The notes below the pieces were generated by a model, which did no database searches, was not told the DNA's origin, and was given only the letters and a program-made list of their open reading frames with translations. DNA of 64,000 bases, from NCBI GenBank assembly GCA_024331125.1, contig JANDJI010000004.1:248001-312000 (forward strand). The letters run 5' to 3'. This DNA comes from Nitrospira sp. (GTDB lineage: Bacteria > Nitrospirota > Nitrospiria > Nitrospirales > Nitrospiraceae). Each line of letters opens with the position of its first letter. Positions within the stretch are counted from its first letter, which is position 1. Below, piece by piece: positions 1-64,000 of this stretch. The position numbers and the translations under genes were made by a program.

Positions 1-2
1 CG

Positions 3-1394
3 CTCGGACTTGTGACGATTCTCTTCATCGTCATCATGAACTTGCGCGGTGTCCGGGAGTCGGGCACGTTTTTTTCCATCCCGACGTACTTCGCCATCGC
101 CGGACTTAGTCTGCTCGTCATCGTGGGAGTGGCGCGATCCCTGTTCGATCCGAGACTCGATCCGGCGACGGGAGCTTCGGCTTCCCCGATCGAGCAGGCG
201 GAACCCATCACGCTGTTTTTGCTTCTTCGGGCCTTTGCGGTCGGCTGCTCGGCGGTCACCGGCATGGAGGTCATCTCGAACGGCGTGAAGGCGTTTCGTT
301 ACCCAGAATCCAAAAACGCCGCCGTGACCATGATTTGGATGTCTCTCATTTTAGGCTCGCTCTTTATGGGAGTGAGCTGGATGGCCTATCACTACCACGT
401 GATTCCGAAACCCGATGAGACGGTCGTCTCCCAACTGGCCCGTCTGACGTTCGGAACCGGCGCGCTGTATTACGCCGTCCAAATCGGCACCATGATTCTC
501 TTGATCCTGGCCGCCAACAGTGCGTTCGCGGGTTTTCCCCATTTGGCGTCGATCCTGGCCAGAGACGGATTCATGCCGCATCAAATGGCGTCGATCGGCG
601 ATCGTCTGGTCTTCTCCAACGGCATCATCCTCCTGGGAGTGTTCGCCTGCCTGCTGCTCGTCGTGTTTGAAGGAGACACCCACGCGCTGATCCCGCTTTA
701 CGCCATCGGCGTATTCGTATCCTTCACTATTTCACAGTCCGGAATGGTCCAAAGCTGGCTGAGGCGTAAGGGGGAACACTGGAGGGAAAAACTCGTCGTC
801 AACGGCGCGGGGGCGCTTACGACCGGCATCGCCACGCTCATCATCGCCACGACAAAGTTCTGGGACGGTTCATGGATCGTTCTCTTCCTGATTCCTCTCT
901 TGATCCTCATGTTTCGCGGCATCCGATCACACTACTTGGCCGTCAAGGAGCAGATCGCGCTCGCGCGGGATTCCCGCCCTCCCCATCCCAGACGAAACCT
1001 GGTGCTCCTTCCGATCAGCGGAGTGAACAAATCGGTGGTGCGGGCCGTCGATTACGCCAGAAGTCGCGGCGGAGAAATCAGGGCGATTTTGGTGGACGTC
1101 AACAAAGAAGAAACCGCCCTTGCGGAAATCCAGTGGGCGCAATGGGGCTGCGGCATTCCTTTGATCGTTCTGCCGTCTCCTTACCGTTCCGTGCTGGGAT
1201 CGATCATGGACTTTATCGAAGAGCAACGACAAAAGGATCCGGATTGCTGGATCACCGTCGTCATCCCGGAAATTCTCCCGGCGCGTTGGTGGCAGAACAT
1301 TCTGCACAACCAACGGGCGCTCATGTTGAAAGCCGCGCTGCTGTTCAAAGAGCGGGTGGTGTTGACCGACGTGCCGTTCCATTTGACAAGGTAA
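3..1394 (+). CDS. APC-family amino acid permease, C-terminal part (5' partial)
   Basis: Inner-membrane amino acid/polyamine-type permease. The frame is open to the left edge of the window, so the N-terminal part is missing. The visible protein has about eight hydrophobic helices in its first 310 residues, with polar loops typical of the APC superfamily. It ends in a soluble tail of about 130 residues, beginning near the RNLVLLPISGVNKSV segment, that resembles a small universal-stress-type alpha/beta domain. Such tails occur on several bacterial APC permeases. The GTG at position 12 is probably internal. The downstream PKD protein starts 5 bases after the stop, so the two may be co-transcribed. 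The substrate cannot be read from the sequence. Confidence 0.8.
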   Translation, partial: LGLVTILFIVIMNLRGVRESGTFFSIPTYFAIAGLSLLVIVGVARSLFDPRLDPATGASASPIEQAEPITLFLLLRAFAVGCSAVTGMEVISNGVKAFRYPESKNAAVTMIWMSLILGSLFMGVSWMAYHYHVIPKPDETVVSQLARLTFGTGALYYAVQIGTMILLILAANSAFAGFPHLASILARDGFMPHQMASIGDRLVFSNGIILLGVFACLLLVVFEGDTHALIPLYAIGVFVSFTISQSGMVQSWLRRKGEHWREKLVVNGAGALTTGIATLIIATTKFWDGSWIVLFLIPLLILMFRGIRSHYLAVKEQIALARDSRPPHPRRNLVLLPISGVNKSVVRAVDYARSRGGEIRAILVDVNKEETALAEIQWAQWGCGIPLIVLPSPYRSVLGSIMDFIEEQRQKDPDCWITVVIPEILPARWWQNILHNQRALMLKAALLFKERVVLTDVPFHLTR

Positions 1395-1399
1395 GGGGA

Positions 1400-2461
1400 A
1401 TGCGAACAACCGGAGGACGAACGGATCATCTGATGCGCGCGATGGGGCTTGCGTCCGCCCTTGCGAGCTTCGCCGCGCCGTGGAGCGTCGAAACCGCCTC
1501 CGCCTTCAAGATCATCGAACCATCGGAAGGCGCCGTTCTCAAGGCCGGCGACATCGTCACCGCGCGTGTGGACTTGGGTACGGACCGCGGCATCGTCAAG
1601 GTCCGCTATTATTGGTATCGCGCAGGGGACGAGGTTTTGGTCGAACAGGACGACGCAACGGCCACAGGCTCGATTATCGCGCCCGTGGCCATGATCGGAG
1701 AAGCCGAACACGATCCGCCGTTCGGTGGGTCCTTGCCTGTTCCGCGAGATGGAATCGGACCGATGCGATTGTTGGCGGTCGCGGACATCTCACGAGGACG
1801 ACTCGGCACCCGTTCCGTGTTCGATGAAATCATCGTGCGCGTGGAACCGGAGGCCGTCCTTCATGCGATTGACTTTGAGACCGACAAACCTCTTCAACTC
1901 GGTCGGACCGGACAATCGTCCGCTTTCGGTCACGTGGATTCTCTGGGAAAAATCTTCGAATTACCGGTCGTCGGCGAATTTTCCGACGGCGTGACCCGCA
2001 GAATCACCGGGCCGGAGACGGGCACCGCCTATGATTCATCCGATCCCCGCGTCATCAAAATCCTCCCCGACGGCCTCCTGCAGATCACGGGCAACGGCAA
2101 GACGGTCATCACCGTTTCGAATCGCGGCAAACAAGCGCATCTGGACGTGGAAGTCAACGTCAACGACGAGCCCAACGAGCCGCCTCTCGCGGACGCCGGA
2201 ACCGACAAAACCGTGAAAGCCGGGACGAAAGTGAAACTGACCGGCATAAAGAGCCGGGATCCCGAAGGCGACGCGCTCTACTACAGTTGGAGTCAGGTGC
2301 GCGGCAGCAAAGTCTCGCTGCTTGACGCCGATAACTCCGAAGCCTCCTTCCTTGCGCCGCCCGTTTCGGAGCCGAGGACCTACCGGTTCAAACTACGGGT
2401 GACGGATAAGAGAGGCGCGGACAGTCTCCCGGCATTCGTCAATGTGACGGTGGAACCGTAG
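1400..2461 (+). CDS. Secreted protein with C-terminal PKD/Ig-like domain
   Basis: Protein of 353 residues with a likely signal peptide; the hydrophobic stretch around residues 12-30 ends near TASAF. The middle part has a beta-rich look. The last 95 residues match the PKD/K319L-type Ig fold seen in surface and extracellular proteins: NEPPLADAGTDKTV opens the domain, SRDPEGDAL and YYSWSQV sit in its middle, and YRFKLRVTDKRG closes it. The ATG at 1400 was chosen because GGGG lies just upstream. An ATG at 1433 is an alternative that would shorten the leader. The gene begins 5 bases after the permease stop. It is convergent with the HExxH gene on the other strand. No catalytic motif is visible, so the role is unknown beyond probable envelope or extracellular location. 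Confidence 0.75.
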   Translation: MRTTGGRTDHLMRAMGLASALASFAAPWSVETASAFKIIEPSEGAVLKAGDIVTARVDLGTDRGIVKVRYYWYRAGDEVLVEQDDATATGSIIAPVAMIGEAEHDPPFGGSLPVPRDGIGPMRLLAVADISRGRLGTRSVFDEIIVRVEPEAVLHAIDFETDKPLQLGRTGQSSAFGHVDSLGKIFELPVVGEFSDGVTRRITGPETGTAYDSSDPRVIKILPDGLLQITGNGKTVITVSNRGKQAHLDVEVNVNDEPNEPPLADAGTDKTVKAGTKVKLTGIKSRDPEGDALYYSWSQVRGSKVSLLDADNSEASFLAPPVSEPRTYRFKLRVTDKRGADSLPAFVNVTVEP

Positions 2462-2538
2462 AGACTCAGGGGCTCCGCCTACCGTCGCAATCCACCGGCC
2501 CCAACGACCATGGAGCGCCGTCCCCTCGGCCATCGTCT

Positions 2539-4107
2539 CTACACCTCGCTCAACCGCATCGGCCCGTAAGTCGTACGGGCTTTCTTCAATTGTTCGACGT
2601 GACGCCGGAGGACCGGCCCGAACGTGGAACGCAACACGTCGTCGCGATAGGGTACAAGGCGGTCTTCGACCTCGGCGATGGCCTCCTCCATCTGACGAAC
2701 CAATCGACGGCCGGATCCTGTCAGCCAGCCGAAACGACGGTCGGCATACCGCAAATCCTGCAAAGAGTATCGCACGGATTCGATTTCCTCCAACCCTCGG
2801 AATCTGGCCCGTTGCAAATCGCACCGCGTCAGTCCCGCGCGCTTCCATTGTTTGCTTCCTTCCCGACCGGACGCCCATGATGAGAGCCGCTCAAACAACA
2901 TGGCGCCCATCGTGAACGTAAATGTGGCATGCAGAATGCCGCGAAGGGGACGGAGGCTTCGTCGCCAGGGCGAATAGAAAATCCGCTGATTGCGATCGCC
3001 GCGATACATGACGGACTTGCGCAACAATAGATTCAAGTGGTGGTGGCCGTTTTCATGGATCAGATCGTCGATCAGGTCGAGATTGTCGCGATCGAAACAG
3101 TTGATGAAAGACAAGCCGGGCCTGTGCCGATAGCTGAAGCTGACGACCCCCTTGGCCTTCAACGGCACGATCCGCGACGTGAGCAATTCCAAAACCGCGT
3201 GGCCGTCAGGCCAGGCCGCTCGAATCGTGTACCAAGCACGGCGGATTCTCTTGACCTGTCTGAGGTCCGTCGGCCGGACTTTCCGAGGAGAACGGTCGCT
3301 CCCATAAACAAGAGTGGGACCGATCGTCACGGAGCCATGAATCGTGTCCGTCACTTTCGACTCAGCCCGCCGTCTCCAGAGCCATCGCTCTTTTCCTTTC
3401 TCTCGAGACCAAATCGGAACTGTCGCGCGTCCGACCCGCAGGACTATTCTCTCAGCCTCAACGAGAAAGACCGAGCGGCCGGAAAACCGTCGCAAAACAC
3501 GGCGAACGGGAGCGGGCGCCTCGCACCACCCATCGCCCAGACCGATGGGAATCGCGGCCGGTGGATCGGCCCGCTCAAAGTTCGCGTCAAGCGAACCGAC
3601 CGTCGACCACCCCGATAACGTTTGCCGCCCGACCCATTTCGTCGTACACACGGGGTCGAAGAACAACGCTTCCTGTGTCACTTCCCTGGCCAGACGGCCG
3701 CAGAGCGACGAGAGTCGCTTTTCAAAACCCGAAACGGTCGGACCGCCGGAAGGAAAGAGATCGGACAGATAACCGTTTTCGAAAAATTTGTCCTGGCACT
3801 CGTCGAAAAGCTGCCGTGTGAACTCCTTTCGATCCGGTTCCACTTCCCACTGTTGGAGAAGATCGAGAAAATAGACTAGATCGTTGAGCGTTTCGATCCA
3901 TCCGACGACCTTCCAGGTCGAAAACCGCGCCAGGTCCAGGGAACGGCCGAGTTGTTCGAACAGCCCGACGGGGAGATTCAGGCGAGACGATACGTTCCGA
4001 TAATCGGTTCGCAATTCTCGACAAAGATCCTGCAGCAACCGGCTCATAGACAGTCGGAATTCCGCTGTCAATTGCGCCAGAGCCTGCGGGTTTAACAGTG
4101 GCGTCAT
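2539..4107 (-). CDS. HExxH-motif protein, peptide beta-hydroxylase-like
   Basis: Protein of 522 residues carrying a metal-binding HENGH motif (H351, E352, H355). The motif is followed by a segment with FYSPWRRSLRPLRGILHATF. That combination is the signature I know from the HEXXH-motif family associated with RiPP clusters (TIGR04267), now described as alpha-ketoglutarate/iron-dependent peptide beta-hydroxylases. The N-terminal 300 residues are alpha-helical and poorly conserved. The ATG at 4107 was chosen; the frame continues upstream to a TTG at 4212, but no convincing ribosome-binding site marks either. No radical SAM enzyme, protease, transporter or obvious precursor peptide lies nearby, so the substrate is unknown. 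Family membership is judged from motifs only. Confidence 0.65.
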   Translation of the reverse strand: MTPLLNPQALAQLTAEFRLSMSRLLQDLCRELRTDYRNVSSRLNLPVGLFEQLGRSLDLARFSTWKVVGWIETLNDLVYFLDLLQQWEVEPDRKEFTRQLFDECQDKFFENGYLSDLFPSGGPTVSGFEKRLSSLCGRLAREVTQEALFFDPVCTTKWVGRQTLSGWSTVGSLDANFERADPPAAIPIGLGDGWCEAPAPVRRVLRRFSGRSVFLVEAERIVLRVGRATVPIWSREKGKERWLWRRRAESKVTDTIHGSVTIGPTLVYGSDRSPRKVRPTDLRQVKRIRRAWYTIRAAWPDGHAVLELLTSRIVPLKAKGVVSFSYRHRPGLSFINCFDRDNLDLIDDLIHENGHHHLNLLLRKSVMYRGDRNQRIFYSPWRRSLRPLRGILHATFTFTMGAMLFERLSSWASGREGSKQWKRAGLTRCDLQRARFRGLEEIESVRYSLQDLRYADRRFGWLTGSGRRLVRQMEEAIAEVEDRLVPYRDDVLRSTFGPVLRRHVEQLKKARTTYGPMRLSEV

Positions 4108-4389
4108 GAGGGGTTCGAGATCAGACCGCCCGTGCGCCGGCACTGTAACCCAGAGGGGGGAAAGCTGCAATGAGGAAACGGTCTTCGTCGGAAAATGAAC
4201 GGGCGGCGTCAACCCCCCGGTCTCAAAGCCAACCGCGCCGTGCGAGAGATCGGCTTCGACGGATCAATTGTCAAAGGCGGCGCCAAGATTCAGACGAGAT
4301 TCAGATCGGACAGGTTCAGATCGGATCGGGCTCATCCGCCTCGTCGGGATTTCCCCCGCCACGTTCGAGAAAGCCGTGATTCCTTTTCT

Positions 4390-4614
4390 CTATGCGGCTT
4401 TGGGGAGTCTGGATCGAGACGGTCTTTGATCATCACGTTTCAGCATCGCCGATTCACCGGTTCGCCGCCGCATCCGATTCCGATGAATGACGGGGTCCAC
4501 GATATTGCCGCACGACACACAACGCAAACCTCGAATCCACATCAAAGCATAACTCTCTCGAATATCGAGAAGATCGTCCTCCACCATGAGACCCCGACAT
4601 CTTAAGCAATTCAT
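4390..4614 (-). CDS. Small four-cysteine (zinc-ribbon-like) protein
   Basis: A 74-residue protein with MNCLRCRG at the N-terminus and a second CVSCG knuckle about 30 residues later. The two CxxC pairs are spaced as in small zinc ribbons. The remainder is rich in Arg and ends basic. GGAGA lies about 8 bases before the ATG at 4614. Small proteins of this shape recur in Nitrospira genomes, usually as hypothetical proteins; that is from memory, not a search. It lies 282 bases upstream of the HExxH gene on the same strand, so the two could share a transcript. Function unknown; metal binding is inferred. Confidence 0.7.
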   Translation of the reverse strand: MNCLRCRGLMVEDDLLDIRESYALMWIRGLRCVSCGNIVDPVIHRNRMRRRTGESAMLKRDDQRPSRSRLPKAA

Positions 4615-4746
4615 ACAAATCTCCGGGCGAATAATGGCTATAGCCGTCGCCGGCCTCTTTGATCAGCCGGTTCTCTAAAGTGAGAGCAATGACGATGCCA
4701 CGGCCGCCCTTTTCCGGTTCTTGCTTGTTCGTGAAGACGATCGTAC

Positions 4747-4774
4747 AGTGTAGTCTCAAACGACTCCCTGGCAA
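4747..4774 (-). promoter_or_regulatory. Candidate sigma70 promoter for the four-cysteine gene
   Basis: On the minus strand TTGCCA (-35) and TACACT (-10) are separated by 16 bases. The predicted start would leave a leader of about 125 bases before the ATG at 4614. Matches are 5/6 and 4/6, so this is only a candidate. Confidence 0.3.
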
Positions 4775-4861
4775 GGACACAATTTATGGCCCCAACGACT
4801 TTCTTTCGACACCATCGACGCCCCGCTCTTATCCGATTCGGAAGGGGCGACGCCGGATTTG

Positions 4862-6307
4862 ATGACGCTGCATAAGACCGAGATCGAGCAGGTAGTGGCC
4901 GAAATTGTGCCGGCTCTCCGCGGCGGCTGGATTCAAAAAGTCGAGCAACCGGCCGATTCGACGATTATCTTTCACGTGCGCGTTCCCGGGCGCACTCATC
5001 GGCTTCTGATTTCTTGCAGGCCTGAAACGACCCGCCTGCATTTGACGCGGCACAGCCTCCCCAACCCGCCCACGCCTCCGGCCTTCTGCCGGTTCCTCAG
5101 GGCCCACGTGCAGGGAGCCCGTGTCGACGACATTCGTCAGATCCCGAACGACCGTATCGTCGAAATCGCCTGCACAAGCCGGCACGGCGTCAGAACCGTC
5201 GTGTGCGAACTGACCGGCAAACAGGCCGACATTCTCGTGATCGACGCAGACAGGCGAGTCCTGCACGGTCTTTTCAACCGACGCAACCTTGTGGGACACC
5301 CGTACGTTCACCCGGCCCCGCGGCAAAACGAAGATCTCGACACGAAACAGATCCGCTTCATCGGCGGGGGAAACGGTTCGATCTCCTGCACCATCGACGA
5401 TTATTACTCCGAAAAAGAATCGACATTGACAAGAGCACATGCCGAAGCGATTCGTCGGCGAGCGCTGCAACAGGCCGTCAAGAAAGAGCGGCGACGGATC
5501 GACGCCTGGCGGGACGATCTCGCGCGAGCCGCCGGATACCGCGATTACGCCCGCTATGGAGAACTGATCAAAGCCAATATCGGAGCGATCAAAAAAGGCG
5601 CCGACATGGTCACGGTGACGGACTACTTCGACGAGCACCTTCGGGAGATCACGATTCCCCTGGACCCCATGAAGTCTCCCCAGGACAACATGGTCGAGTA
5701 TTTCAAAAAGCATCGGAAGTACTTGGCCGCCGAGCGCGAGCTGAATCCGCGCATCGAACAGGCGATGCGCAAGGTGGTGCAGTACCAAGATGAGCTGCAA
5801 GCGATTGAAGCAGGAACATGGACTCCTCCGCCCCCACCGACCCCTCGCGCCGTTTCCACCGGGCAAGCGCGTCATCTCCTTTCGCCGCGGAGCGGAACGA
5901 AGCGGAGCGATCCGTTCCGTCGATTCTTGTCGTTCGATGGTTTGCCGATTTTTGTGGGGCGCAACGCGAGGGAGAACGACGAGCTGACGTTCGGCGTGGC
6001 TCGGAGCGAGGATCTCTGGTTCCACGCCAGAGGGGCTCCCGGGTCACACGTTGTCGTCCGGCTGGAAAAGGGCGCCGATCCGCCGCCCGAAACCGTCCTT
6101 GATGCCGCCGCTCTGGCCCTGCTTTATAGCGACTTAAAAAAAAGCGGCAAAGGCGAGGTGATTTACACCAGACGCAAGTGGGTCAAGAAGGCCAAAGGCC
6201 GGGCTCCCGGAGCGGTCATCGTCTCGCAGGAACGATCTCTTTCCGTGCGTCTGGACTGGAAGAGATTGGAGAGGCTGAAAACCCGGTCGCCCGCAGAAGA
6301 ACGGTAA
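4862..6307 (+). CDS. rqcH: NFACT protein RqcH (ribosome quality control)
   Basis: Protein of 481 residues of the NEMF/Tae2/Rqc2/FbpA family. In bacteria RqcH binds stalled 50S subunits carrying peptidyl-tRNA and directs C-terminal alanine tailing for degradation. Visible parts: NFACT-N (residues 1-180) with the Asp-Arg pair at D97-R98, the position required in Bacillus RqcH; a short coiled-coil middle with many Arg and Glu; and NFACT-R near the C-terminus (GLPIFVGRNARENDELTF, DLWFHARGAPGSHVV). At about 480 residues it is shorter than the Bacillus protein (about 570), mainly in the coiled-coil region. Start: ATG at 4862 directly follows a TTG in frame. It is divergent from the small zinc protein. 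Confidence 0.88.
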   Translation: MTLHKTEIEQVVAEIVPALRGGWIQKVEQPADSTIIFHVRVPGRTHRLLISCRPETTRLHLTRHSLPNPPTPPAFCRFLRAHVQGARVDDIRQIPNDRIVEIACTSRHGVRTVVCELTGKQADILVIDADRRVLHGLFNRRNLVGHPYVHPAPRQNEDLDTKQIRFIGGGNGSISCTIDDYYSEKESTLTRAHAEAIRRRALQQAVKKERRRIDAWRDDLARAAGYRDYARYGELIKANIGAIKKGADMVTVTDYFDEHLREITIPLDPMKSPQDNMVEYFKKHRKYLAAERELNPRIEQAMRKVVQYQDELQAIEAGTWTPPPPPTPRAVSTGQARHLLSPRSGTKRSDPFRRFLSFDGLPIFVGRNARENDELTFGVARSEDLWFHARGAPGSHVVVRLEKGADPPPETVLDAAALALLYSDLKKSGKGEVIYTRRKWVKKAKGRAPGAVIVSQERSLSVRLDWKRLERLKTRSPAEER

Positions 6308-6539
6308 ACGCCCGCCTCCTCCGGCTCACCTGATGATGCAGCGGAGCATCACGTCCGAACTGCTCGATGACATAAACATTCTCGGCCCCGTTCTCGCCGG
6401 AGCAGACGGCCTCTCCTGATGCTCGAATCCTCATCTCCTGATCGTCGTCTTGATTGTTCATCCGCCATACTCCAGCAGAGAACAAGGATTTTCTGGTCCC
6501 AGACAGGGCACGGGATTATAATTGGTTAGGAACCCAGCC

Positions 6540-7046
6540 ATGCCGACACTATCGTCATCCGAACCGTCGACTCTTGCCCGCACGATTCTTCTCGTCAGCG
6601 ACGAAGCGGCCCACGTTCACCTGTGTCGATCTTCCCTTGAAGAAGCCGGCTTTATCGTGCTGTGGACCAACGACAGTTCCGAGGCATTGAAAGTGTGCGC
6701 CCGGCATGACGGCCCCATCCATCTTCTTCTGACGGACCTTATCCTCCCTCCGCCGGAATTCCAACTGGCCTCGGCCGCCAATCCATTCCCGCACGTCAAC
6801 GGGTTTGAGCTGGCGATCAGGGCTGCCGAAACCAGGCAGGATTTGCGGGTCGCGCTCGTGTGCAAGGACCCCGAGAAAGAATTGGCCGCCCACGGGATCG
6901 CCCATACGAAACTTCCGGTGCTCACGAAGCCAATCGATCGACAAAACCTCGCCAGCTTCGTTCAAGATGTCTTACGGCAAACTCCCCCGATGCTAAGCCG
7001 ATCAAGCCATGCGGGGACCAATCACGAGACCGCGTGGTTCGGATAA
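6540..7046 (+). CDS. Single-domain response-regulator receiver with a loop insertion
   Basis: A 168-residue CheY-like receiver. Seen: hydrophobic beta-1 (TILLVS) followed by the acidic pair D21-E22, probable phosphoacceptor D66 in LLLTDLIL, and the conserved Lys-Pro in VLTKPI. Between D66 and the usual following glycine (NGFEL, G88) there are about 14 extra residues rich in Pro and Ala, which is unusual. The protein ends in a 25-residue polar tail without an output domain. Start ATG at 6540 has TAGGAA about 10 bases upstream. No histidine kinase is adjacent, so it is an orphan. The stop lies 24 bases before the oppositely oriented oxygenase stop. Confidence 0.75.
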   Translation: MPTLSSSEPSTLARTILLVSDEAAHVHLCRSSLEEAGFIVLWTNDSSEALKVCARHDGPIHLLLTDLILPPPEFQLASAANPFPHVNGFELAIRAAETRQDLRVALVCKDPEKELAAHGIAHTKLPVLTKPIDRQNLASFVQDVLRQTPPMLSRSSHAGTNHETAWFG

Positions 7047-7070
7047 GGGCCCGCCTGGTCTCTCCGGCCC

Positions 7071-7745
7071 TTAGGCGTGTTCCGTCATGAACCACCCGGC
7101 AACCGACAAGCGCCGATGGCTGCCTGCCGATGGATCCACCCTGCAGACCCGATGGAAACGAGGAACGGTAAACATGACCAGGGAACCGGGACGAGGCTCA
7201 ATACAATGGGTCGGCACCAGATCGGGCAAGCCGGACTCCGACGGTCTCCGTTGCGCGTACAGGATCAGTTCGCCGCCCCAATCCGGCTTCCATTCTTCAT
7301 GAAAATAGCCCACCAGCGCGAGGCGGCGCAACGGAGCCGGCCGCGCTCCCGTCGAATGTCCCTGATCCGTATCATCATGAGTGGGCAGACAATCGCCCGC
7401 CGCGTACGAATAAAAACTGAACCCCATGTGGCGTCCGACGATGTCGGGAAACGACTCGATATAGTCGCGAATGCAGGGCAATTGCAGTTTGGCCAGCAAC
7501 CGCCCGACGTGAGCGGGAGCGATGTCCGCCTTGGCCCAGTTCCCGGCGTGCGGAAAATCGGCGCGGACCGACGGCAGCTCTTCCAAACTCTTCCATGCCG
7601 CCTCCGCCATCGCTTCTCGAAAATAGCGGCAATCATCGGGCGACCAAAAATTTTCAACCACGAGCACCGGGTTCTTATGGAACGAAAACTCGGATAGATT
7701 CCCCGCCGACTCCGTCTCCTGAATCAGACCGGTATGGCTGTTCAC
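7071..7745 (-). CDS. 2OG-Fe(II) oxygenase family protein
   Basis: Protein of 224 residues with the double-stranded beta-helix iron/2-oxoglutarate signature: HDD (metal His and Asp, after CLPT), a distal His in PRFHRV, and the 2OG-binding Arg in RRLSVAGWF. The context resembles prolyl-4-hydroxylase-like or AlkB-type halves (VGYFHEEWKPDWGGEL just before the distal His). These enzymes hydroxylate proteins or small molecules; the substrate is not predictable here. A GTG start at 7745 is preferred because GGGAGC lies about 6 bases upstream. The frame extends further but only into low-complexity Gly-Ala-Val code produced by a 9-bp tandem repeat. It sits downstream of the RRM gene but is separated from it by a terminator. 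Confidence 0.8.
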   Translation of the reverse strand: MNSHTGLIQETESAGNLSEFSFHKNPVLVVENFWSPDDCRYFREAMAEAAWKSLEELPSVRADFPHAGNWAKADIAPAHVGRLLAKLQLPCIRDYIESFPDIVGRHMGFSFYSYAAGDCLPTHDDTDQGHSTGARPAPLRRLALVGYFHEEWKPDWGGELILYAQRRPSESGLPDLVPTHCIEPRPGSLVMFTVPRFHRVCRVDPSAGSHRRLSVAGWFMTEHA

Positions 7746-7802
7746 ATGATGCTCCCGGCTAGATAACGATCCATCTTTGGGCCGCCGTTCTTTCCCATCC
7801 CT

Positions 7803-7829
7803 TACTGCTCCTACCGCCCCTACCGCCCC
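7803..7829. repeat. 9-bp tandem repeat upstream of the oxygenase
   Basis: Three consecutive 9-base units, TACTGCTCC then TACCGCCCC twice. The repeat lies in the 5' leader of the minus-strand oxygenase gene, between its GTG start and the terminator of the RRM gene. Nearby, TTTGACA occurs twice in tandem (about 7838-7851). Confidence 0.7.
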
Positions 7830-7881
7830 GGCCTGTGGTTTGACATTTGACAGGGGAAACGGGGCCGTGCGCCAAGCAAAA

Positions 7882-7909
7882 GGGGCCGCCATTTTCAAAT
7901 GGCGGCCCC
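7882..7909 (-). terminator. Rho-independent terminator after the RRM gene
   Basis: A perfect 13-bp GC-rich inverted repeat (GGGGCCGCCATTT with its complement) with a two-base centre. On the minus strand it is followed by TTTTGCTT. It begins 27 bases after the stop of the RRM gene, which it should terminate, and separates that gene from the oxygenase. Confidence 0.85.
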
Positions 7910-7935
7910 TCGATCACGCACGACGATCCGATGAC

Positions 7936-8256
7936 TTACCAGCGATCGCGTTTCCCGCCCCCGCTTCGATCACCGCCGAATCCACGGCCTCCACCGCCGC
8001 TCCTTGGCTCCTGGGGACGCGCCTCATTGACCGTCAACGTCCGGCCGCCCATCTCGGAACCATTGAGCGCGCTGATGGCAGCCTGTGCTTCCGCGTCGGA
8101 CGACATCTCCACGAATCCGAATCCTCGGGATTGGCCGGTAAACTTATCGGTGATGATCCGCGCGGACGCCACGGACCCGTGAGCGGCAAACAAGTCGCTT
8201 AATTGCTGTTCGGTCGCCGAATACGGCAACCCGCCGACGTAGATTTTTGAACCCAT
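7936..8256 (-). CDS. Glycine-rich RRM RNA-binding protein
   Basis: A 106-residue protein with one RNA recognition motif. RNP2 is KIYVGGLP near the N-terminus and RNP1 is RGFGFVEM around residue 43-50. It ends in a short Arg-Gly-Gly tail (SGGGGRGFGGDRSGGG). This is the layout of cyanobacterial and proteobacterial Rbp proteins, which bind RNA and are often cold- or stress-induced. The start has a near-perfect ribosome-binding site, TAAGGAGG, 6-7 bases before the ATG at 8256. About 245 bases separate it from the ABC permease gene upstream, leaving room for its own promoter and a long leader. Expected location is the cytoplasm. Confidence 0.9.
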   Translation of the reverse strand: MGSKIYVGGLPYSATEQQLSDLFAAHGSVASARIITDKFTGQSRGFGFVEMSSDAEAQAAISALNGSEMGGRTLTVNEARPQEPRSGGGGRGFGGDRSGGGKRDRW

Positions 8257-8500
8257 CGGGGTTCCTCCTTACTGAAAAGATAATGACATTGTCTTGAGCG
8301 CAAGGAACAGGGGGGAAGAAACGGGCCGAAGGCGCGATCCGTACTGCGACTCAGGTCTGACTCCCAACGAAATTCCCGGACAAGGCAACATCACCGTTGT
8401 AGGCCTGCACCTTCTTGCCACTCCGCGCCAGGCCCCTACGCGGAAGTGTCGACCCAACCTAGCATAACCGCCGGCCTCATTACAACGTTCTAGAAAAATG

Positions 8501-9292
8501 TTACTCGCCGACCCGCACAAGCAGCCCGTGGGCCTTGCAATAGGCGAACGTCCGATAAAACCACGTGATGACGGCGACCAGCAGCAACCCGTTCAGACCA
8601 AACGCCCAGGCCAGCTCTTTACCCGGCGCGCCGTCGGCGTTCAAGACGGCCCGCAATCCTTCGAAAATGTGAGCGGCCGGATTCATCATGGCCAGCGGCT
8701 GGAGCCATCGGGGGAGGATGTCCATGGGATAAAACACGCAAGAAATCGGCTGAAACAGAAACACCATGCTCCACGCCAAGACTTCTGCTTCCTGCCCGAA
8801 CCGCATGATGAGCGACGTCGTGAAGACGCCGATCACCCAGCCCATAAGCACCAGATTGAACACGAACGGAATCAGCCAGAGGCCGATCATCAACACGTTG
8901 TACGAATAAAACACCAGCGCGCACAGGATCATCACCACCGAGACGCACGTCACTTTGAAAATGCTCATCAGCATCGTCGCCGCCAGAAATTCTCCCGGAT
9001 TGAGAGGGCTGGCAAAGAGATTCATGAGATTCCTGGCCCACACTTCCTCAAGAAAGGAAATGGTAATCCCCTGATGGGATCGGAACAGCATATCCCACAA
9101 AATGAGCGCTCCCAGAAAAAAGGCGACAAATCCGGGCAGATGGCTTTGTGCGCGGGCCAGATACAACGTGATGAACCCCCAGATGACCAGATCCAAAAAC
9201 GGCCAATAAAAGATTTCCATAATGCGAGGCAGGCTGCGCCGATACAGATACACGTGCCTGGTCAGCAACGCGATGACACGGTGCAGCTTCAT
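8501..9292 (-). CDS. ABC-2 type transporter permease
   Basis: Integral membrane protein of 263 residues with about six hydrophobic helices and the ABC-2 layout. A conserved block, MNPAAHIFEGLRAVLN, lies before the last helix, as in DrrB/NodJ-type exporters. It starts 88 bases after the ATPase gene and is surely its partner. The ATG at 9292 (MKLHRV) was chosen because AAGG lies about 6 bases upstream; a longer frame reaches 9331. The cargo is unknown. Being last in a run with the multiheme cytochrome and cofactor genes, it may export or assemble something for that system, but antibiotic or lipid export is equally possible. Confidence 0.85.
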   Translation of the reverse strand: MKLHRVIALLTRHVYLYRRSLPRIMEIFYWPFLDLVIWGFITLYLARAQSHLPGFVAFFLGALILWDMLFRSHQGITISFLEEVWARNLMNLFASPLNPGEFLAATMLMSIFKVTCVSVVMILCALVFYSYNVLMIGLWLIPFVFNLVLMGWVIGVFTTSLIMRFGQEAEVLAWSMVFLFQPISCVFYPMDILPRWLQPLAMMNPAAHIFEGLRAVLNADGAPGKELAWAFGLNGLLLVAVITWFYRTFAYCKAHGLLVRVGE

Positions 9293-9379
9293 CGACGACC
9301 TTGGACTTCCATCCCTGCCCCCGCCCGCCATATCGGCGGCGCAGCTCTCTTATGCCCCAGGGCAGCCTGCGTGCGCGGT

Positions 9380-10120
9380 TTACCCGGCATCCCTCGATTC
9401 TCGCGCCAGTTTGAGAAAGACTTCTTCCAGATCGGCCTGGCGGAACCTGGCGACGATTTGCCGGGCCGTGCCCTCCGCGACGATCTTGCCTCGTTGAAGG
9501 AAAATGATTCGATCCGACATCTCCTCCATTTCCCGCATATTATGGGACGTATAGAGAATACTGATGCCCGATGATCGTCTCGCCTCTTTGAGCAAGGCTC
9601 GAATCTTCTGCGCGATGTCAGGGTCCAAGCTGGCGGTCGGCTCATCGAGAAAAAGAATCTTCGGCTCTGTGAGGAACGCCTTGGCTAAGGTCAGCCGCGT
9701 CAATTGCCCCGACGACAGATGCCGCGTCACTTTTCGGCGAAGCTCTTCGATCTCCAGCTTTTTCAGGACTTGGTCCACGCGCCTGGCGATATCGGCCATC
9801 CCGTACAGCCTGGCCACGACCCAAAGATTTTCCTCGACGGTCAGCGACTGCGGCATCGAAATGTACGTCGACGAAAAATTCACCCTCTCCAGAATCGTTT
9901 CCCGGTGAGTCGCAAGGTCCAACCCGAACATCCGAATCGATCCCGCCGTCGGAGTAATAAGCCCGAGCAACATATGAATCGTCGTCGTCTTGCCGGCCCC
10001 GTTGGGGCCGAGCAATCCGAGAATTTCTCCCGGCCGCATCGAAAACGAAACGTCGTCGACGGCGGTGAAATCGCCGAACCGTTTGCGCAGATTGGTCACC
10101 TGAAGAACAGGGGCCGTCAT
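9380..10120 (-). CDS. ABC transporter ATP-binding protein
   Basis: ATPase of 246 residues. Walker A is GPNGAGKTTT, the signature is the unusual LSSGQLTRL (canonical LSGGQ carries Gly in place of the second Ser), Walker B is KILFLDEPTASLD, and the H-loop is TSHNM. It is of the CcmA/NatA/DrrA type that pairs with ABC-2 permeases such as the next gene. The ATG at 10120 gives a 17-base gap from the cytochrome stop, with AAGGA just inside the gap; longer starts would overlap the cytochrome. It probably forms a two-gene exporter with the permease and is co-transcribed with the cytochrome and mobB. Confidence 0.9.
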   Translation of the reverse strand: MTAPVLQVTNLRKRFGDFTAVDDVSFSMRPGEILGLLGPNGAGKTTTIHMLLGLITPTAGSIRMFGLDLATHRETILERVNFSSTYISMPQSLTVEENLWVVARLYGMADIARRVDQVLKKLEIEELRRKVTRHLSSGQLTRLTLAKAFLTEPKILFLDEPTASLDPDIAQKIRALLKEARRSSGISILYTSHNMREMEEMSDRIIFLQRGKIVAEGTARQIVARFRQADLEEVFLKLARESRDAG

Positions 10121-10137
10121 GGCGGAGAGGAGATCCT

Positions 10138-10836
10138 TTACAAGAACGCGGCGATCTTTTCCGCAAGGTGACAGGTATCGCACTTGCGGTCCAAGACCTT
10201 CCCTTGATACCGGGTCTTTCCATCATGGCATCGGAAACAGTCGCGGAGCGCCCTCTCATGGAGGTACGAGCCTGCCGGACGGTCGGGAGGCCATGGCTTG
10301 TCGTCGGCGGAGACGTGACCTCGCGGAATCACGATGGGATACCCCTTGATCGGCCGATCGTGCACGACGCCGGCATGGCACGTCGTGCAGCCTTCTCCCT
10401 GTCGTCGAGCCTCGAACGCCTGCATGTGCTTCCCATGGCTCATGATGAGGCCCACATCTTTGACCGGCGACGGCAGATCCCGAGGGGCCACTTCGGAAAC
10501 CCGGCCGATATTGCGATGGCAGCTCAGACAGAGATCGGACTCGACCCGCGCTTTCAAATTATGGGCGTCGGGATGGGTCCCGGACAGATAGCGGACCGTA
10601 TCCCGCACCCCGACCCAGACCTTATCGTGCATCCACCCTCCGATTCCCGGCCTCACATGACACGCCACGCACGTCACGGTTCTGTGGGAGGAAGCGGCCC
10701 AGCTTTCGTAGGAAGGCGCGATGAGATGACAGCCCGCGCAGAACGTCGGTCGGTCGGTGAGAGGGGCCGCGACGGCGACGAGCGCGATCGCTCCGGCGAC
10801 GAAACCCAGTATAAACACGCTAGGTTTCCAGATCAT
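10138..10836 (-). CDS. Membrane-anchored six-heme c-type cytochrome (NapC/NirT-like)
   Basis: Protein of 232 residues with an N-terminal uncleaved anchor (residues 7-25) directly followed by CAGCH at 33-37. The arrangement resembles the quinol-oxidising NapC/NirT/NrfH family. Six CxxCH heme motifs are present: C33, C56, C103, C150, C200 and C219. NapC has four, so two are extra. It should sit on the periplasmic face of the inner membrane and pass electrons between the quinone pool and a periplasmic partner. Its start overlaps the end of mobB by 17 bases, which argues for co-expression with molybdenum-cofactor genes. The partner enzyme is not in the window. Confidence 0.88.
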   Translation of the reverse strand: MIWKPSVFILGFVAGAIALVAVAAPLTDRPTFCAGCHLIAPSYESWAASSHRTVTCVACHVRPGIGGWMHDKVWVGVRDTVRYLSGTHPDAHNLKARVESDLCLSCHRNIGRVSEVAPRDLPSPVKDVGLIMSHGKHMQAFEARRQGEGCTTCHAGVVHDRPIKGYPIVIPRGHVSADDKPWPPDRPAGSYLHERALRDCFRCHDGKTRYQGKVLDRKCDTCHLAEKIAAFL

Positions 10837-11350
10837 GCGCCGATCGAGCGCGGCGGGGGAAATGTCTCACGATGAGCGCGGCGACCGCCGGCACATCGTC
10901 CAGGCCGAAGACCGGAACGCCGAAATCCACAGGTTTGTCCGACACGACCGCCAGCAATCCCTCCGTCGAGATAGGAATTTCCCCCGGTTGGTCGCGGACG
11001 ATGAGAATCTTGGAATACCCTTCGTGCTTCCATCCTTCGGCGATAATCAAATCATAACTGTCGTCCAGAAATCGATCCCGCACGTCCTCGACTTTCAACT
11101 GATCCGACACGTCGGCGAAAAGCGCCATGCTTCCCTTTGACAGGACCACGACGCTGCTGGCTCCCGCGCGTTTATGGCGCCAACTGTCCTTGCCTTCCGT
11201 ATCCAAATCAAACCCGTGTCCGGCATGCTTCACCGTCGCCACTTTATAGCCGACGCGAACCAATTCGGGGATCAGGCGCTCGATGAAGGTGGTTTTCCCG
11301 CTGTTTGAGCGCCCGACGAAACAGATGATCGGAATCGCCATCATGGTCAT
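10820..11350 (-). CDS. mobB: Molybdopterin-guanine dinucleotide biosynthesis protein MobB
   Basis: A 176-residue P-loop GTPase: GRSNSGKTTF near the N-terminus, VKHAGHGFDLDTEGKDS and LIIAEGWKHEGYSKI are family hallmarks. MobB helps MobA convert molybdopterin to the guanine dinucleotide form used by DMSO-reductase-type enzymes such as nitrate reductase and nitrite oxidoreductase. Three closely spaced ATGs (11350, 11344, 11341) could start it; the first is given. It lies 134 bases after moeA and overlaps the cytochrome gene. mobA is not in this window. Confidence 0.9.
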   Translation of the reverse strand: MTMMAIPIICFVGRSNSGKTTFIERLIPELVRVGYKVATVKHAGHGFDLDTEGKDSWRHKRAGASSVVVLSKGSMALFADVSDQLKVEDVRDRFLDDSYDLIIAEGWKHEGYSKILIVRDQPGEIPISTEGLLAVVSDKPVDFGVPVFGLDDVPAVAALIVRHFPRRARSAHDLET

Positions 11351-11483
11351 GATCCGGCAACGATACAACGCCTGTGCGACAACGAAACCGCCGCCTGCCT
11401 CATTGAACAGTTGCGGCGTCTCTCTTTCTCTTGCAATCGATTCAAGGGCGATACATCGGGTTGCCGGTCATCCTCACTGCCCT

Positions 11484-12788
11484 CTAACAGCAGGACGATC
11501 GATGTCCGCCGGGACGATCGAAACGGTCCGCATCAGCGGCCCAGGCTTCACCGCTCAAGAGCTGAACCGTCACGGAATCTCCCGGATTGAGTTTCTCAAT
11601 CTCGACCGGAACATCGATCAGGCAGTTGGCCTTGACCATCGAGGTGAGAATGCCGGACCCCTGGTCGCCCGTCGTCCGAACTTTGAATACCCCTTGTTCA
11701 CGAGTCAGGATCCCTCTCAGGAAATGCCGCCGGTCCGGCCGCTTTGAAAAATGTTCTTGAAACACCGCCTCCACGGTCGGGCGTCCGTACGTTCGGCGGC
11801 CCGCCATTTTGAGGATGGCCGGGCGGACCAGTTGCTCGAACGTAACCATCGAAGAAACGGGATTTCCCGGCAACCCGAAGGCCGGCTTTCCCTGGATTTT
11901 GCCGAAAGCGAGCGGCTGACCGGGCTTGATCGCCAGTTTCCAGAAATTCATCCCGGCGCCGATCTCTTGAAACACGGCCTTGGTAAAGTCATAGTCTCCC
12001 ATGGATACCCCGCCCGAGAGAACCAGCATGTCCGCGCTCATCCCCTGGAAGATTTTTTCTTTCAGCGCCGCCTGCGTATCGCGCGCGATGCCGAGCAGCA
12101 ACGGAACGCCTCCGGCCTCCTGCACGGCCGCGGCGATCCCGTAGCTGTTCGAGTTGACGATCTTGTCGTCGCTCGGACGCTCGTCGAGATCGGCCAGTTC
12201 ATCTCCCGTCGACAGAATCGCGACGCGCGGCCGCTGATGAACGAACACGAACGGCTTCGCCAGAACGGCCAGCATGCCCACTTCCCCGGGTCGGATCAGC
12301 GCGCCTTTTTCGATGATGCACGCGCCCTTCGTCACGTCTTCGCCCTGCAGACGAATGTTGGCGCCCCGTGGCTCCGGTTTGAAGATACGGACCGTCCCCG
12401 CCTGGGGCTCCGTATCCTCGACCTTCACGACTGTGTCCGCCCCCTGCGGAATCGGCGCGCCGGTCATGATTCTGATCGCCTCTCCGGCTTGAACCGTTTT
12501 CGACGGCATCTTGCCGGCCGGCACTTCTTCGATCACCCTCAGCGTCACCGGTCTCTGAATCGCGTGTTCTTGCCTGATATCTTCCCATCGCACCGCAAAT
12601 CCGTCCATGGCGCTGTTGTTCCACGGCGGATTGTCCCGCTCTGCGACGACGTCTTCCCCGAGCGTTCGCCCGAGCGCGTCGAGAATGGACACCTTCTCCA
12701 CGCCCAAAGCGGCTACGGCGTCGAGCACCACGCGCCGGGCTTCATCAAGAGAAGTCAATCGGTCCCTGCCGTCTTGTCGATGAGCCAT
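11484..12788 (-). CDS. moeA: Molybdopterin molybdenumtransferase MoeA
   Basis: Protein of 434 residues, usual for MoeA. It inserts molybdate into adenylated molybdopterin. Motifs: NPPWNNSAMDGFAV near residue 54, GAPIPQGADTVV, SGDEL and the MoCF-domain LSGGVSMGDYD, then KPGQPLAFG and LPGNPVSS. The C-terminal domain IV ends around GDSVTVQLL. The gene starts 13 bases after the mrp gene and is followed by mobB, so the two steps of cofactor synthesis are together. The location next to tatC and a multiheme cytochrome fits a need for Tat-exported molybdoenzymes. Confidence 0.93.
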   Translation of the reverse strand: MAHRQDGRDRLTSLDEARRVVLDAVAALGVEKVSILDALGRTLGEDVVAERDNPPWNNSAMDGFAVRWEDIRQEHAIQRPVTLRVIEEVPAGKMPSKTVQAGEAIRIMTGAPIPQGADTVVKVEDTEPQAGTVRIFKPEPRGANIRLQGEDVTKGACIIEKGALIRPGEVGMLAVLAKPFVFVHQRPRVAILSTGDELADLDERPSDDKIVNSNSYGIAAAVQEAGGVPLLLGIARDTQAALKEKIFQGMSADMLVLSGGVSMGDYDFTKAVFQEIGAGMNFWKLAIKPGQPLAFGKIQGKPAFGLPGNPVSSMVTFEQLVRPAILKMAGRRTYGRPTVEAVFQEHFSKRPDRRHFLRGILTREQGVFKVRTTGDQGSGILTSMVKANCLIDVPVEIEKLNPGDSVTVQLLSGEAWAADADRFDRPGGHRSSCC

Positions 12789-12801
12789 CGAACGACCACC
12801 C

Positions 12802-13743
12802 TTAGATTTTTCGAGACACCGTCCCTTTCAACGACGACTCGTTTCTCCTACAGAAGGTTTCGACCTGATCGGCGATGCGATGGTAGGCCTCCGCGGTGGG
12901 CGTATCGGAATTGAAAAGCGCAAACGGCTCCCCCGCGTCCGATTGAGTGACCACCTCGGGATCAAGCGGAATACGTCCGAGAAACGGCACCCCCATCTCC
13001 CGCGCGGAGGCTTCGCCGCCTCCCCGCCGAAACACGTCGATGTGTCCCCGGCAATGCGGGCATTCCAATCCGCTCATGTTTTCGACGATGCCGATGATCG
13101 GCACGTCACTGTCCTTGCAGAAAGTGACCGACTTTCGAGAATCGAGCAAGGCCACTTCCTGCGGCGTGGTCACGATCACGGCGCCGCTGACCCGTCCCAG
13201 GAGATCGACCGTCGTCACCGATTCGTTTCCGGTCCCGGGCGGAAGATCGATAAGCAAAAAATTCAGGTCCTGCCATTCGACGCCGCCCAGTAGTTGATTG
13301 ATGAACTCATACTTGTACGCGTCGCGCCAGATGATGGGATCGTCGGAGCTCTGGAGCAGAAACGACATCGACGCGATTTTCAGATTATAGGCCTGGAACG
13401 GGATGATGCCGCCTCCGGTGCTGATTTTCAGTCTTTGGCCCTCGGCGCCCACCATCTTGGGAATATTGGGACCATGAATGTCCATGTCACAGATCCCGAC
13501 GTGCCACCCCTTGAGCGCAAGACTCACCGCGATGTTCGTCGTGCAGGTGCTCTTGCCCACGCCCCCTTTATTGCTCATGATGAGCACCTTGTGCTCGACC
13601 CGCTGCATCCGCTTGCCGACGAGCCAACGACTGTGCCCTTCTTTGTCTTTTTGACACCGTTCGTTCTCGTCGCAGATCGCGCAAGCCCACAGATAGGTGC
13701 AGGCGTCGCCGTCATGATTGACAACGGTCAGTTCGCGCCCCAT
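12802..13743 (-). CDS. Mrp/NBP35-family Fe-S carrier ATPase
   Basis: Protein of 313 residues with a deviant Walker A (SNKGGVGKST, about residues 57-66), the DMDIHGPNIPKM segment and LLIDLPPGTG, all typical of Mrp/ApbC/NBP35 proteins that carry [4Fe-4S] clusters to apo-enzymes. The N-terminus has four cysteines (C15, C21, C24, C30) and the C-terminal half a CPHC pair that should bind the bridging cluster. It begins 39 bases after tatC and precedes moeA by 13 bases. The role inferred from context is cluster loading of redox enzymes matured by this operon. Confidence 0.9.
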   Translation of the reverse strand: MGRELTVVNHDGDACTYLWACAICDENERCQKDKEGHSRWLVGKRMQRVEHKVLIMSNKGGVGKSTCTTNIAVSLALKGWHVGICDMDIHGPNIPKMVGAEGQRLKISTGGGIIPFQAYNLKIASMSFLLQSSDDPIIWRDAYKYEFINQLLGGVEWQDLNFLLIDLPPGTGNESVTTVDLLGRVSGAVIVTTPQEVALLDSRKSVTFCKDSDVPIIGIVENMSGLECPHCRGHIDVFRRGGGEASAREMGVPFLGRIPLDPEVVTQSDAGEPFALFNSDTPTAEAYHRIADQVETFCRRNESSLKGTVSRKI

Positions 13744-13782
13744 GTCGTCATCCCTTCCAATTTTACTTTTTCCGCCGTTCGG

Positions 13783-14715
13783 CTATCGTCGGCTTCCGGA
13801 TGAAGGCACCCCGACGTACTCGCTCTCCGAAGATTTCGGCATAGCCACCACTCCACGCCCTCCGGCTCCGGCGGCAGCCGGCGCCATGCCCGTTCCGGCG
13901 GCCTCGACCTCCGGCTGCTTGCCGAAAAACTTGGCTCCCAAAATGCCGACCCAGTAGAGCAAAAACATGGGACCGGCCATCAGAGTTTGGTTGAACGGAT
14001 CGGGAGTCGGGGTGAGAATCGCCGCGATGATGAACGACCCCAACAACGCCCATTTCCAGTAGCGAATCAAAAACGGGGCGTCGACCCAGCCGAGTTTCGC
14101 CATGATCGTAAGGGCCAGAGGCACTTCGAAGATCAGGCCGAACACCAGCAGAAACCACAAGGCGAAGCCGACGTACTGGGCGATGGAAATCTGCGGTGTA
14201 AACCCGGCGTTGACGCCGTAGGATATTAAAAAATTCAGCGCGAACGGGAGCACGAAGAAAAACGAGAACGCGGCCCCGGCGTAAAACGCAACGGTGCCGA
14301 TGCACACAAACGGTCCGACGAACCGACGCTCCTGGACGTGCAGGCCCGGCACCACGAATCGCCAGATCTCATAGAGAATATAGGGAACGGCCAGCACGAT
14401 GGCAAACAGCCCCGCTACTTTGACGTTCTGCCACAAGGCCTCGGCCGGCGCAAGAAAGACGAACGGAACGGTCGGCAGGTCAGTCGGTTCCCACGACAAC
14501 GTGCTGGGCACGAACATGTTTTGCAGTGGAACGCGCAGCCATTTGACGAGGGTGTCCGCGAAGAAAAACGTCCCCACAAACACGATCGCCGTCACGATTG
14601 TCGCGCGGGTCAGCCGCACCTGGAACTCCACCAGGTGCTCCATCACCGGCATTTTCTTGTCTTCCAGCGGTTTGAAGATTGTCTCTTGCAACCACTGGTT
14701 GAATTGCTTCAGCAC
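13783..14715 (-). CDS. tatC: Sec-independent protein translocase TatC
   Basis: TatC, the receptor of the twin-arginine pathway that exports folded, cofactor-loaded proteins. Six hydrophobic helices are visible; MPVMEHLVEFQVRL and the Glu in the VPYILYEIWRFVVPGL segment fit the signal-peptide site. A poorly conserved tail of about 40 residues (Gly/Ala-rich) follows the last helix. The GTG at 14715 (VLKQFNQWL) is preferred because GAGGGG lies 2-7 bases upstream; the open frame extends to 14790. No tatA/B gene is adjacent. It is downstream of htrA and upstream of mrp, within a cluster suited to exported redox enzymes. Confidence 0.92.
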   Translation of the reverse strand: MLKQFNQWLQETIFKPLEDKKMPVMEHLVEFQVRLTRATIVTAIVFVGTFFFADTLVKWLRVPLQNMFVPSTLSWEPTDLPTVPFVFLAPAEALWQNVKVAGLFAIVLAVPYILYEIWRFVVPGLHVQERRFVGPFVCIGTVAFYAGAAFSFFFVLPFALNFLISYGVNAGFTPQISIAQYVGFALWFLLVFGLIFEVPLALTIMAKLGWVDAPFLIRYWKWALLGSFIIAAILTPTPDPFNQTLMAGPMFLLYWVGILGAKFFGKQPEVEAAGTGMAPAAAGAGGRGVVAMPKSSESEYVGVPSSGSRR

Positions 14716-14848
14716 GTCCCCTCGCCAAGACCGGGTCACCTCGACCCGGCGCCTCATTTTCCTCGCGCCGGTCGCGCGAGAGCCGCCCAAGCCCCGCCAA
14801 GCCCCGAGTCGCTATGCCGAGCCGTTACGGCCCCTCACATCTTTTTCT

Positions 14849-16369
14849 CTATTTTGGATTAACCGCTACAAAAAGACTGTTGCCTCGCCGATTGATCAAC
14901 AGAACGGCCAGCTCGTCTTTACCGATCTTGGCTGCGGATTTTTGATAATCCTCCAGCGTTTTGACGGCCTCATGATTGATTTCCTGAATCACGTCGCCGC
15001 GCTGCAATCCGGCCGCTTCCGCCTGCCCGCCCGGCTCCACCGAGGCGATCACGACGCCGGTCACATTGGCGGGAATGTTCAATTGACTCATCAACGCGTT
15101 GTCCAGCGCCTGGACGCGAAGAGACGCCAGAACGTTGTCCGGAGGCTTGATCGTGGGTCCCGGTTCCTTCGACGGCGCTGGCTCTCTCCTCGCCAACACT
15201 TCGTCCGACGGTCGCTCGGCCACTTTGACGGTGATCGTCTGTTCTCTTCCGTCGCGCAGGATCTTGACCTCCGCTTCTTTTCCCACCATCGTGCGGGCCA
15301 CGATGTTCCGGAGCTGGCTGACGTTTTGAACTTCCTTGCCGTTAAATGCCACCACTACGTCGCCCCGCCTGATCCCGGCGGCAAATGAAGGCCCGCCTTC
15401 GTTGACGTCGCTGATGAGGACTCCCTTCCGATTTTCCGGCAACTTGAACGATTTGGCCAACGCCGGCGTGATCTCTTGAATCGCCACCCCCATCCAGCCA
15501 CGCACGACCTTGCCAGTCCGCATCAGACTGTCCACGATATCGACCGCGATGCTGCTGGGAATCGCGAATCCCACGCCCTCGGACCCTCCCGTCCTCGAAA
15601 AGATCGCCGTGTTGATGCCGATGAGCTCGCCGTTCATATCGACGAGCGCCCCGCCCGAATTGCCGGGATTGATGGCGGCGTCGGTCTGAATAAAATCCTC
15701 ATAATCCGCGATGCCCACGTTTCCTCGTCCCAGCGCGCTGATGATCCCCAACGTCACGGTCGAGCTGAGCCCGAACGGACTTCCCACGGCCAAGACGAGA
15801 TCACCCACTTGCAATTTCTCATAATCCGCCCATTTGAGCGTCGGCAGATCCTTAGCCTCGATTTTGATGACGGCCAAATCGGTTTTCGGATCCGTCCCGA
15901 CGATTTTGGCCGAAAACTCCCGCCGATCGTTCAAGGTCACCGTAATCCGCGTCGCCCCTTCCACAACGTGGTTGTTGGTCACGATATAGCCGTTGGGGTC
16001 TATCACCACCCCGGATCCGGCACTCTGTTCCGGGCGGCCGTGCGGGCCAGGCGGGAGAGGCGGCATCGGCGGCGGAGTGGGTGATTCCTCTCCTCCAGGC
16101 TCCCCTCCGGGTTCCTCACCCGGCGGTCTCCCGAACGGTCCCGGCGGCAGTCCGCGCCGGCGCCCGCTTTCGCCTCCTCCAGTGACCGCAATGTTGACGA
16201 CGGCCGGCGTCGTCTTTTTGACGATTTCCGAGAAACCTTGGACAAACGCCGGAGGCACACCGGCGTCCGCAGTAGAAAGCCCCTGTTCAAGGCCGACGCA
16301 CGCGTACAGCGCCATGAACAGCCCACCGCCGACCGACCACACAAACACTCGCCGACTTCGATTGACCAT
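14849..16369 (-). CDS. Periplasmic serine protease DegP/HtrA
   Basis: Protein of 506 residues with a signal anchor at residues 8-26. The trypsin-like domain has the triad H134 (TNNHVV), D164 (TDLAVI) and S238 (GNSGGAL). Two PDZ domains follow, one starting near GWMGVAI and the other near the C-terminus (GVVIASVEPGGQAEAAGL). A Gly/Pro/Glu-rich insertion of about 45 residues (64-112) precedes the protease core and is longer than usual. GGAGGATC lies upstream of the ATG at 16369. It degrades or refolds damaged envelope proteins. A plausible promoter is 110 bases upstream, and it leads the run to tatC, mrp and moeA. Confidence 0.93.
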   Translation of the reverse strand: MVNRSRRVFVWSVGGGLFMALYACVGLEQGLSTADAGVPPAFVQGFSEIVKKTTPAVVNIAVTGGGESGRRRGLPPGPFGRPPGEEPGGEPGGEESPTPPPMPPLPPGPHGRPEQSAGSGVVIDPNGYIVTNNHVVEGATRITVTLNDRREFSAKIVGTDPKTDLAVIKIEAKDLPTLKWADYEKLQVGDLVLAVGSPFGLSSTVTLGIISALGRGNVGIADYEDFIQTDAAINPGNSGGALVDMNGELIGINTAIFSRTGGSEGVGFAIPSSIAVDIVDSLMRTGKVVRGWMGVAIQEITPALAKSFKLPENRKGVLISDVNEGGPSFAAGIRRGDVVVAFNGKEVQNVSQLRNIVARTMVGKEAEVKILRDGREQTITVKVAERPSDEVLARREPAPSKEPGPTIKPPDNVLASLRVQALDNALMSQLNIPANVTGVVIASVEPGGQAEAAGLQRGDVIQEINHEAVKTLEDYQKSAAKIGKDELAVLLINRRGNSLFVAVNPK

Positions 16370-16479
16370 GGATAGGATCCTCCAGAAGTATGAACGTCTA
16401 CTCGAACATCTCACGGAGCCGACCGCTTCCTTCCTTCTCTAAATCCGTTCGCCCGCACATCGGCACCGTTTACGAAGGC

Positions 16480-16509
16480 ATTGTACACTAACCTTTCCAA
16501 GGGCTTCAA
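16480..16509 (-). promoter_or_regulatory. Candidate promoter of the htrA-tatC-mrp-moeA run
   Basis: Minus strand TTGAAG, an 18-base spacer and TACAAT. The -10 match is 5/6. It lies about 110 bases before the htrA start, and nothing else on this strand starts in between. Confidence 0.5.
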
Positions 16510-16629
16510 AGAGGAAAGTCTCCGCGACCGGCCGACGCTTTTCTCTTTTCTCAATGACGAGAATCCACGGTTGCTTTCGCGCCATGTTTCCAGTACCGTG
16601 ATCGCCCCGATGCTTTGCCGCAGAAACGG

Positions 16630-18015
16630 ATGACGACCCCGCCACTCATGACATTCTCTCCGGCCAATACGTGGCCGCCACGGGGTTCATCCGTGCTGAT
16701 CGGGACCGCCCTGTTGTTGATCGTCGGATGCGTCCCGCGGCTCGATTCTTCTCCTGTGAAGGATCCGCTGCCCTATACCGTCAAATTGGACATCCCTTCT
16801 TCCATCGCGCAACAGACCTTTCGCTACACCGATTCCTGCGGCCAGATGAGAGAGGTCCCGATCGGTCGCCAGATTGAGAAGGCCTTGCGTGAAGAGGCAT
16901 CCCGAACGTTCAAAACGATCGTCTCCGAACCGGACCGAGAGAACGTGACTCATCCTGATCATGTGATGACGTTCGAGGTCCGGGAGTGGTCGTTTCATCT
17001 CGACAAGGACGCCTTGTACGATCGGGCTCCGGCGACCTTGCGAATGAATGCGCTCGTGCGGACCTCCGACGCCCAAGGCGCCGTCTTGCGGGAAACGGAA
17101 TTCAGAGTGGACCGGCGAGAGCGCCTGCGGTTGGAGCAGGTCGGCAGAAATTGCGACTATGTCATCTCCCCCTTCATCCGCGATACGGCCGAGGAGTTGG
17201 CCGCAAAAGTCTTTCTGGACGCCAGACTTGCGTTCGGGGAGCAACCGTCCTCGCCTTCCGCCTCTCAGGAATCGGCCTCGCATCCCTCCGCTTTCTCGGC
17301 GACGGGCGAATCGCCTCCTTCGACGACGCCTTCCGCCTCGTCCGCGCTTCGCTTCAAAGCCCTGCTGCTCGATGAAAACGGCGACTTGATTCTGGAAAGC
17401 GGCGAGCACGTGCGGGTCCGAGTTGATGTGGTCAATACCGGCACGATTCCGGTTCAGGACGTCTCGGTTTCCCTCACGGGCACGCCCGCGGTGCTCGATC
17501 TCTTCCCCGCGACGACCTTGACGCTTCCTCCGTTACAACCGGCCCAGACGAAATCGTTGGAGTTCATGGCGACCTTGCCTCCGACCCTCCAACCGCTCCA
17601 AGCCGAAATCCATGTTTCCCTGACTCAGTCGGGGAAACCAATCGCGCCTCCTCAAACGCTCTCGCTGACGATTCAGCCGGCCGGCACCGGCCTAGACGAC
17701 GTGGATCGGATTCCCGCTCCTCGATCCGCTTTTCAGCAACCGGGAACCCACCTGATCGCTATCGGGATCAGTAATTATCCGCCCTCTCAGACTAAGTTGA
17801 GAAAATACGCCTCAATGGATGCGCAGAGAATAGCCGACTATTTTCAGGCGATCGGAGGCGTGCCTGCATCCAACGTGATGCTGCTCCGGGATTCGCAAGC
17901 CCATCGCGCCGCCGTCGACGCTGCATTCACCAAGTGGCTTTCTCAGCGCATAGACAAGAGCGCCGTTGTCATCGTCTATTTTTCCGGTCAGGCGATGGTC
18001 GCTCCAAACGGCTAA
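16630..18015 (+). CDS. Lipoprotein with caspase-like C-terminus, cut short by an in-frame stop
   Basis: The first 461 residues of what reads as a 626-residue protein. A signal peptide ends in the lipobox IVGC, so it should be an envelope lipoprotein. Residues about 40-210 form an alpha/beta domain, then a Ser/Pro-rich linker, a beta-sandwich like CARDB (LRFKALLLDENGDL onwards) and the start of a caspase-like fold (HLIAIGISNYPPS, VVIVYFSG). The catalytic His of caspases, expected in FSGHG, is Gln454 (FSGQA). TAA at 18013 ends the frame in the middle of this domain. The sequence continues in the same frame as a good match to the rest of the fold, so this is a nonsense interruption. ATG 16630 was chosen over an upstream TTG. 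Confidence 0.7.
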   Translation: MTTPPLMTFSPANTWPPRGSSVLIGTALLLIVGCVPRLDSSPVKDPLPYTVKLDIPSSIAQQTFRYTDSCGQMREVPIGRQIEKALREEASRTFKTIVSEPDRENVTHPDHVMTFEVREWSFHLDKDALYDRAPATLRMNALVRTSDAQGAVLRETEFRVDRRERLRLEQVGRNCDYVISPFIRDTAEELAAKVFLDARLAFGEQPSSPSASQESASHPSAFSATGESPPSTTPSASSALRFKALLLDENGDLILESGEHVRVRVDVVNTGTIPVQDVSVSLTGTPAVLDLFPATTLTLPPLQPAQTKSLEFMATLPPTLQPLQAEIHVSLTQSGKPIAPPQTLSLTIQPAGTGLDDVDRIPAPRSAFQQPGTHLIAIGISNYPPSQTKLRKYASMDAQRIADYFQAIGGVPASNVMLLRDSQAHRAAVDAAFTKWLSQRIDKSAVVIVYFSGQAMVAPNG

Positions 18016-18510
18016 GTATTGCTGGCTTTATCCGATGCAAGTCGTGCGGCGGACGCGCGCCTCTATCCGCTTCGGCATATCGCCTCAACCATCGCCGAAC
18101 TCAACGTCCAACAGACCCTCTTCATCTTTGACGGCTCGGTGTCCAAATTGTGCGGCCAGTCCGATACGCAAACCGCCATCCCCCGTTGGGATCTCAATGG
18201 GGAAACCATGATCCAAATGATCGGCGGCGAATCCTTCAAGACCGGCTTGGAAGATGACGCTCACCGCCATGGGCTGTTCACCTATTACTTTCTACGCGGG
18301 CTTCGCGGAGAAGCCGACACCAATCAAAACGGTTTCGTCACGCTCGGAGAACTTGCCGGCTACGTACGCCAAAAAGTGACGTGGGCGGCCAAGTCCCGGT
18401 TTAATGCAGAGCAGCGCCCGATGATTTTTCCGACGTTTGAGCCCAGCGACACAGTCGGCTCTCTTGCCTTGTCCGCCCCTGCCGCACTCGCATCCACACA
18501 CCACCCCTAG
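18016..18510 (+). pseudogene. C-terminal remainder of the caspase-like protein beyond the stop
   Basis: Same reading frame as the preceding gene, directly after TAA 18013-18015. It encodes about 164 residues that complete the caspase-like p20/p10 fold: LALSDAS, the strand LFIFDGS, HGLFTYYFLRGL and an EF-hand-like segment DTNQNGFVTLGEL. The catalytic cysteine expected in the LDAC-type motif is Ser503 (FDGS), so with Gln454 both catalytic positions are lost. No ribosome-binding site or ATG starts this part; the only early start codon is a TTG at 18019. It is either the dead tail of a pseudogene or the second half of a protein needing stop-codon read-through. A sequencing error is also possible. 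Confidence 0.65.
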
Positions 18511-18661
18511 CCCGTTCATTTTCCCTCTCAACTCACCTCTGGACCATCGGTTTATCAATGGCTTCCAATTTCCCGGACAGAAAATTATTTTTCGTGAATG
18601 AGGCGATTGAATTTTTTTTCAAAGCGGTGTAGTCTGCGCCGGATTTTTCGAGGAGTGAGTT

Positions 18662-18868
18662 ATGACAAAAGTGACCGAACAAATCATTATCGAAAAGTTG
18701 CGGGAGCTGTCTCAGGAGCGGCAGGCCGAGGTGGCCGACTTCATTGACTTTTTAGTTCATCGGGAAACGGGGAGAGGCTCGCTGACGCAGGAAGCGGAAC
18801 ATCTCGCGCAAACGGCCTTCACCACGCTCTGGGACAATCCGGCCGACGCCGAGTACAATCGGCAATAA
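18662..18868 (+). CDS. Small antitoxin-like protein (DUF2281/VapB type), orphan
   Basis: A 68-residue acidic protein: an N-terminal helix (TEQIIIEKLRELSQE), then QAEVADFIDFLVH, and a C-terminal TLWDNPADAEYN. This pattern is common in small antitoxins of VapBC or RelBE type systems, in the DUF2281-like group. GAGGAGTGAGTT precedes the ATG. An antitoxin would normally be followed directly by a toxin gene, but no open frame of that kind follows; the next 400 bases are empty. It may be a solitary antitoxin or the remains of a pair. Confidence 0.65.
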   Translation: MTKVTEQIIIEKLRELSQERQAEVADFIDFLVHRETGRGSLTQEAEHLAQTAFTTLWDNPADAEYNRQ

Positions 18869-19275
18869 CACAGTCCGGCGTCTTCTCTTTATTCTCCCGT
18901 CGCAATAGAGACGTGATCGCGAGTTTGGCGCCGCCGTCGAACACGGCATCCGGACTTTCCGTTGAAATCCCACCCCATTCTCAACCTTGATAGATTGGTC
19001 CCTGTGGACAGGCGTCAAATTGTTCCCATCGGGATCCTCTAATCGGCTTACCGCCACACGTTCCCATCAGCCGTCGAGGATCGCCCGGCGGCCCGCTTGA
19101 CTTCGGTCCGACCGGTACGCAATGTTATTGCACAGTCCCGGAGGTGCCATATGAAACCGGGGTAGGTGTCTTTTCCTTTCGTTCCGCTGCCGTCTGCTTC
19201 TCTGCCATCGCCCCAGCCAAGGTGCATATCTCGATCGCACACTCCCGTTTTTTACTTTCACAAGGAGGTCGCGCC
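18869..19275. other. Intergenic stretch of about 400 bases
   Basis: No convincing gene is seen on either strand. The part after 18868 is where a toxin partner would be expected, but all frames close quickly. The right end holds the ribosome-binding site (AAGGAGG, 19262-19268) of the next gene. A weak TTGACT about 180 bases before that gene is the only promoter-like element I noticed. Confidence 0.5.
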
Positions 19276-19641
19276 ATGAAACTCTCGCTCATTGCGTGTT
19301 TTGTCGCGGCCGGGTGGCTCGTCGGTTCCCTCCTGGCACTTGCCAATCCGGCGATGCTTCCCAAACACCCGGGCTACCCCATGGGAAAGGCCGTAGATCC
19401 GGTCAACGGGCAATTACTGGCGAACGATCCCGGTCAAAAGAATGCGACGGTACAGGAGGCCCTCGTTGACTCTGCTCGCGTCAACGAGAGTCACAGCAAG
19501 CAAAACCTTCTGATGAACGAAGAGAACCGACGGATCATCGAAAAGCCCGGCGCCGGTCTCCTCCCCAAGGTCGAGGGACCGCACATTAAGATCGAACCGC
19601 CGGTGAAGGAGGGAACGAGAGTGACCGCCTCGCCGCAGTAA
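19276..19641 (+). CDS. Small secreted protein of unknown function
   Basis: Protein of 121 residues with a clear cleavable signal peptide (MKLSLIACFVAAGWLVGSLLALA, cleavage likely after LALA). The mature part is short, polar and without cysteines. It contains KHPGYPMGKAVDPVNGQLLA, which suggests a structured N-terminal segment. AAGGAGG lies 7 bases before the ATG. A GC-rich hairpin follows 31 bases after the stop and is shared with the convergent cytochrome gene. I do not recognise the family. Probable location is the periplasm. Confidence 0.75.
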   Translation: MKLSLIACFVAAGWLVGSLLALANPAMLPKHPGYPMGKAVDPVNGQLLANDPGQKNATVQEALVDSARVNESHSKQNLLMNEENRRIIEKPGAGLLPKVEGPHIKIEPPVKEGTRVTASPQ

Positions 19642-19671
19642 GTGCTTTTTCTTGTCGAGCCGACAAACAAA

Positions 19672-19701
19672 GGCGGGCGGGAAGTAACCTTCCCGCCCGC
19701 C
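19672..19701. terminator. Bidirectional hairpin terminator between convergent genes
   Basis: A 13-bp perfect stem (GGCGGGCGGGAAG) with a TAAC loop between the small secreted gene and the cytochrome gene. Read on the minus strand it is followed by TTTGTTTG, which favours the cytochrome transcript. Confidence 0.75.
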
Positions 19702-19757
19702 GCGTTGACCTACTAGAATTGGACGCCTATCCAATGGATGCCGATAGCGCCCAGCGA

Positions 19758-20204
19758 TCATTCACCCTTACAGAAGCTTCGCTCGTAGTTGATGATATGC
19801 CACGCTTCTTCATCGTTGATAGCGGCCGGAATCAAAGAGACCATCCCGGTGCCGGGGCTGCCGTTTTTAATGACCCAGAAGAGTTCGCCATCTTTCCGTT
19901 TCTTGTGGAATTTGCAGTTGGTAAAGTCACGCGGGCTCGGATTCAACATCGCGCCGGCGGGGCCGTCACCCTTTCCTGTTTTCCCATGACAGTTGAAACA
20001 GGTGCCCTTCCCTTCATACAGAGCCTTTCCCTTGGCAATACTGTCCGCCGTAGGCTCTATCGGATTCTTCATGGCTTTTGCATCCGCAAGTTGATCGGCC
20101 GGAACACGGGGCTTCGTGGGATCTCGTTCTTCCGCCCCAACCAGAGAAGCCGACAACAGCACCAGTGCTGCGCTGACCCCCAAAAACTTAGACAGATACC
20201 CCAT
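19758..20204 (-). CDS. Periplasmic monoheme cytochrome c
   Basis: A 148-residue class I cytochrome c. A signal peptide (residues 1-24, ending LVGA) is followed by one heme motif CFNCH (C69-H73). Met121 in GTGMVSLIPA is the likely sixth ligand, and the C-terminus is EEAWHIINYERSF. It should be a soluble electron carrier in the periplasm. AAGGAGG precedes the ATG at 20204 by 7 bases. A strong sigma70-type promoter lies about 100 bases upstream, so it is a single-gene transcript ending at the hairpin near 19690. Confidence 0.92.
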   Translation of the reverse strand: MGYLSKFLGVSAALVLLSASLVGAEERDPTKPRVPADQLADAKAMKNPIEPTADSIAKGKALYEGKGTCFNCHGKTGKGDGPAGAMLNPSPRDFTNCKFHKKRKDGELFWVIKNGSPGTGMVSLIPAAINDEEAWHIINYERSFCKGE

Positions 20205-20578
20205 CACACATCCTCCTTTGTATTGAACTGACCGTGCAGTGATTCCGCAATAAGCGGCAGGTTGAAATGCCATAGGACGCATGCAAAAGCCGTCAAAACG
20301 ATCGGACTATACCAACCCCCTTAAATTCCTGTCAAGAAACGACCATTTCATCGGCTCATGCTGTCAAACAACCACTCTCGCTTCGCCACCTCTTGCTCCG
20401 TCACCGCGCTATTTTTTCCGTTGAAGACACCGAGGCGTGAAAATTTTCCTCACGGCTGCAAACCCGTCACGGACACACAAAACAACCTCCGTCTGAAGAC
20501 ACATGGTCTCTATGGAATAAATGCCCGTGGAGAGACCGGCAAGGTGACGCGCGTGACATCATTCCCTTGGCACCGGCG
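20205..20578. other. Intergenic stretch holding the cytochrome promoter
   Basis: About 370 bases between rodZ and the cytochrome gene. It contains the cytochrome promoter near 20306-20335. The rest (20340-20578) shows no supported gene and no clear terminator for the long tol-rodZ run. Confidence 0.5.
20306..20335 (-). promoter_or_regulatory. Promoter of the monoheme cytochrome gene
   Basis: Minus strand: perfect TTGACA, 18-base spacer, TATAGT (5/6). The predicted transcript starts near 20298, about 95 bases before the ATG. Confidence 0.75.
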
Positions 20579-21514
20579 TTATCGCTTCAAAACAATATCG
20601 CGCGCGACTTTGCCGCTTGGGCCGAACGGTTTTTGAGGTTTCCCGTTCAATTCCGCCTTGACTCCGCCGGCGTTGCCGAGCGTGAGGACGAACTGGTTCT
20701 GACCTTTCCACTGTGCCTTTTCACCTGGTCTTAACAACGACTCCTGCGGGCTGCCATTGTCGACTTGCACGACAACCCAGCTTAATTCAGTGGCCTCCAG
20801 ATCCAGCACCAATTGGTCGTCTCCAGAAATTCCGCCCCTGTCAAAAGCAATCCCGCCCAACGGCCCGTCCACACCGGGCGACACGGTATAAGCCGTCTGT
20901 GATTCCGCTCTTGACGCCGCAATGGGCGGAGGAGTCGGTTCAAGATGGCGAGTGCCATCCCCCGACGTCAGGGACTGCTGCGTCGTCGTTTTGTCATGTT
21001 GTTTGAGGGGTTCACCGGAAAATTCCGGCTCCCCGCCGTCCCGCTGGGACGTCGCAGCGAGTTCATCTTTCACGCCCCCCACACTGTTTTGCGCGGTAAG
21101 AACCTGGTCCGAATCCGCATGTCGGAGCATGGACGATTGTTCTCGACTCAACAAAACGATCAAGACAACCACGGCGATTCCGATCGCCACTCCCACCGCT
21201 TTTCGATTCGCCCGACGCTTTCGCTCCTCTTCCATCTGACGGAGCTTGAGCCGTTCCCGTTCGTCCTGCTTTTCGTAAAACGTGCCGGCCGACTTGGTGA
21301 ACCGCTGAATCGCGTCTTCCTCGTCCAAGCCGAGCGAGCGAGCATAGGAACGGACGAACCCTTTGGCGAACACTTGGTCAGGAAGCTTGGAAAAATTGCC
21401 TTCCTCAAGCGCCCGGACGAAGTCGGCTCGGATTCTGGTCTTGGATGACACCTCGTCGACAGTCAGCCCCTTCGCTTCTCGTACCTGTCTGAAAAATTCG
21501 CCGACCGACTCCAT
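20579..21514 (-). CDS. rodZ: RodZ-like cytoskeletal helix-turn-helix membrane protein
   Basis: Protein of 311 residues with the RodZ layout. An N-terminal Xre-type helix-turn-helix (residues 1-65, FFRQVREAKGLTVDEVSSKT) is followed by a basic juxtamembrane stretch, one membrane helix (about 105-122), a Ser/Thr-rich periplasmic linker, and a C-terminal DUF4115 beta domain (LVLDLEATELSWVVVQVDNG). RodZ links MreB to the cell-wall elongation machinery. It starts 11 bases after the TPR lipoprotein gene and is the last gene of the long minus-strand run. Confidence 0.88.
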   Translation of the reverse strand: MESVGEFFRQVREAKGLTVDEVSSKTRIRADFVRALEEGNFSKLPDQVFAKGFVRSYARSLGLDEEDAIQRFTKSAGTFYEKQDERERLKLRQMEEERKRRANRKAVGVAIGIAVVVLIVLLSREQSSMLRHADSDQVLTAQNSVGGVKDELAATSQRDGGEPEFSGEPLKQHDKTTTQQSLTSGDGTRHLEPTPPPIAASRAESQTAYTVSPGVDGPLGGIAFDRGGISGDDQLVLDLEATELSWVVVQVDNGSPQESLLRPGEKAQWKGQNQFVLTLGNAGGVKAELNGKPQKPFGPSGKVARDIVLKR

Positions 21515-21525
21515 AATGTCCTCTG

Positions 21526-22230
21526 CTACTTCAATTGAGCCGACAGTTCAGCGGCAGCCGTCGCGTATTCTCCGTTCTGATCCAACAGCTCCACTTTTTT
21601 CAGTGCCTCTCGTGCCTTGGCCGAATACCCCGACTTCAAATACAGCCGTCCCAATTCCAATTGAGTCATTGCCGGTGGAATGCTCGGAGGACTGGTGGAC
21701 GACGCATCTTCAAACGCCTCGATCGACGCCTGAAGGTCGCCCTTTTGCTCCAGAGCCCTCCCTAAATGAAACCAGGCCAAATCGGGAGTTGCATAGAGCG
21801 GATTCGCCAAGGCCCGCCTGTAGGATTTAATTGCGTCATCCCAACGACCCTGGCTCGCCAGAATCTGCCCCAGGTAGGTGTGGGCTTCCGAAAAATCCTC
21901 GTCGATCTTGATCGCTGCGCGGAATTCTTCCTCCGCCTTCGCCAGTTTCCCCTGCATCGCGTACACGTGTCCCAACGCATACCGCGCCTCTTTATTGTTG
22001 GGATTCAACTGGACCGCTTTCTGAAACGACACGAACGCCCGTTGCCGATCGCCCGGAAGACTGGCCACTCCCTCTTGATAATACCCTTGCGATTTCCTGA
22101 TCGTCTCCTCGCTCGTGGCGCAGCCGGCCGGCAGGATCAACGATGCCGCGCAAACCAATAAACAGCCGAACTCCACCGCGCGCGCGGCGACCTCCTGACT
22201 TCGTCGTCTCGTTTCCGTCGCTTTCCTCAC
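21526..22230 (-). CDS. TPR-repeat lipoprotein (PilF-like)
   Basis: Protein of 234 residues. The signal peptide ends in the lipobox PAGC, followed by about four tetratricopeptide repeats (for example AFVSFQKAVQLNPNNKEARYAL). The layout resembles PilF/PilW outer-membrane lipoproteins that help pilotin secretins, but no other pilus gene is present, so a general scaffold role is as likely. Its ATG overlaps the PfkB stop by 4 bases (ATGA), which implies translational coupling. Confidence 0.85.
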   Translation of the reverse strand: MRKATETRRRSQEVAARAVEFGCLLVCAASLILPAGCATSEETIRKSQGYYQEGVASLPGDRQRAFVSFQKAVQLNPNNKEARYALGHVYAMQGKLAKAEEEFRAAIKIDEDFSEAHTYLGQILASQGRWDDAIKSYRRALANPLYATPDLAWFHLGRALEQKGDLQASIEAFEDASSTSPPSIPPAMTQLELGRLYLKSGYSAKAREALKKVELLDQNGEYATAAAELSAQLK

Positions 22231-23141
22231 GGAATGTCCTCGAAATGAGTCAATCGCTTGAACTCACGGAATCGTTCCTGCACTTCTTTGTAATCCAGGA
22301 TGCGCAATCGGTCAAGACTAAAGGATTCCACCGTAAACGACGCCATGACGCTGCCGAAGATGATCGCCTGTTTCATCGCTTCCTCGGACCGATTCCCGGT
22401 CGCCGCCAAGTAGCCCAGGAAACCGCCGGCAAACGTGTCGCCGGCCCCCGTCGGATCGCGCACGTCTTCAAGGGGGAACGCGGGGGCGCCGAACACCTGT
22501 TTCTCATTGAACATCAGCACTCCGTACTCGCCCCGCTTGATGATCAAGTATTTGGGACCTCGCGAGAGCACCAGTTTCGCCACCTTGACCAGGTTGGAAT
22601 CCTCGCCCAGGGCCCGCGCCTCGCCGTCGTTGATGATCAGCACATCCACCCGTTCGAGCACGTTCCACAGCGCCGCCCGCTTGCGGGCGATCCAGAAATT
22701 CATCGTGTCGCAGGCGACCAATCCGGGACGATTCACTTTTTGGAGCACGTCCAGTTGCAGCTCCGGATCGATATTCCCAAGAAACAAGACTTCGGGCGAT
22801 CGATGCGTGTCGGGAATGACGGGACGAAACGTCTCAAAAACGTTGAGATGCGTCTCCAACGTATGCGCTTCGTTCAACTGGTGCGTGTACTCGCCCTTCC
22901 AGCGGAATGTCGCGCCAGGACGCCGTTCAAGACCCGTCAGATCGATCCCGCGACTCTTCAAGAACGCCACGTGTTGCAGGGGAAAGTCTTCTCCGACGAC
23001 GGCAATCAGCGCGACGGACGTAAAGAAACTCGCCGACGTCGAGAAGTACGTCGCCGACCCGCCGAGGACCTCGGTTTTTTCACCGAACGGCGTTTTGACC
23101 GTATCGAGAGCGACCGATCCGACTACCAACAATTTTCCCAT
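22227..23141 (-). CDS. PfkB-family carbohydrate/nucleoside kinase
   Basis: Ribokinase-fold sugar kinase of 304 residues: GGSATYFSTSASFF near the N-terminus, the Asn/Asp-containing CDTMNFW, and the C-terminal PfkB signature DPTGAGDTFAGG with the catalytic Asp. The substrate is not defined by motifs. Its position directly after mtnP (15-base gap) suggests methylthioadenosine or nucleoside salvage, for example an adenosine- or ribose-type kinase. Cytoplasmic. Confidence 0.87.
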   Translation of the reverse strand: MGKLLVVGSVALDTVKTPFGEKTEVLGGSATYFSTSASFFTSVALIAVVGEDFPLQHVAFLKSRGIDLTGLERRPGATFRWKGEYTHQLNEAHTLETHLNVFETFRPVIPDTHRSPEVLFLGNIDPELQLDVLQKVNRPGLVACDTMNFWIARKRAALWNVLERVDVLIINDGEARALGEDSNLVKVAKLVLSRGPKYLIIKRGEYGVLMFNEKQVFGAPAFPLEDVRDPTGAGDTFAGGFLGYLAATGNRSEEAMKQAIIFGSVMASFTVESFSLDRLRILDYKEVQERFREFKRLTHFEDIP

Positions 23142-23156
23142 CCGTCATGCTCCTTG

Positions 23157-24047
23157 TTATTGCGACCAGACGCGGCGCGTCAGCAACGCAAGTTTGCCCT
23201 TGACGGCGGCCGGGACGCCCTTGCGGACCGTGACAATCGCATGATCCAAGGCCCGCTGACAGGCACAGCCCCCCGCCATCGCCACGGCGGGAATCGCTTC
23301 CCGCAGAATCCGCTTCGCCGACTCCACGTTGCGATGCAGCGTGGCCAAGATCGCCTCGACCGTCACGTCCTCTTCCGTCTCGTGCCAACAGTCGTAATCC
23401 GTCACCAAAGCCATCGTCGCGTAGCATAATTCGGCTTCGCGCGCCAATTTTGCCTCCGGCATATTGGTCATCCCGATCACGTCGACACCCCACCGTCGAT
23501 ACAGCATCGACTCGCCTTTCGTCGAGAACTGCGGCCCCTCGATACAGACGTAGGTGCCCCCCGAATGAACGGTCGCTCCCACCCGCCGACTGGACGAGGC
23601 CAGCGTCTCAGACAGATCGGCGCACACAGGCTCGCCGAACGCCACGTGCGCCACCACTCCGCCCTCGAAGAACGTGGACGCGCGCCGTTTCGTCAGGTCG
23701 AGAAACTGATCGGGAATCACCACGTCCTCCGGCTTGATCGATTCCTTCATACTGCCCACCGCGCTGATGGAAATCACGCGGGAGACCCCCAGCGACTTGA
23801 GCGCGTAGATATTCGCCCGATAGTTGATCTCGCTCGGACTCAAGCGGTGGCCGTTTCCGTGTCGAGCCAGAAACGCCACCTGAACCCCGTCGATCAGACC
23901 GACGACTACGGCGCCGGAGGGAGCGCCGAAGGGAGTGCGAATCCGATACTCTCTGGCACCTTTGAGCCCTTCCATCGCATAGAGACCGCTCCCACCGATC
24001 ACGCCCACTGACGCTTCTTGACGTCGCTCTGTCCTACGCGTCTTCAT
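23157..24047 (-). CDS. mtnP: S-methyl-5'-thioadenosine phosphorylase
   Basis: Protein of 296 residues of the purine nucleoside phosphorylase superfamily. It splits methylthioadenosine with phosphate into adenine and methylthioribose-1-phosphate in the methionine salvage pathway. Motifs: GGSGLY (phosphate loop), LARHGNGHRLSPSEINYRAN, EGPQFSTKGES and MTNMPEAKLAREAELCY with the Asn/Met-Glu of the substrate site. The tail CACQRALDHAI is like archaeal and plant-type homologues with extra cysteines. It lies 8 bases after miaA. Confidence 0.92.
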   Translation of the reverse strand: MKTRRTERRQEASVGVIGGSGLYAMEGLKGAREYRIRTPFGAPSGAVVVGLIDGVQVAFLARHGNGHRLSPSEINYRANIYALKSLGVSRVISISAVGSMKESIKPEDVVIPDQFLDLTKRRASTFFEGGVVAHVAFGEPVCADLSETLASSSRRVGATVHSGGTYVCIEGPQFSTKGESMLYRRWGVDVIGMTNMPEAKLAREAELCYATMALVTDYDCWHETEEDVTVEAILATLHRNVESAKRILREAIPAVAMAGGCACQRALDHAIVTVRKGVPAAVKGKLALLTRRVWSQ

Positions 24048-24055
24048 CTCGCTCC

Positions 24056-25066
24056 TTATCCCGTTGTTTGCATCGCATCCGGTTGCGAACCGGCGCCGAG
24101 CGTTTCCAGAAACCGCTCGACAATGGACACCACCCGCCGAGCCGTCCGGTCCGGCGATTCATCGGCCTCGATCGACAGCCACTGAATACCCGGTTCTTTT
24201 CGGAACCATGTGATCTGTCGCTTGGCAAAACGCCTGGTATCTCGTTTGAACAGCCGCACCATGTCGGACTCATCGTAGTCGCCGAACAAATAGGCCGCGA
24301 CGTGTCGATAGCCCAACGCCTTCATCGCCCCCAAGTGCCGTCCGTACCCACGATCGATCAGCGCGCGGGTCTCCTCGACCATTCCGCGCGCCAACTGCCG
24401 ATCGATTCGGGCCTCGATCCTTCGATAGAGATCCTCCCTTTCCCGCTCCAACCCGATCAGAAGCGTAGCAAACGGCGCCTCGTGAAAGCCGTGACGGCCC
24501 TGCCAGACGGACATCGGCCGGCCGGACAATCGATACACCTCCAAGGCTCTGATGATCTTCGCTTCATCACGAGGATGCAGCCGCGCCGCCAGAGCAGGAT
24601 CAATCGCAGCCAATTCCGCATGGAGTCGCTCCCGCCCCTCTTTCTGACCGAGGATCGCAAACTCTTCCCGTAACTCCGGACTGGCCTCCGGAGCCGGACA
24701 GAGGCCCCGCACCAAGGCACGGATGTACAGTCCCGTTCCGCCGACGACGAAGGGCAACCGCCGTGCCCCATGCAGCCGCTCGATCTCCGCGATCGCGGCC
24801 CTCCGATATCGTCCCGCATTGAAGGTTTCATCGGGGTCGGCCAAATCAATGAGTCGATGCGACACGCCTTGCCGTTCCTGGATCGACGGCTTGTCCGTGC
24901 CGATGTCCATTCCTCGGTAGACCTGCCGGGAATCGGCCGCCAGTACGTCGGTTGAAAAATGTTTCGCCACCTGCACGGCGATCCGGCTCTTGCCCACCGC
25001 CGTCGGTCCCAACAACACGACCAACGGTCGTCGTTGACACACCGTTTCCGAGAGATTCGACGTCAT
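24056..25066 (-). CDS. miaA: tRNA dimethylallyltransferase MiaA
   Basis: Protein of 336 residues that adds dimethylallyl to A37 of tRNAs reading UNN codons. Seen: P-loop GPTAVGKS, DSRQVYRGMDIGTDKP, VGGTGLYIRAL and the C-terminal TRRFAKRQITWFRKE. miaA next to mutL is a common order in bacteria. The start ATG lies 108 bases after the mutL stop. Confidence 0.95.
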   Translation of the reverse strand: MTSNLSETVCQRRPLVVLLGPTAVGKSRIAVQVAKHFSTDVLAADSRQVYRGMDIGTDKPSIQERQGVSHRLIDLADPDETFNAGRYRRAAIAEIERLHGARRLPFVVGGTGLYIRALVRGLCPAPEASPELREEFAILGQKEGRERLHAELAAIDPALAARLHPRDEAKIIRALEVYRLSGRPMSVWQGRHGFHEAPFATLLIGLEREREDLYRRIEARIDRQLARGMVEETRALIDRGYGRHLGAMKALGYRHVAAYLFGDYDESDMVRLFKRDTRRFAKRQITWFRKEPGIQWLSIEADESPDRTARRVVSIVERFLETLGAGSQPDAMQTTG

Positions 25067-25174
25067 TCGCCGTTATGATCGGTTCATCGTTCGCTCACCC
25101 AGGCAAGGCCGAAAGCAAGACGCGGGCGATGCGATTGCCTGCTCTCATTTCGCCCCACACCGCGCCCCTTGCCT

Positions 25175-26995
25175 CTACCAACCGGCCCGCCCGAACATTT
25201 TTTCCAGATCGTCCGTCCCAAGCCGAAACACGGTTCGTCGCCCATGCGGACAGGTGGTCGGCTCGCCTTCGGCTCGCCAATCTTCAACCAAGGTTTTGAT
25301 CTCAGGCGGTTCCAAGGATCGGCCTGAACGGATTGCGCCATGGCAGGCCAGCGAGGCCAAGATGGAACGGACCTTTGCCTCCACCGTTGACGCGTGATCC
25401 CATTGGCTTAAATCATCGAGCAAATCGAGCAAAAACGGCTCCATGTCTATCTTGCCAAGCCCCACGGGAACGGCCCGAACCAACACGCTCGACGGCCCAA
25501 AGGGCTCAAGCTCCAACCCGAGTTTCTCAAGGTCGCCTTGATGACGACCCAGAAGGGCCGCGTGAGAAGCCGGCAAGACGACCGTTTCGGGAAGAAGCAA
25601 CGGCTGGGATCGAACGTCCCGAGACGCCCACGCGCGAAACAACCGTTCAAACAACACCCGCTCATGGGCGGTGTGCTGGTCGATCACGGCCAAGTCACCG
25701 CCGAGCTGGACGATCAGGAACGTGCGATTGAGCTGACCCAGCGGACGGATCTCTCCCGACGGCACCCGCACATAGGGCTCCGCCGTTTCGCTCACAAAAA
25801 CCAATTGGTCTCCTTCTTGGGGTGGAACGTCCGGCCGGGCAAGCGGCCGATCCGACGCGTCCGCTTCTTCTTCTCCCGCTTTCGTGTGGCTGGCTTGCCC
25901 CCCTCCCGATTCGTCGTGCACGGCCCGAGTTTGCGACCGAGTTCGGATGGATTCGCCGTTCGCTTCCGCCGTTCCCGCGACTGGAAATCCCGTCTCGACT
26001 CCCAATGCTTGACGCACCGCCCTTCGCACCAACCGGTGGATCAAATCCTGATCCGCAAAGCGGATCTCGCGCTTGGCGGGATGGACGTTGACATCGACCC
26101 GGTCGGGATCGACATCCAGGAACAAGACAAAGAGCGGCTGGCGGCCCTTGACAAGAGAGGTCCCGTATCCCTCCGTCACCGCGTGAAAGACGGCGGCGTT
26201 TCGAACGGGACGGCGATTGAGAAACAATTCCTGGGGGATCCGCGACGACCGCGCCTGCACCGGATCGATCACATAGCCGCTGACCCTGGCCGTCGGAAGA
26301 GCTGCTTGGACCGGTCGGCAGTGGGCCAGAAACGAGAGTCGATAGACCTGGCCGACGCGATCCCGCTCGGACGAAACGGCCGGACAGTTCACGGCCTCCG
26401 CTCCATTATGGAGCAGCCTGAAGTGGACGGACGGCCAGGCAAGCGCCGCCTGCTGCACGACGCGGCTGATGTGCGAGAATTCCGCCGGAGCCGACTTGAG
26501 AAATTTCTTCCGAGCCGGCTGATTGTAAAACAACTCCCTCACTTCGATGGTGGTGCCGGCCACGGGCGGTGCTTCGGCGACCTCGTCGATCTTTCCTTCC
26601 CTGACCCGGAAAGACACGCCGACCCCGGCCGAACGCACGGCCGTGGAGACGCGGACGTGGGAAACGGCGGCGATGCTCGGCAGGGCCTCGCCCCGAAATC
26701 CCATGGTCCGAATGGTCCAGAGATCCCGATCGGACCGGAGTTTGCTCGTCGCATGCCGCTCGAACGCCAACATCGCGTCGTCGGGCTCCATGCCTTCGCC
26801 GTCGTCCGTCACGCGAATCATCGTCAATCCGCCGTCCTGGATCTCGACGGTGATGGAACGGCTCTCCGCGTCCAAGCTGTTCTCGATCAGCTCTTTCACT
26901 ACGGCGGCCGGACGCTCGATCACTTCCCCGGCCGCAATGCGGCTGACGACGTCGCCGGGCAAGACGCGTATCTTTCCGCTGCCGGCTGTCACCAT
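25175..26995 (-). CDS. mutL: DNA mismatch repair protein MutL
   Basis: Protein of 606 residues. The N-terminal GHKL ATPase has IAAGEVIERPAAVVKELIEN, DDGEGM and GFRGEALPSI. The C-terminal dimerisation domain carries the endonuclease motif DQHTAHERVLFE (consensus DQHA-x2-E-x4-E, with Thr in place of Ala), ACHGAIRSG, and CPHGRRTVFRLG, so it should be an endonuclease-type MutL as in bacteria lacking MutH. Start: ATG at 26995, with GAGGAG about 9 bases upstream. It follows cpoB by 60 bases and precedes miaA. Confidence 0.95.
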   Translation of the reverse strand: MVTAGSGKIRVLPGDVVSRIAAGEVIERPAAVVKELIENSLDAESRSITVEIQDGGLTMIRVTDDGEGMEPDDAMLAFERHATSKLRSDRDLWTIRTMGFRGEALPSIAAVSHVRVSTAVRSAGVGVSFRVREGKIDEVAEAPPVAGTTIEVRELFYNQPARKKFLKSAPAEFSHISRVVQQAALAWPSVHFRLLHNGAEAVNCPAVSSERDRVGQVYRLSFLAHCRPVQAALPTARVSGYVIDPVQARSSRIPQELFLNRRPVRNAAVFHAVTEGYGTSLVKGRQPLFVLFLDVDPDRVDVNVHPAKREIRFADQDLIHRLVRRAVRQALGVETGFPVAGTAEANGESIRTRSQTRAVHDESGGGQASHTKAGEEEADASDRPLARPDVPPQEGDQLVFVSETAEPYVRVPSGEIRPLGQLNRTFLIVQLGGDLAVIDQHTAHERVLFERLFRAWASRDVRSQPLLLPETVVLPASHAALLGRHQGDLEKLGLELEPFGPSSVLVRAVPVGLGKIDMEPFLLDLLDDLSQWDHASTVEAKVRSILASLACHGAIRSGRSLEPPEIKTLVEDWRAEGEPTTCPHGRRTVFRLGTDDLEKMFGRAGW

Positions 26996-27055
26996 GAAAT
27001 CCAACTCCTCACGGATGGAAATGCGGGGAAGAAACGGAGCGGCGGGATGCGGCAA

Positions 27056-27805
27056 TCATCGGATTTCAGCCAGCTTGATTTTTGCCATTCGAGACTCCTC
27101 CGAGCCGGGAAACTCTTCGAGCACACGTTTCAAGTTCTTTCTTGATTTCGCGAGATCGCCGGTCTCCGCCGTCGCCAATCCAAGTTTGTACAACGCGGCC
27201 GGAATTTTCTCATTGCCCGGATATTCGGCCACCAGCGACTCGAATACCTGAATGGCGTGGCCGTAGTCCTTCATCTTGTAATAGGACTCTCCCAGCCAAT
27301 ACTGCGCGTTCGGGCTCAGCGACGTCACCGGAAAATCTTTCAAGAACCGTTGAAACCCGGCCACGGCAAGCTCGTATTTGCCGTTGAGGTAATCATTATA
27401 AGCCAGATTGAAGGCGGCCGTCGGGGTAATGCCCGGCGCGCCGACCGGAGCATCCCCGGAAGGAACCTGTTTGGTTGATTTGAGCGCGGATGAGGGATCG
27501 GTTCTGATCGACGCCTGGACCACCGCCTCTTCCAGTTTCGCCAGCCGGCCCTCGATCTTCTGAAGCCGGACGGACAGATCATCGAGCCGCTGCCTCCCCG
27601 GCTCGGCGTCCTTCGATCGCTCGACCGAGTCGATTCTCCGCAACGCCGATTCCAGGCGCTGATGATCATGCTCCTGCGCTCGCGAAATCACGGAAAGCTG
27701 CTCGCGCACCTCCAGAAAATCGGCGTGTTTGGCGCAAGCGGCTACCGTGAGCGCCGAAACGAGCAGCGGAGCGAGCGCGGCGGCCTTACGTCGATCATTC
27801 ACCAT
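27056..27805 (-). CDS. cpoB: Tol-Pal system protein CpoB/YbgF (copy 2)
   Basis: Protein of 249 residues. A lipobox-like TVAAC signal end is followed by a coiled coil (residues 30-90) and three TPR-like repeats (FNLAYNDYLNGKYELAVAGF onwards). In proteobacteria CpoB links Tol-Pal to septal peptidoglycan synthesis. The ATG at 27805 is given; a GTG at 27814 overlapping the upstream stop (GTGA) is possible and would couple translation. The predicted lipoprotein nature is unusual, as typical CpoB is soluble. Confidence 0.85.
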   Translation of the reverse strand: MVNDRRKAAALAPLLVSALTVAACAKHADFLEVREQLSVISRAQEHDHQRLESALRRIDSVERSKDAEPGRQRLDDLSVRLQKIEGRLAKLEEAVVQASIRTDPSSALKSTKQVPSGDAPVGAPGITPTAAFNLAYNDYLNGKYELAVAGFQRFLKDFPVTSLSPNAQYWLGESYYKMKDYGHAIQVFESLVAEYPGNEKIPAALYKLGLATAETGDLAKSRKNLKRVLEEFPGSEESRMAKIKLAEIR

Positions 27806-27810
27806 AAGAA

Positions 27811-29160
27811 TCACCGCCCGGTTTTCAGTTGCGCCAGCTTATCAGACGCTTTTCCCGCTTCCTGACTCTTGGGATACAGCGTCATCACCTGTTTGAACGC
27901 CGATTCGGCCCGTTTCTTGTCCTTCAAGGCCAAATAGGCATACCCTTTTTTCAGGATCGCGGCCGGCACCTTGTCACTCCGCGGATAATGCAGCTCGACC
28001 AGATTATAGGCGTCGATCGCTTTCTGATATTCTTTCTCACCGTAATAGGCTTCGCCTTGCCAATACCGGGCGTTCGGAGCCAGATCGGAATTGGGATACT
28101 CCGACAAGAACGCCGCAAATCCGTTCCGAGCCCCCTCCAAATCACCGTGACGAAACAACGCCAACACCCGTTCGTATTGGACTCGGTCGGGAGGGGGATC
28201 GGCTTTGGCCGTCGTCGATTCGGACGGAGCCGATTCTTTCGGCGGTGTAATCGTGATGGAAGCAGGGGCGGTGCTCGGTCTATCTAAGGCCGCCGATGCG
28301 GCGCCCGTTTCAAACCTGGGTCGATCCACCCGACCGGGCTCGGCGTCGGACAGTGACGGATCATCGGATCGCTGAGCCGACCTCGTCGACGATTGGCGAG
28401 TATCGGTTTTAGAGTTGCCGGCCTCGACCAGTCTCACCAACGATTCGATCCGACGGTCCTGTTCGGCGATCCGCGTGGAGAGGACCTGGATATTCTGAGA
28501 CAGGGACTCCAGCGATTTGCCCGTCGCTTGCTCTCTTTGATCCGCTTGCTCGTGAAGTTCCGTCAACGCCTCCCGAAATCCGGTCAACGCCTGATTGAAC
28601 TGAACGAATTTTTCCGTGCTCTGATTCAGCCGTTGACGATGGTCGGCCGTCTCTTTTTCTTGCTCCTCCAGCCTTTCATTGACCCGTTTGGCCAGGGTGT
28701 CATTGGTGCGTTGCACCGCATCGACGATATCTTTTTTCATCCCCGCCACGACGGTTTCCGTCGCGCGAGACAGGTCGTTGAGTTTGGCCGCGACTTTTGC
28801 ATCCTGCGTGTCGAAGCTTTTTTGAATCCATGCGTACCGCGTTGCATGGTCAGCATCCATTTTCTTTACTTGCTGTTCCAGTTGAACCAGCCGATGTCTG
28901 ATATCTTCTTGCTTCGCTTCCAACTCCTGCGCCAAATGAAACGCGCGTTCCACCTCCCCCTGCAATCGAGGCAATTCATGATCTCGCAATGTCGCGATTT
29001 CCTGCCCTTGCCTGGCCCGGGCCTGCGAGAGCTGCTCATCCTGCTGTTTAATGCGCTGCTGCAAAACCCGCTCGGTGTGTCTGAGATCCGATTCTTGCGC
29101 GACGCACCCGAACAGCAGAATGGACAAGACGACAGGAATCGCGGTCTCAGCCTTTCTCAT
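27811..29160 (-). CDS. Long CpoB/YbgF-like coiled-coil TPR lipoprotein (copy 1)
   Basis: Protein of 449 residues. Lipobox LFGC comes first, then about 230 residues of strongly charged heptad coiled coil (HTERVLQQRIKQQDEQL and beyond), a Ser/Thr/Pro linker, and a C-terminal region with three TPR-like repeats closely similar in design to the next gene (RVLALFRHGDLEGARNGF, ARYWQGEAYYGEKEYQKAI). It is a paralogue of the adjacent CpoB with a much longer coiled coil. Its stop overlaps the alternative GTG of the next gene. It is expected at the outer membrane, reaching toward peptidoglycan. Confidence 0.83.
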   Translation of the reverse strand: MRKAETAIPVVLSILLFGCVAQESDLRHTERVLQQRIKQQDEQLSQARARQGQEIATLRDHELPRLQGEVERAFHLAQELEAKQEDIRHRLVQLEQQVKKMDADHATRYAWIQKSFDTQDAKVAAKLNDLSRATETVVAGMKKDIVDAVQRTNDTLAKRVNERLEEQEKETADHRQRLNQSTEKFVQFNQALTGFREALTELHEQADQREQATGKSLESLSQNIQVLSTRIAEQDRRIESLVRLVEAGNSKTDTRQSSTRSAQRSDDPSLSDAEPGRVDRPRFETGAASAALDRPSTAPASITITPPKESAPSESTTAKADPPPDRVQYERVLALFRHGDLEGARNGFAAFLSEYPNSDLAPNARYWQGEAYYGEKEYQKAIDAYNLVELHYPRSDKVPAAILKKGYAYLALKDKKRAESAFKQVMTLYPKSQEAGKASDKLAQLKTGR

Positions 29161-29256
29161 ACTTGCCCCTCTCCGACGTCATCCGCCGATCGCCACGCTC
29201 TTTTCATCCACGTACGGCACCGTCCCCTGGTTTCAGAGCCGTCGCCGGCGCATTCG

Positions 29257-29907
29257 TTATCTGCCTCCCTTGACGACCATGTGCGCCCGACGGTTCTGTG
29301 AATAACAGGATTCGTCATGCTCCTTGCAAAACGGCCGTTCCTTGCCGTACGACACCACCGACAATTGCCCGGGCGGCACACCGAGCTCGACCAGATAATT
29401 TCTGGCGGCCTTGGCGCGTTTCTCTCCCAAAACCAAATTGTAGGCCGACGTACCTCGTTCGTCACAGTGTCCTTCGATCTTCAATTGCACCCCTCGGTTC
29501 GACTTGACCCACTCCGCATTACGGGATAAGGCCTGGCGTCCCTCTTCGGTAATCACAAAACTGTCGAAGGCGAAGAACACGTCCCGCAACCCGGCCGCCG
29601 CCGAGGCCGCTTGTTCGGCCCGCAGCTCGTCAAGCTGGCGAGCGGCGCTGCCGGGATCGGCTTTGGCCATAAGGGCGTTGCTTCCGACTCGCTCTTCCGA
29701 CGGATTCTTATCCAACCCCCGCAAACTCCCCCCATCCTGCCCGGACAGCGACAGATCGGGGACCTCTTGACCGGACACACCTCTATCCTGTTGCAAGGTC
29801 GCGGTATCGCCGCCGGACCGGACAGATTTCGAGGCACATCCGGCCATCATCAGAAGGCATGATCCGATCACCAATGGCGCACCGATGAGAGATTGCAGCC
29901 GCGTCAT
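29257..29907 (-). CDS. pal: Peptidoglycan-associated lipoprotein Pal
   Basis: Protein of 216 residues. Signal peptide ending MAGC (lipobox), a variable linker of 60-80 residues, then the OmpA/Pal peptidoglycan-binding domain: VFFAFDSF, IEGHCDERGTSAYNLVLGEK and the C-terminal QNRRAHMVV. It anchors the outer membrane to peptidoglycan and partners with TolB. Start ATG at 29907 with GGAGGGA upstream. It follows tolB by 103 bases. Confidence 0.93.
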   Translation of the reverse strand: MTRLQSLIGAPLVIGSCLLMMAGCASKSVRSGGDTATLQQDRGVSGQEVPDLSLSGQDGGSLRGLDKNPSEERVGSNALMAKADPGSAARQLDELRAEQAASAAAGLRDVFFAFDSFVITEEGRQALSRNAEWVKSNRGVQLKIEGHCDERGTSAYNLVLGEKRAKAARNYLVELGVPPGQLSVVSYGKERPFCKEHDESCYSQNRRAHMVVKGGR

Positions 29908-30010
29908 ATTTTTGACTCCCTTCCTCCAAATTTTTTGTGGCTTCATCGAAGAACTGTCCTCTCCAGCATACGGAGAAGCCCCTCCCGGCACAATTCAATT
30001 TTTCTCTGTA

Positions 30011-31348
30011 TCACGACGCCGGCGACCAAGCCGGAGCGCTGTTGTGCGTCCCGATATGGGTGATCCGCTCAAGATCTTTGCCGTCGGCGTTGATCATATA
30101 GATGTGGCTCTTGCCTTCCACCGTCGAGTTGAACACGAGATGCCGTCCGTCCGGCGACCAGGACGGAGAATCGTCAACGCCAGGCCCCGTCGTCAATTGG
30201 ACGCGCTTCTGACCATCGGGAGTAATCAGACAGAGTTTGTACTCCTTCCGAGGCGTCCGGCACACATAGGCGATCCAATTGCCGCGGGGCGACCAGGCCG
30301 GCGCCGCGTTATAGTCTCCTTCGAACGTCAATCGGCGCACGTTGGTCCCGTCCCCGCTCATGAGAAAAATTTGCGGCCCTCCGCTCCTATCCGATACGAA
30401 TGCAAGTTCGCGGCCAGATGGAGACCATGTTGGAGAAAGATCCCCGGCGGCATTGACCGTCAACCGCTGAACGGCCTTGGTGCGGGTATCCATACGATAC
30501 AGTTCGGAATTCCCCTCGTAACTCGAAGCAAACGCGAGAAAATTTCCATCCGGCGACAACGTCGGCGTGATGTTCAAACCGCCCAACGACACCAATGTCC
30601 AGCGTTTTCCGGTCGCCAGCTCGATCATGTCGATGGTTTGGGTGTTTCGATGACGATAGGCGGTGAACACTAAAAACCTTCGGTCCGGCGACCATCGAGG
30701 CATCAGATTCAAGAACCCGTCCGCCGTCACTTGACGCGGCTCATAGCCGTCATAATCCATCACGAAGAGCTCACGAGCGACCCCCTGCTCCGCGACGTAG
30801 GCGATCTTGGTCCGGGCGATGCCCGGCTCTCCCGTATACCGAAACACCAGCTCGTCCGCAAACCTGTGCGCCATCAACCGCGCGACGGAAGGAGACCCCA
30901 CATATCGTTTGCCTCCGACCATCTCATCGCTCCCCGCATCATACACGTAGGCTTCCATATTTACGTCGGCATCCTTGTCTTCGCTCTTCATGCCGGCCTT
31001 GCCCCAGACGATCACAGAGGCCCCCTGCTCCGCGGCCTGTTTGAACAACGGATGCGGCTCGGTTCCCAAGGTGCTTGCCTTTACCCCAAGGCCGGCCACA
31101 TCCACGAGAGAAAACACCAGCGACCGGCGCAGATCGGCCTTGAGCACCTCCTCGATGCGGGCCCCCAGCTTGATTCGGCCTTCCGGCGAATCCGGTCCGC
31201 CCGCGTCGGCGATTCCGACGACACCCACCGGGATTTTCTGAAAATCCGGTCTCGTCGCCTCAAGAAACACGTCCGTCGCCCGGGACTCAATGATCCAGAT
31301 CAGCCCGACCGACGCACATAAACCGATAATGACGGTTTTCGGCCACAT
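30011..31348 (-). CDS. tolB: Periplasmic Tol-Pal protein TolB
   Basis: Protein of 445 residues. A signal sequence is followed by an N-terminal alpha/beta domain and a six-bladed beta-propeller with WD40-like repeats containing the PxWSPDG pattern (PRWSPDRRF, PTWSPSGRE, PAWSPRGNW, PSWSPDGRH, PAWSPAS). ATG 31348 was chosen: AGGGA lies 8 bases upstream, and it starts just after the stop of the TonB-like gene. A longer GTG/ATG start at 31369/31366 overlaps that gene. It bridges Pal and TolA. Confidence 0.93.
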   Translation of the reverse strand: MWPKTVIIGLCASVGLIWIIESRATDVFLEATRPDFQKIPVGVVGIADAGGPDSPEGRIKLGARIEEVLKADLRRSLVFSLVDVAGLGVKASTLGTEPHPLFKQAAEQGASVIVWGKAGMKSEDKDADVNMEAYVYDAGSDEMVGGKRYVGSPSVARLMAHRFADELVFRYTGEPGIARTKIAYVAEQGVARELFVMDYDGYEPRQVTADGFLNLMPRWSPDRRFLVFTAYRHRNTQTIDMIELATGKRWTLVSLGGLNITPTLSPDGNFLAFASSYEGNSELYRMDTRTKAVQRLTVNAAGDLSPTWSPSGRELAFVSDRSGGPQIFLMSGDGTNVRRLTFEGDYNAAPAWSPRGNWIAYVCRTPRKEYKLCLITPDGQKRVQLTTGPGVDDSPSWSPDGRHLVFNSTVEGKSHIYMINADGKDLERITHIGTHNSAPAWSPAS

Positions 31349-31352
31349 TGAT

Positions 31353-32378
31353 TTATCCCTGCGCATCACCGACGGTGAACGTGAAATGAGCGTCGTAATG
31401 GGATTCCACCACCTCGGGCGGAAACATCGGCAAGGGAATCGCTCTGATCACGGCTCGTTTTCCCGCCAGGTCATAGTACTCATTGCCGGACGACCGCTCA
31501 ACCTCCACTTCGGTCACCGACCCGTCGCGATGGAGCCGGAATCGGATGACAACGACATAGGTCCGGCCCATGAGATCAATCGGCGGCGCCTCCCAAAAAC
31601 TGCTGATCCGTTGTCGAACACGGCCGAGATACGCATTGGAGCCGGACGCGACGCCGGCGACTTTCAGCGTCGTATCGACCATTTTGGCGCTTGGCATCTT
31701 CGCTTCGACCTGAGGAGCCGGCTTGGGAGGCGATTCCAGCGGCGGAGGCTGGGCAAGATCGATTTTCCTGATGTTCCGCAGCTCCTGATCGAGCTCCCTG
31801 TTCAACTCCTCAGCCAGCGAGGGTCGCGGTTTGCTTTCGGGAACTTTTCTGGGCGGCTCGGTCATTTCGGAAACGATCGGAACGTCGGGCAGCTTGAGTT
31901 GCCGCTTAACCGGGCGCTCCGCCGGACTCAAATCCCCCAGTTTCGGCGCATCGGGCGGCAACTCCATTTTAGCCATGACGTCCCTGGCCGGTTGATTCAC
32001 CGGCGCCGGGGGCGCCAAAGGTACCGGAGGCGGTGCGGGCGTCGGTGCCGGAGTCGCCTTCATCGGCGGGGGTGGAAGAGGAGCCGTCATCGCTTTTGCC
32101 GATGCCTTTGCCGGTGCTTTGACCTCAGTTTTTGGCGGATCAACCGGTTTGGGCGGCGGACTTGGGGGACTTGGCTGACTCGGCTCCGAAGCCAAGGACA
32201 CCTCGATGGCTGAAGCCAACGGTCTCTCACTGGGATGGGGGAGGCGAACCCATGTCACAAGCGCCAGCACTCCCACATGGAGAAAAAGGGATCCCGTGAC
32301 GGCAAGCCAGAACCGATAACTTATATCGGCTTGCCGCTCCTCCATCCAACATTCTGCCGAAGCGGAGGCCTGCGCCAT
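31353..32378 (-). CDS. TonB/TolA-type energy-transducing protein
   Basis: Protein of 341 residues with one N-terminal membrane helix (about 22-42, FWLAVTGSLFLHVGVLALVTW) and a very long Pro/Lys/Ala-rich periplasmic region. The C-terminal TonB-type domain reads GRVRQRISSFWEAPP and ends FTFTVGDA. By position between tolR and tolB it acts as TolA. The C-terminal fold resembles TonB as well, so it might also energise TonB-dependent receptors. Two ATGs are 6 bases apart (32384 and 32378); GAAGGA fits the second. It is the link between the inner-membrane motor and outer-membrane partners. Confidence 0.87.
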   Translation of the reverse strand: MAQASASAECWMEERQADISYRFWLAVTGSLFLHVGVLALVTWVRLPHPSERPLASAIEVSLASEPSQPSPPSPPPKPVDPPKTEVKAPAKASAKAMTAPLPPPPMKATPAPTPAPPPVPLAPPAPVNQPARDVMAKMELPPDAPKLGDLSPAERPVKRQLKLPDVPIVSEMTEPPRKVPESKPRPSLAEELNRELDQELRNIRKIDLAQPPPLESPPKPAPQVEAKMPSAKMVDTTLKVAGVASGSNAYLGRVRQRISSFWEAPPIDLMGRTYVVVIRFRLHRDGSVTEVEVERSSGNEYYDLAGKRAVIRAIPLPMFPPEVVESHYDAHFTFTVGDAQG

Positions 32379-32392
32379 GCCCATCCTTCGTC

Positions 32393-32836
32393 TTACTGCT
32401 TGCGTGCCGGCGCTATGGTGTCGGCCACAGGTTCCGGACCCGTCGGATCGGTCACCATGCCGAGTTTCTCGATACCGGCCTTTTTCACCGCATCCATCAC
32501 CTGAACCACGACGCCGTAGGGGACGTCGCGGTCCGCCCTGAGATAGAGCGACACGTCGCGTCGTTCCTCTTTCAGGAGGCGGAGCTTTCGCTCCAACTGC
32601 GCGAGCCCCACTTGATCCTTATCAAGATACAGCCGCTGATCCTTTTCGATCGTGAGAACCATGCGCATCTCGGGCTTGATCGTGTTGGAAGCGGACGTGG
32701 GCAGATTGATATCCATCCCACGGTACAACATCGGAGCCGTGACCATAAAGATCACCAACAAAACCAGCACGACATCGACCAGCGGAATAACGTTGATCTC
32801 GGCCAGAAACCGCCGTTGTCTGCTCTCAAGCATCAT
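32393..32836 (-). CDS. tolR: Biopolymer transport protein TolR/ExbD
   Basis: Protein of 147 residues with one N-terminal membrane helix carrying the conserved motor Asp (INVIPLVDVVLVLLVIFMV). The periplasmic domain has YRGMDINLP and the ending PYGVVVQVMDAVKKAGIEKLG, typical of ExbD/TolR. The tandem ATG starts overlap the tolQ stop (ATGATGA-type overlap). It forms the proton-driven stator with TolQ. Confidence 0.93.
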   Translation of the reverse strand: MMLESRQRRFLAEINVIPLVDVVLVLLVIFMVTAPMLYRGMDINLPTSASNTIKPEMRMVLTIEKDQRLYLDKDQVGLAQLERKLRLLKEERRDVSLYLRADRDVPYGVVVQVMDAVKKAGIEKLGMVTDPTGPEPVADTIAPARKQ

Positions 32837-33561
32837 CCCTTCGCTCCCCAGGGAACCAATTGCGGCTTGGCGGAAGTCTGTTGGGGCTTGGCGGAGAGCA
32901 ACGCCAACAGCTCGACAACCACGGCATCCATCCGAAACGCCGCGCGACGAATGCGTCCCAAGAAATAATTGTAAGCGATGACAGCGGGAATCGCGGCGAA
33001 TAATCCGGCCGCCGTCGCGATCAGCGCCTCGGACACGCCGGGCGCCACGGCCGCGATGCTCGCCGTGCCTTGCGCGCCGATCTCTCGGAACGAATCGATG
33101 ATACCGACCACGGTACCCAACAGCCCCACAAAGGGACTGATGTTCCCGGTCGTCGCCAAAAAGGGCAGGAGCGACTCGAGCCTGGCAATCTGTCCTTGAG
33201 CGACGTGCGCGGCCGCCCGTTCCATCACGTGCCGATCCATCGTCGGCGAGGGGACGGCGGAATCGTGCGGATCCCACTCCTCCTTCGAAGCCCGATTCAA
33301 CCGATCGACGACGCCGTGGTACACCTTGGCGCAGGGACTTTCGCTCGTCCTGTGGGCATGGCGCGCGATTTCATCCAGATCCTTGGCTTTGGACAGCACC
33401 GCCATGAACCGCCGATCCTCCACATCGACCGTCCGGAAGGTCCACCACTTATACAAAATGATCGCCCAGGACACGATGGAGAAACACAACAGCAACGACA
33501 AGACCACCTTCGCCACGAGGCCGAGCGAAGCAACGACGGTGATCGGATCCGCTTGAAACAT
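32833..33561 (-). CDS. tolQ: Biopolymer transport protein TolQ/ExbB
   Basis: Protein of 242 residues with three membrane helices: one near 8-35, and the paired helices from FLATTGNISPFVGLLGTVVGII to PGVSEALIATAAGLFAAIPAVIAYN. Those segments contain the conserved Gly/Thr residues of the MotA/TolQ/ExbB fold. The first helix is followed by a long cytoplasmic loop. ATG at 33561 is preceded by AGGAAAGG. A TACAAT -10-like box lies at 33631-33636 on this strand but lacks a good -35. It heads the Tol-Pal genes. Confidence 0.93.
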   Translation of the reverse strand: MFQADPITVVASLGLVAKVVLSLLLCFSIVSWAIILYKWWTFRTVDVEDRRFMAVLSKAKDLDEIARHAHRTSESPCAKVYHGVVDRLNRASKEEWDPHDSAVPSPTMDRHVMERAAAHVAQGQIARLESLLPFLATTGNISPFVGLLGTVVGIIDSFREIGAQGTASIAAVAPGVSEALIATAAGLFAAIPAVIAYNYFLGRIRRAAFRMDAVVVELLALLSAKPQQTSAKPQLVPWGAKG

Positions 33562-33797
33562 GGTTATGACGCCTTTCCTCTCCTCCCTATCACGTCCCTG
33601 CCACGCGGGACGATCGATTGAGTCGATTGAATTGTAGCAAACTCCCGAACAAACAGAAGGAGCCGCCGAAAGTCTTTCTGCGCAGATCGTCCTTGGCCTT
33701 TCAGCGAAGAGAGTCCAGGACTCGCATGAGCAGGATAGGGGTATGCCTCGGAGCCCTCGATCATGGGCTGCCACCGGTGGCGGAGCATGGTGAACTA

Positions 33798-33875
33798 TGG
33801 CGGGGCCGACGGGATTTGAACCCGCGACCTCCAGATTGACAATCTGGCGTCCTAACCAAGCTGAACGACGGCCCC
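33798..33875 (-). tRNA. tRNA-Asp (GTC)
   Basis: Reverse strand folds as a full cloverleaf with a 7-bp acceptor (GGGGCCG/CGGCCCC), anticodon loop TTGTCAA giving GTC, T-loop GGTTCAAAT, and an encoded CCA end. It lies 123 bases after tRNA-Val on the same strand. Confidence 0.96.
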
Positions 33876-33998
33876 TCTCAAGTCTGCTCGCGGAGGAGGA
33901 TTCGAATTGACAAAACCCGTGTACGGGTCTCCCCGCAGCCTCGCCTTCTACGAGGCTTTGCGGAAACTCCTTTTCAGCAGGAGACTCCCCATTCCTTC

Positions 33999-34074
33999 TG
34001 GTAGGCGGAACAGGGATCGAACCTGTGACCTCTGCCTTGTAAGGGCAGCGCTCTTCCAACTGAGCTATCCGCCC
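33999..34074 (-). tRNA. tRNA-Val (TAC)
   Basis: Reverse strand cloverleaf starting GGGCGGATAGCTCAG, anticodon loop CTTACAA giving TAC, T-arm GGTTCGATC, and CCA encoded. The first acceptor pair is a G-T wobble. It is the first gene behind the promoter at 34097-34125; the Asp tRNA follows. Confidence 0.96.
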
Positions 34075-34096
34075 GGGTTTTTTGTCAACCCGGCGG

Positions 34097-34125
34097 AGGG
34101 TATCAAGTCCCTTTCACCTTGTCAA
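34097..34125 (-). promoter_or_regulatory. Promoter of the tRNA-Val/tRNA-Asp genes
   Basis: Minus strand: perfect TTGACA, 17-base spacer, TACCCT. It points into tRNA-Val about 23 bases further on. A second TTGACA nearer to the tRNA is too close to the mature 5' end to be a -35. Confidence 0.65.
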
Positions 34126-34160
34126 CCGGTCGTCTCTTCCTCCGTGCATCTGATCATCGC

Positions 34161-35102
34161 TCAAGAGCCTGCGCCCGATGTTTTCCTCCGAGCTTGTCTC
34201 GGGAAATATCGCCGGTGCACCTGCTTCAACCGGCTGCGTTCCACGTAGGTATAGATTTGCGTCGTCGCAATATCGGCATGGCCGAGCATCGTCTGGACCG
34301 CGCGCAGGTCCGCTCCTCCTTCCAACAAGTGCGTGGCGAACGAATGCCTGAGCATGTGGGGCGAAATCCGCTTCATGATTCCGGCCCGTCTCGCCCGTTG
34401 TCGGAGCAGTTTCCAAAACGCCTGCCTGGTCAATGCCCGCCCGCGCCGCGAGACGAACACCTTGCCTGACGACCGTCCTTTCAGGAGCACCGGCCGCACA
34501 TGGGTAAGATAATCGGCCACCAAGCCCCTTGCCGCCTCTCCCATCGGCACGATCCGCTCCTTGGCGCCTTTCCCGGCAATCCGCAGGAATCCTCCGCTCA
34601 GATCGAGTTGGGACACGTCAAGCCCCGTCAACTCCGACACGCGAAGGCCCGAGGCATACAGAAGCTCCAGCATGGCGCGATCCCGTCGCTCTTCGGGACT
34701 CGAACAGGCCGGCATATCCAGCAATCGAACGACCTCCTGCTTGGTCAACGTCTTGGGCAACGCGACGGCCCGCCGTCTCGCCGCAAGATTGCGCAAGGGA
34801 TTCGTCTCCACGATCCGCTCTCGAACAAGGAATCGGAACCACCCCCGCAGAGTCGACAAGAGACGGGCGACGGACGATGCTCCGAGCGACTGCCGCCTCA
34901 ACAAAGCGAGAAAGGACGTCACCAGGGACGGCGGGATCGGATCCCGCATCCCAAGCCCGTGCCGCGCCGCAAACTCCTGAAGTTTCGTGAGGTCGCGCCG
35001 ATAGGACTCGATCGTATTGATCGACAACCCTCCCTCGACCCGGAGCCCGCGCAGATACCGTTCGACCAGCGGATCCAAGATCGGCGCTTCAGCATCGGCC
35101 AT
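34161..35102 (-). CDS. xerD: Tyrosine recombinase XerC/XerD
   Basis: Protein of 313 residues. N-terminal SAM-like core-binding domain (residues 1-100) and a catalytic domain with Arg in ASGLRVSEL, the HMLRHSFATHLLEGGADLR box with His-x-x-Arg, GHADIATTQIYT and the nucleophilic Tyr following. This is the chromosome-dimer resolving type; length and motifs are standard and the partner is not in the window. The assignment to XerD rather than XerC is tentative. ATG at 35102 has GAAG just upstream. Confidence 0.92.
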   Translation of the reverse strand: MADAEAPILDPLVERYLRGLRVEGGLSINTIESYRRDLTKLQEFAARHGLGMRDPIPPSLVTSFLALLRRQSLGASSVARLLSTLRGWFRFLVRERIVETNPLRNLAARRRAVALPKTLTKQEVVRLLDMPACSSPEERRDRAMLELLYASGLRVSELTGLDVSQLDLSGGFLRIAGKGAKERIVPMGEAARGLVADYLTHVRPVLLKGRSSGKVFVSRRGRALTRQAFWKLLRQRARRAGIMKRISPHMLRHSFATHLLEGGADLRAVQTMLGHADIATTQIYTYVERSRLKQVHRRYFPRQARRKTSGAGS

Positions 35103-35257
35103 CTTCGTTTACCGGCCCAGACAAAGCATTGCAGGCAAGTGATCGGGAGCGCGTTTCGACCATCGCCGGTACGTTTCTCAGTCCCCGCCACGGCGACGTC
35201 GATCACTATAACCGACCGGTTCACTCGACACAACGACGGCGATGCGAGCCGTTCTCC

Positions 35258-35286
35258 TTGACACCTCTCCTCCTTTCCGATACTAG
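35258..35286 (+). promoter_or_regulatory. Candidate promoter of the LpoA-like gene
   Basis: Perfect TTGACA at 35258, a 17-base spacer, then TACTAG (3/6); an alternative -10 is GATACT at 15 bases. It is 40 bases before the ATG at 35327. Confidence 0.35.
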
Positions 35287-35326
35287 TCACTCGTTGCGGC
35301 ACACCTCCGATCGCCGCGCCAACGCT

Positions 35327-37294
35327 ATGCTTCCCCACAGAATCACTCCCGACCAATCCTCCGCCGCGCGCCGCATGGTCGGCGTCGTTCTGCTTGCCGG
35401 GCTCCTGCTCACGGTTCCGGGGCTCGGCGTCGCGGCCAACAATCCACCGCCCAATACCCCGTCGCCATTGCCGACGGTGTTGAGGCAGGCGAAACAGCTC
35501 ATTGAGAAGGGCGATCCCGAAGCGGCCGCGACGGCGCTTCAGCAATTTCTGGCTACGTCACCGCGTGCCGACTATCTTGACGACGCCTATCTGCTGTTGG
35601 GCGCCGCCCACTATGAGGCGAAGAATTTTCCCGACGCCCTCAAGTATCTGAACGTGCTGCACCAGCAGTTTCCCGAATCCGAAGTCCATGAACGGGGGCA
35701 GCTTTTGCTGGCCCGTACCCACGCGGCCATGGGCAATCCCGATCTCGCACTCCCACTGCTGGCCCAAGTTCGTACCCTGACGCAGGACGAGGGGACCAAA
35801 CGGGAGGCGATGAAACTGACCGCGGACGTCTTCATCCAAAAAAGGGATTTCGTGCGAGCCATTCGCACGTTGTTGGACGGGCTGGAAGGCAGTTCGGACC
35901 AAGAGGCTGCAAACCTTCGCGAGCAGGTGCGCGCGCTCCTGACGGAGCAACTCGACCGAAAAGGACTCCTGCGCGTGCGCCAAGCATTCCCTCGTGCCTA
36001 TCCGGGCGATCTCGCTTCCATTCGCCTCATCAACGATTACATCGCGCACGGAGAAGACCACCTGGCTGAACGGGAAAGCCGACACTTTCTCGTCGCGTTT
36101 CCGGATCACCCTCAAGCCTCCGCCGTCCGAGACTCGTTGACCCAGGTCAGCGCGAGACTCAGAGCCAATCAGTATCTTGTCGCCGCCGTGCTGCCGCTCT
36201 CCGGCAATCTTAGCCCGTTCGCCAATGAAGTCCTGGAAGGCATTCAGCTTGCCTTGGATCAGGCAAAGACTCAGGGGGATCTGCCGTCCATCGGCTTACT
36301 CGTCAAGGACCAGGATGCGGATCACCACGGGTTTCTTGACGACCTTTCGACGTTGCTGGCCTACGATCGCCCTCTCGCGGTCATCGGTCCCCTATTGTCG
36401 AAAAACCTTCCGGCCATGGCCGAAATGGCGCAAAGGCACCGCGTGCCGCTGATTACGCCGACCGCCACCCTGCCGAACGTCCGCCGGCTGAGCGGCTACC
36501 TCTTCAGTACGGCCTTGACCTATCAGATGCAGGCCGAGCGCATTGCCACCTACGCCGTCAAAGGCCAAGGTTACCGTCGTTTTTGCGTTTTCCACCCCGA
36601 TACGGTCTATGGGCGAGAGCTGGCCAGGCTGTTCGTACAGGAGATCCGGCGTTACGACGGAGAGATTATTGCCATCCGATCCTATAAAGAGGGGGACACG
36701 GATTTCGGTCCGCAGATTACCGCCCTGAAAGAGGAGGATCTAAAGAAGTACGGGCTCGCTCTGCCCATTGACGTGTTACAACCCGGCGGCAAGGCTTCCA
36801 ACCGAAACAGCAAACGTCTGCTGTACACACCCGGATTCGATGCGATTTTCATTCCCAGTCGATCCAGTGACGTCGGCTTGATCGCCGCCCAACTGGCCTT
36901 CCATGACATCCACGTTCCGCTCCTTGGGGCAAATGGATGGAACTCTCCCGACTTCGTCCGCGTCGCGGACCGTACCGTCGAAGGCGCCGTCTTTGTCGAC
37001 GGGTTTTTCGCCGACAGTCCCCATCCGAACGTGAGGGATTTCGTCGAGAGCTATCAAAAACGTACACAAACGTTCCCGTCGCTCTTTGTCGCGCAGGGTT
37101 ACGACGCGGCTCGCGTGGTCATCGAAGGGATCCGGCACGGCGCCACCTCCGGCGAATCGCTTCGGGATTTTTTGACGACTCAGCGGAGCCTGCCGACCCT
37201 GGCCGGCCCCGCCGGTTTCGGCCCCGACGGCACTCTCCATCGATCGCTCTTTCTTCTCCAGGTAAAACAAGGTAAATTCGTGCAGATAGAATAG
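35327..37294 (+). CDS. TPR plus periplasmic-binding fold protein (LpoA/PBP-activator-like)
   Basis: Protein of 655 residues. After a signal peptide (hydrophobic ARRMVGVVLLAGLLLTVPG) come about 250 residues of TPR-like repeats (YLLLGAAHYEAKNFPDALKYL). A type I periplasmic-binding fold follows (residues about 285-655, VAAVLPLSGNLSPFANEVLEGIQLAL, FCVFHPDTVYGRELARLF). The combination is like LpoA, the outer-membrane activator of PBP1A, and like penicillin-binding-protein activator family proteins. No lipobox cysteine is seen, so it is likely periplasmic. No strong ribosome-binding site precedes ATG 35327. The gene ends 112 bases before the protease gene. Confidence 0.8.
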   Translation: MLPHRITPDQSSAARRMVGVVLLAGLLLTVPGLGVAANNPPPNTPSPLPTVLRQAKQLIEKGDPEAAATALQQFLATSPRADYLDDAYLLLGAAHYEAKNFPDALKYLNVLHQQFPESEVHERGQLLLARTHAAMGNPDLALPLLAQVRTLTQDEGTKREAMKLTADVFIQKRDFVRAIRTLLDGLEGSSDQEAANLREQVRALLTEQLDRKGLLRVRQAFPRAYPGDLASIRLINDYIAHGEDHLAERESRHFLVAFPDHPQASAVRDSLTQVSARLRANQYLVAAVLPLSGNLSPFANEVLEGIQLALDQAKTQGDLPSIGLLVKDQDADHHGFLDDLSTLLAYDRPLAVIGPLLSKNLPAMAEMAQRHRVPLITPTATLPNVRRLSGYLFSTALTYQMQAERIATYAVKGQGYRRFCVFHPDTVYGRELARLFVQEIRRYDGEIIAIRSYKEGDTDFGPQITALKEEDLKKYGLALPIDVLQPGGKASNRNSKRLLYTPGFDAIFIPSRSSDVGLIAAQLAFHDIHVPLLGANGWNSPDFVRVADRTVEGAVFVDGFFADSPHPNVRDFVESYQKRTQTFPSLFVAQGYDAARVVIEGIRHGATSGESLRDFLTTQRSLPTLAGPAGFGPDGTLHRSLFLLQVKQGKFVQIE

Positions 37295-37406
37295 GCTCGC
37301 GCAGCACAATGACCGGTCGGCGCCGGTTCCGTTTGAAGACGGCGCGGCGGCCGTTGCATCTTGGCGAGGACCAACTTCCAACACAAACCTGCAGGACGGA
37401 CCCGAC

Positions 37407-38144
37407 ATGGACGCACTCGCACAAGCTCTCCATACGGTTTCCTACATGGGGCTTCCCCTGCTGTTCGCCATGGTGCTGCACGAATATGCGCACGGCTGGA
37501 TGGCCGAGAAGCGCGGCGATCCGACCGCGAGGCTCCAAGGTCGCCTGACCATCAATCCCCTGGCCCATATCGACCCCATGGGTACCGTCATTGTGCCGCT
37601 CATCTGCCTGCTTTTGCCAGGCAGTTTCTTGTTTGGATGGGCCAAGCCGGTGCCGGTCGATCCGCGCAACCTGTACCGCCCGCGCCGGGACATGGCCCTC
37701 GTGGCGACCGCGGGGCCGGCGATGAATCTCCTGCTGGCCGTCGCCAGCGCCCTGCTGCTGGCCCTGCTCCTTGCCGGAGAACCGACTTTGTCGCCGCGCC
37801 AGCAGCCTGGCGCCGAGGCAACCTCAAGCCTGTTTACAGCGATGGTGTTGCGTCCGATCGCCGTCATGGCGTTTTATTCCGTCATCATCAACGTGTTCCT
37901 GGCGCTGTTTAATTTGATTCCCATCCCGCCTCTCGACGGAGGGCGGGTCCTGACCTGTCTGCTGCCGGCCAGGCCGGCGACGGCGCTGGCGCGCCTGGAA
38001 CCCTACGGCATGTTGATTTTGGTCGGCCTCATCGTGTTCGACAAAGAGCTACGGGTGATCCACACCATCACGACCACGTTCGTCTCCGGCCTCTCCGGAA
38101 CGATTCTTTCGACCGCGCTCGGCATCGGGAGTCCCGCACAATGA
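37407..38144 (+). CDS. Site-2 protease family membrane metalloprotease (M50)
   Basis: Membrane protein of 245 residues with the zinc motif HEYAHGW (H25, E26, H29) in the first helix and PIPPLDGGRV in a later helix, the two M50 active-site signatures. There are about six hydrophobic segments and no PDZ domain, so it belongs to the short M50 group widespread in bacteria. Substrate unknown. Its stop overlaps the trpS start by 4 bases (ATGA), which indicates translational coupling. Confidence 0.87.
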   Translation: MDALAQALHTVSYMGLPLLFAMVLHEYAHGWMAEKRGDPTARLQGRLTINPLAHIDPMGTVIVPLICLLLPGSFLFGWAKPVPVDPRNLYRPRRDMALVATAGPAMNLLLAVASALLLALLLAGEPTLSPRQQPGAEATSSLFTAMVLRPIAVMAFYSVIINVFLALFNLIPIPPLDGGRVLTCLLPARPATALARLEPYGMLILVGLIVFDKELRVIHTITTTFVSGLSGTILSTALGIGSPAQ

Positions 38145-39133
38145 CAACGCCTCTGAAACGGGTCTTGAGCGGCATGCAGCCCAGCGGCCTCATGCACCTC
38201 GGCAATTACCTAGGCGCGCTGGAAAACTGGAAAGCCCTACAGACCCACTACGACTGCTACTTTTTCGTCGCCGATTGGCACGCGCTGTCGACCAACTACG
38301 CCGACACGAGCCGCGTTCGCGAGTTCGTGCGGGAAATGCTGATCGATTGGCTGGCCGCCGGCATCGACCCCGCCCGTTCCACCGTGTTCGTCCAATCCCG
38401 CGTGCCGGAGCATGCGATCCTGCACCTGCTTTTCTCGATGATGACACCCATCTCCTGGCTCGAGCGCAACCCGACGTACAAAGAAAAGCAGGAAGAAATC
38501 AAAGAAAAGGACCTCGGCACCTACGGCTTTCTCGGCTATCCCGTTCTCCAGGCCGCCGACATTCTGTTGTACAAGCCGGATTTCGTGCCGGTCGGAAAGG
38601 ATCAGTTGCCGCACCTGGAACTCACGCGGGAGATCGCACGCCGGTTCAACGACATCTACAAAACGCCGGTATTCCCCGAACCGAAAGAGCACCTCACCAA
38701 ATTTCCCAAGGTGCTCGGCACCGACGGCCGGAAAATGAGCAAGAGCTATCACAACACGATCAATCTTTCCGATCCGGAACCGGTCGTGCGCCAAAAACTC
38801 AAAACCATGGTGACCGATCCGGCCCGCGTGCGCCGGACGGATCCCGGCAACCCCGACCTCTGCCCGGTCTATGAGTTCCATAAAATCTATTCGCCGGCTC
38901 CCGTTCAGGAGCAGATCGCACAAGATTGCCGCACCGCCGCCATCGGATGCATCGATTGTAAAAAATCGGTGGCCGACAGGATGGTGAAGGAAATGACCCC
39001 GGTCTGGGAGGCTCGCGCCAAGCTGACCGACAATCCGGCCCATCTCGACGCCATCGTCCAAGACGGCAGCGAACGGGCCGCCAAGGTCGCCAAGGCCACC
39101 CTCGCCGAAGTGACCGAGGCGATGAAGATTTAG
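38141..39133 (+). CDS. trpS: Tryptophanyl-tRNA synthetase
   Basis: Protein of 330 residues, standard for bacterial TrpRS. HIGH-like motif (GLMHLGNYLG), VADWHALST, the KMSKS loop (GRKMSKSYHN), and Trp-specific VQSRVPEHAIL. It charges tRNA-Trp. Translation overlaps the end of the M50 protease gene. The stop is 69 bases before the convergent SRPBCC gene. Confidence 0.95.
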   Translation: MTTPLKRVLSGMQPSGLMHLGNYLGALENWKALQTHYDCYFFVADWHALSTNYADTSRVREFVREMLIDWLAAGIDPARSTVFVQSRVPEHAILHLLFSMMTPISWLERNPTYKEKQEEIKEKDLGTYGFLGYPVLQAADILLYKPDFVPVGKDQLPHLELTREIARRFNDIYKTPVFPEPKEHLTKFPKVLGTDGRKMSKSYHNTINLSDPEPVVRQKLKTMVTDPARVRRTDPGNPDLCPVYEFHKIYSPAPVQEQIAQDCRTAAIGCIDCKKSVADRMVKEMTPVWEARAKLTDNPAHLDAIVQDGSERAAKVAKATLAEVTEAMKI

Positions 39134-39201
39134 GACGCCCTGGAAAATCCGCCGCGTCGCCCCCCTCGGCGAAAAACCTCACCCCAAGAAGAGTGCCGGC
39201 C

Positions 39202-39663
39202 CTAACGCTCAAGCCGCTCTTTCAAGCCGCGGTAGCCTTCGTCCATCACGGCGTCGTGGTTCTTTTCCATCAGAGCTCTGGTAAAGGATACCCTGCCGAG
39301 AACATTCAGCAGCGGATTGGAAAGCCCGACGTCCCACCGATAGGTCACCGCCGTTCCATCGTTGAACGACTCCAGCACGAACGTGCCGGTGCCGATCAAA
39401 TCTCCCGAGGACGCGATGGTCAGCAACCTTGGCGGCTCAAACGCCGTGACCACCGTCTTGAACCGTAAGGTATAGGGCAAGCGGCCTCGCACTTCATGGT
39501 CAACGACCGAACCGAGTTGCGCCTGCGATGCCGGATCATGAGCCACCGCTTTTTTCCAGCTTGTCCACCATGAAGGCCACTCGGTCACGTTGACGATTTC
39601 CTCCCACACTCGTTCCATCGGAGCATGAAAGCACCAGTTTGTGACGAAGTAATAGATGGTCAT
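39202..39663 (-). CDS. SRPBCC family protein
   Basis: Protein of 153 residues with the START/Bet v1-like layout. An N-terminal strand is followed by WCFHAPMERVWEEIVNVTEWPSWW, then alternating strands (VVDHEVRGRLPYTL, GTGTFVLESFNDGTAVTYRW) and a final amphipathic helix. Members bind lipids, polyketides or aromatic ligands; none can be named. No conserved catalytic residues stand out. ATG at 39663. Confidence 0.82.
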   Translation of the reverse strand: MTIYYFVTNWCFHAPMERVWEEIVNVTEWPSWWTSWKKAVAHDPASQAQLGSVVDHEVRGRLPYTLRFKTVVTAFEPPRLLTIASSGDLIGTGTFVLESFNDGTAVTYRWDVGLSNPLLNVLGRVSFTRALMEKNHDAVMDEGYRGLKERLER

Positions 39664-40022
39664 CGATATTGCGCCCCCTCGTTCCTCGAAACGGGCTTGT
39701 TCGGGAAATCCCTTGTCGCAGACTGACTCTCGTTTCGGCCATACGGCGATCCGCCTGATCCACCAGACTCATGCCACGGCCGCTCCGTAACCCCATCCGG
39801 TGATGTCATCCCACATGGCAACATCTCTCCTCTCACCCCCGGTAAAAACTAACCAGACGGCAACGTAATCTGTATCACTTTGTCCCAAATCGTATCCTTT
39901 CGTGTACCGCCCTGTATCACATTGCGGCAAACTACGGTAAACTACGCAACACGCACAGGTCTTGCAGCATAAATTACGGGGAAAACCGATACATGACAAG
40001 CCACTGAAACCATCTCGGACAA
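39664..40022. other. Intergenic stretch of about 360 bases
   Basis: No supported gene. A 90-codon minus-strand frame is present but has no convincing protein character. The stretch holds the phased repeats described separately (39870-39946) and must contain the promoter of the receiver-to-kinase genes, which I could not pin down. Confidence 0.5.
39870..39946. promoter_or_regulatory. Phased direct repeats upstream of the receiver gene
   Basis: CTGTATCAC occurs at 39870 and again at 39912, 42 bases apart (four helical turns). A looser GTATC between them (39892) gives spacings of 20 and 22. Immediately downstream, AAACTACG occurs at 39929 and 39939, exactly 10 bases apart. All lie 77-153 bases before the first gene of the sensory operon. 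The pattern fits an array of binding sites for a regulator. Confidence 0.45.
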
Positions 40023-40421
40023 ATGGACGGCGGACGATCACAACACATCCTCGTAGTCGATGATGACCCCGACATTCGACAAATCCTGCAAGATCGCCTG
40101 GAGTCTTATGGCTATCTCGTTGACACGGCAGCGGATGGACCGACCGCCCTCGAAAAGTTGAACCGCCTCGCTCCTCGTGGCGTGTTTCTGGATATTCGCA
40201 TGCCCGGCATGGACGGAATCGAGGTGTTACGGCGGATCAAAGCCCGAGACCGCTCGACGGCGGTCATCATTGTGACCGCCGTAAGCGACGAGGACGCGGC
40301 ACCGTCGCCGACCAGGAAAGCGGCTCATGCCTATCTGCTCAAGCCGTTTGACTTGCCGAAACTCAAGCACATCGTCGAACAATGTTTCGAACGGCGGACG
40401 GAATCGGAGTCCGTTCTGTGA
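40023..40421 (+). CDS. Single-domain response regulator (receiver)
   Basis: Receiver protein of 132 residues: DDD acidic cluster (ILVVDDDPDIRQ), phosphoacceptor Asp in GVFLDIRMPGMDG, Thr in IVTAVS and Lys in YLLKPF. No output domain. It should be phosphorylated by a kinase, most simply the one encoded three genes downstream. Its stop overlaps the GTG start of the TonB-dependent receptor gene (GTGA). Confidence 0.9.
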   Translation: MDGGRSQHILVVDDDPDIRQILQDRLESYGYLVDTAADGPTALEKLNRLAPRGVFLDIRMPGMDGIEVLRRIKARDRSTAVIIVTAVSDEDAAPSPTRKAAHAYLLKPFDLPKLKHIVEQCFERRTESESVL

Positions 40422-42418
40422 GAATCACGCTCCGTGCCATCATCACCGTGAGCTTCCTTGCGCTGTCCCTGACCTCGATTCTCATTTCAGCCCGCGCGGA
40501 ATCGACGGAGACGGACCATGGCTCCTCGGACGTCTTCTCGCTGCTTAAAGAAGAGTCCGTCAGCACCGCTTTGCGCCGGGAACAACCGATTTCCCAAGCT
40601 CCCTCCAACGTGTATGTAATCACCGCCGAGGACATCCGCCATTCCGGCGCCGTGGACGTGCCGACCCTCTTACGGCGAATTCCCGGCATCGAGATCATGC
40701 AGGTGACCGGAGCGGAGTTCAACGTCAGCGTGCGTGGCAACAACCAATTGTTCGCCAACAAGCTGCTCGTCTTGGTCGACGGTCGTTCCGTCTACATCGA
40801 CGTGCAGGGCTTTGTCTTCTGGAAAGGCCTTCCGATCACCCTTCCCGAAATCAAGCAAATCGAGGTCATCAAGGGTCCCATCGCCGCGCTGTACGGTTTT
40901 AACGCCTACGACGGCGTCGTCAACATCATCACGAAAACGCCGGACGAGATGAAAGGCGCCACGTTGCAAGTGGGAGGAGGAGAAATCGGAACCGTGTCCA
41001 CTTCGGCGATTCACGCAGGGGTCACCGGCAAGTTCAGATACCGCGTTTCCGGCGGCTATGACCAGACCCATCAATGGCGGGATCGAGACGCCCCGGCCGC
41101 TCGCTCCTCCAAATTTAATACCCTAGTCGAGTATCAGATGCCGGACCAGTCGAGAGCCTCGTTATCCAGTGGTCTCGTCCACATGAATCCTCACGACGGT
41201 CCCCTGGTGGGAGTTGGAAACACGGTTCTGACGCCGGAGGTCACTTTGCCCTACGTCAATCTTTCATATGACCGTCAGGATTTCCTTTTTCGCGCCTATT
41301 GGAACGGATTTTTCGCCGATGCCGCGGCGTTTCCCCACCCTCTCTTGCAACGATTCATTACGATCACGGACCCGAGCGGACATTCGAATCTGGGGTTTGC
41401 GGGCAACACCTACAACATTGAAGGACAACACTCCCTTCAAATCGGTGACGTCGGTCGCCTCACCTACGGGCTGAACTACCGCTATAACACGTTTTCCTGC
41501 GACTGTACCTCCTCCTTCGGGCAAGAACATCGTCTTGGCGCCTATGTACAAGGCGAATGGTCCGTATTCCCCTCCGTAACCGTCATCGGAGGGCTCCGCT
41601 ACGACCTCCATTCGGAGATCAACCCCACATACAGTCCACGCCTGGCCGTTTTATACACGCCGGTTCCCGGCCACACGCTTCGCGCTCAAGCGTCCGTCGG
41701 CTACCGACCTCCGACCTTATTTGAAACGTATCAAGACGTGCGTTTGAATCCCCTCGTTCCCAATCCCTTCCTCCCCACCTCAAGTCGAATACTGGGATCA
41801 AGAAACCTTCACCCGGAAGAAATTCTCTCCTATGAGCTTGGCTATCAAGGATGGTTCTACCGCCACCGCCTTCGACTCAGAGCCGACGCGTTTTTCAATC
41901 GCTCTTCCGACTTGATCGGCCGCTCGTCAACCAGCGCCGTCACCAACACCGTGAACACAGGAAGCACGGAAATCTACGGCGGAGAGGCGGGCCTTGAGTT
42001 TCAAGCGTCTTCATGGTTGACCGGTTTTGCCAATTACTCATACCAACATATCAAGAAAAACACCGAGGGATTGGCTCGACGAGGCGCGCCTCATTCCAAA
42101 GTCAATGTCGGTCTGCGGGCGGAATGGTTCAACGGCTTAAGCGGCGAAGCCATCCTGCACTACGTGGGACCGGCGACATATCCGGTATCCGACTCATTCG
42201 ATATTTTCAACGTGTCACCGGGCACCCGCGTGCGCGGGTACACGCTTCTCAATCTCCGGGCAGGATACCGATTCTGGGAACAGGACACGGCGATCGGGCC
42301 AAGACGCTCAGCGGAGTTTGCCGTTTCGGCGTTCAACATGCTGGATGACCATCGGGAGCATCCCCTGGGCGACCTCATCGGACGGCGCGTGATGGCGTGG
42401 TTGACGCTCAAGCTCTGA
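40418..42418 (+). CDS. TonB-dependent receptor
   Basis: Outer-membrane protein of 666 residues. The GTG start at 40418 overlaps the receiver stop by 4 bases. A signal peptide (hydrophobic TVSFLALSLTSILISARA) is followed by a plug domain (VYVITAEDIRHSGAVDVPTL, LRRIPGIEI, VRGNNQ) and a barrel ending with an aromatic-rich strand. The N-terminal TonB box is not obvious. A siderophore or similar ligand cannot be read off. It sits with a kinase and a soluble substrate-binding protein instead of a transport set, so its role may be sensory. Confidence 0.87.
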   Translation: MRITLRAIITVSFLALSLTSILISARAESTETDHGSSDVFSLLKEESVSTALRREQPISQAPSNVYVITAEDIRHSGAVDVPTLLRRIPGIEIMQVTGAEFNVSVRGNNQLFANKLLVLVDGRSVYIDVQGFVFWKGLPITLPEIKQIEVIKGPIAALYGFNAYDGVVNIITKTPDEMKGATLQVGGGEIGTVSTSAIHAGVTGKFRYRVSGGYDQTHQWRDRDAPAARSSKFNTLVEYQMPDQSRASLSSGLVHMNPHDGPLVGVGNTVLTPEVTLPYVNLSYDRQDFLFRAYWNGFFADAAAFPHPLLQRFITITDPSGHSNLGFAGNTYNIEGQHSLQIGDVGRLTYGLNYRYNTFSCDCTSSFGQEHRLGAYVQGEWSVFPSVTVIGGLRYDLHSEINPTYSPRLAVLYTPVPGHTLRAQASVGYRPPTLFETYQDVRLNPLVPNPFLPTSSRILGSRNLHPEEILSYELGYQGWFYRHRLRLRADAFFNRSSDLIGRSSTSAVTNTVNTGSTEIYGGEAGLEFQASSWLTGFANYSYQHIKKNTEGLARRGAPHSKVNVGLRAEWFNGLSGEAILHYVGPATYPVSDSFDIFNVSPGTRVRGYTLLNLRAGYRFWEQDTAIGPRRSAEFAVSAFNMLDDHREHPLGDLIGRRVMAWLTLKL

Positions 42419-42450
42419 CGGCATGGCGTGACGAACTCCGGCGACCACCC

Positions 42451-43473
42451 ATGAACAATAAGAGGCCGTTCATAACCGTCTTGTCTTCGGCCGCTTTTCT
42501 CCCTTTGAACGCCATCAGCCCGCTCAATGGGAGACAGCGGTTTCTCTGTGTTTCATCCCCGCTCCTCATAAGTTTCCTGGCATGCCTGTCGGCCGTGTTG
42601 AACCTTGCGTTGCCGGTTGCACCGCTCGGCGCCTACGAGGTCGCCATTCTCAAATCGGCCAATGTCACAGCCTACAATCAAGCAGTCATCGGCTTTAAGT
42701 CCTCGATGCCGCCGGATACCGTCTTTGTTGAGTACGACCTCAAAGGCGATCCAAACATGGGACGGATGTACGCCGGCAAGATACGCGCCTCCGGCGCGGA
42801 TCTCGTGTTGGCGGTCGGTTCGAAGGCGGCAACGGCGGCCCGCCTCGAAATCCTGGACATTCCAGTCATCTACAGCATGGTGCTCCATCCGGCCAAGTAC
42901 GACCTCAAGGCTCCGAACATGGTCGGTGTCACCACCAAACCGATGATCGGGCAGCAGTTGGGCACCCTCCGCACGATCATGCCGAATCTGAAACGGATCG
43001 GTTACCTGTACGATCCGAACAAGACGCCCTTGCCGGCTGAGACGATGACTCAGGCTCGGCAGTTTGGGATTACATTCGTCGAACGTCAGGTGCGATCAAC
43101 GGAAGAAGTCCCTCCGGCCCTGCGAGAGCTTCTTCCTGACGTCGATGCGCTGTGGCTCCTCTCCGACAGCACGGTGTTGACCGAAGAGTCGTTCTCGTTT
43201 CTTTTGCGCGCGGCCTTCGACCGACGCATCCCGGTTATCGGATTTGATCCGGAATTCTCCCGCCGCGGCGCCTTGATCAGTTTCTGGATCGATCCGGCCG
43301 ACATCGGGCGAGAGGCGGCCTCCATCGCCCACACCATTCTCATCGGCGGAACGGCGTCGGCCGCGAAATCCTTCGTGCCACGGCAACGGATGGCCTTGAA
43401 TCTCGGCACCGCCGAATATCTCGGCATTGCGATCCCGCCGACGGTGCAGAGCATGGCTGACGAGGTGTACTGA
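42451..43473 (+). CDS. ABC-type substrate-binding protein (PF04392-like)
   Basis: Protein of 340 residues. A long N-terminal region with a hydrophobic segment ([20 protein letters not shown]) precedes [22 protein letters not shown]. The fold then has the two-lobe periplasmic-binding layout of the ABC_sub_bind group ([54 protein letters not shown]). No ABC permease or ATPase is nearby. Its TGA overlaps the kinase start by one base. ATG 42451 was chosen; an upstream GTG at 42397 overlaps the receptor. Confidence 0.8.
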
Positions 43474-45152
43474 TGACGGCGACGAACGACTCCGACGAAA
43501 ACCGCCATCGTCCGGAAGGTCTCGGACTCAGGACGAAATTCGTGTTGTTCATCAGTTTGGTTATTATCGCGGTTTGTTCGGGCTTAAGCCTCTACTTCAT
43601 CCGGCAACAATCCGATTCGATGGCCCGCGCGTTGACCGGCACGGGGAGCCTTCTGGTGAAAAATCTGGCCCATAACAGCCGCTACGGCCTCGTCGCCAAA
43701 GACCTGGTGCTGCTCGAACAGCTGATGAAGGGAGTCATGGACGTGGATGAAAGCGTCTATGTCATCTTCACAGGGCCGGACGGCAAGCGATTGGCCGAGA
43801 AAAGCAAATCGAACGTGTATCCGGACCCCGCCATCGCCCAATCGCTGATCCGCTCTAACACGAACGATGTCACGATCACACCGTTTACGGCGGACCACGG
43901 CCGACGACGCGAACGCCTTTATGATTTTGCCGTCACAATCCGCCGGGGAAACGACATCGAATCCCCCTTCTTTTCTTTCGAGTCGGAAGAGTCTCACGAC
44001 GAGCCTTCGACGGCGCGACTCCAACCCCGCATTTACGGCATCGTTCAGGTCGGCCTGACGGGAGAGCGGATGAATCAGGCGCTGGATACCTTGATCGGCA
44101 ACGTCATAATCATCACGATCATGGTGATCCTGGGGGGTATCGCGGCCGCGATGTTGTTGACCCGCCGGATCACCACTCCCCTCAAAAGCCTCGTCTCGGT
44201 CGCCCGACGAATAGCCGGCGGCGATTTGACCGCCTCGGTGAAACCGACGACTCGCGACGAGGTCGGGCAACTCACGCTGGTCTTCAGTCAAATGACCGAG
44301 GCCTTGCGCGAACGGGACGCCCAAGTCAAACAGGCGTATCAGGAACTGGAGCAGCTCAATGAGACGCTCGAACAACGAGTCCGTCAGCGAACCAGCGAGC
44401 TCCAAGCCGCCAATGAAAAATTAAAAGAACTGGACCACCTCAAATCGACCTTCGTCTCGGTCGTGTCGCACGAGCTTCGCACGCCGATGACGTCGATCAA
44501 GGGCTACGTCGAAAACCTACTCGACGGGTTGGCCGGCGCACTCACGGAGAAACAAACTCGCTCCCTCGAACGGGTCAAGCACAATATCGATCGGCTGACG
44601 CGGATGATCAACGAGCTGCTGGATCTCTCGAAAATAGAAGCCGGACGGTTGGAATTGCACCTCGCGCCGATCGACCTCGTAGACCTCGTGGAGGACGTCG
44701 TGGAAAACTATCGGGCCACAGCCCGCCAGAAGTCCATCATGCTGCGCGCCGTCCTGCACGCCCCTTTGCCGATGGTTCGGGCGGATACCGACAAGCTCCA
44801 TCGCGTCCTGATCAATTTGGTTCACAACGCGATCAAGTTCACGCCCGAAGGAGGAGAAATCCTTGTGGAAGTCGGAACGCAAGGCGATGATTTCGTCGAA
44901 GTGACCGTGATCGACAGCGGCAACGGCATTCCCCCGGACGAGCTGGACAAAATTTTCGACAAGTTTTATTGGAGCAAATCGGCCCCCGTTGAAGCCCGCG
45001 GCGCCGGGCTGGGGTTGGCTATCGCCAAGAATCTGATCGAGCTTCACGGCGGCTTCATTCGGGTGGAGAGCGTCCTCGGAAAAGGCAGCCGTTTTTCCTT
45101 TACAATCCCTGTGGCAAGACTTTTTTCTCATGGGTTGGATTCCGAGTCGTAA
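43473..45152 (+). CDS. Membrane sensor histidine kinase
   Basis: Protein of 559 residues. Membrane helix at about 22-44, a periplasmic sensor region (45-205) with no recognised motif, a second helix (about 209-229), HAMP (230-282), coiled coil (283-320), HisKA with H333 ([16 protein letters not shown]), and an ATPase domain with N-box [21 protein letters not shown] and [10 protein letters not shown]. It starts at the A shared with the substrate-binding protein's TGA. The probable partner regulator is the receiver gene at 40023. Confidence 0.93.
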
Positions 45153-45289
45153 GCCGTCTCTCTGCTTCAAGACGGTTCAAAGTCCGCCGGCTCCTTCGCG
45201 CATGTGTCATAAGACCTGGTATGAACTGAGCGCCCGCTCTCCGTTGGTTTCCATTGTTTCCGATCTTTACCGCGCGTTGACGTAGTGCT

Positions 45290-48200
45290 ATGGTGTTCGC
45301 CCAAAGCTCTTCTTCCCAATCTTTTGATCGCATGTCCCACGCCACCGCCCATCCCTTGCGCGGCCTCTTGATCGCCCAGTTCTTCGGAGCGTTCAACGAC
45401 AACGCATGGAAACTGATGGTGGCGCTCCTGGCTATCAGACAGGCGACCGCCTCCCTTCAGCCGGGCCCCGACTACGAAACCGCCGTGCAGACCCAGACGG
45501 CGATCACGTTCGTCATGTTTACGCTCCCGCTCGTTCTGTTCTCGCTCGTCGGCGGCACGTTGGCCGATCGCCTGAGCAAGCGCACGGTCATCATCGCCCT
45601 GAAAGCTGTCGAAGTGCTCTTGATGGCAGCCGGCGCCTTCGTCCTGTGGCGGGACCCCTCCGGCTGGCTGTTGCCGTTGATCGTCCTCTGCGGCATGGGC
45701 GCGCAGAGCGCTCTCTTCAGTCCGTCGAAGTACGGCATTCTTCCGGAGCTGGTCCCCCACGAACGGCTCGCCGCCGCCAACGGCCTGTTGGAGATGTGGA
45801 CCTTTGCCGCCATCTTGACCGGAACGGCGGCCGGCGGCTTCTTGTTGCAAGCGGCGGGAAACGAGCCCTGGTCGGCGGCGACGGTTCTCATCGCTCTCTC
45901 GATCGTCGGGTTGGTCGCGTCTTTTCAGATTGCGCCGGTGGCGCCGGCTCGCTCCGAGGGCGGCGTCGCGGCAACGGTCCGCGCGGCCCTGGCCTCGATC
46001 CGCGCCGAGCGTCTATTACGACTGACCATCGCCGGCGAGATCTTCTTTTGGACCATCGCCAGTCTCTTCGCTCAGAACGTGCTCGTCTACGCCAAGGCCG
46101 TGCTGCTCCTATCGGACGACCGATCCGGCTTGCCGCTCACCATGTTATCGATCGGAATCGGCGTCGGCGCCGTCCTCGTCGGCCGGCTCTCGAAAAATCG
46201 AATCGAATACGGTCTGATCCCGATGGGGGCTGCGGGCGTCTTCCTCGTCCTCGCCTTGCTCGGTCTATCGACCCCGCAACTTGCCGGAACCTTCATCCTC
46301 ATGGGCTTCCTCGGCGTGGCCAGTTCCTTCATCTTCGTACCGTTGAACGCCATCCTTCAGTGGAAATCGCCGCCGGATCGGCGCGGCGCCGTCATCTCAT
46401 TCTCCAACACCTGCGTCTTCGCCGGCATCCTGCTGGGTTCGCTGACCGGCGGCGCGCTGGCCAACGCGGGCTTCTCCACGAGCGGAATTTTTCTCGCCAC
46501 CGCCGCCGTGACATTGGGCGGAACGGTGTGGGCCTTCCGGCTGTTGCCGGACCTCGTCATCCGACTCGTGTTGGTCATCTTGACCAACAGTCTGTACCGG
46601 GTTCGAATTGTTGGGCAGCACCATGTGCCGCAAACCGGCGGGGCGCTGTTGGTCCCCAATCACATGTCGTTCGTGGACGGATTTTTACTGATGGCCAGCA
46701 TCGACCGGCCGATTCGGTTCGTCGTGGACACGGCCTACGCCGCTCATCCGTTCTTCAAACGGCTCATGACCATCATGAACGTGATTCCCATTTCATCGTC
46801 CGGGGGTCTCCGGATGATTCTTCGGGCGCTGCGCGCCGCCGGCGAAGCCCTCGAGAACGGCGAGTTGGTCTGTATCTTTCCGGAAGGGCAGATCACCCGC
46901 ACCGGCACCTTGCTCCCGTTCAGACGGGGATTCGAGCGCATTGTCAAGGGCCGAACGGTTCCAATCATTCCCGTCCATCTGGACCGCATTTGGGGAAGCA
47001 TCTTCAGTTTCAGCGGCGGGCGGTTCGTGTGGAAACGGCCGGAACGCATTCCCTATCCGGTCACCCTGTCGTTCGGCGCGCCGCACCCCTCGACCACGCC
47101 GGCCCATGAGGTCCGTCGGCTGATTCGAGAACTGGGCGAAGCGGCCTGGCACCTTCGCAAAACGGATCAAGAACCGCTGCATCGGCCGGTCCTGCGCACC
47201 TGGCGCCGCCGCCCCTTGGGTCTCGCCATGGCGGATGCGGCGCGCCCGCGCGTCACCGGCTTCAAGGCCCTGGTCGGCATGATCTCGCTGGCGCGGGCCT
47301 TGAAACCTCACTGGAACGGGCAGCCTCGCGTGGGCCTTTTGTTGCCGCCCAGCGTGCCGGGCGCGTTGGTCAACATCGCGGCGTCGGTCGCGGGCAAGAC
47401 CAGCATCAATCTCAATTACACGGTGGGCCGGGCCGGGCTCGAATCGGCCGTCAAACAAGCCTCGCTCAAAACCGTGCTGACCAGCCGCCTGTTCGTGGAG
47501 AAGGCGAAACTTGAACTTCCGACCGGCGTGACCATTCTCTGGCTGGAAGATCTCGCCAAGGGAATCGGCGCGGCCCAGAAACTGACGGCGTTGTGTCTGG
47601 CCCTCGCGGCTCCGCTGCGGTTTGTCGAAGCGGCCTGCGGTCGAGAACGCAAGATCTCGATGGACGATCTCGCCACGATCATCTTCAGCAGCGGCAGCAC
47701 GGGCGAGCCCAAAGGCGTGATGTTGTCCCATTTCAGCATCACGTCCAACGTCGAGGGCGCCGCGCAAGTCATCCACATCGACAAACATGACCGAGCGTTG
47801 GGCATTCTCCCCTTCTTCCATTCGTTCGGCTACCTGCTGCTCTGGCTCTTGACGAGGAACGGCGCCGGTATCGTGTTTCACCCCTCCCCGCTGGACGTGA
47901 CGGCCATCGGCGAACTGTGCGCTCGGTATCGGGTCACGTTGCTGATCGCGACGCCGACCTTCCTGCAACTGTACCTTCGCCGCTGCACACCCGAACAGTT
48001 CGGCGGTCTGCGGGTCGTTTTGACCGGAGCGGAAAAGCTGCCGCTTCGCCTGGTCGATGCTTTTCAAGCCAAATTCGGGATCACCCCGGTCGAAGGGTAC
48101 GGCGTCACGGAATGTTCGCCGGTGATTTCAGCGAATTGCCCGGACTACCGCGCCGCGGGTTTTTATCAAGTGGCGTCGCGGCGAGGCACCGTCGGCCAGC

Positions 48201-48757
48201 CCCTTCCCGGCGTCTCCGTTCGAATCGTCGATCCGGACACGTGGGAACTCCTCTCGCCGGGCCAACCTGGCCTGTTGCTCGTCAAGGGCCCGAACGTCAT
48301 GCAGGGGTACCTCGGCCGCGAGGACCTGACCGCTCAGGTCATACGCGACGGCTGGTATATCACGGGCGACATCGCTTCGCTCGATGACGACGGCTTCTTG
48401 ACGATCACCGACCGGCTGTCTCGCTTTTCGAAGATCGGCGGTGAGATGGTCCCGCACGGGCGCGTCGAAGAGGCCCTGCACCAGGCCATCGGCGCCGAGG
48501 TGCAGGTCTTTGCCGTGACCGGCATCCCGGACGAGAAAAAGGGAGAGAAATTGGCGGTCCTTCACACCCTCGACGAGCATCTCATCCCGGGCGTACTGGA
48601 GAAACTGTCGGCCGGCGGATTTCCCAACCTGTTCATTCCCGGCAAGCACGACTTCATCAAGGTCGATGCCTTGCCGGTTCTCGGAACGGGAAAACTTGAC
48701 CTGCGCGGCGTAAAACGGATCGCCATGGAACGGCTCGGCTCGAAGCACTCGGCCTAA
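45290..48757 (+). CDS. Fused MFS (LplT), acyltransferase (PlsC) and acyl-ACP synthetase (Aas)
   Basis: Protein of 1155 residues in three parts. (1) MFS transporter, residues about 20-430, LplT-like, with QFFGAFNDNAWKLMV. (2) PlsC acyltransferase, about 440-640, with the HX4D motif NHMSFVDG and FPEGQITRTG. (3) AMP-binding synthetase, about 650-1150, with IIFSSGSTGEPKGV, YGVTECSP, GWYITGD and KGEKLAVL. The set takes up lysophospholipid and reacylates it, as E. coli LplT plus Aas do in two proteins. ATG 45290 is given; 45332 is possible. It lies 137 bases after the kinase and may be separate. Confidence 0.93.
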   Translation: MVFAQSSSSQSFDRMSHATAHPLRGLLIAQFFGAFNDNAWKLMVALLAIRQATASLQPGPDYETAVQTQTAITFVMFTLPLVLFSLVGGTLADRLSKRTVIIALKAVEVLLMAAGAFVLWRDPSGWLLPLIVLCGMGAQSALFSPSKYGILPELVPHERLAAANGLLEMWTFAAILTGTAAGGFLLQAAGNEPWSAATVLIALSIVGLVASFQIAPVAPARSEGGVAATVRAALASIRAERLLRLTIAGEIFFWTIASLFAQNVLVYAKAVLLLSDDRSGLPLTMLSIGIGVGAVLVGRLSKNRIEYGLIPMGAAGVFLVLALLGLSTPQLAGTFILMGFLGVASSFIFVPLNAILQWKSPPDRRGAVISFSNTCVFAGILLGSLTGGALANAGFSTSGIFLATAAVTLGGTVWAFRLLPDLVIRLVLVILTNSLYRVRIVGQHHVPQTGGALLVPNHMSFVDGFLLMASIDRPIRFVVDTAYAAHPFFKRLMTIMNVIPISSSGGLRMILRALRAAGEALENGELVCIFPEGQITRTGTLLPFRRGFERIVKGRTVPIIPVHLDRIWGSIFSFSGGRFVWKRPERIPYPVTLSFGAPHPSTTPAHEVRRLIRELGEAAWHLRKTDQEPLHRPVLRTWRRRPLGLAMADAARPRVTGFKALVGMISLARALKPHWNGQPRVGLLLPPSVPGALVNIAASVAGKTSINLNYTVGRAGLESAVKQASLKTVLTSRLFVEKAKLELPTGVTILWLEDLAKGIGAAQKLTALCLALAAPLRFVEAACGRERKISMDDLATIIFSSGSTGEPKGVMLSHFSITSNVEGAAQVIHIDKHDRALGILPFFHSFGYLLLWLLTRNGAGIVFHPSPLDVTAIGELCARYRVTLLIATPTFLQLYLRRCTPEQFGGLRVVLTGAEKLPLRLVDAFQAKFGITPVEGYGVTECSPVISANCPDYRAAGFYQVASRRGTVGQPLPGVSVRIVDPDTWELLSPGQPGLLLVKGPNVMQGYLGREDLTAQVIRDGWYITGDIASLDDDGFLTITDRLSRFSKIGGEMVPHGRVEEALHQAIGAEVQVFAVTGIPDEKKGEKLAVLHTLDEHLIPGVLEKLSAGGFPNLFIPGKHDFIKVDALPVLGTGKLDLRGVKRIAMERLGSKHSA

Positions 48758-48965
48758 ACCGCTCGATCACGTGACAGGATCTCCGTGCCTGAGCCGCCGA
48801 GCTGCTGGGGCCGGTGCCATTGTTGACGACGTGTTTGTCGGCGAATCACTCAAGTAGCGGGGAGACAAGAGCCGTTTCATGATTGTGCTGGAACAGGCCA
48901 TGCTGACTCCGGAGGCGAAAAGCTCTCAACCGACGGGGGACGAGACCGGTCGAGTAGGAGCGCCG

Positions 48966-49958
48966 ATGTCCGACACGACCAAACGTCTGATCGATTGCCA
49001 TGTGCATTTGGCGGCCCTGCCGGACGGGAGCAACGGCTGCTATATTTCGCCGAGGATGCTCAAGAGTCCGCTGTTTCGCTTTCTTCTCTGGAAACACAAC
49101 CTATCTCCCCACCACCCTCAGCAAGCCAATCGGAAATACCTCGATGATCTGCTCAATGAGCTGCGAGCCTCGCGGCTCGTGCAGAAAGCCGTCTTGCTGG
49201 GAATGGACGGGATCTACGATGAAGCAGGACGCCCGGACCGGTCCCGGACGGAATTTCTCGTCGCCAACGACTACGTCTTCCACACCGTGCGGGCTTACCC
49301 CGACTGGTTCCTGGCCGGCCCATCGATCAACCCGCAACGGAGAGACGCCATCGAAGAGGTCCATCGCTGTGCCGAGACGGGAGCGGTCCTGGTCAAGGTC
49401 CTGCCCAACAGCCAGGGCTTCGATCCCGCCGATCGCCGATACCGGCCGTTCTACCGTGCGCTCGTGGAGTGCCACCTTCCGTTGCTCAGCCACGTCGGGT
49501 ACGAACTCAGTTTAAACAGGATCGATCAATCGCTCGGTGATCCGGACCGGCTCCGCACGGCGTTGGACGAAGGCGTCACCGTCATCGCGGCTCACGCCTG
49601 TAGCTACGGCTTAATGGTGTATGAGCGGTTTTTCCCGACGCTCCGCACGCTCTGCGCCACGTACCCCAACTTCTATGCAGACATTTCCTCCCTGACACAA
49701 CCCCATCGCCTCAAGATGCTCCTCCTTCTGCGCCGGCATCCCGAACTGCATGATCGCCTGCTCTTCGGCACCGACTATCCGCTTTCCGTGTTTTCTATGG
49801 CCGCATGGGGGCGGGTGGACCTTCGCACGTTGGCGCATCTGATCCGCACAAAGAATCGGTTTGATCGGCAGGCGCTTGTCTGTCGGGAACTGGGCCTCGG
49901 CTTTCGTTCGATCGAGAAAATACTCTGCCAATCAGCTCGCAAGGTTTCCAGCGAATGA
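48966..49958 (+). CDS. Amidohydrolase-family TIM-barrel metal hydrolase
   Basis: Protein of 330 residues from ATG 48966, which has GGAG 5 bases upstream; an ATG at 48879 adds 29 residues without family resemblance. Metal ligands fit the amidohydrolase 2 (PF04909-like) group: HVH at DCHVHL, His in PLLSHVGYE, His in VIAAHACS, and Asp in LFGTDYPL. Lys in VLVKVLPN may be the bridging residue. The substrate is not known; members include decarboxylases and hydrolases. It stands alone between convergent or unrelated genes. Confidence 0.82.
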   Translation: MSDTTKRLIDCHVHLAALPDGSNGCYISPRMLKSPLFRFLLWKHNLSPHHPQQANRKYLDDLLNELRASRLVQKAVLLGMDGIYDEAGRPDRSRTEFLVANDYVFHTVRAYPDWFLAGPSINPQRRDAIEEVHRCAETGAVLVKVLPNSQGFDPADRRYRPFYRALVECHLPLLSHVGYELSLNRIDQSLGDPDRLRTALDEGVTVIAAHACSYGLMVYERFFPTLRTLCATYPNFYADISSLTQPHRLKMLLLLRRHPELHDRLLFGTDYPLSVFSMAAWGRVDLRTLAHLIRTKNRFDRQALVCRELGLGFRSIEKILCQSARKVSSE

Positions 49959-50042
49959 CAGTAGGCCGCTTCGCTCGTAAAACCAGTGTCGCGAGGGGTC
50001 ACTGCCGCGGAAGAGGAGAAACGGGTCTCGATGCTCCCTGAT

Positions 50043-50070
50043 GACAATTGACAATTGACAATTGGAATAT
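50043..50070. repeat. Heptanucleotide tandem repeat
   Basis: Three perfect copies of GACAATT (50043-50063), followed by a degenerate fourth, in the gap between the amidohydrolase and the kinase gene. Related degenerate arrays occur at 58525, 63003 and 63553. Confidence 0.8.
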
Positions 50071-50143
50071 GGCGAGTTCGCCTTCGGGAGAAGGCCGCTT
50101 GCACGCGGGCGAACGCGTGCGCTTCTTGACAGCAGGATCGTGT

Positions 50144-52681
50144 TCAATCGACCATCTGCCGCACCACCGCGAGCAGTTGCTCGCGCGTAAACGGCTTCGC
50201 TAGTGTGCCCGCAGCCCCCGCTTGCCGGGCCCGATTGAGAAGAAATTCCGGCGTTGCACCGATCCCACCACCGGACACAGCAAGAATTTTCAACGCAGGC
50301 CGGACACGCCGCACCTCCTGAATGACCTCGATGCCGTCCATGCCCGGCAGTAGTATATCGGTGATCAGCAAATCGATGGATTGTTGTCGCAATAACTCAA
50401 GCCCCTCGACTCCGCTTATCGCTGTCAACACTTCATACCGTTCACTCCTGAGGATCTCCTGGACCAGAGAATTGACTTGCCCGTCATCGTCAAGAACCAG
50501 GACGCGCTTTGGCATACGAGATACCCTGTTCTGGGATAAGTGTCCGACTGGCTGGTCCAGCACCCGTCTGACGGCTGCCAACAACGCTCCATTCGTAAAA
50601 GGCTTCGACAATACTTCGCCAGTGGCCGACAACTCGCCGCCCATGACCGTTCCCGTCGCCGTTCCGCCGGTGATAAAGAGAACCTTCAGATTGGGCATCC
50701 GAGATCTTAAACTCCGTACCATCAGCACCCCATCCGTGTTTGGCATCATGACATCGGCTATGAGCAGATGAATAACCCCATTATAACTCAGCGCAACATG
50801 GATGCCTTCACTGCCATCGCTGGCCGTAAGCACGTGGTATCCCTCGTTTTCCAACATCGTTTTTACGATTTCCTGCACCGCAGGATCGTCCTCAACAAGG
50901 AGCACTGTCTCCCCGCCACCCTGAACCGGCACATGGAAGACGGACGGAGGTATCTGCTCCTCCTGTTCCGCCAAGGGAAGCAACAGCGTGAAGGTGGTGC
51001 CAACTCCGACCTTGCTCGCCACTTGAATGGTCCCATCATTTTCCGTGACGATGCGGTAGACTGTCGCCAGTCCAAGACCAGTTCCTCTCCCCGTCGATTT
51101 CGTGGTGAAAAATGGCTCGAAAATGTGGTCCAGCGTGGTCTGATCCATTCCGACTCCCGAGTCGCTGACCCTAATGACAACGGACTGTCCGATGCGTTTC
51201 CGCGTTCGCTTCTCTTCCTCTCCCGCTTGATCATGAATCGCAGTGCAAATTTCCAGCCTCCCACCGGTCGGCATGGCATCTCGCGCGTTCACGACCAAGT
51301 TGAGCAAAGCCTGCTCGATCCCGCCTCCATCAACCTTCGCAGGAAGTCGTTTCTCCGTCAGATCAAAGCACAATACAATATTCTCCGTGAGCAATTGACG
51401 GAAGAACGGTTCGATTCCTCGAACAAGATCGTTGATATCGACCACTTGCCGTTCAACCGGTTGTTTGCGCGCGAACGCGAGCAACTGCCCGGTTAAGACC
51501 ATCGCGCGATCCACCGCCTTTTTGATCTCTTGAATTTTTGTGCGAGCCGGTGTCGGTAAATCGGCGTGAAGAAGAACCAACTCGCCGTATCCTTGCATGA
51601 TCGTCAGCAGATTGTTGAAATCATGGGCTACTCCGGCCGCCAAGTAGCCAAGCAGCTCCATTCTTTGCCCCTGTCGTCTCTGGATTTCGAGTGCTCGGCG
51701 CTCCGTGCAATCCACAAAACTCACGACTGCACCCGCCACCCGCTCCCACTCATCCCGAAATGTCGCCACGGTGCACATAACGGGAAATGACGTGCCGTCC
51801 TTTCTCCACAGGATTTCGTTTTCCAGGTGGCACTCTCGTTGACTGTGCAAGGCCTGCATAATCGGGCACTCCGCTTCGGGAAACGATGTCCCGTCTTCCC
51901 GCGTATGATGAATCAGCGCATGCACATTCCTGCCGATAAGCTCGTCCTGAGCATACCCGAGGGCCTCAACACATGCTCTATTGGCGAACATGCACGCGCC
52001 GGTCAAATCAATTCCCAAAATGCCCTCTTGAACGGAATCAAGCACCGCCCGATCCCTTCGTTGCGCAACCTTGATTTCTTCGATCAAGCTCGCGGTTTCA
52101 ATCGCCATCCCCGCTTGAAACGCCAGCGCCATGATCAACTGTTCATCCACGTCGGTAAATTCGGCTGCGCGAGAGACTGACACATCCGTCATGGATTCAT
52201 CGAGTCCCGGACGTACCTTGTCGGTCAAGTAGAGTCGCCCGAATACTTTCCCGTGTGCGCGAATGGCTGTGCCAAGAAACGATCGCATCACAGGGTGGTG
52301 AGGCGGAAAACCGACCGACGCCTTATGCTGGCTCACATCTTTGAGCCGCAACGTGCGCTCATCTTTGATGAGCGCACCCAGCAATCCTCGACCGGTCGGC
52401 CACGCCCCGATTGCCCGCTTCGTCTCTTCGTCGATTCCTTCGGTCAAGAATTGCACCAGCCGCTCTCCGGTCTCATCAAACACGCCCAACGCGGCATAGC
52501 GGGCACCGGTCAGCACTTTTGCTGTCCGAAGAATTCCCTGCAAAAGAGCCGGAAGAGATGCCTTGCCCTCCTGAATGTTCTGGCCACTTTCATTCAGCAT
52601 GGCCAGTTGCTTGAGATACTGCCGCACCTCTCCGGCCTGTGTGGCAAAAAGACGTGCAATGTCAGCCGTGGCGTGCTGCAT
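50144..52681 (-). CDS. Hybrid sensor histidine kinase with GAF, PAS and two receivers
   Basis: Protein of 845 residues, apparently soluble. An N-terminal helix, a GAF domain (about 40-205) with the pattern GFPPHHPVMRSFLG and VFGRLYLTDK like DosS/DosT GAF-A, a PAS domain (about 208-335), a HisKA with H353 (GVAHDFNN), an ATPase domain (GIEQALLNLVVNARDAM, GTGLGLATVY), and two receiver domains (LLVEDD... about 600-725; LVLDDD... about 730-845, each with Asp and Lys). ATG 52681 has GGGAGG upstream. No membrane helix is visible. A cytoplasmic gas or redox sensor is a reasonable guess. Confidence 0.9.
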   Translation of the reverse strand: MQHATADIARLFATQAGEVRQYLKQLAMLNESGQNIQEGKASLPALLQGILRTAKVLTGARYAALGVFDETGERLVQFLTEGIDEETKRAIGAWPTGRGLLGALIKDERTLRLKDVSQHKASVGFPPHHPVMRSFLGTAIRAHGKVFGRLYLTDKVRPGLDESMTDVSVSRAAEFTDVDEQLIMALAFQAGMAIETASLIEEIKVAQRRDRAVLDSVQEGILGIDLTGACMFANRACVEALGYAQDELIGRNVHALIHHTREDGTSFPEAECPIMQALHSQRECHLENEILWRKDGTSFPVMCTVATFRDEWERVAGAVVSFVDCTERRALEIQRRQGQRMELLGYLAAGVAHDFNNLLTIMQGYGELVLLHADLPTPARTKIQEIKKAVDRAMVLTGQLLAFARKQPVERQVVDINDLVRGIEPFFRQLLTENIVLCFDLTEKRLPAKVDGGGIEQALLNLVVNARDAMPTGGRLEICTAIHDQAGEEEKRTRKRIGQSVVIRVSDSGVGMDQTTLDHIFEPFFTTKSTGRGTGLGLATVYRIVTENDGTIQVASKVGVGTTFTLLLPLAEQEEQIPPSVFHVPVQGGGETVLLVEDDPAVQEIVKTMLENEGYHVLTASDGSEGIHVALSYNGVIHLLIADVMMPNTDGVLMVRSLRSRMPNLKVLFITGGTATGTVMGGELSATGEVLSKPFTNGALLAAVRRVLDQPVGHLSQNRVSRMPKRVLVLDDDGQVNSLVQEILRSERYEVLTAISGVEGLELLRQQSIDLLITDILLPGMDGIEVIQEVRRVRPALKILAVSGGGIGATPEFLLNRARQAGAAGTLAKPFTREQLLAVVRQMVD

Positions 52682-53005
52682 GACGAGCAAAACCTCCCTA
52701 TCAGTTGTAGTAACTAAGCATCAGAACCGCTTTGCCTGACTCCTCAGCATTCCAGAGACATTACCGGGATATCGCCAAAACGCGGGGGAGTATACACATT
52801 GTGTTATGTGGGTCGATAGAGTGGCATCCCTGTGTAATTTGCGTACTTTTACCCGCCCCAAAGATTTGACGCACAAGAAAACGGCTCTGAGCAGCATGGA
52901 GATTCACTTATGTTAAGCAGTTCCTCCTAAACGCCGAGAGGGCCGTTCCCTTAACGGGAACGGCCCTCTCGAAGAATCCACACGGGAAACGTTGGGCGGC
53001 GCGGC
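52682..53005. other. Intergenic stretch with a 16-bp hairpin
   Basis: About 325 bases. The main feature is the hairpin at 52935-52971. The rest (52700-52930) should hold the promoter of the hybrid kinase but shows no clear -35/-10 pair and no gene. Confidence 0.5.
52935..52971 (-). terminator. 16-bp inverted repeat after the HhH lipoprotein gene
   Basis: Perfect 16-bp stem (CGAGAGGGCCGTTCCC) with a TTAAC loop, 35 bases after the stop of the minus-strand gene at 53006. No clear T run follows on either strand, so it may be a rho-independent terminator of weak type or a transcript-stabilising hairpin. Confidence 0.6.
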
Positions 53006-53671
53006 TTACTGGCTGACGGTGATCCGCTCCTTGATCTTGTCGAACGCGTCCTTCGTCAGCACGTTTTTGGCCACCAACTCGCCTTTGACCCGGTAGGGGC
53101 GATTGTTGACGATCCGATCCGCCTCTTCCTGGTTCACTCCCAACAACAGGACCAGGTCGCTCGCCGACACCTTGTTGACGTTCACCATGCCGACGGCGGG
53201 AGCGGCCTCGGACGGCGCCGACGCACCCGACTGAGTCGGCGCAAGCATCGGCATTTGAGCCCGGTCTTTCAGCTCTTTCTGGTACCGAGCCACCATCGAC
53301 TTCAACGTTTCATTGTGGCGTTTCACGTCCTGCAATTCCTGGCGCAGGTTACGGTTTTGAGTCGAGAGGGTCCGGACTTTTTCTTCCAGCTCGCCGGTCT
53401 TTCCTTCGATCTTGCCCCGCTCCTTGTCCCGACTGTGTTCAAGCCGTTGCAACTCGTCGCGGGCTGCATTGGCCTCGCTGCTGTACTTGGCGTTCAATTC
53501 TTTCAAGGCCCGCACCTGCTGCTCCAGAGCGGTTCTCTGTTCCCGCGCCTTGGCCAATTCCTCCCTGACGTGTTCGGCCTCCGTCACCACCTCTTGGTAT
53601 TTGGAGTTGGAGACACAGCCCGTCGTCAGCAGCACGCCGGCCGCTATGGCCGCCATCCACTTCCGCTTCAT
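53006..53671 (-). CDS. Coiled-coil lipoprotein with C-terminal helix-hairpin-helix domain
   Basis: Protein of 221 residues. Lipobox LTTGC ends the signal peptide. About 110 residues of coiled coil follow (EAEHVREELAKAREQ to KRHNETLKSMVARYQ), then a short Pro/Ser linker and a ComEA-like helix-hairpin-helix tail (VNVNKVSASDLVLLLGVNQEEADRIVNNRPYRVKGELVAKNV). ComEA-type domains bind DNA in uptake, but here the anchor is a lipid and the spacer a coiled coil. GGGGAGG lies 6 bases before ATG 53671. A TTGACA promoter is about 110 bases upstream. Confidence 0.83.
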   Translation of the reverse strand: MKRKWMAAIAAGVLLTTGCVSNSKYQEVVTEAEHVREELAKAREQRTALEQQVRALKELNAKYSSEANAARDELQRLEHSRDKERGKIEGKTGELEEKVRTLSTQNRNLRQELQDVKRHNETLKSMVARYQKELKDRAQMPMLAPTQSGASAPSEAAPAVGMVNVNKVSASDLVLLLGVNQEEADRIVNNRPYRVKGELVAKNVLTKDAFDKIKERITVSQ

Positions 53672-53759
53672 GACAACCTCCCCTTGCTCAACCTCAGAGT
53701 CAACAGCCTGTTCCGTTTCTGACTCGTCGTCGCTCGGCGCGAGGACACGCGCAGTTTCA

Positions 53760-53788
53760 GCATTATGCCAACATCCCCACTTTGTCAA
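53760..53788 (-). promoter_or_regulatory. Promoter of the HhH lipoprotein gene
   Basis: Minus strand: perfect TTGACA at 53783-53788, then either TAATGC after 17 bases or CATAAT after 15. The transcript would have a leader of about 85 bases. Confidence 0.5.
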
Positions 53789-53928
53789 TAGATTTGCGGT
53801 TGGTCGGTTTTGCCCGGCCGATCAAGCGATTCGAACCTCCGCTTGACGAACGGCCGCCTCTCTGTGATGATCGATCCGCAGCGATCGCTCGCACAACCAA
53901 ACCCTCTCCAACCGCAAAGGCTTCTCTT

Positions 53929-54804
53929 ATGAATGAATGGGGTCCCGCGCTCGCCGTCATCCTGGGCATCATCGAGGGCTTGACTGAATTCCTGCCCGTC
54001 TCCTCGACCGGCCACCTGATCTTGGCAGGCCACGCCCTGGGTTTTACCGGCGAGACGGCCGCCAACGCGGAAATCGCCATCCAACTCGGCGCCATCCTGG
54101 CCGTGCTCGTCTTTGAGAGGGAAAAAATCGGCAGGCTTCTGTCGGGCGCCTGGCAAGAGCAGGCGGAGCTTCGCGCTCTGGTGAAAAAGGGCGGATCGCC
54201 CACCTGGTCGGCCTGCCTGAAAACCTCCGTTCAAACGCACCGCCACCTGTGGTTTGTGATCGGTCTGGGCGTCGCGTTTTTGCCCGCCGCTTTGGTCGGC
54301 CTGTCGGCGCACGGCTGGATCACCGCTCATCTTTTTACGCCTCGGACGGTCGGCGCCACCTCCATCCTCGGTGGAATGATCATCCTTCTTGTGGAGAGCA
54401 TCAAACGGTCCAACCGAACGACGACGCTCGAGCACGTCTCTCTTTCTCACGCCGCATGGATCGGTTTGGCGCAGTGCGCCTCCCTGATCCCCGGCATGTC
54501 CCGGTCCGGCTCCACGATCATCGGCGGCCTGCTGGCGGGCCTCGACCGAAAGGTGGCCACGGAATACTCCTTCTTCCTCGCCCTGCCGACGATCATCGCC
54601 GCCACGCTGTATGAGACCTGGAAAGCCAGGGCCGCGTTCACGGATCAAGATTTCATGGCGCTCGGTATCGGCATGCTCGTCTCATTCCTGGTCGCCTGGG
54701 CTGTCATCGCGGCCTTCTTATCCTACGTCCAGCGGCACACCTTGCGCGTGTTCGCGTATTACCGTATTATCCTCGGCGTCGCCGTGCTGGCGATTGTTCA
54801 CTGA
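53929..54804 (+). CDS. uppP: Undecaprenyl-diphosphatase UppP
   Basis: Membrane protein of 291 residues with the BacA/UppP signatures EGLTEFLPVSSTGHLIL and PGMSRSGSTIIGG; the conserved Glu and Arg/His residues are present. It dephosphorylates undecaprenyl pyrophosphate and recycles the lipid carrier for cell-wall and O-antigen synthesis. ATG 53929 is preceded by AAAGG. The DUF2024 gene starts 14 bases after the stop and should be co-transcribed. Confidence 0.93.
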   Translation: MNEWGPALAVILGIIEGLTEFLPVSSTGHLILAGHALGFTGETAANAEIAIQLGAILAVLVFEREKIGRLLSGAWQEQAELRALVKKGGSPTWSACLKTSVQTHRHLWFVIGLGVAFLPAALVGLSAHGWITAHLFTPRTVGATSILGGMIILLVESIKRSNRTTTLEHVSLSHAAWIGLAQCASLIPGMSRSGSTIIGGLLAGLDRKVATEYSFFLALPTIIAATLYETWKARAAFTDQDFMALGIGMLVSFLVAWAVIAAFLSYVQRHTLRVFAYYRIILGVAVLAIVH

Positions 54805-54818
54805 AAGGAGTTCTTGCC

Positions 54819-55079
54819 ATGGCAGCGGATACCGTGCACGTGTACGACACCTGGGTGATGGGGAAGAAAGGCCGGATTCATTTCGACGTGATGACGACGG
54901 ACGAGGCCACCGCCTTAAAGCTGGCCAAGGAGTATTTGGCCGGCATCGGAGAGCCGGATGTGTCGGTGACTTCCAAGGAGTGCCAGTTCTGTCACAGTGA
55001 GCCGGTGTTCATGTTCTCGGCGGAGCAACAGAAGCAATTCAGGGAAAAGGGAGGATTTATCGTCCCCCTGCCGGCCTAA
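54819..55079 (+). CDS. DUF2024 family protein
   Basis: A small protein of 86 residues, VYDTWVMGKKGRIHFDVMTTDEATALKLAKEYL then a CQFCH pair. It matches the DUF2024 pattern (short proteins opening with a DTYV-like motif and HFDI). The function is unknown. AAAGGAG lies 10 bases before the ATG. It directly follows uppP and is ended by the rho-independent terminator at 55171-55207. Confidence 0.85.
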   Translation: MAADTVHVYDTWVMGKKGRIHFDVMTTDEATALKLAKEYLAGIGEPDVSVTSKECQFCHSEPVFMFSAEQQKQFREKGGFIVPLPA

Positions 55080-55160
55080 CCCGCGCGTCCAGTCGATCGA
55101 TCGCCGCTACCCGCTTTCCGCTTCACACGAACTGATGTCGGGACGGAGGGTTCGTCCGCC

Positions 55161-55682
55161 TTACGGAACGGAAGCCTCTTCTTTGGAAGAAGAGGCTTCT
55201 TTTTTTTCGAGGGCAAAATGGATGATCAGAAAGATCACCCCGACGGTAATGGCCGAGTCCGCCACGTTGAAGGCCGGCCAATGGTAGTCGTTGATGTAGA
55301 AATCCAGAAAGTCGATCACTTCTCCGTATTTGATCCGATCGATCAGATTGCCGATCGCCCCTCCTAAAATGCCGGCGACGCTGAAACGCCCCATCCGGTC
55401 GCGCTCCGGCATGCGCAGGAGAATCGCGCTCAACAGTCCGAGCGCAAACAGCGAGGTCGCTCCGAAAAAGATCATGCGAAAGGTCTGGCTGCTGCCGGCC
55501 AGGAGACCGAACGCCGCGCCGGGGTTTCGGATGTACGTCAGACTGAAGAAATTGGGAATAACGGGAATGGACTCGTGCAGCCGCATCGTCTGCATGACGC
55601 GCAGCTTGGTGATCTGATCGACCGCGATGACGACGCCGGTGAGGGAAGCCAGCAGGAAGTTGGGCAAGGGAGAGCCGTTCAA
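55161..55682 (-). CDS. lspA: Lipoprotein signal peptidase LspA
   Basis: Protein of 173 residues with four membrane helices and the two catalytic aspartates: D115 in [10 protein letters not shown] and D142 in [10 protein letters not shown]. It cleaves signal peptides of lipoproteins such as Pal and CpoB in this window. It starts with TTG at 55682, overlapping the ileS TGA by 4 bases (TTGA), and no other start fits. Its last 12-15 codons ([12 protein letters not shown]) coincide with the terminator of the opposite strand. ileS-lspA is the usual order. Confidence 0.92.
55171..55207 (+). terminator. Rho-independent terminator of uppP-DUF2024, inside lspA
   Basis: Plus strand: perfect 13-bp stem (GAAGCCTCTTCTT) with a TGG loop followed by eight T. 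It is 91 bases after the DUF2024 stop. It lies in the last codons of lspA on the other strand, so the two genes share these bases. Confidence 0.92.
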
Positions 55683-58498
55683 TGAATGGCCTCCAGACAC
55701 CGATCGCAGAGGGTCGGATGCGCGGCGTCCCGCCCCACGGTCTCCCGGTAGTTCCAACACCGTTCGCATTTGTCGCCTTTGGCCTTGAACACGCGCACCA
55801 GAAAGTCCGGCTTCCGCGGAAACTCGCCGGCCTCTTTGAGTTCCACCTGCGAGACGATGAACAGGCTCGGCAAAATCTGCTCGTACCGTTTGAGCAAACC
55901 GAGCCGCTCGGCATTCGCCTCGATCTCCAGGCCGGCTTCAAGCGACGAGCCGATGAGTTTTTCCCGTCGCCGTTCCTCCAAAGCAGCCAGCGCGGCTTCC
56001 CGCACCTCCAACAGCCGCTCCCATCGGCCGCCCAATGCCGGATCGCTCCACTTGGGATCGACGTCCGGAAACGAAGACAGATGGACACTGAATCCGTCCG
56101 GCCTCTTGCGCGCGGCATCCGGCAACATCCGCCAAATCTCCTCGGCCGTAAAGCTGAGAATCGGCGCCATCAACTTCGTCAGCGCCGTCAGCACGTCGAA
56201 CAGCACGGTCTGAGAGCTCCGCCTGGTGTGGGAATCTCTTCGAAAGGTGTACAGCCGATCTTTCAAGATGTCCAAATAGACGGCGCTCATGTCCACCGCA
56301 CAGAAATTGTTGAGCGCGTGAAAGATCGTATGGAACTCGAAATCCTCGTAGGCTTTCGTCACTTTGGGAATCAGCGCCCCCAGCCGCAAGAGGGCCCAGC
56401 GGTCCAGTTCCGGCAACTCTTCATAGGGCACCCGATACCGTTCCGGATCGAAGTCGTACAGGTTGCTCAACAGAAACCGGCACGTGTTGCGAATCTTGCG
56501 ATAGGCCTCGATCAGGTGATTTAAGATTTCCTGCGAAATGCGGAGGTCTTCTCGATAGTCCTGCGCCGCCACCCAGAGGCGGAGGATTTCGGCCCCGTAT
56601 TGCTTGATGACGTCCTGCGGAACCACCACGTTGCCGGCGGACTTGGACATTTTCTTGCCCTGCCCATCGACCACGAATCCGTGTGTCAGCACGGCCTTGT
56701 AGGGAGCCCGCCGGTCCGTCGTGACCCCGGCCAACAGGGCGCTGTGAAACCACCCCCGGTGTTGATCGGACCCTTCGAGATAGAGATCGGCCGGCCACCA
56801 CCGTCTGGGCTTCAGCACCGCGGCGTAACTCACGCCCGATTCAAACCACACGTCGAGAATGTCCCGTTCCTTTTCAAACGACGTCCCGCCGCAGCGGGCG
56901 CAGGCCGTCCCATCCGGCAACAGATCCGACGCAGGCCGCTCGAACCAGACGCCGGCTCCATGAATTTCGACCAGAGCGGCGACGTGCTCGATCACGGCGG
57001 GATTCACCAACAAAGTCCGGCACGAGGCGCAGGTGAAGCCGGAAATCGGCACTCCCCACACCCGCTGGCGCGAAAGACACCAGTCCGGCCTGTTTTCAAT
57101 CATGCCGGTGATGCGATCCCGACCGTACGCCGGGATCCACTTCACCCGCTCGATCTCGGCCAACGCGTCCCGACGAAGATCGTTCGTCTCCATCGAGACG
57201 AACCACTGTTCCGTCGCGCGGAAAATGACGGGACTTTTGCATCGCCAGCAGTGGGGATAGGAGTGGCTGATCGTTCCTTGGCCGAGCAATCGCCCGCTCG
57301 ACTGCAATCGCTCGACGATCTTGGGATTGGCCTCGAAGACGTGTCGGCCGGTAAATTCCTTGACGCTCTCCGTGAATCGTCCTCCGTCGTCCACCGGGGC
57401 CAGGATTTCCAGCCTCTCACCCGGCGACGCCTTGGCATTGTGATCGAGGACAAGCAGATAGTCTTCCATCCCGTGTCCCGGAGCAATGTGGACGCAGCCG
57501 GTGCCCTGGTCCAACGTCACGAACCCGCCGAGGAGAATCGGCGACAGCCCCGTGGAAAGGGGCCGTTGCGTTTCCAATCCCTCGAAGCCGGCCGAGCCCT
57601 TTCGGACCCCGATGACCCGATGGGCTCCGAAACGACAGGCCTTCGCCACGGACTCCACGAGCTTCTCCGCCACGATCAGCACCTCATCCCCGACCTGCAC
57701 GAAGGCGTAATCGATGTCCGGGTGGAGACAGACGGCTTGATTGGCCGGCAAGGTCCAGGGGGTCGTCGTCCAAATGACGATGGAAACCGAGCGTACCTCG
57801 CCGGGGAACGCAAGATCGCCGAACAGGCCGCTCAGCACCGGCGGCGCGACCACGATCGGAAATTTGACGTACACGGACGGAGACGTGTGGTTGTCGTATT
57901 CGACCTCGGCCTCGGCCAAGGCCGTTCGATCCTGCGTGCACCACAACACCGGCTTGAGGCCCTTGTAGACGCCGCCCCGCTCGACGAACTTCCCGAACTC
58001 TCGGATGATGGCGGCTTCGTAGGCCGGCGTCATCGTCAGATAGGGGTGCTCCCATTCGCCCAACACGCCGAGGCGTCGGAATTCCTCGCGCTGGATCGCC
58101 ACATACTTCTCCGCGTAGTCTCGACACAGTGCGCGAATCGCCGATACGTCAAGGTGGTGTTTTTTTTCGCCGAGCCCTTTCAACACCTGATGTTCGATCG
58201 GCAGGCCGTGACAATCCCATCCGGGCACGTAGGGCGCGTGGAAGCCGGCCATCGTCTTGGATTTTACGATGATGTCTTTCAGGATCTTGTTGAGCGCATG
58301 ACCGATATGAATATGCCCGTTGGCGTACGGAGGGCCGTCGTGCAGCACATATTGCGGTCTCCCCTTGCCCGCCTCTTGGATACGTTGATAGAGCTTCCGC
58401 TCTTCCCACCAGGCCAACAGTTCAGGCTCCCGTTGCGGCAGATTGGCCTTCATCGGGAAGTCGGTCCTTGGCAGATTGAGCGTGGCTTTGTAGTCCAT
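55679..58498 (-). CDS. ileS: Isoleucyl-tRNA synthetase
   Basis: Protein of 939 residues, standard bacterial IleRS. HIGH motif ([16 protein letters not shown]), WDCHGLPIE, editing domain ([15 protein letters not shown]), KMSKS loop ([10 protein letters not shown]) and a C-terminal zinc finger with CERCWNYRE and CDRCLE. ATG 58498 was chosen by homology ([15 protein letters not shown] is the conserved N-terminus); the ribosome-binding site is weak. lspA follows with a 4-base overlap. Confidence 0.96.
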
Positions 58499-58524
58499 GA
58501 ATGAAGGGGTGAAGAGGAACTGCG

Positions 58525-58559
58525 CGTCGCCGGTTGTCGATTCTCGGTTAGAAGTTGTC
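58525..58559. repeat. Degenerate heptanucleotide repeat
   Basis: Reading the minus strand: GACAACT, TCTAACC, GAGAATC, GACAACC, GGCGACG. Five 7-base units with a common GACRAYY-like frame in the gap between nadA and ileS. Related to the arrays at 50043, 63003 and 63553. Confidence 0.6.
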
Positions 58560-58609
58560 TTGGTCCCGCTTGATACGAGGACGTTATAACTCAAAACGGC
58601 ATGCCGGGG

Positions 58610-59713
58610 CTAGCTGATCGCCATCATCCGATCCAGCGCGACCCTCGCCCACCGTTTGTCGTCTTCCGGAACGACGATGCGGTTGACGACCTGTCCTTCC
58701 GCCAGATTTTCCATCGCCCAACAGAGGTGCGCGGCGTCGATGCGGAACATGGTGGCGCATTGGCAGATGGTCGAGGAGAGAAAGAAAATTTTCTTGTCCG
58801 GCCGCTCGCGTTTGAGACGATTGACCAGATTCAGCTCGGTGCCGACCGCCCAGATCGTGCCCGCCGGCGCGGCCGACACGGTTCGGATGATGAACTCGGT
58901 CGATCCCACGAGGTCGGCCTTGTCGACGACGTCTTCATGACACTCGGGGTGCACGATGACGCGACCGTCGGGATATTGTTTTCGAAAATACTCGACGTGC
59001 GCGGGCTGAAACATCTGGTGCACGCTGCAATGCCCCTTCCACAGAATCAGCCTGGCGCGTCGGATCGCCTCTTTGGTGTTGCCGCCGTTCGGCTGATAGG
59101 GGTCCCACACGATCATCTCGTCGCGAGGGATGCCCATGTTGTTCGCCGTGTTGCGACCGAGATGTTCGTCGGGGAAGAACAGCACCTTTTCGCGCCGCGC
59201 CCACGACCACTCGAGGACGGCCCTGGCGTTGGACGACGTGCAGGTGATGCCGCCATGCTCCCCGCAAAACGCCTTGAGAACGGCCGCGGAATTGACGTAC
59301 ACCGCCGGCGTCACGGTCTCCTCGACCGGCATCAGGCGGCCGAGCGCTTCCCAACACTGATCGACCTGCTCGATCGCCGCCATGTCCGCCATCGAACAGC
59401 CGGCGGCCATGTCGGGCAGAATGACCGTCTGATTGGACCGGCTCAGGATGTCCGCCGTCTCGGCCATGAAATGGACGCCGCAGAATACGATGTAGGGTCG
59501 GTCCGACCGTTCGGCGGCCAGTTTCGACAACAGCAGCGAATCCCCCCGAAAATCGGCGTGTTGAATCACTTCATCCCGCTGGTAGTTGTGCCCTAAGATC
59601 ATCACCCGTTTGCCGAGCGCTTGCTTGGCCGCAACGGTCCGATCGAACAATTCGTCCGCCGTCAATGATTGATACTCGGTGATCGGTTTCGGCACCGCGA
59701 CGTCTGTTTTCAC
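58610..59713 (-). CDS. nadA: Quinolinate synthase NadA
   Basis: Protein of 367 residues from GTG 59713, which has GGAGG 5-6 bases upstream; the open frame reaches 59806. It condenses iminoaspartate with dihydroxyacetone phosphate to quinolinate in NAD synthesis, using a [4Fe-4S] cluster. The three ligand cysteines fit ITCTSSN, HPECHEDV and TICQCATM. GHNYQRDEVI and CGVHFMAETA are family motifs. nadB and nadC are not in the window. Confidence 0.95.
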   Translation of the reverse strand: MKTDVAVPKPITEYQSLTADELFDRTVAAKQALGKRVMILGHNYQRDEVIQHADFRGDSLLLSKLAAERSDRPYIVFCGVHFMAETADILSRSNQTVILPDMAAGCSMADMAAIEQVDQCWEALGRLMPVEETVTPAVYVNSAAVLKAFCGEHGGITCTSSNARAVLEWSWARREKVLFFPDEHLGRNTANNMGIPRDEMIVWDPYQPNGGNTKEAIRRARLILWKGHCSVHQMFQPAHVEYFRKQYPDGRVIVHPECHEDVVDKADLVGSTEFIIRTVSAAPAGTIWAVGTELNLVNRLKRERPDKKIFFLSSTICQCATMFRIDAAHLCWAMENLAEGQVVNRIVVPEDDKRWARVALDRMMAIS

Positions 59714-59867
59714 CGCATCCTCCACTAAGGTAGAGCGTGATTCTACAGACAGCGGCCTCATACATTCAACGAAGAGCATCGGTGCAAGAGACCTTGCTCC
59801 TGACATGAGCCGGATGACGCCTCCGCAACGTCATGGTGCGCCATAAAGCCATAGGGCTAATGGCCGG

Positions 59868-59897
59868 TTGACTTCGTTCTTCAAAGGGACCTATGAT
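59868..59897 (+). promoter_or_regulatory. Promoter of the thiC transcript
   Basis: TTGACT, 18-base spacer, TATGAT (5/6). The start is predicted near 59904, a few bases before the riboswitch. Confidence 0.75.
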
Positions 59898-59907
59898 GCG
59901 ACCTCGA

Positions 59908-59992
59908 TAGCTAGGGGAGCCTCACGGCTGAGAGTCCGCTCGATCGGACGACCCTCACAACCTGACCTGGGTAATACCAGCGTAGGGAAGCC
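59908..59992 (+). promoter_or_regulatory. TPP riboswitch (THI box)
   Basis: The conserved aptamer sequence is present: GGGGAGCC, GGCTGAGAG, a variable hairpin (GTCCG...CGGAC), then CCTGACCTGGGTAATACCAG and CGTAGGGAAG. Thiamine pyrophosphate binding should lower expression of the genes behind it. The terminator at 60021 lies 30 bases downstream, so the expected mode is transcription attenuation. Confidence 0.95.
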
Positions 59993-60020
59993 GGACAGAC
60001 AGCGGACGTTGTGGGGATTC

Positions 60021-60057
60021 AGCCGTACCTCCAGGCCGGGGGGTGCGGCTTTTTTTT
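60021..60057 (+). terminator. Riboswitch-controlled terminator
   Basis: AGCCGTACCTCC pairs with GGGGGGTGCGGCT (with G-U pairs) around an AGGCC loop, followed by eight T. Position directly after the TPP aptamer and 86 bases before thiC makes it the expression platform. Confidence 0.9.
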
Positions 60058-60097
60058 ATTGGAAGCACGGCGACCGGCGATCGGCTCGGTTTTTTGA

Positions 60098-62068
<1,971 letters not shown>

Positions 62069-62146
62069 CAACCGATCTCGGCAAGCCGGTTCACAATACC
62101 GGCGCAAACCGAGTGATCGAACGTTGCCGGCCATAGGGAGCCACAT

Positions 62147-62947
62147 ATGCACAAACCCAAGCCAGCCCCGTTGCGAGAGAGGGACGTCACCCGGCACATC
62201 GCGCGGGAATACTACAAAGAGTTCGACCAGCTCATTGAAAGCGACGTGATCATCGTCGGAGCGGGCCCCTCCGGCCTGCTGTGCGCGCACGACCTGGCCG
62301 CGATGGGCTTCCGCACGTTGATCGTCGAGCAAAGCCTCGCCCTTGGAGGAGGATTCTGGCACGGCGGGTACCTGATGAACAAAGCGACGATCTGCGAGCC
62401 GGCCAACGAGATTCTCGAAGAACTCGGCGTCCCCTGCAAAAGAATCGCCGATTGCGACGGCATGTACATGGTCGATCCGCCCCACGCCACCGGCGCCCTC
62501 GTCGCCGCCGCCTACCGGGCCGGGGCCAAGGTCTTGAATTTGACCCGCGTCGTGGACTTGATCTTGCGCCAAGACGGATTATTAGAAGGCATCGTGGTGA
62601 ACAACACCACGGCGGAGATGGCCGGCCATGACGTCATCCACGTGGACCCGATCGCCTTGGAAAGCAAGATCGTCGTGGACGCCACGGGGCACGACGCCGT
62701 CGTCGTCGAGCTCTTGCACAAGCGGAACCTATATAAGCCGGTGCCGGGCAACGGCGCCATGTGGGTTTCTCGATCGGAAGAAGAGGTGGTGGACCGGACG
62801 GGGGAGGTCTATCCCAATTGTTTCGTCGTCGGCCTGGCCGTCGCGGCCGTGTACGGCACCCCGCGCATGGGTCCGGCCTTCGGCTCAATGCTGCTGTCCG
62901 GCCGGTACGGAGCGCAGTTAATCAAGAAAAAGCTGAAACAGGAATAG
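62147..62947 (+). CDS. thi4: THI4-type thiazole synthase (sulfide-dependent)
   Basis: Protein of 266 residues of the THI4 family: FAD/NAD-binding VGAGPSGLLCAHDLA, GGGFWHGGYLMN, and GHDAVVV. It makes the thiazole moiety of thiamine from NAD, glycine and sulfur. At the position of the suicide cysteine of yeast Thi4 (Cys in T-x-C-M-D-P) it has His165 (DVIHVDP), as in archaeal and other non-suicide enzymes, so sulfide should be the sulfur source. It shares the riboswitch-regulated transcript with thiC. thiE and thiD are not in the window. Confidence 0.92.
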   Translation: MHKPKPAPLRERDVTRHIAREYYKEFDQLIESDVIIVGAGPSGLLCAHDLAAMGFRTLIVEQSLALGGGFWHGGYLMNKATICEPANEILEELGVPCKRIADCDGMYMVDPPHATGALVAAAYRAGAKVLNLTRVVDLILRQDGLLEGIVVNNTTAEMAGHDVIHVDPIALESKIVVDATGHDAVVVELLHKRNLYKPVPGNGAMWVSRSEEEVVDRTGEVYPNCFVVGLAVAAVYGTPRMGPAFGSMLLSGRYGAQLIKKKLKQE

Positions 62948-63002
62948 CGTCGTCCGTCATCCGTCGAACACCGTCCAGGAAGCCCCCGCCCGGCGTATCA
63001 AC

Positions 63003-63030
63003 GACGAATGACGATCGGCGATTGACGACC
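63003..63030. repeat. Degenerate heptanucleotide repeat abutting a start codon
   Basis: GACGAAT GACGATC GGCGATT GACGACC, four 7-base units ending directly at the ATG of the TPR gene. The ribosome-binding site must lie within or upstream of the repeat; none is obvious. Confidence 0.65.
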
Positions 63031-63546
63031 ATGGACGTCCAAGACTTTCTCGTACAGGGTGAAGGCCGCGAAGAAGACAAGCGTGAAGCATGGAATCTTT
63101 TTCAACGGGCGTTCGAGCGACAGATGAAAGGGGAGCTTGAAGAAGCCGTCAACCTCTACAAGCAATCGCTGGCCGCGCACCCGACCGCCGAGGCCTATAC
63201 CTTTTTGGGATGGACGTACAGTTTCATGGGACGGTTGGACGACGCGATCGAAGAATGCCACAAGGCCATCGCGCGCGATCCAGACCTGGGCAACCCGTAC
63301 AACGACATCGGCGTCTATCTGATCGAGAAGGGCGAGCTGGACGACGCGATCGTCTGGTTCCAAAAAGCCATGCGGGCCAAGCGATACGAAAGCCCGGCGT
63401 TCCCGTATCTGAATCTCGGTCGCGTGTACGAGAAAAAAGGCCAATGGACGGAAGCGATCAACGCCTATAAGCAAGCCCTGGCCCTCAACCCAAACTATGC
63501 CTTGGCCAGAAAGGCGTTGGGGCGATTGATCAGCATGTTGAACTGA
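63031..63546 (+). CDS. TPR repeat protein
   Basis: Protein of 171 residues built almost entirely of tetratricopeptide repeats. About four units are visible, for example AYTFLGWTYSFMGRLDDAIEEC and AFPYLNLGRVYEKKGQWTEAI. There is no signal peptide, so it is cytoplasmic. It likely mediates protein contacts; partners are unknown. Start ATG 63031 is preceded by a heptamer array and lacks a clear ribosome-binding site; another ATG is not near. Confidence 0.85.
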   Translation: MDVQDFLVQGEGREEDKREAWNLFQRAFERQMKGELEEAVNLYKQSLAAHPTAEAYTFLGWTYSFMGRLDDAIEECHKAIARDPDLGNPYNDIGVYLIEKGELDDAIVWFQKAMRAKRYESPAFPYLNLGRVYEKKGQWTEAINAYKQALALNPNYALARKALGRLISMLN

Positions 63547-63552
63547 CGCAAC

Positions 63553-63587
63553 AGTCGTCAGTTGTCGGTTCCCGGTTTTCAGCGCCC
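63553..63587. repeat. Degenerate heptanucleotide repeat
   Basis: On the plus strand AGTCGTC AGTTGTC GGTTCCC GGTTTTC AGCGCCC; read in reverse complement the units become GACGACT, GACAACT, GGGAACC, GAAAACC. Located between the TPR gene and the last gene. Confidence 0.6.
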
Positions 63588-63653
63588 GTGTCGAAAAAAG
63601 GGAGAGTGGCTATCCGAGTGTAGCAAGACCATAGAGAGAAAAGAGAACCCCGC

Positions 63654-64000
63654 ATGACCATCACGACGAATCCGAACACCGAGCGCGATGCCGCCGATTC
63701 CCGCAAGACCCTGCTGGTCGGCGTCAATGATCTGTTCTTTTACGCCAAAATCCGCGAAGCCCTGTTGCCGCACGGCTACCGATTGGAAAAGGCCCGGTCG
63801 CAGGATGACATCGAGGAAAAAGCGTCGGCCATACACCCCGTCGCGGTGCTCCTCGACATGAACGATCTGGCCATCGATGCCTTTCAGGCCCTGAAGATGC
63901 TCAAGGAAGACCGTCGCTTCACCGCGATCCCCGTGCTGGCCTACGCCAGCCACGAGGACGTCGAGACGTGGAACAGAGCCCGAACGCTCGGCGTCGATCG
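63654..64000 (+). CDS. Receiver-like protein, 3' truncated by the window edge
   Basis: An open frame of 115 complete codons running off the right edge. It reads as a CheY-like fold: TLLVGVNDLFFYAKIREALLPHGY, VAVLLDMNDLAIDAFQALKMLKED, TAIPVLAYAS. The acidic pair after beta-1 is missing (VGVND), although an Asp is kept in LLDMND, so phosphorylation is doubtful. AGAGAA lies upstream of ATG 63654. It begins 107 bases after the TPR gene. Confidence 0.7.
   Translation, partial: MTITTNPNTERDAADSRKTLLVGVNDLFFYAKIREALLPHGYRLEKARSQDDIEEKASAIHPVAVLLDMNDLAIDAFQALKMLKEDRRFTAIPVLAYASHEDVETWNRARTLGVD

Follow-up and report, generated by a model that had tools for sequence, protein, structure and literature searches.

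A transporter-less TonB-dependent receptor, PF04392 binding protein and histidine kinase module in Nitrospira as a candidate sensing relay

Introduction

Only about 10 pairs of a periplasmic binding protein (SBP) and a sensor kinase have been characterised (PMC9602780). In LuxP-LuxQ, TorT-TorS, BctC-BctE and XylFII-LytS, the periplasmic SBP acts on the extracytoplasmic sensor of the kinase, as we propose for the Nitrospira module described here. The module differs from LuxPQ-type systems in that its SBP is of the PF04392 family, a TonB-dependent receptor (TBDR) is included, and the outputs of sister loci include sigma-54 activators. By analogy, the best reading is that it works like LuxPQ or BctCE, its membership of this class hinging on contact between the SBP and the kinase.

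Three further systems share single components with the module. The aromatic amino-acid ABC importers of the TrpXYZ and CD0873 type have an SBP of the same family and fold, but the module contains neither permease nor ATPase. TonB-dependent signalling is understood mostly through the contact of FecA-type receptors with an anti-sigma factor. In FecA-FecR-FecI a TBDR is coupled to signalling, as in the module, whose TBDR has no STN domain and whose signal would instead pass through the SBP and the kinase. Finally, in Rhizobium plasmids a PF04392 SBP gene overlaps the gene of a signalling receptor, likewise with no permease; there, an adenylate/guanylate cyclase takes the place of the kinase, and a TBDR is absent. 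We observed this pair in the Rhizobium indicum plasmid pPR13E02 (L108:5710-8488), and it recurs in other Rhizobium plasmids.

Our full-text literature searches, with most subscription journals outside their scope, found no published description of a TBDR-SBP-kinase arrangement. We rate the kind of system as known, an SBP-triggered sensor kinase, and the arrangement as a new variation on it.

Results

Organisation of the operon

The window analysed here, 64,000 nucleotides long, lies on contig 4 of a genome (G000; 2.95 Mb) that belongs to the Nitrospira family. Open reading frame and Pfam analysis identified four genes in the order receiver, TBDR, SBP and kinase, as a previous sequence-only reading had described them, and found no ABC permease or ATPase in the operon or adjoining it, again in agreement with that reading:

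40023..40421, + strand: single-domain response regulator receiver, 132 aa (PF00072 2.9e-29, entire protein)
40418..42418, + strand: TBDR, 666 aa, GTG start (plug and beta-barrel Pfam matches)
42451..43473, + strand: PF04392 periplasmic binding protein (SBP), 340 aa (PF04392 7.6e-32)
43473..45152, + strand: sensor histidine kinase, 559 aa, comprising TM helix, single Cache domain, TM helix, HAMP, HisKA and HATPase (Pfam; the Cache domain assigned from relatives and fold)

The same reading held all four genes to be translationally coupled. The two overlaps on which it relied are present: the receiver stop and the TBDR start (GTG 40418) both lie in a GTGA, with a Shine-Dalgarno-like GGAG just 5' of the start, and the A of a TGATG is common to the SBP and kinase genes. 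At the third junction, the TBDR stop is separated by a 32-bp gap from the likelier SBP start, ATG 42451, so that coupling of all four genes was a slight overstatement; use of the alternative GTG 42397 would give a 22-bp overlap. The overlaps are not due to chance, since 12 of 13 orthologues retain the 4-nt receiver/TBDR overlap (GTGA or ATGA) and the six closest ones the TGATG junction.

No Pfam match to an STN signalling domain was found on the TBDR, where about 20 aa lie between the signal peptide and the plug region. Among the models shown, the TBDR reached no NCBIfam cut-off. We rejected an assignment of the ligand from the receptor family, as the best matches (the TOL_0244 family model and models for B12, heme and siderophore receptors) all scored far below cut-off.

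Several neighbouring genes deserve mention. Upstream, at 35129-37294 (+), TPR repeats are fused to a Peripla_BP_6/LppC-like domain, and no transporter gene was seen beside it. An Aas-like fusion of MFS transporter, acyltransferase and AMP-binding domains (1155 aa) is located at 45290-48757 (+), and lies directly 3' of the module in close relatives. A GAF-PAS hybrid histidine kinase with two C-terminal receivers is found 5 kb downstream of the module, at 50144-52690 (-). We considered the latter as a partner of the module and dropped it, as no locus evidence links the two.

Conservation of the gene set

SBP homologues were found in 109 of the 147 family genomes and in 211 of the 346 genomes sampled from the phylum, and about 110 SBP loci with flanking sequence were compared. 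Ninety module loci, 65 from the family and 25 from elsewhere in the phylum, were picked by their similarity to the window SBP, while weaker homologues (L138-L151) formed a mixed set. The sequence-only reading had proposed a search for the gene order in other genomes; the full order was kept in 12 of 12 close-clade orthologous loci with enough sequence, and in one more that is split across two contigs. On inspection, a kinase gene directly follows the SBP gene in 65/65 loci of the family and 25/25 outside it (automatic scoring gave 89/90, with 24/25 outside the family, the exception, L133, being an ORF-start artefact). A TBDR is encoded within 4.5 kb of the SBP in 69/90 module loci, and a receiver protein within 6.5 kb, also in 69/90. 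The remaining 21 loci show no TBDR in the available stretch, some because they lie at contig ends and some through genuine absence, and we thus regard SBP and kinase as the core of the module and the TBDR as a frequent partner.

The surroundings of the operon are less constant. A trpS neighbourhood is common to seven close-clade loci, while a search for trpS next to the operon of more distant members gave no match; the four genes therefore stay together while their surroundings change. Since the window genome contains 25 HisKA matches, five TBDR plugs and a single PF04392 protein, the repeated adjacency is far above chance. The module spans different families and classes of the phylum and is conserved in most Nitrospiraceae examined. 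It is hardly credible that the genes are chance neighbours or form an operon of unrelated functions, a view in favour of which we found nothing, that this conservation opposes and that the 90 loci refute for SBP and kinase.

A second class of SBP, about 28% identical, was also observed (L086, L092-L101). It is accompanied by a separate class of TBDR and in many cases by hybrid kinases, and likewise shows the TBDR-SBP-kinase order.

The binding protein and the missing transporter

The AlphaFold2 model of the SBP has a mean pLDDT of 93.7, and its best PDB matches, 3lft, 3lkv and 6hni/6hnj (CD0873), are SBPs with bound Trp, Phe and Tyr. In this family the amino acid is contacted by T108, A127, T129, D152 and N233 in Streptococcus suis TrpX numbering (PMC9382623; structures in PMC6816091). 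The corresponding positions of the window SBP read S-M-L-T-S, so that 0/5 are kept, and module SBPs in general have largely hydrophobic residues, or others that fail to match, at these sites. Most ABC-linked homologues, by contrast, keep TATDN or a close variant, the four compared showing TATDN, TASDN, TGSDT and TLTTV. The mapping relies on an alignment at about 25% identity, in which single positions may be off, while the ABC-linked homologues align as expected. Because the contact residues are not kept in module SBPs, a free amino acid would be an unlikely ligand. The departure from the TrpXYZ importers extends to the score against the TrpX equivalog model NF041285 (79 bits against a cut-off of 390).

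To search for the transporter, we used proteins of true PF04392 transporters (L109, L111) as queries. A permease or ATPase in orthologous loci was the finding that the sequence-only reading had named as contradicting it; a TrpY-type permease (PF02653) was found in 0/90 module loci. The same queries recovered the SBP-permease-ATPase order in three plasmids (L109-L111) and in L150, which belongs to a different PF04392 subfamily in the same bacterial family and served as an internal positive control. At the genome level, 11 of 40 genomes with the module have no PF02653 match; G012, G030 and G061, each a single contig, are among them. The other genomes nearly always encode the permease as two neighbouring genes, far away from the SBP.

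These results bear on the view that the SBP serves uptake through an unlinked or unrecognised permease, the two-component system merely regulating this uptake. In favour of this view, the window genome encodes a pair of PF02653 proteins at another site (C7:31934-33842), and its completeness is just 89%. Yet the pair consists of two adjacent frames (566 and 396 aa) of the branched-chain amino acid/urea transporter type rather than a single frame of the TrpY type, module SBPs have no PF02653 match in their vicinity, none is found in single-contig genomes bearing the SBP, and the pocket residues differ from those of transporter SBPs. We consider an uptake system quite improbable.

The kinase and its sensor

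The kinase has TM helices at residues ~24-42 and ~212-230, with about 170 residues between them. No Pfam sensor-domain match was found in this periplasmic part of the window kinase, whereas its relatives match sCache_4 and sCache_3 in the sensor region. The closest folds to the sensor model, whose mean pLDDT is only 65, are the periplasmic domains of WalK, CitA and LuxQ, the last a kinase under the control of a binding protein. From the matches of its relatives and the modelled fold, the sensor is predicted to be a single Cache domain between two TM helices. The sCache_4 domain is also that of BarA-type kinases; BarA is a hybrid kinase for which no SBP partner is known. Some members of the module show later changes to the kinase, with GAF or hybrid REC-REC-Hpt domains.

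We then compared evolutionary distances among the proteins of the module. SBP distances correlate with those of the kinase sensor at r=0.95, with those of the kinase core at 0.75 and with those of the TBDR at r=0.86. The partial correlation with the SBP is 0.88 for the sensor given the core and 0.22 for the core given the sensor. The divergence of the SBP thus tracks the sensor better than the core, as a docking partner predicts; co-inheritance and kinase domain insertions contribute to the correlation between SBP and sensor distances.

The Cache domain might also sense a small ligand directly; the SBP would then not carry the signal but only buffer, scavenge or compete for this ligand, or tune the kinase. 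Direct ligand binding is frequent among Cache domains, and single Cache domains like that of CitA, among the closest folds here, work in this way. But the SBP is always encoded next to the kinase and co-diverges with its sensor, a tight linkage that would not be required of a mere scavenger, and we regard direct sensing as rather unlikely.

The linkage of SBP and kinase, the lack of a TrpY-type permease, the lost contact residues and the divergence that tracks the sensor together lead us to infer, with good support, that the module senses rather than takes up what the TBDR brings in. This agrees with the sequence-only reading, which had proposed transport-coupled sensing in place of uptake.

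Output regulators and the upstream region

The receiver is intact, with the phosphoacceptor Asp and the conserved Lys, and its gene comes first in the operon in all orthologues. Sister loci often encode two regulators: a REC-PAS protein, made up of a receiver and PAS repeats, before the SBP, and, close to the kinase, a sigma-54 activator of the NtrC type. In a receiver tree, the window receiver groups weakly (83/33) with the REC-PAS receivers of sister loci and not with those of the NtrC clade. This position suggests that it is the reduced form of the REC-PAS regulator.

The window operon has no gene for an NtrC-type activator, nor any DNA-binding domain. Among the 16 full sigma-54 activators of the window genome, the product of G000:C7:5921-7501, comprising receiver, AAA+ and Fis HTH domains, belongs to the NtrC clade of the module and is unlinked to the operon. 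Of the 27 NtrCs near sister kinases, 24 have it as their best match (47-60% identity in all but one of them), and it falls among the module NtrCs in the receiver tree (93/90). A homologue was found in 18 of 18 genomes tested, located away from the closest module operon. About 2 kb from the C7 NtrC gene, contig 7 also encodes a dCache-PAS hybrid kinase with two receivers (L222:569-3766, the NtrC gene being at L222:5918-7501).

Two elements were identified upstream of the receiver gene:

39870..39931, + strand: tandem GTATC array of three ~21-bp repeats, proposed activator binding sites (kept in orthologues)
39951..39966, + strand: sigma-54-like -24/-12 element ACGCACAGGTCTTGCA (3 mismatches to TGGCACG-N4-TTGCA, weak alone)

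In the array, the repeats CTGTATCACTTTGTCCCAAA and CTGTATCACATTGCGGCAAA are 42 bp apart, with CGTATCCTTTCGTGTACC between them. The triple pattern occurs once in the window genome, and a GTATC pair or triplet is present in every orthologue with upstream sequence. In the second element, GCAC-N5-TTGCA is largely kept in divergent orthologues, the GG of the -24/-12 pattern GG-N10-GC reading CG in the window. Both elements recur in orthologues although most of the upstream region has diverged. Sister loci display the tandem dyad GTATC-N6-GATAC-N5-GTATC-N6-GATAC, followed in several of them, ~95-117 bp past the dyads, by a sigma-54 site with one mismatch. GTATC clusters in module loci numbered 38, against 2.6 expected from Markov resampling. 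Scans for sigma-70 promoters and terminators gave no more matches than in shuffled sequence.

We dropped the idea that the GTATC site is private to the module, as the genes beside other sites are mostly not those of a TBDR, SBP or kinase. The tandem dyad is found in 106 of 147 genomes, with up to 14 per genome and 0 in the reversed control, and thus appears to serve a larger regulon. In family genomes (L057-L063, L188-L221), tandem GTATC-N6-GATAC dyads also precede several unrelated genes, such as those of a ShlB-type POTRA protein (L196) and an M48 peptidase (L194), which points to a sigma-54 regulon in Nitrospiraceae that reaches beyond the module. The C7 NtrC may bind the GTATC array of the operon, the link between them being circumstantial.

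The sequence-only reading had taken the single-domain receiver as the output. It could indeed be the only one, acting by protein contact in the manner of CheY or DivK, or as a phosphate sink, and the intact receiver at the head of every orthologous operon and the lack of a DNA-binding domain are in line with this. Against it stand the conserved activator-type upstream elements, an NtrC protein grouping with those of the module and the frequent presence of two regulators in sister loci. A receiver-only output is, in our judgement, unlikely, and the earlier account of the output probably incomplete.

Discussion

Our preferred reading is a sensing relay that runs from the TBDR through the SBP and the Cache kinase to the receiver and an unlinked NtrC, to which, as a whole, we assign a probability of roughly 0.6. 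The TBDR would carry a substrate too large or too scarce for porins across the outer membrane, and the PF04392 SBP, with no permease to serve, would capture it in the periplasm. The loaded SBP would then dock on the single Cache domain and switch the activity of the kinase, which would phosphorylate both the single-domain receiver of the operon and the unlinked NtrC-type sigma-54 activator. By binding the GTATC array, this activator would drive the operon in a positive feedback, an arm that we hold with less confidence than the relay itself. Within the relay, we infer the passage of the ligand, the SBP-kinase contact, the phosphotransfer, and the identity and site of the activator.

More tentatively, the module could be a dedicated relay from the outer membrane to the kinase that is widespread in Nitrospirota. 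Its orphan SBP, having lost amino-acid binding and permease docking, would hand the Cache kinase a ligand that is hydrophobic or complexed, and sigma-54 feedback would run through GTATC dyads. Such a relay would be an alternative to FecA/FecR signalling that is based on an SBP. We regard this general form as possible but doubtful.

If the relay operates as proposed, a transporter-less TBDR-SBP-kinase module would provide a second route from outer-membrane transport to a signal. The Nitrospiraceae are central to nitrification and the environmental signals to which they respond are poorly known. The module would give a concrete handle on these signals, with the TBDR, the SBP, the kinase, the NtrC protein and the DNA site as a defined set for a ligand search.
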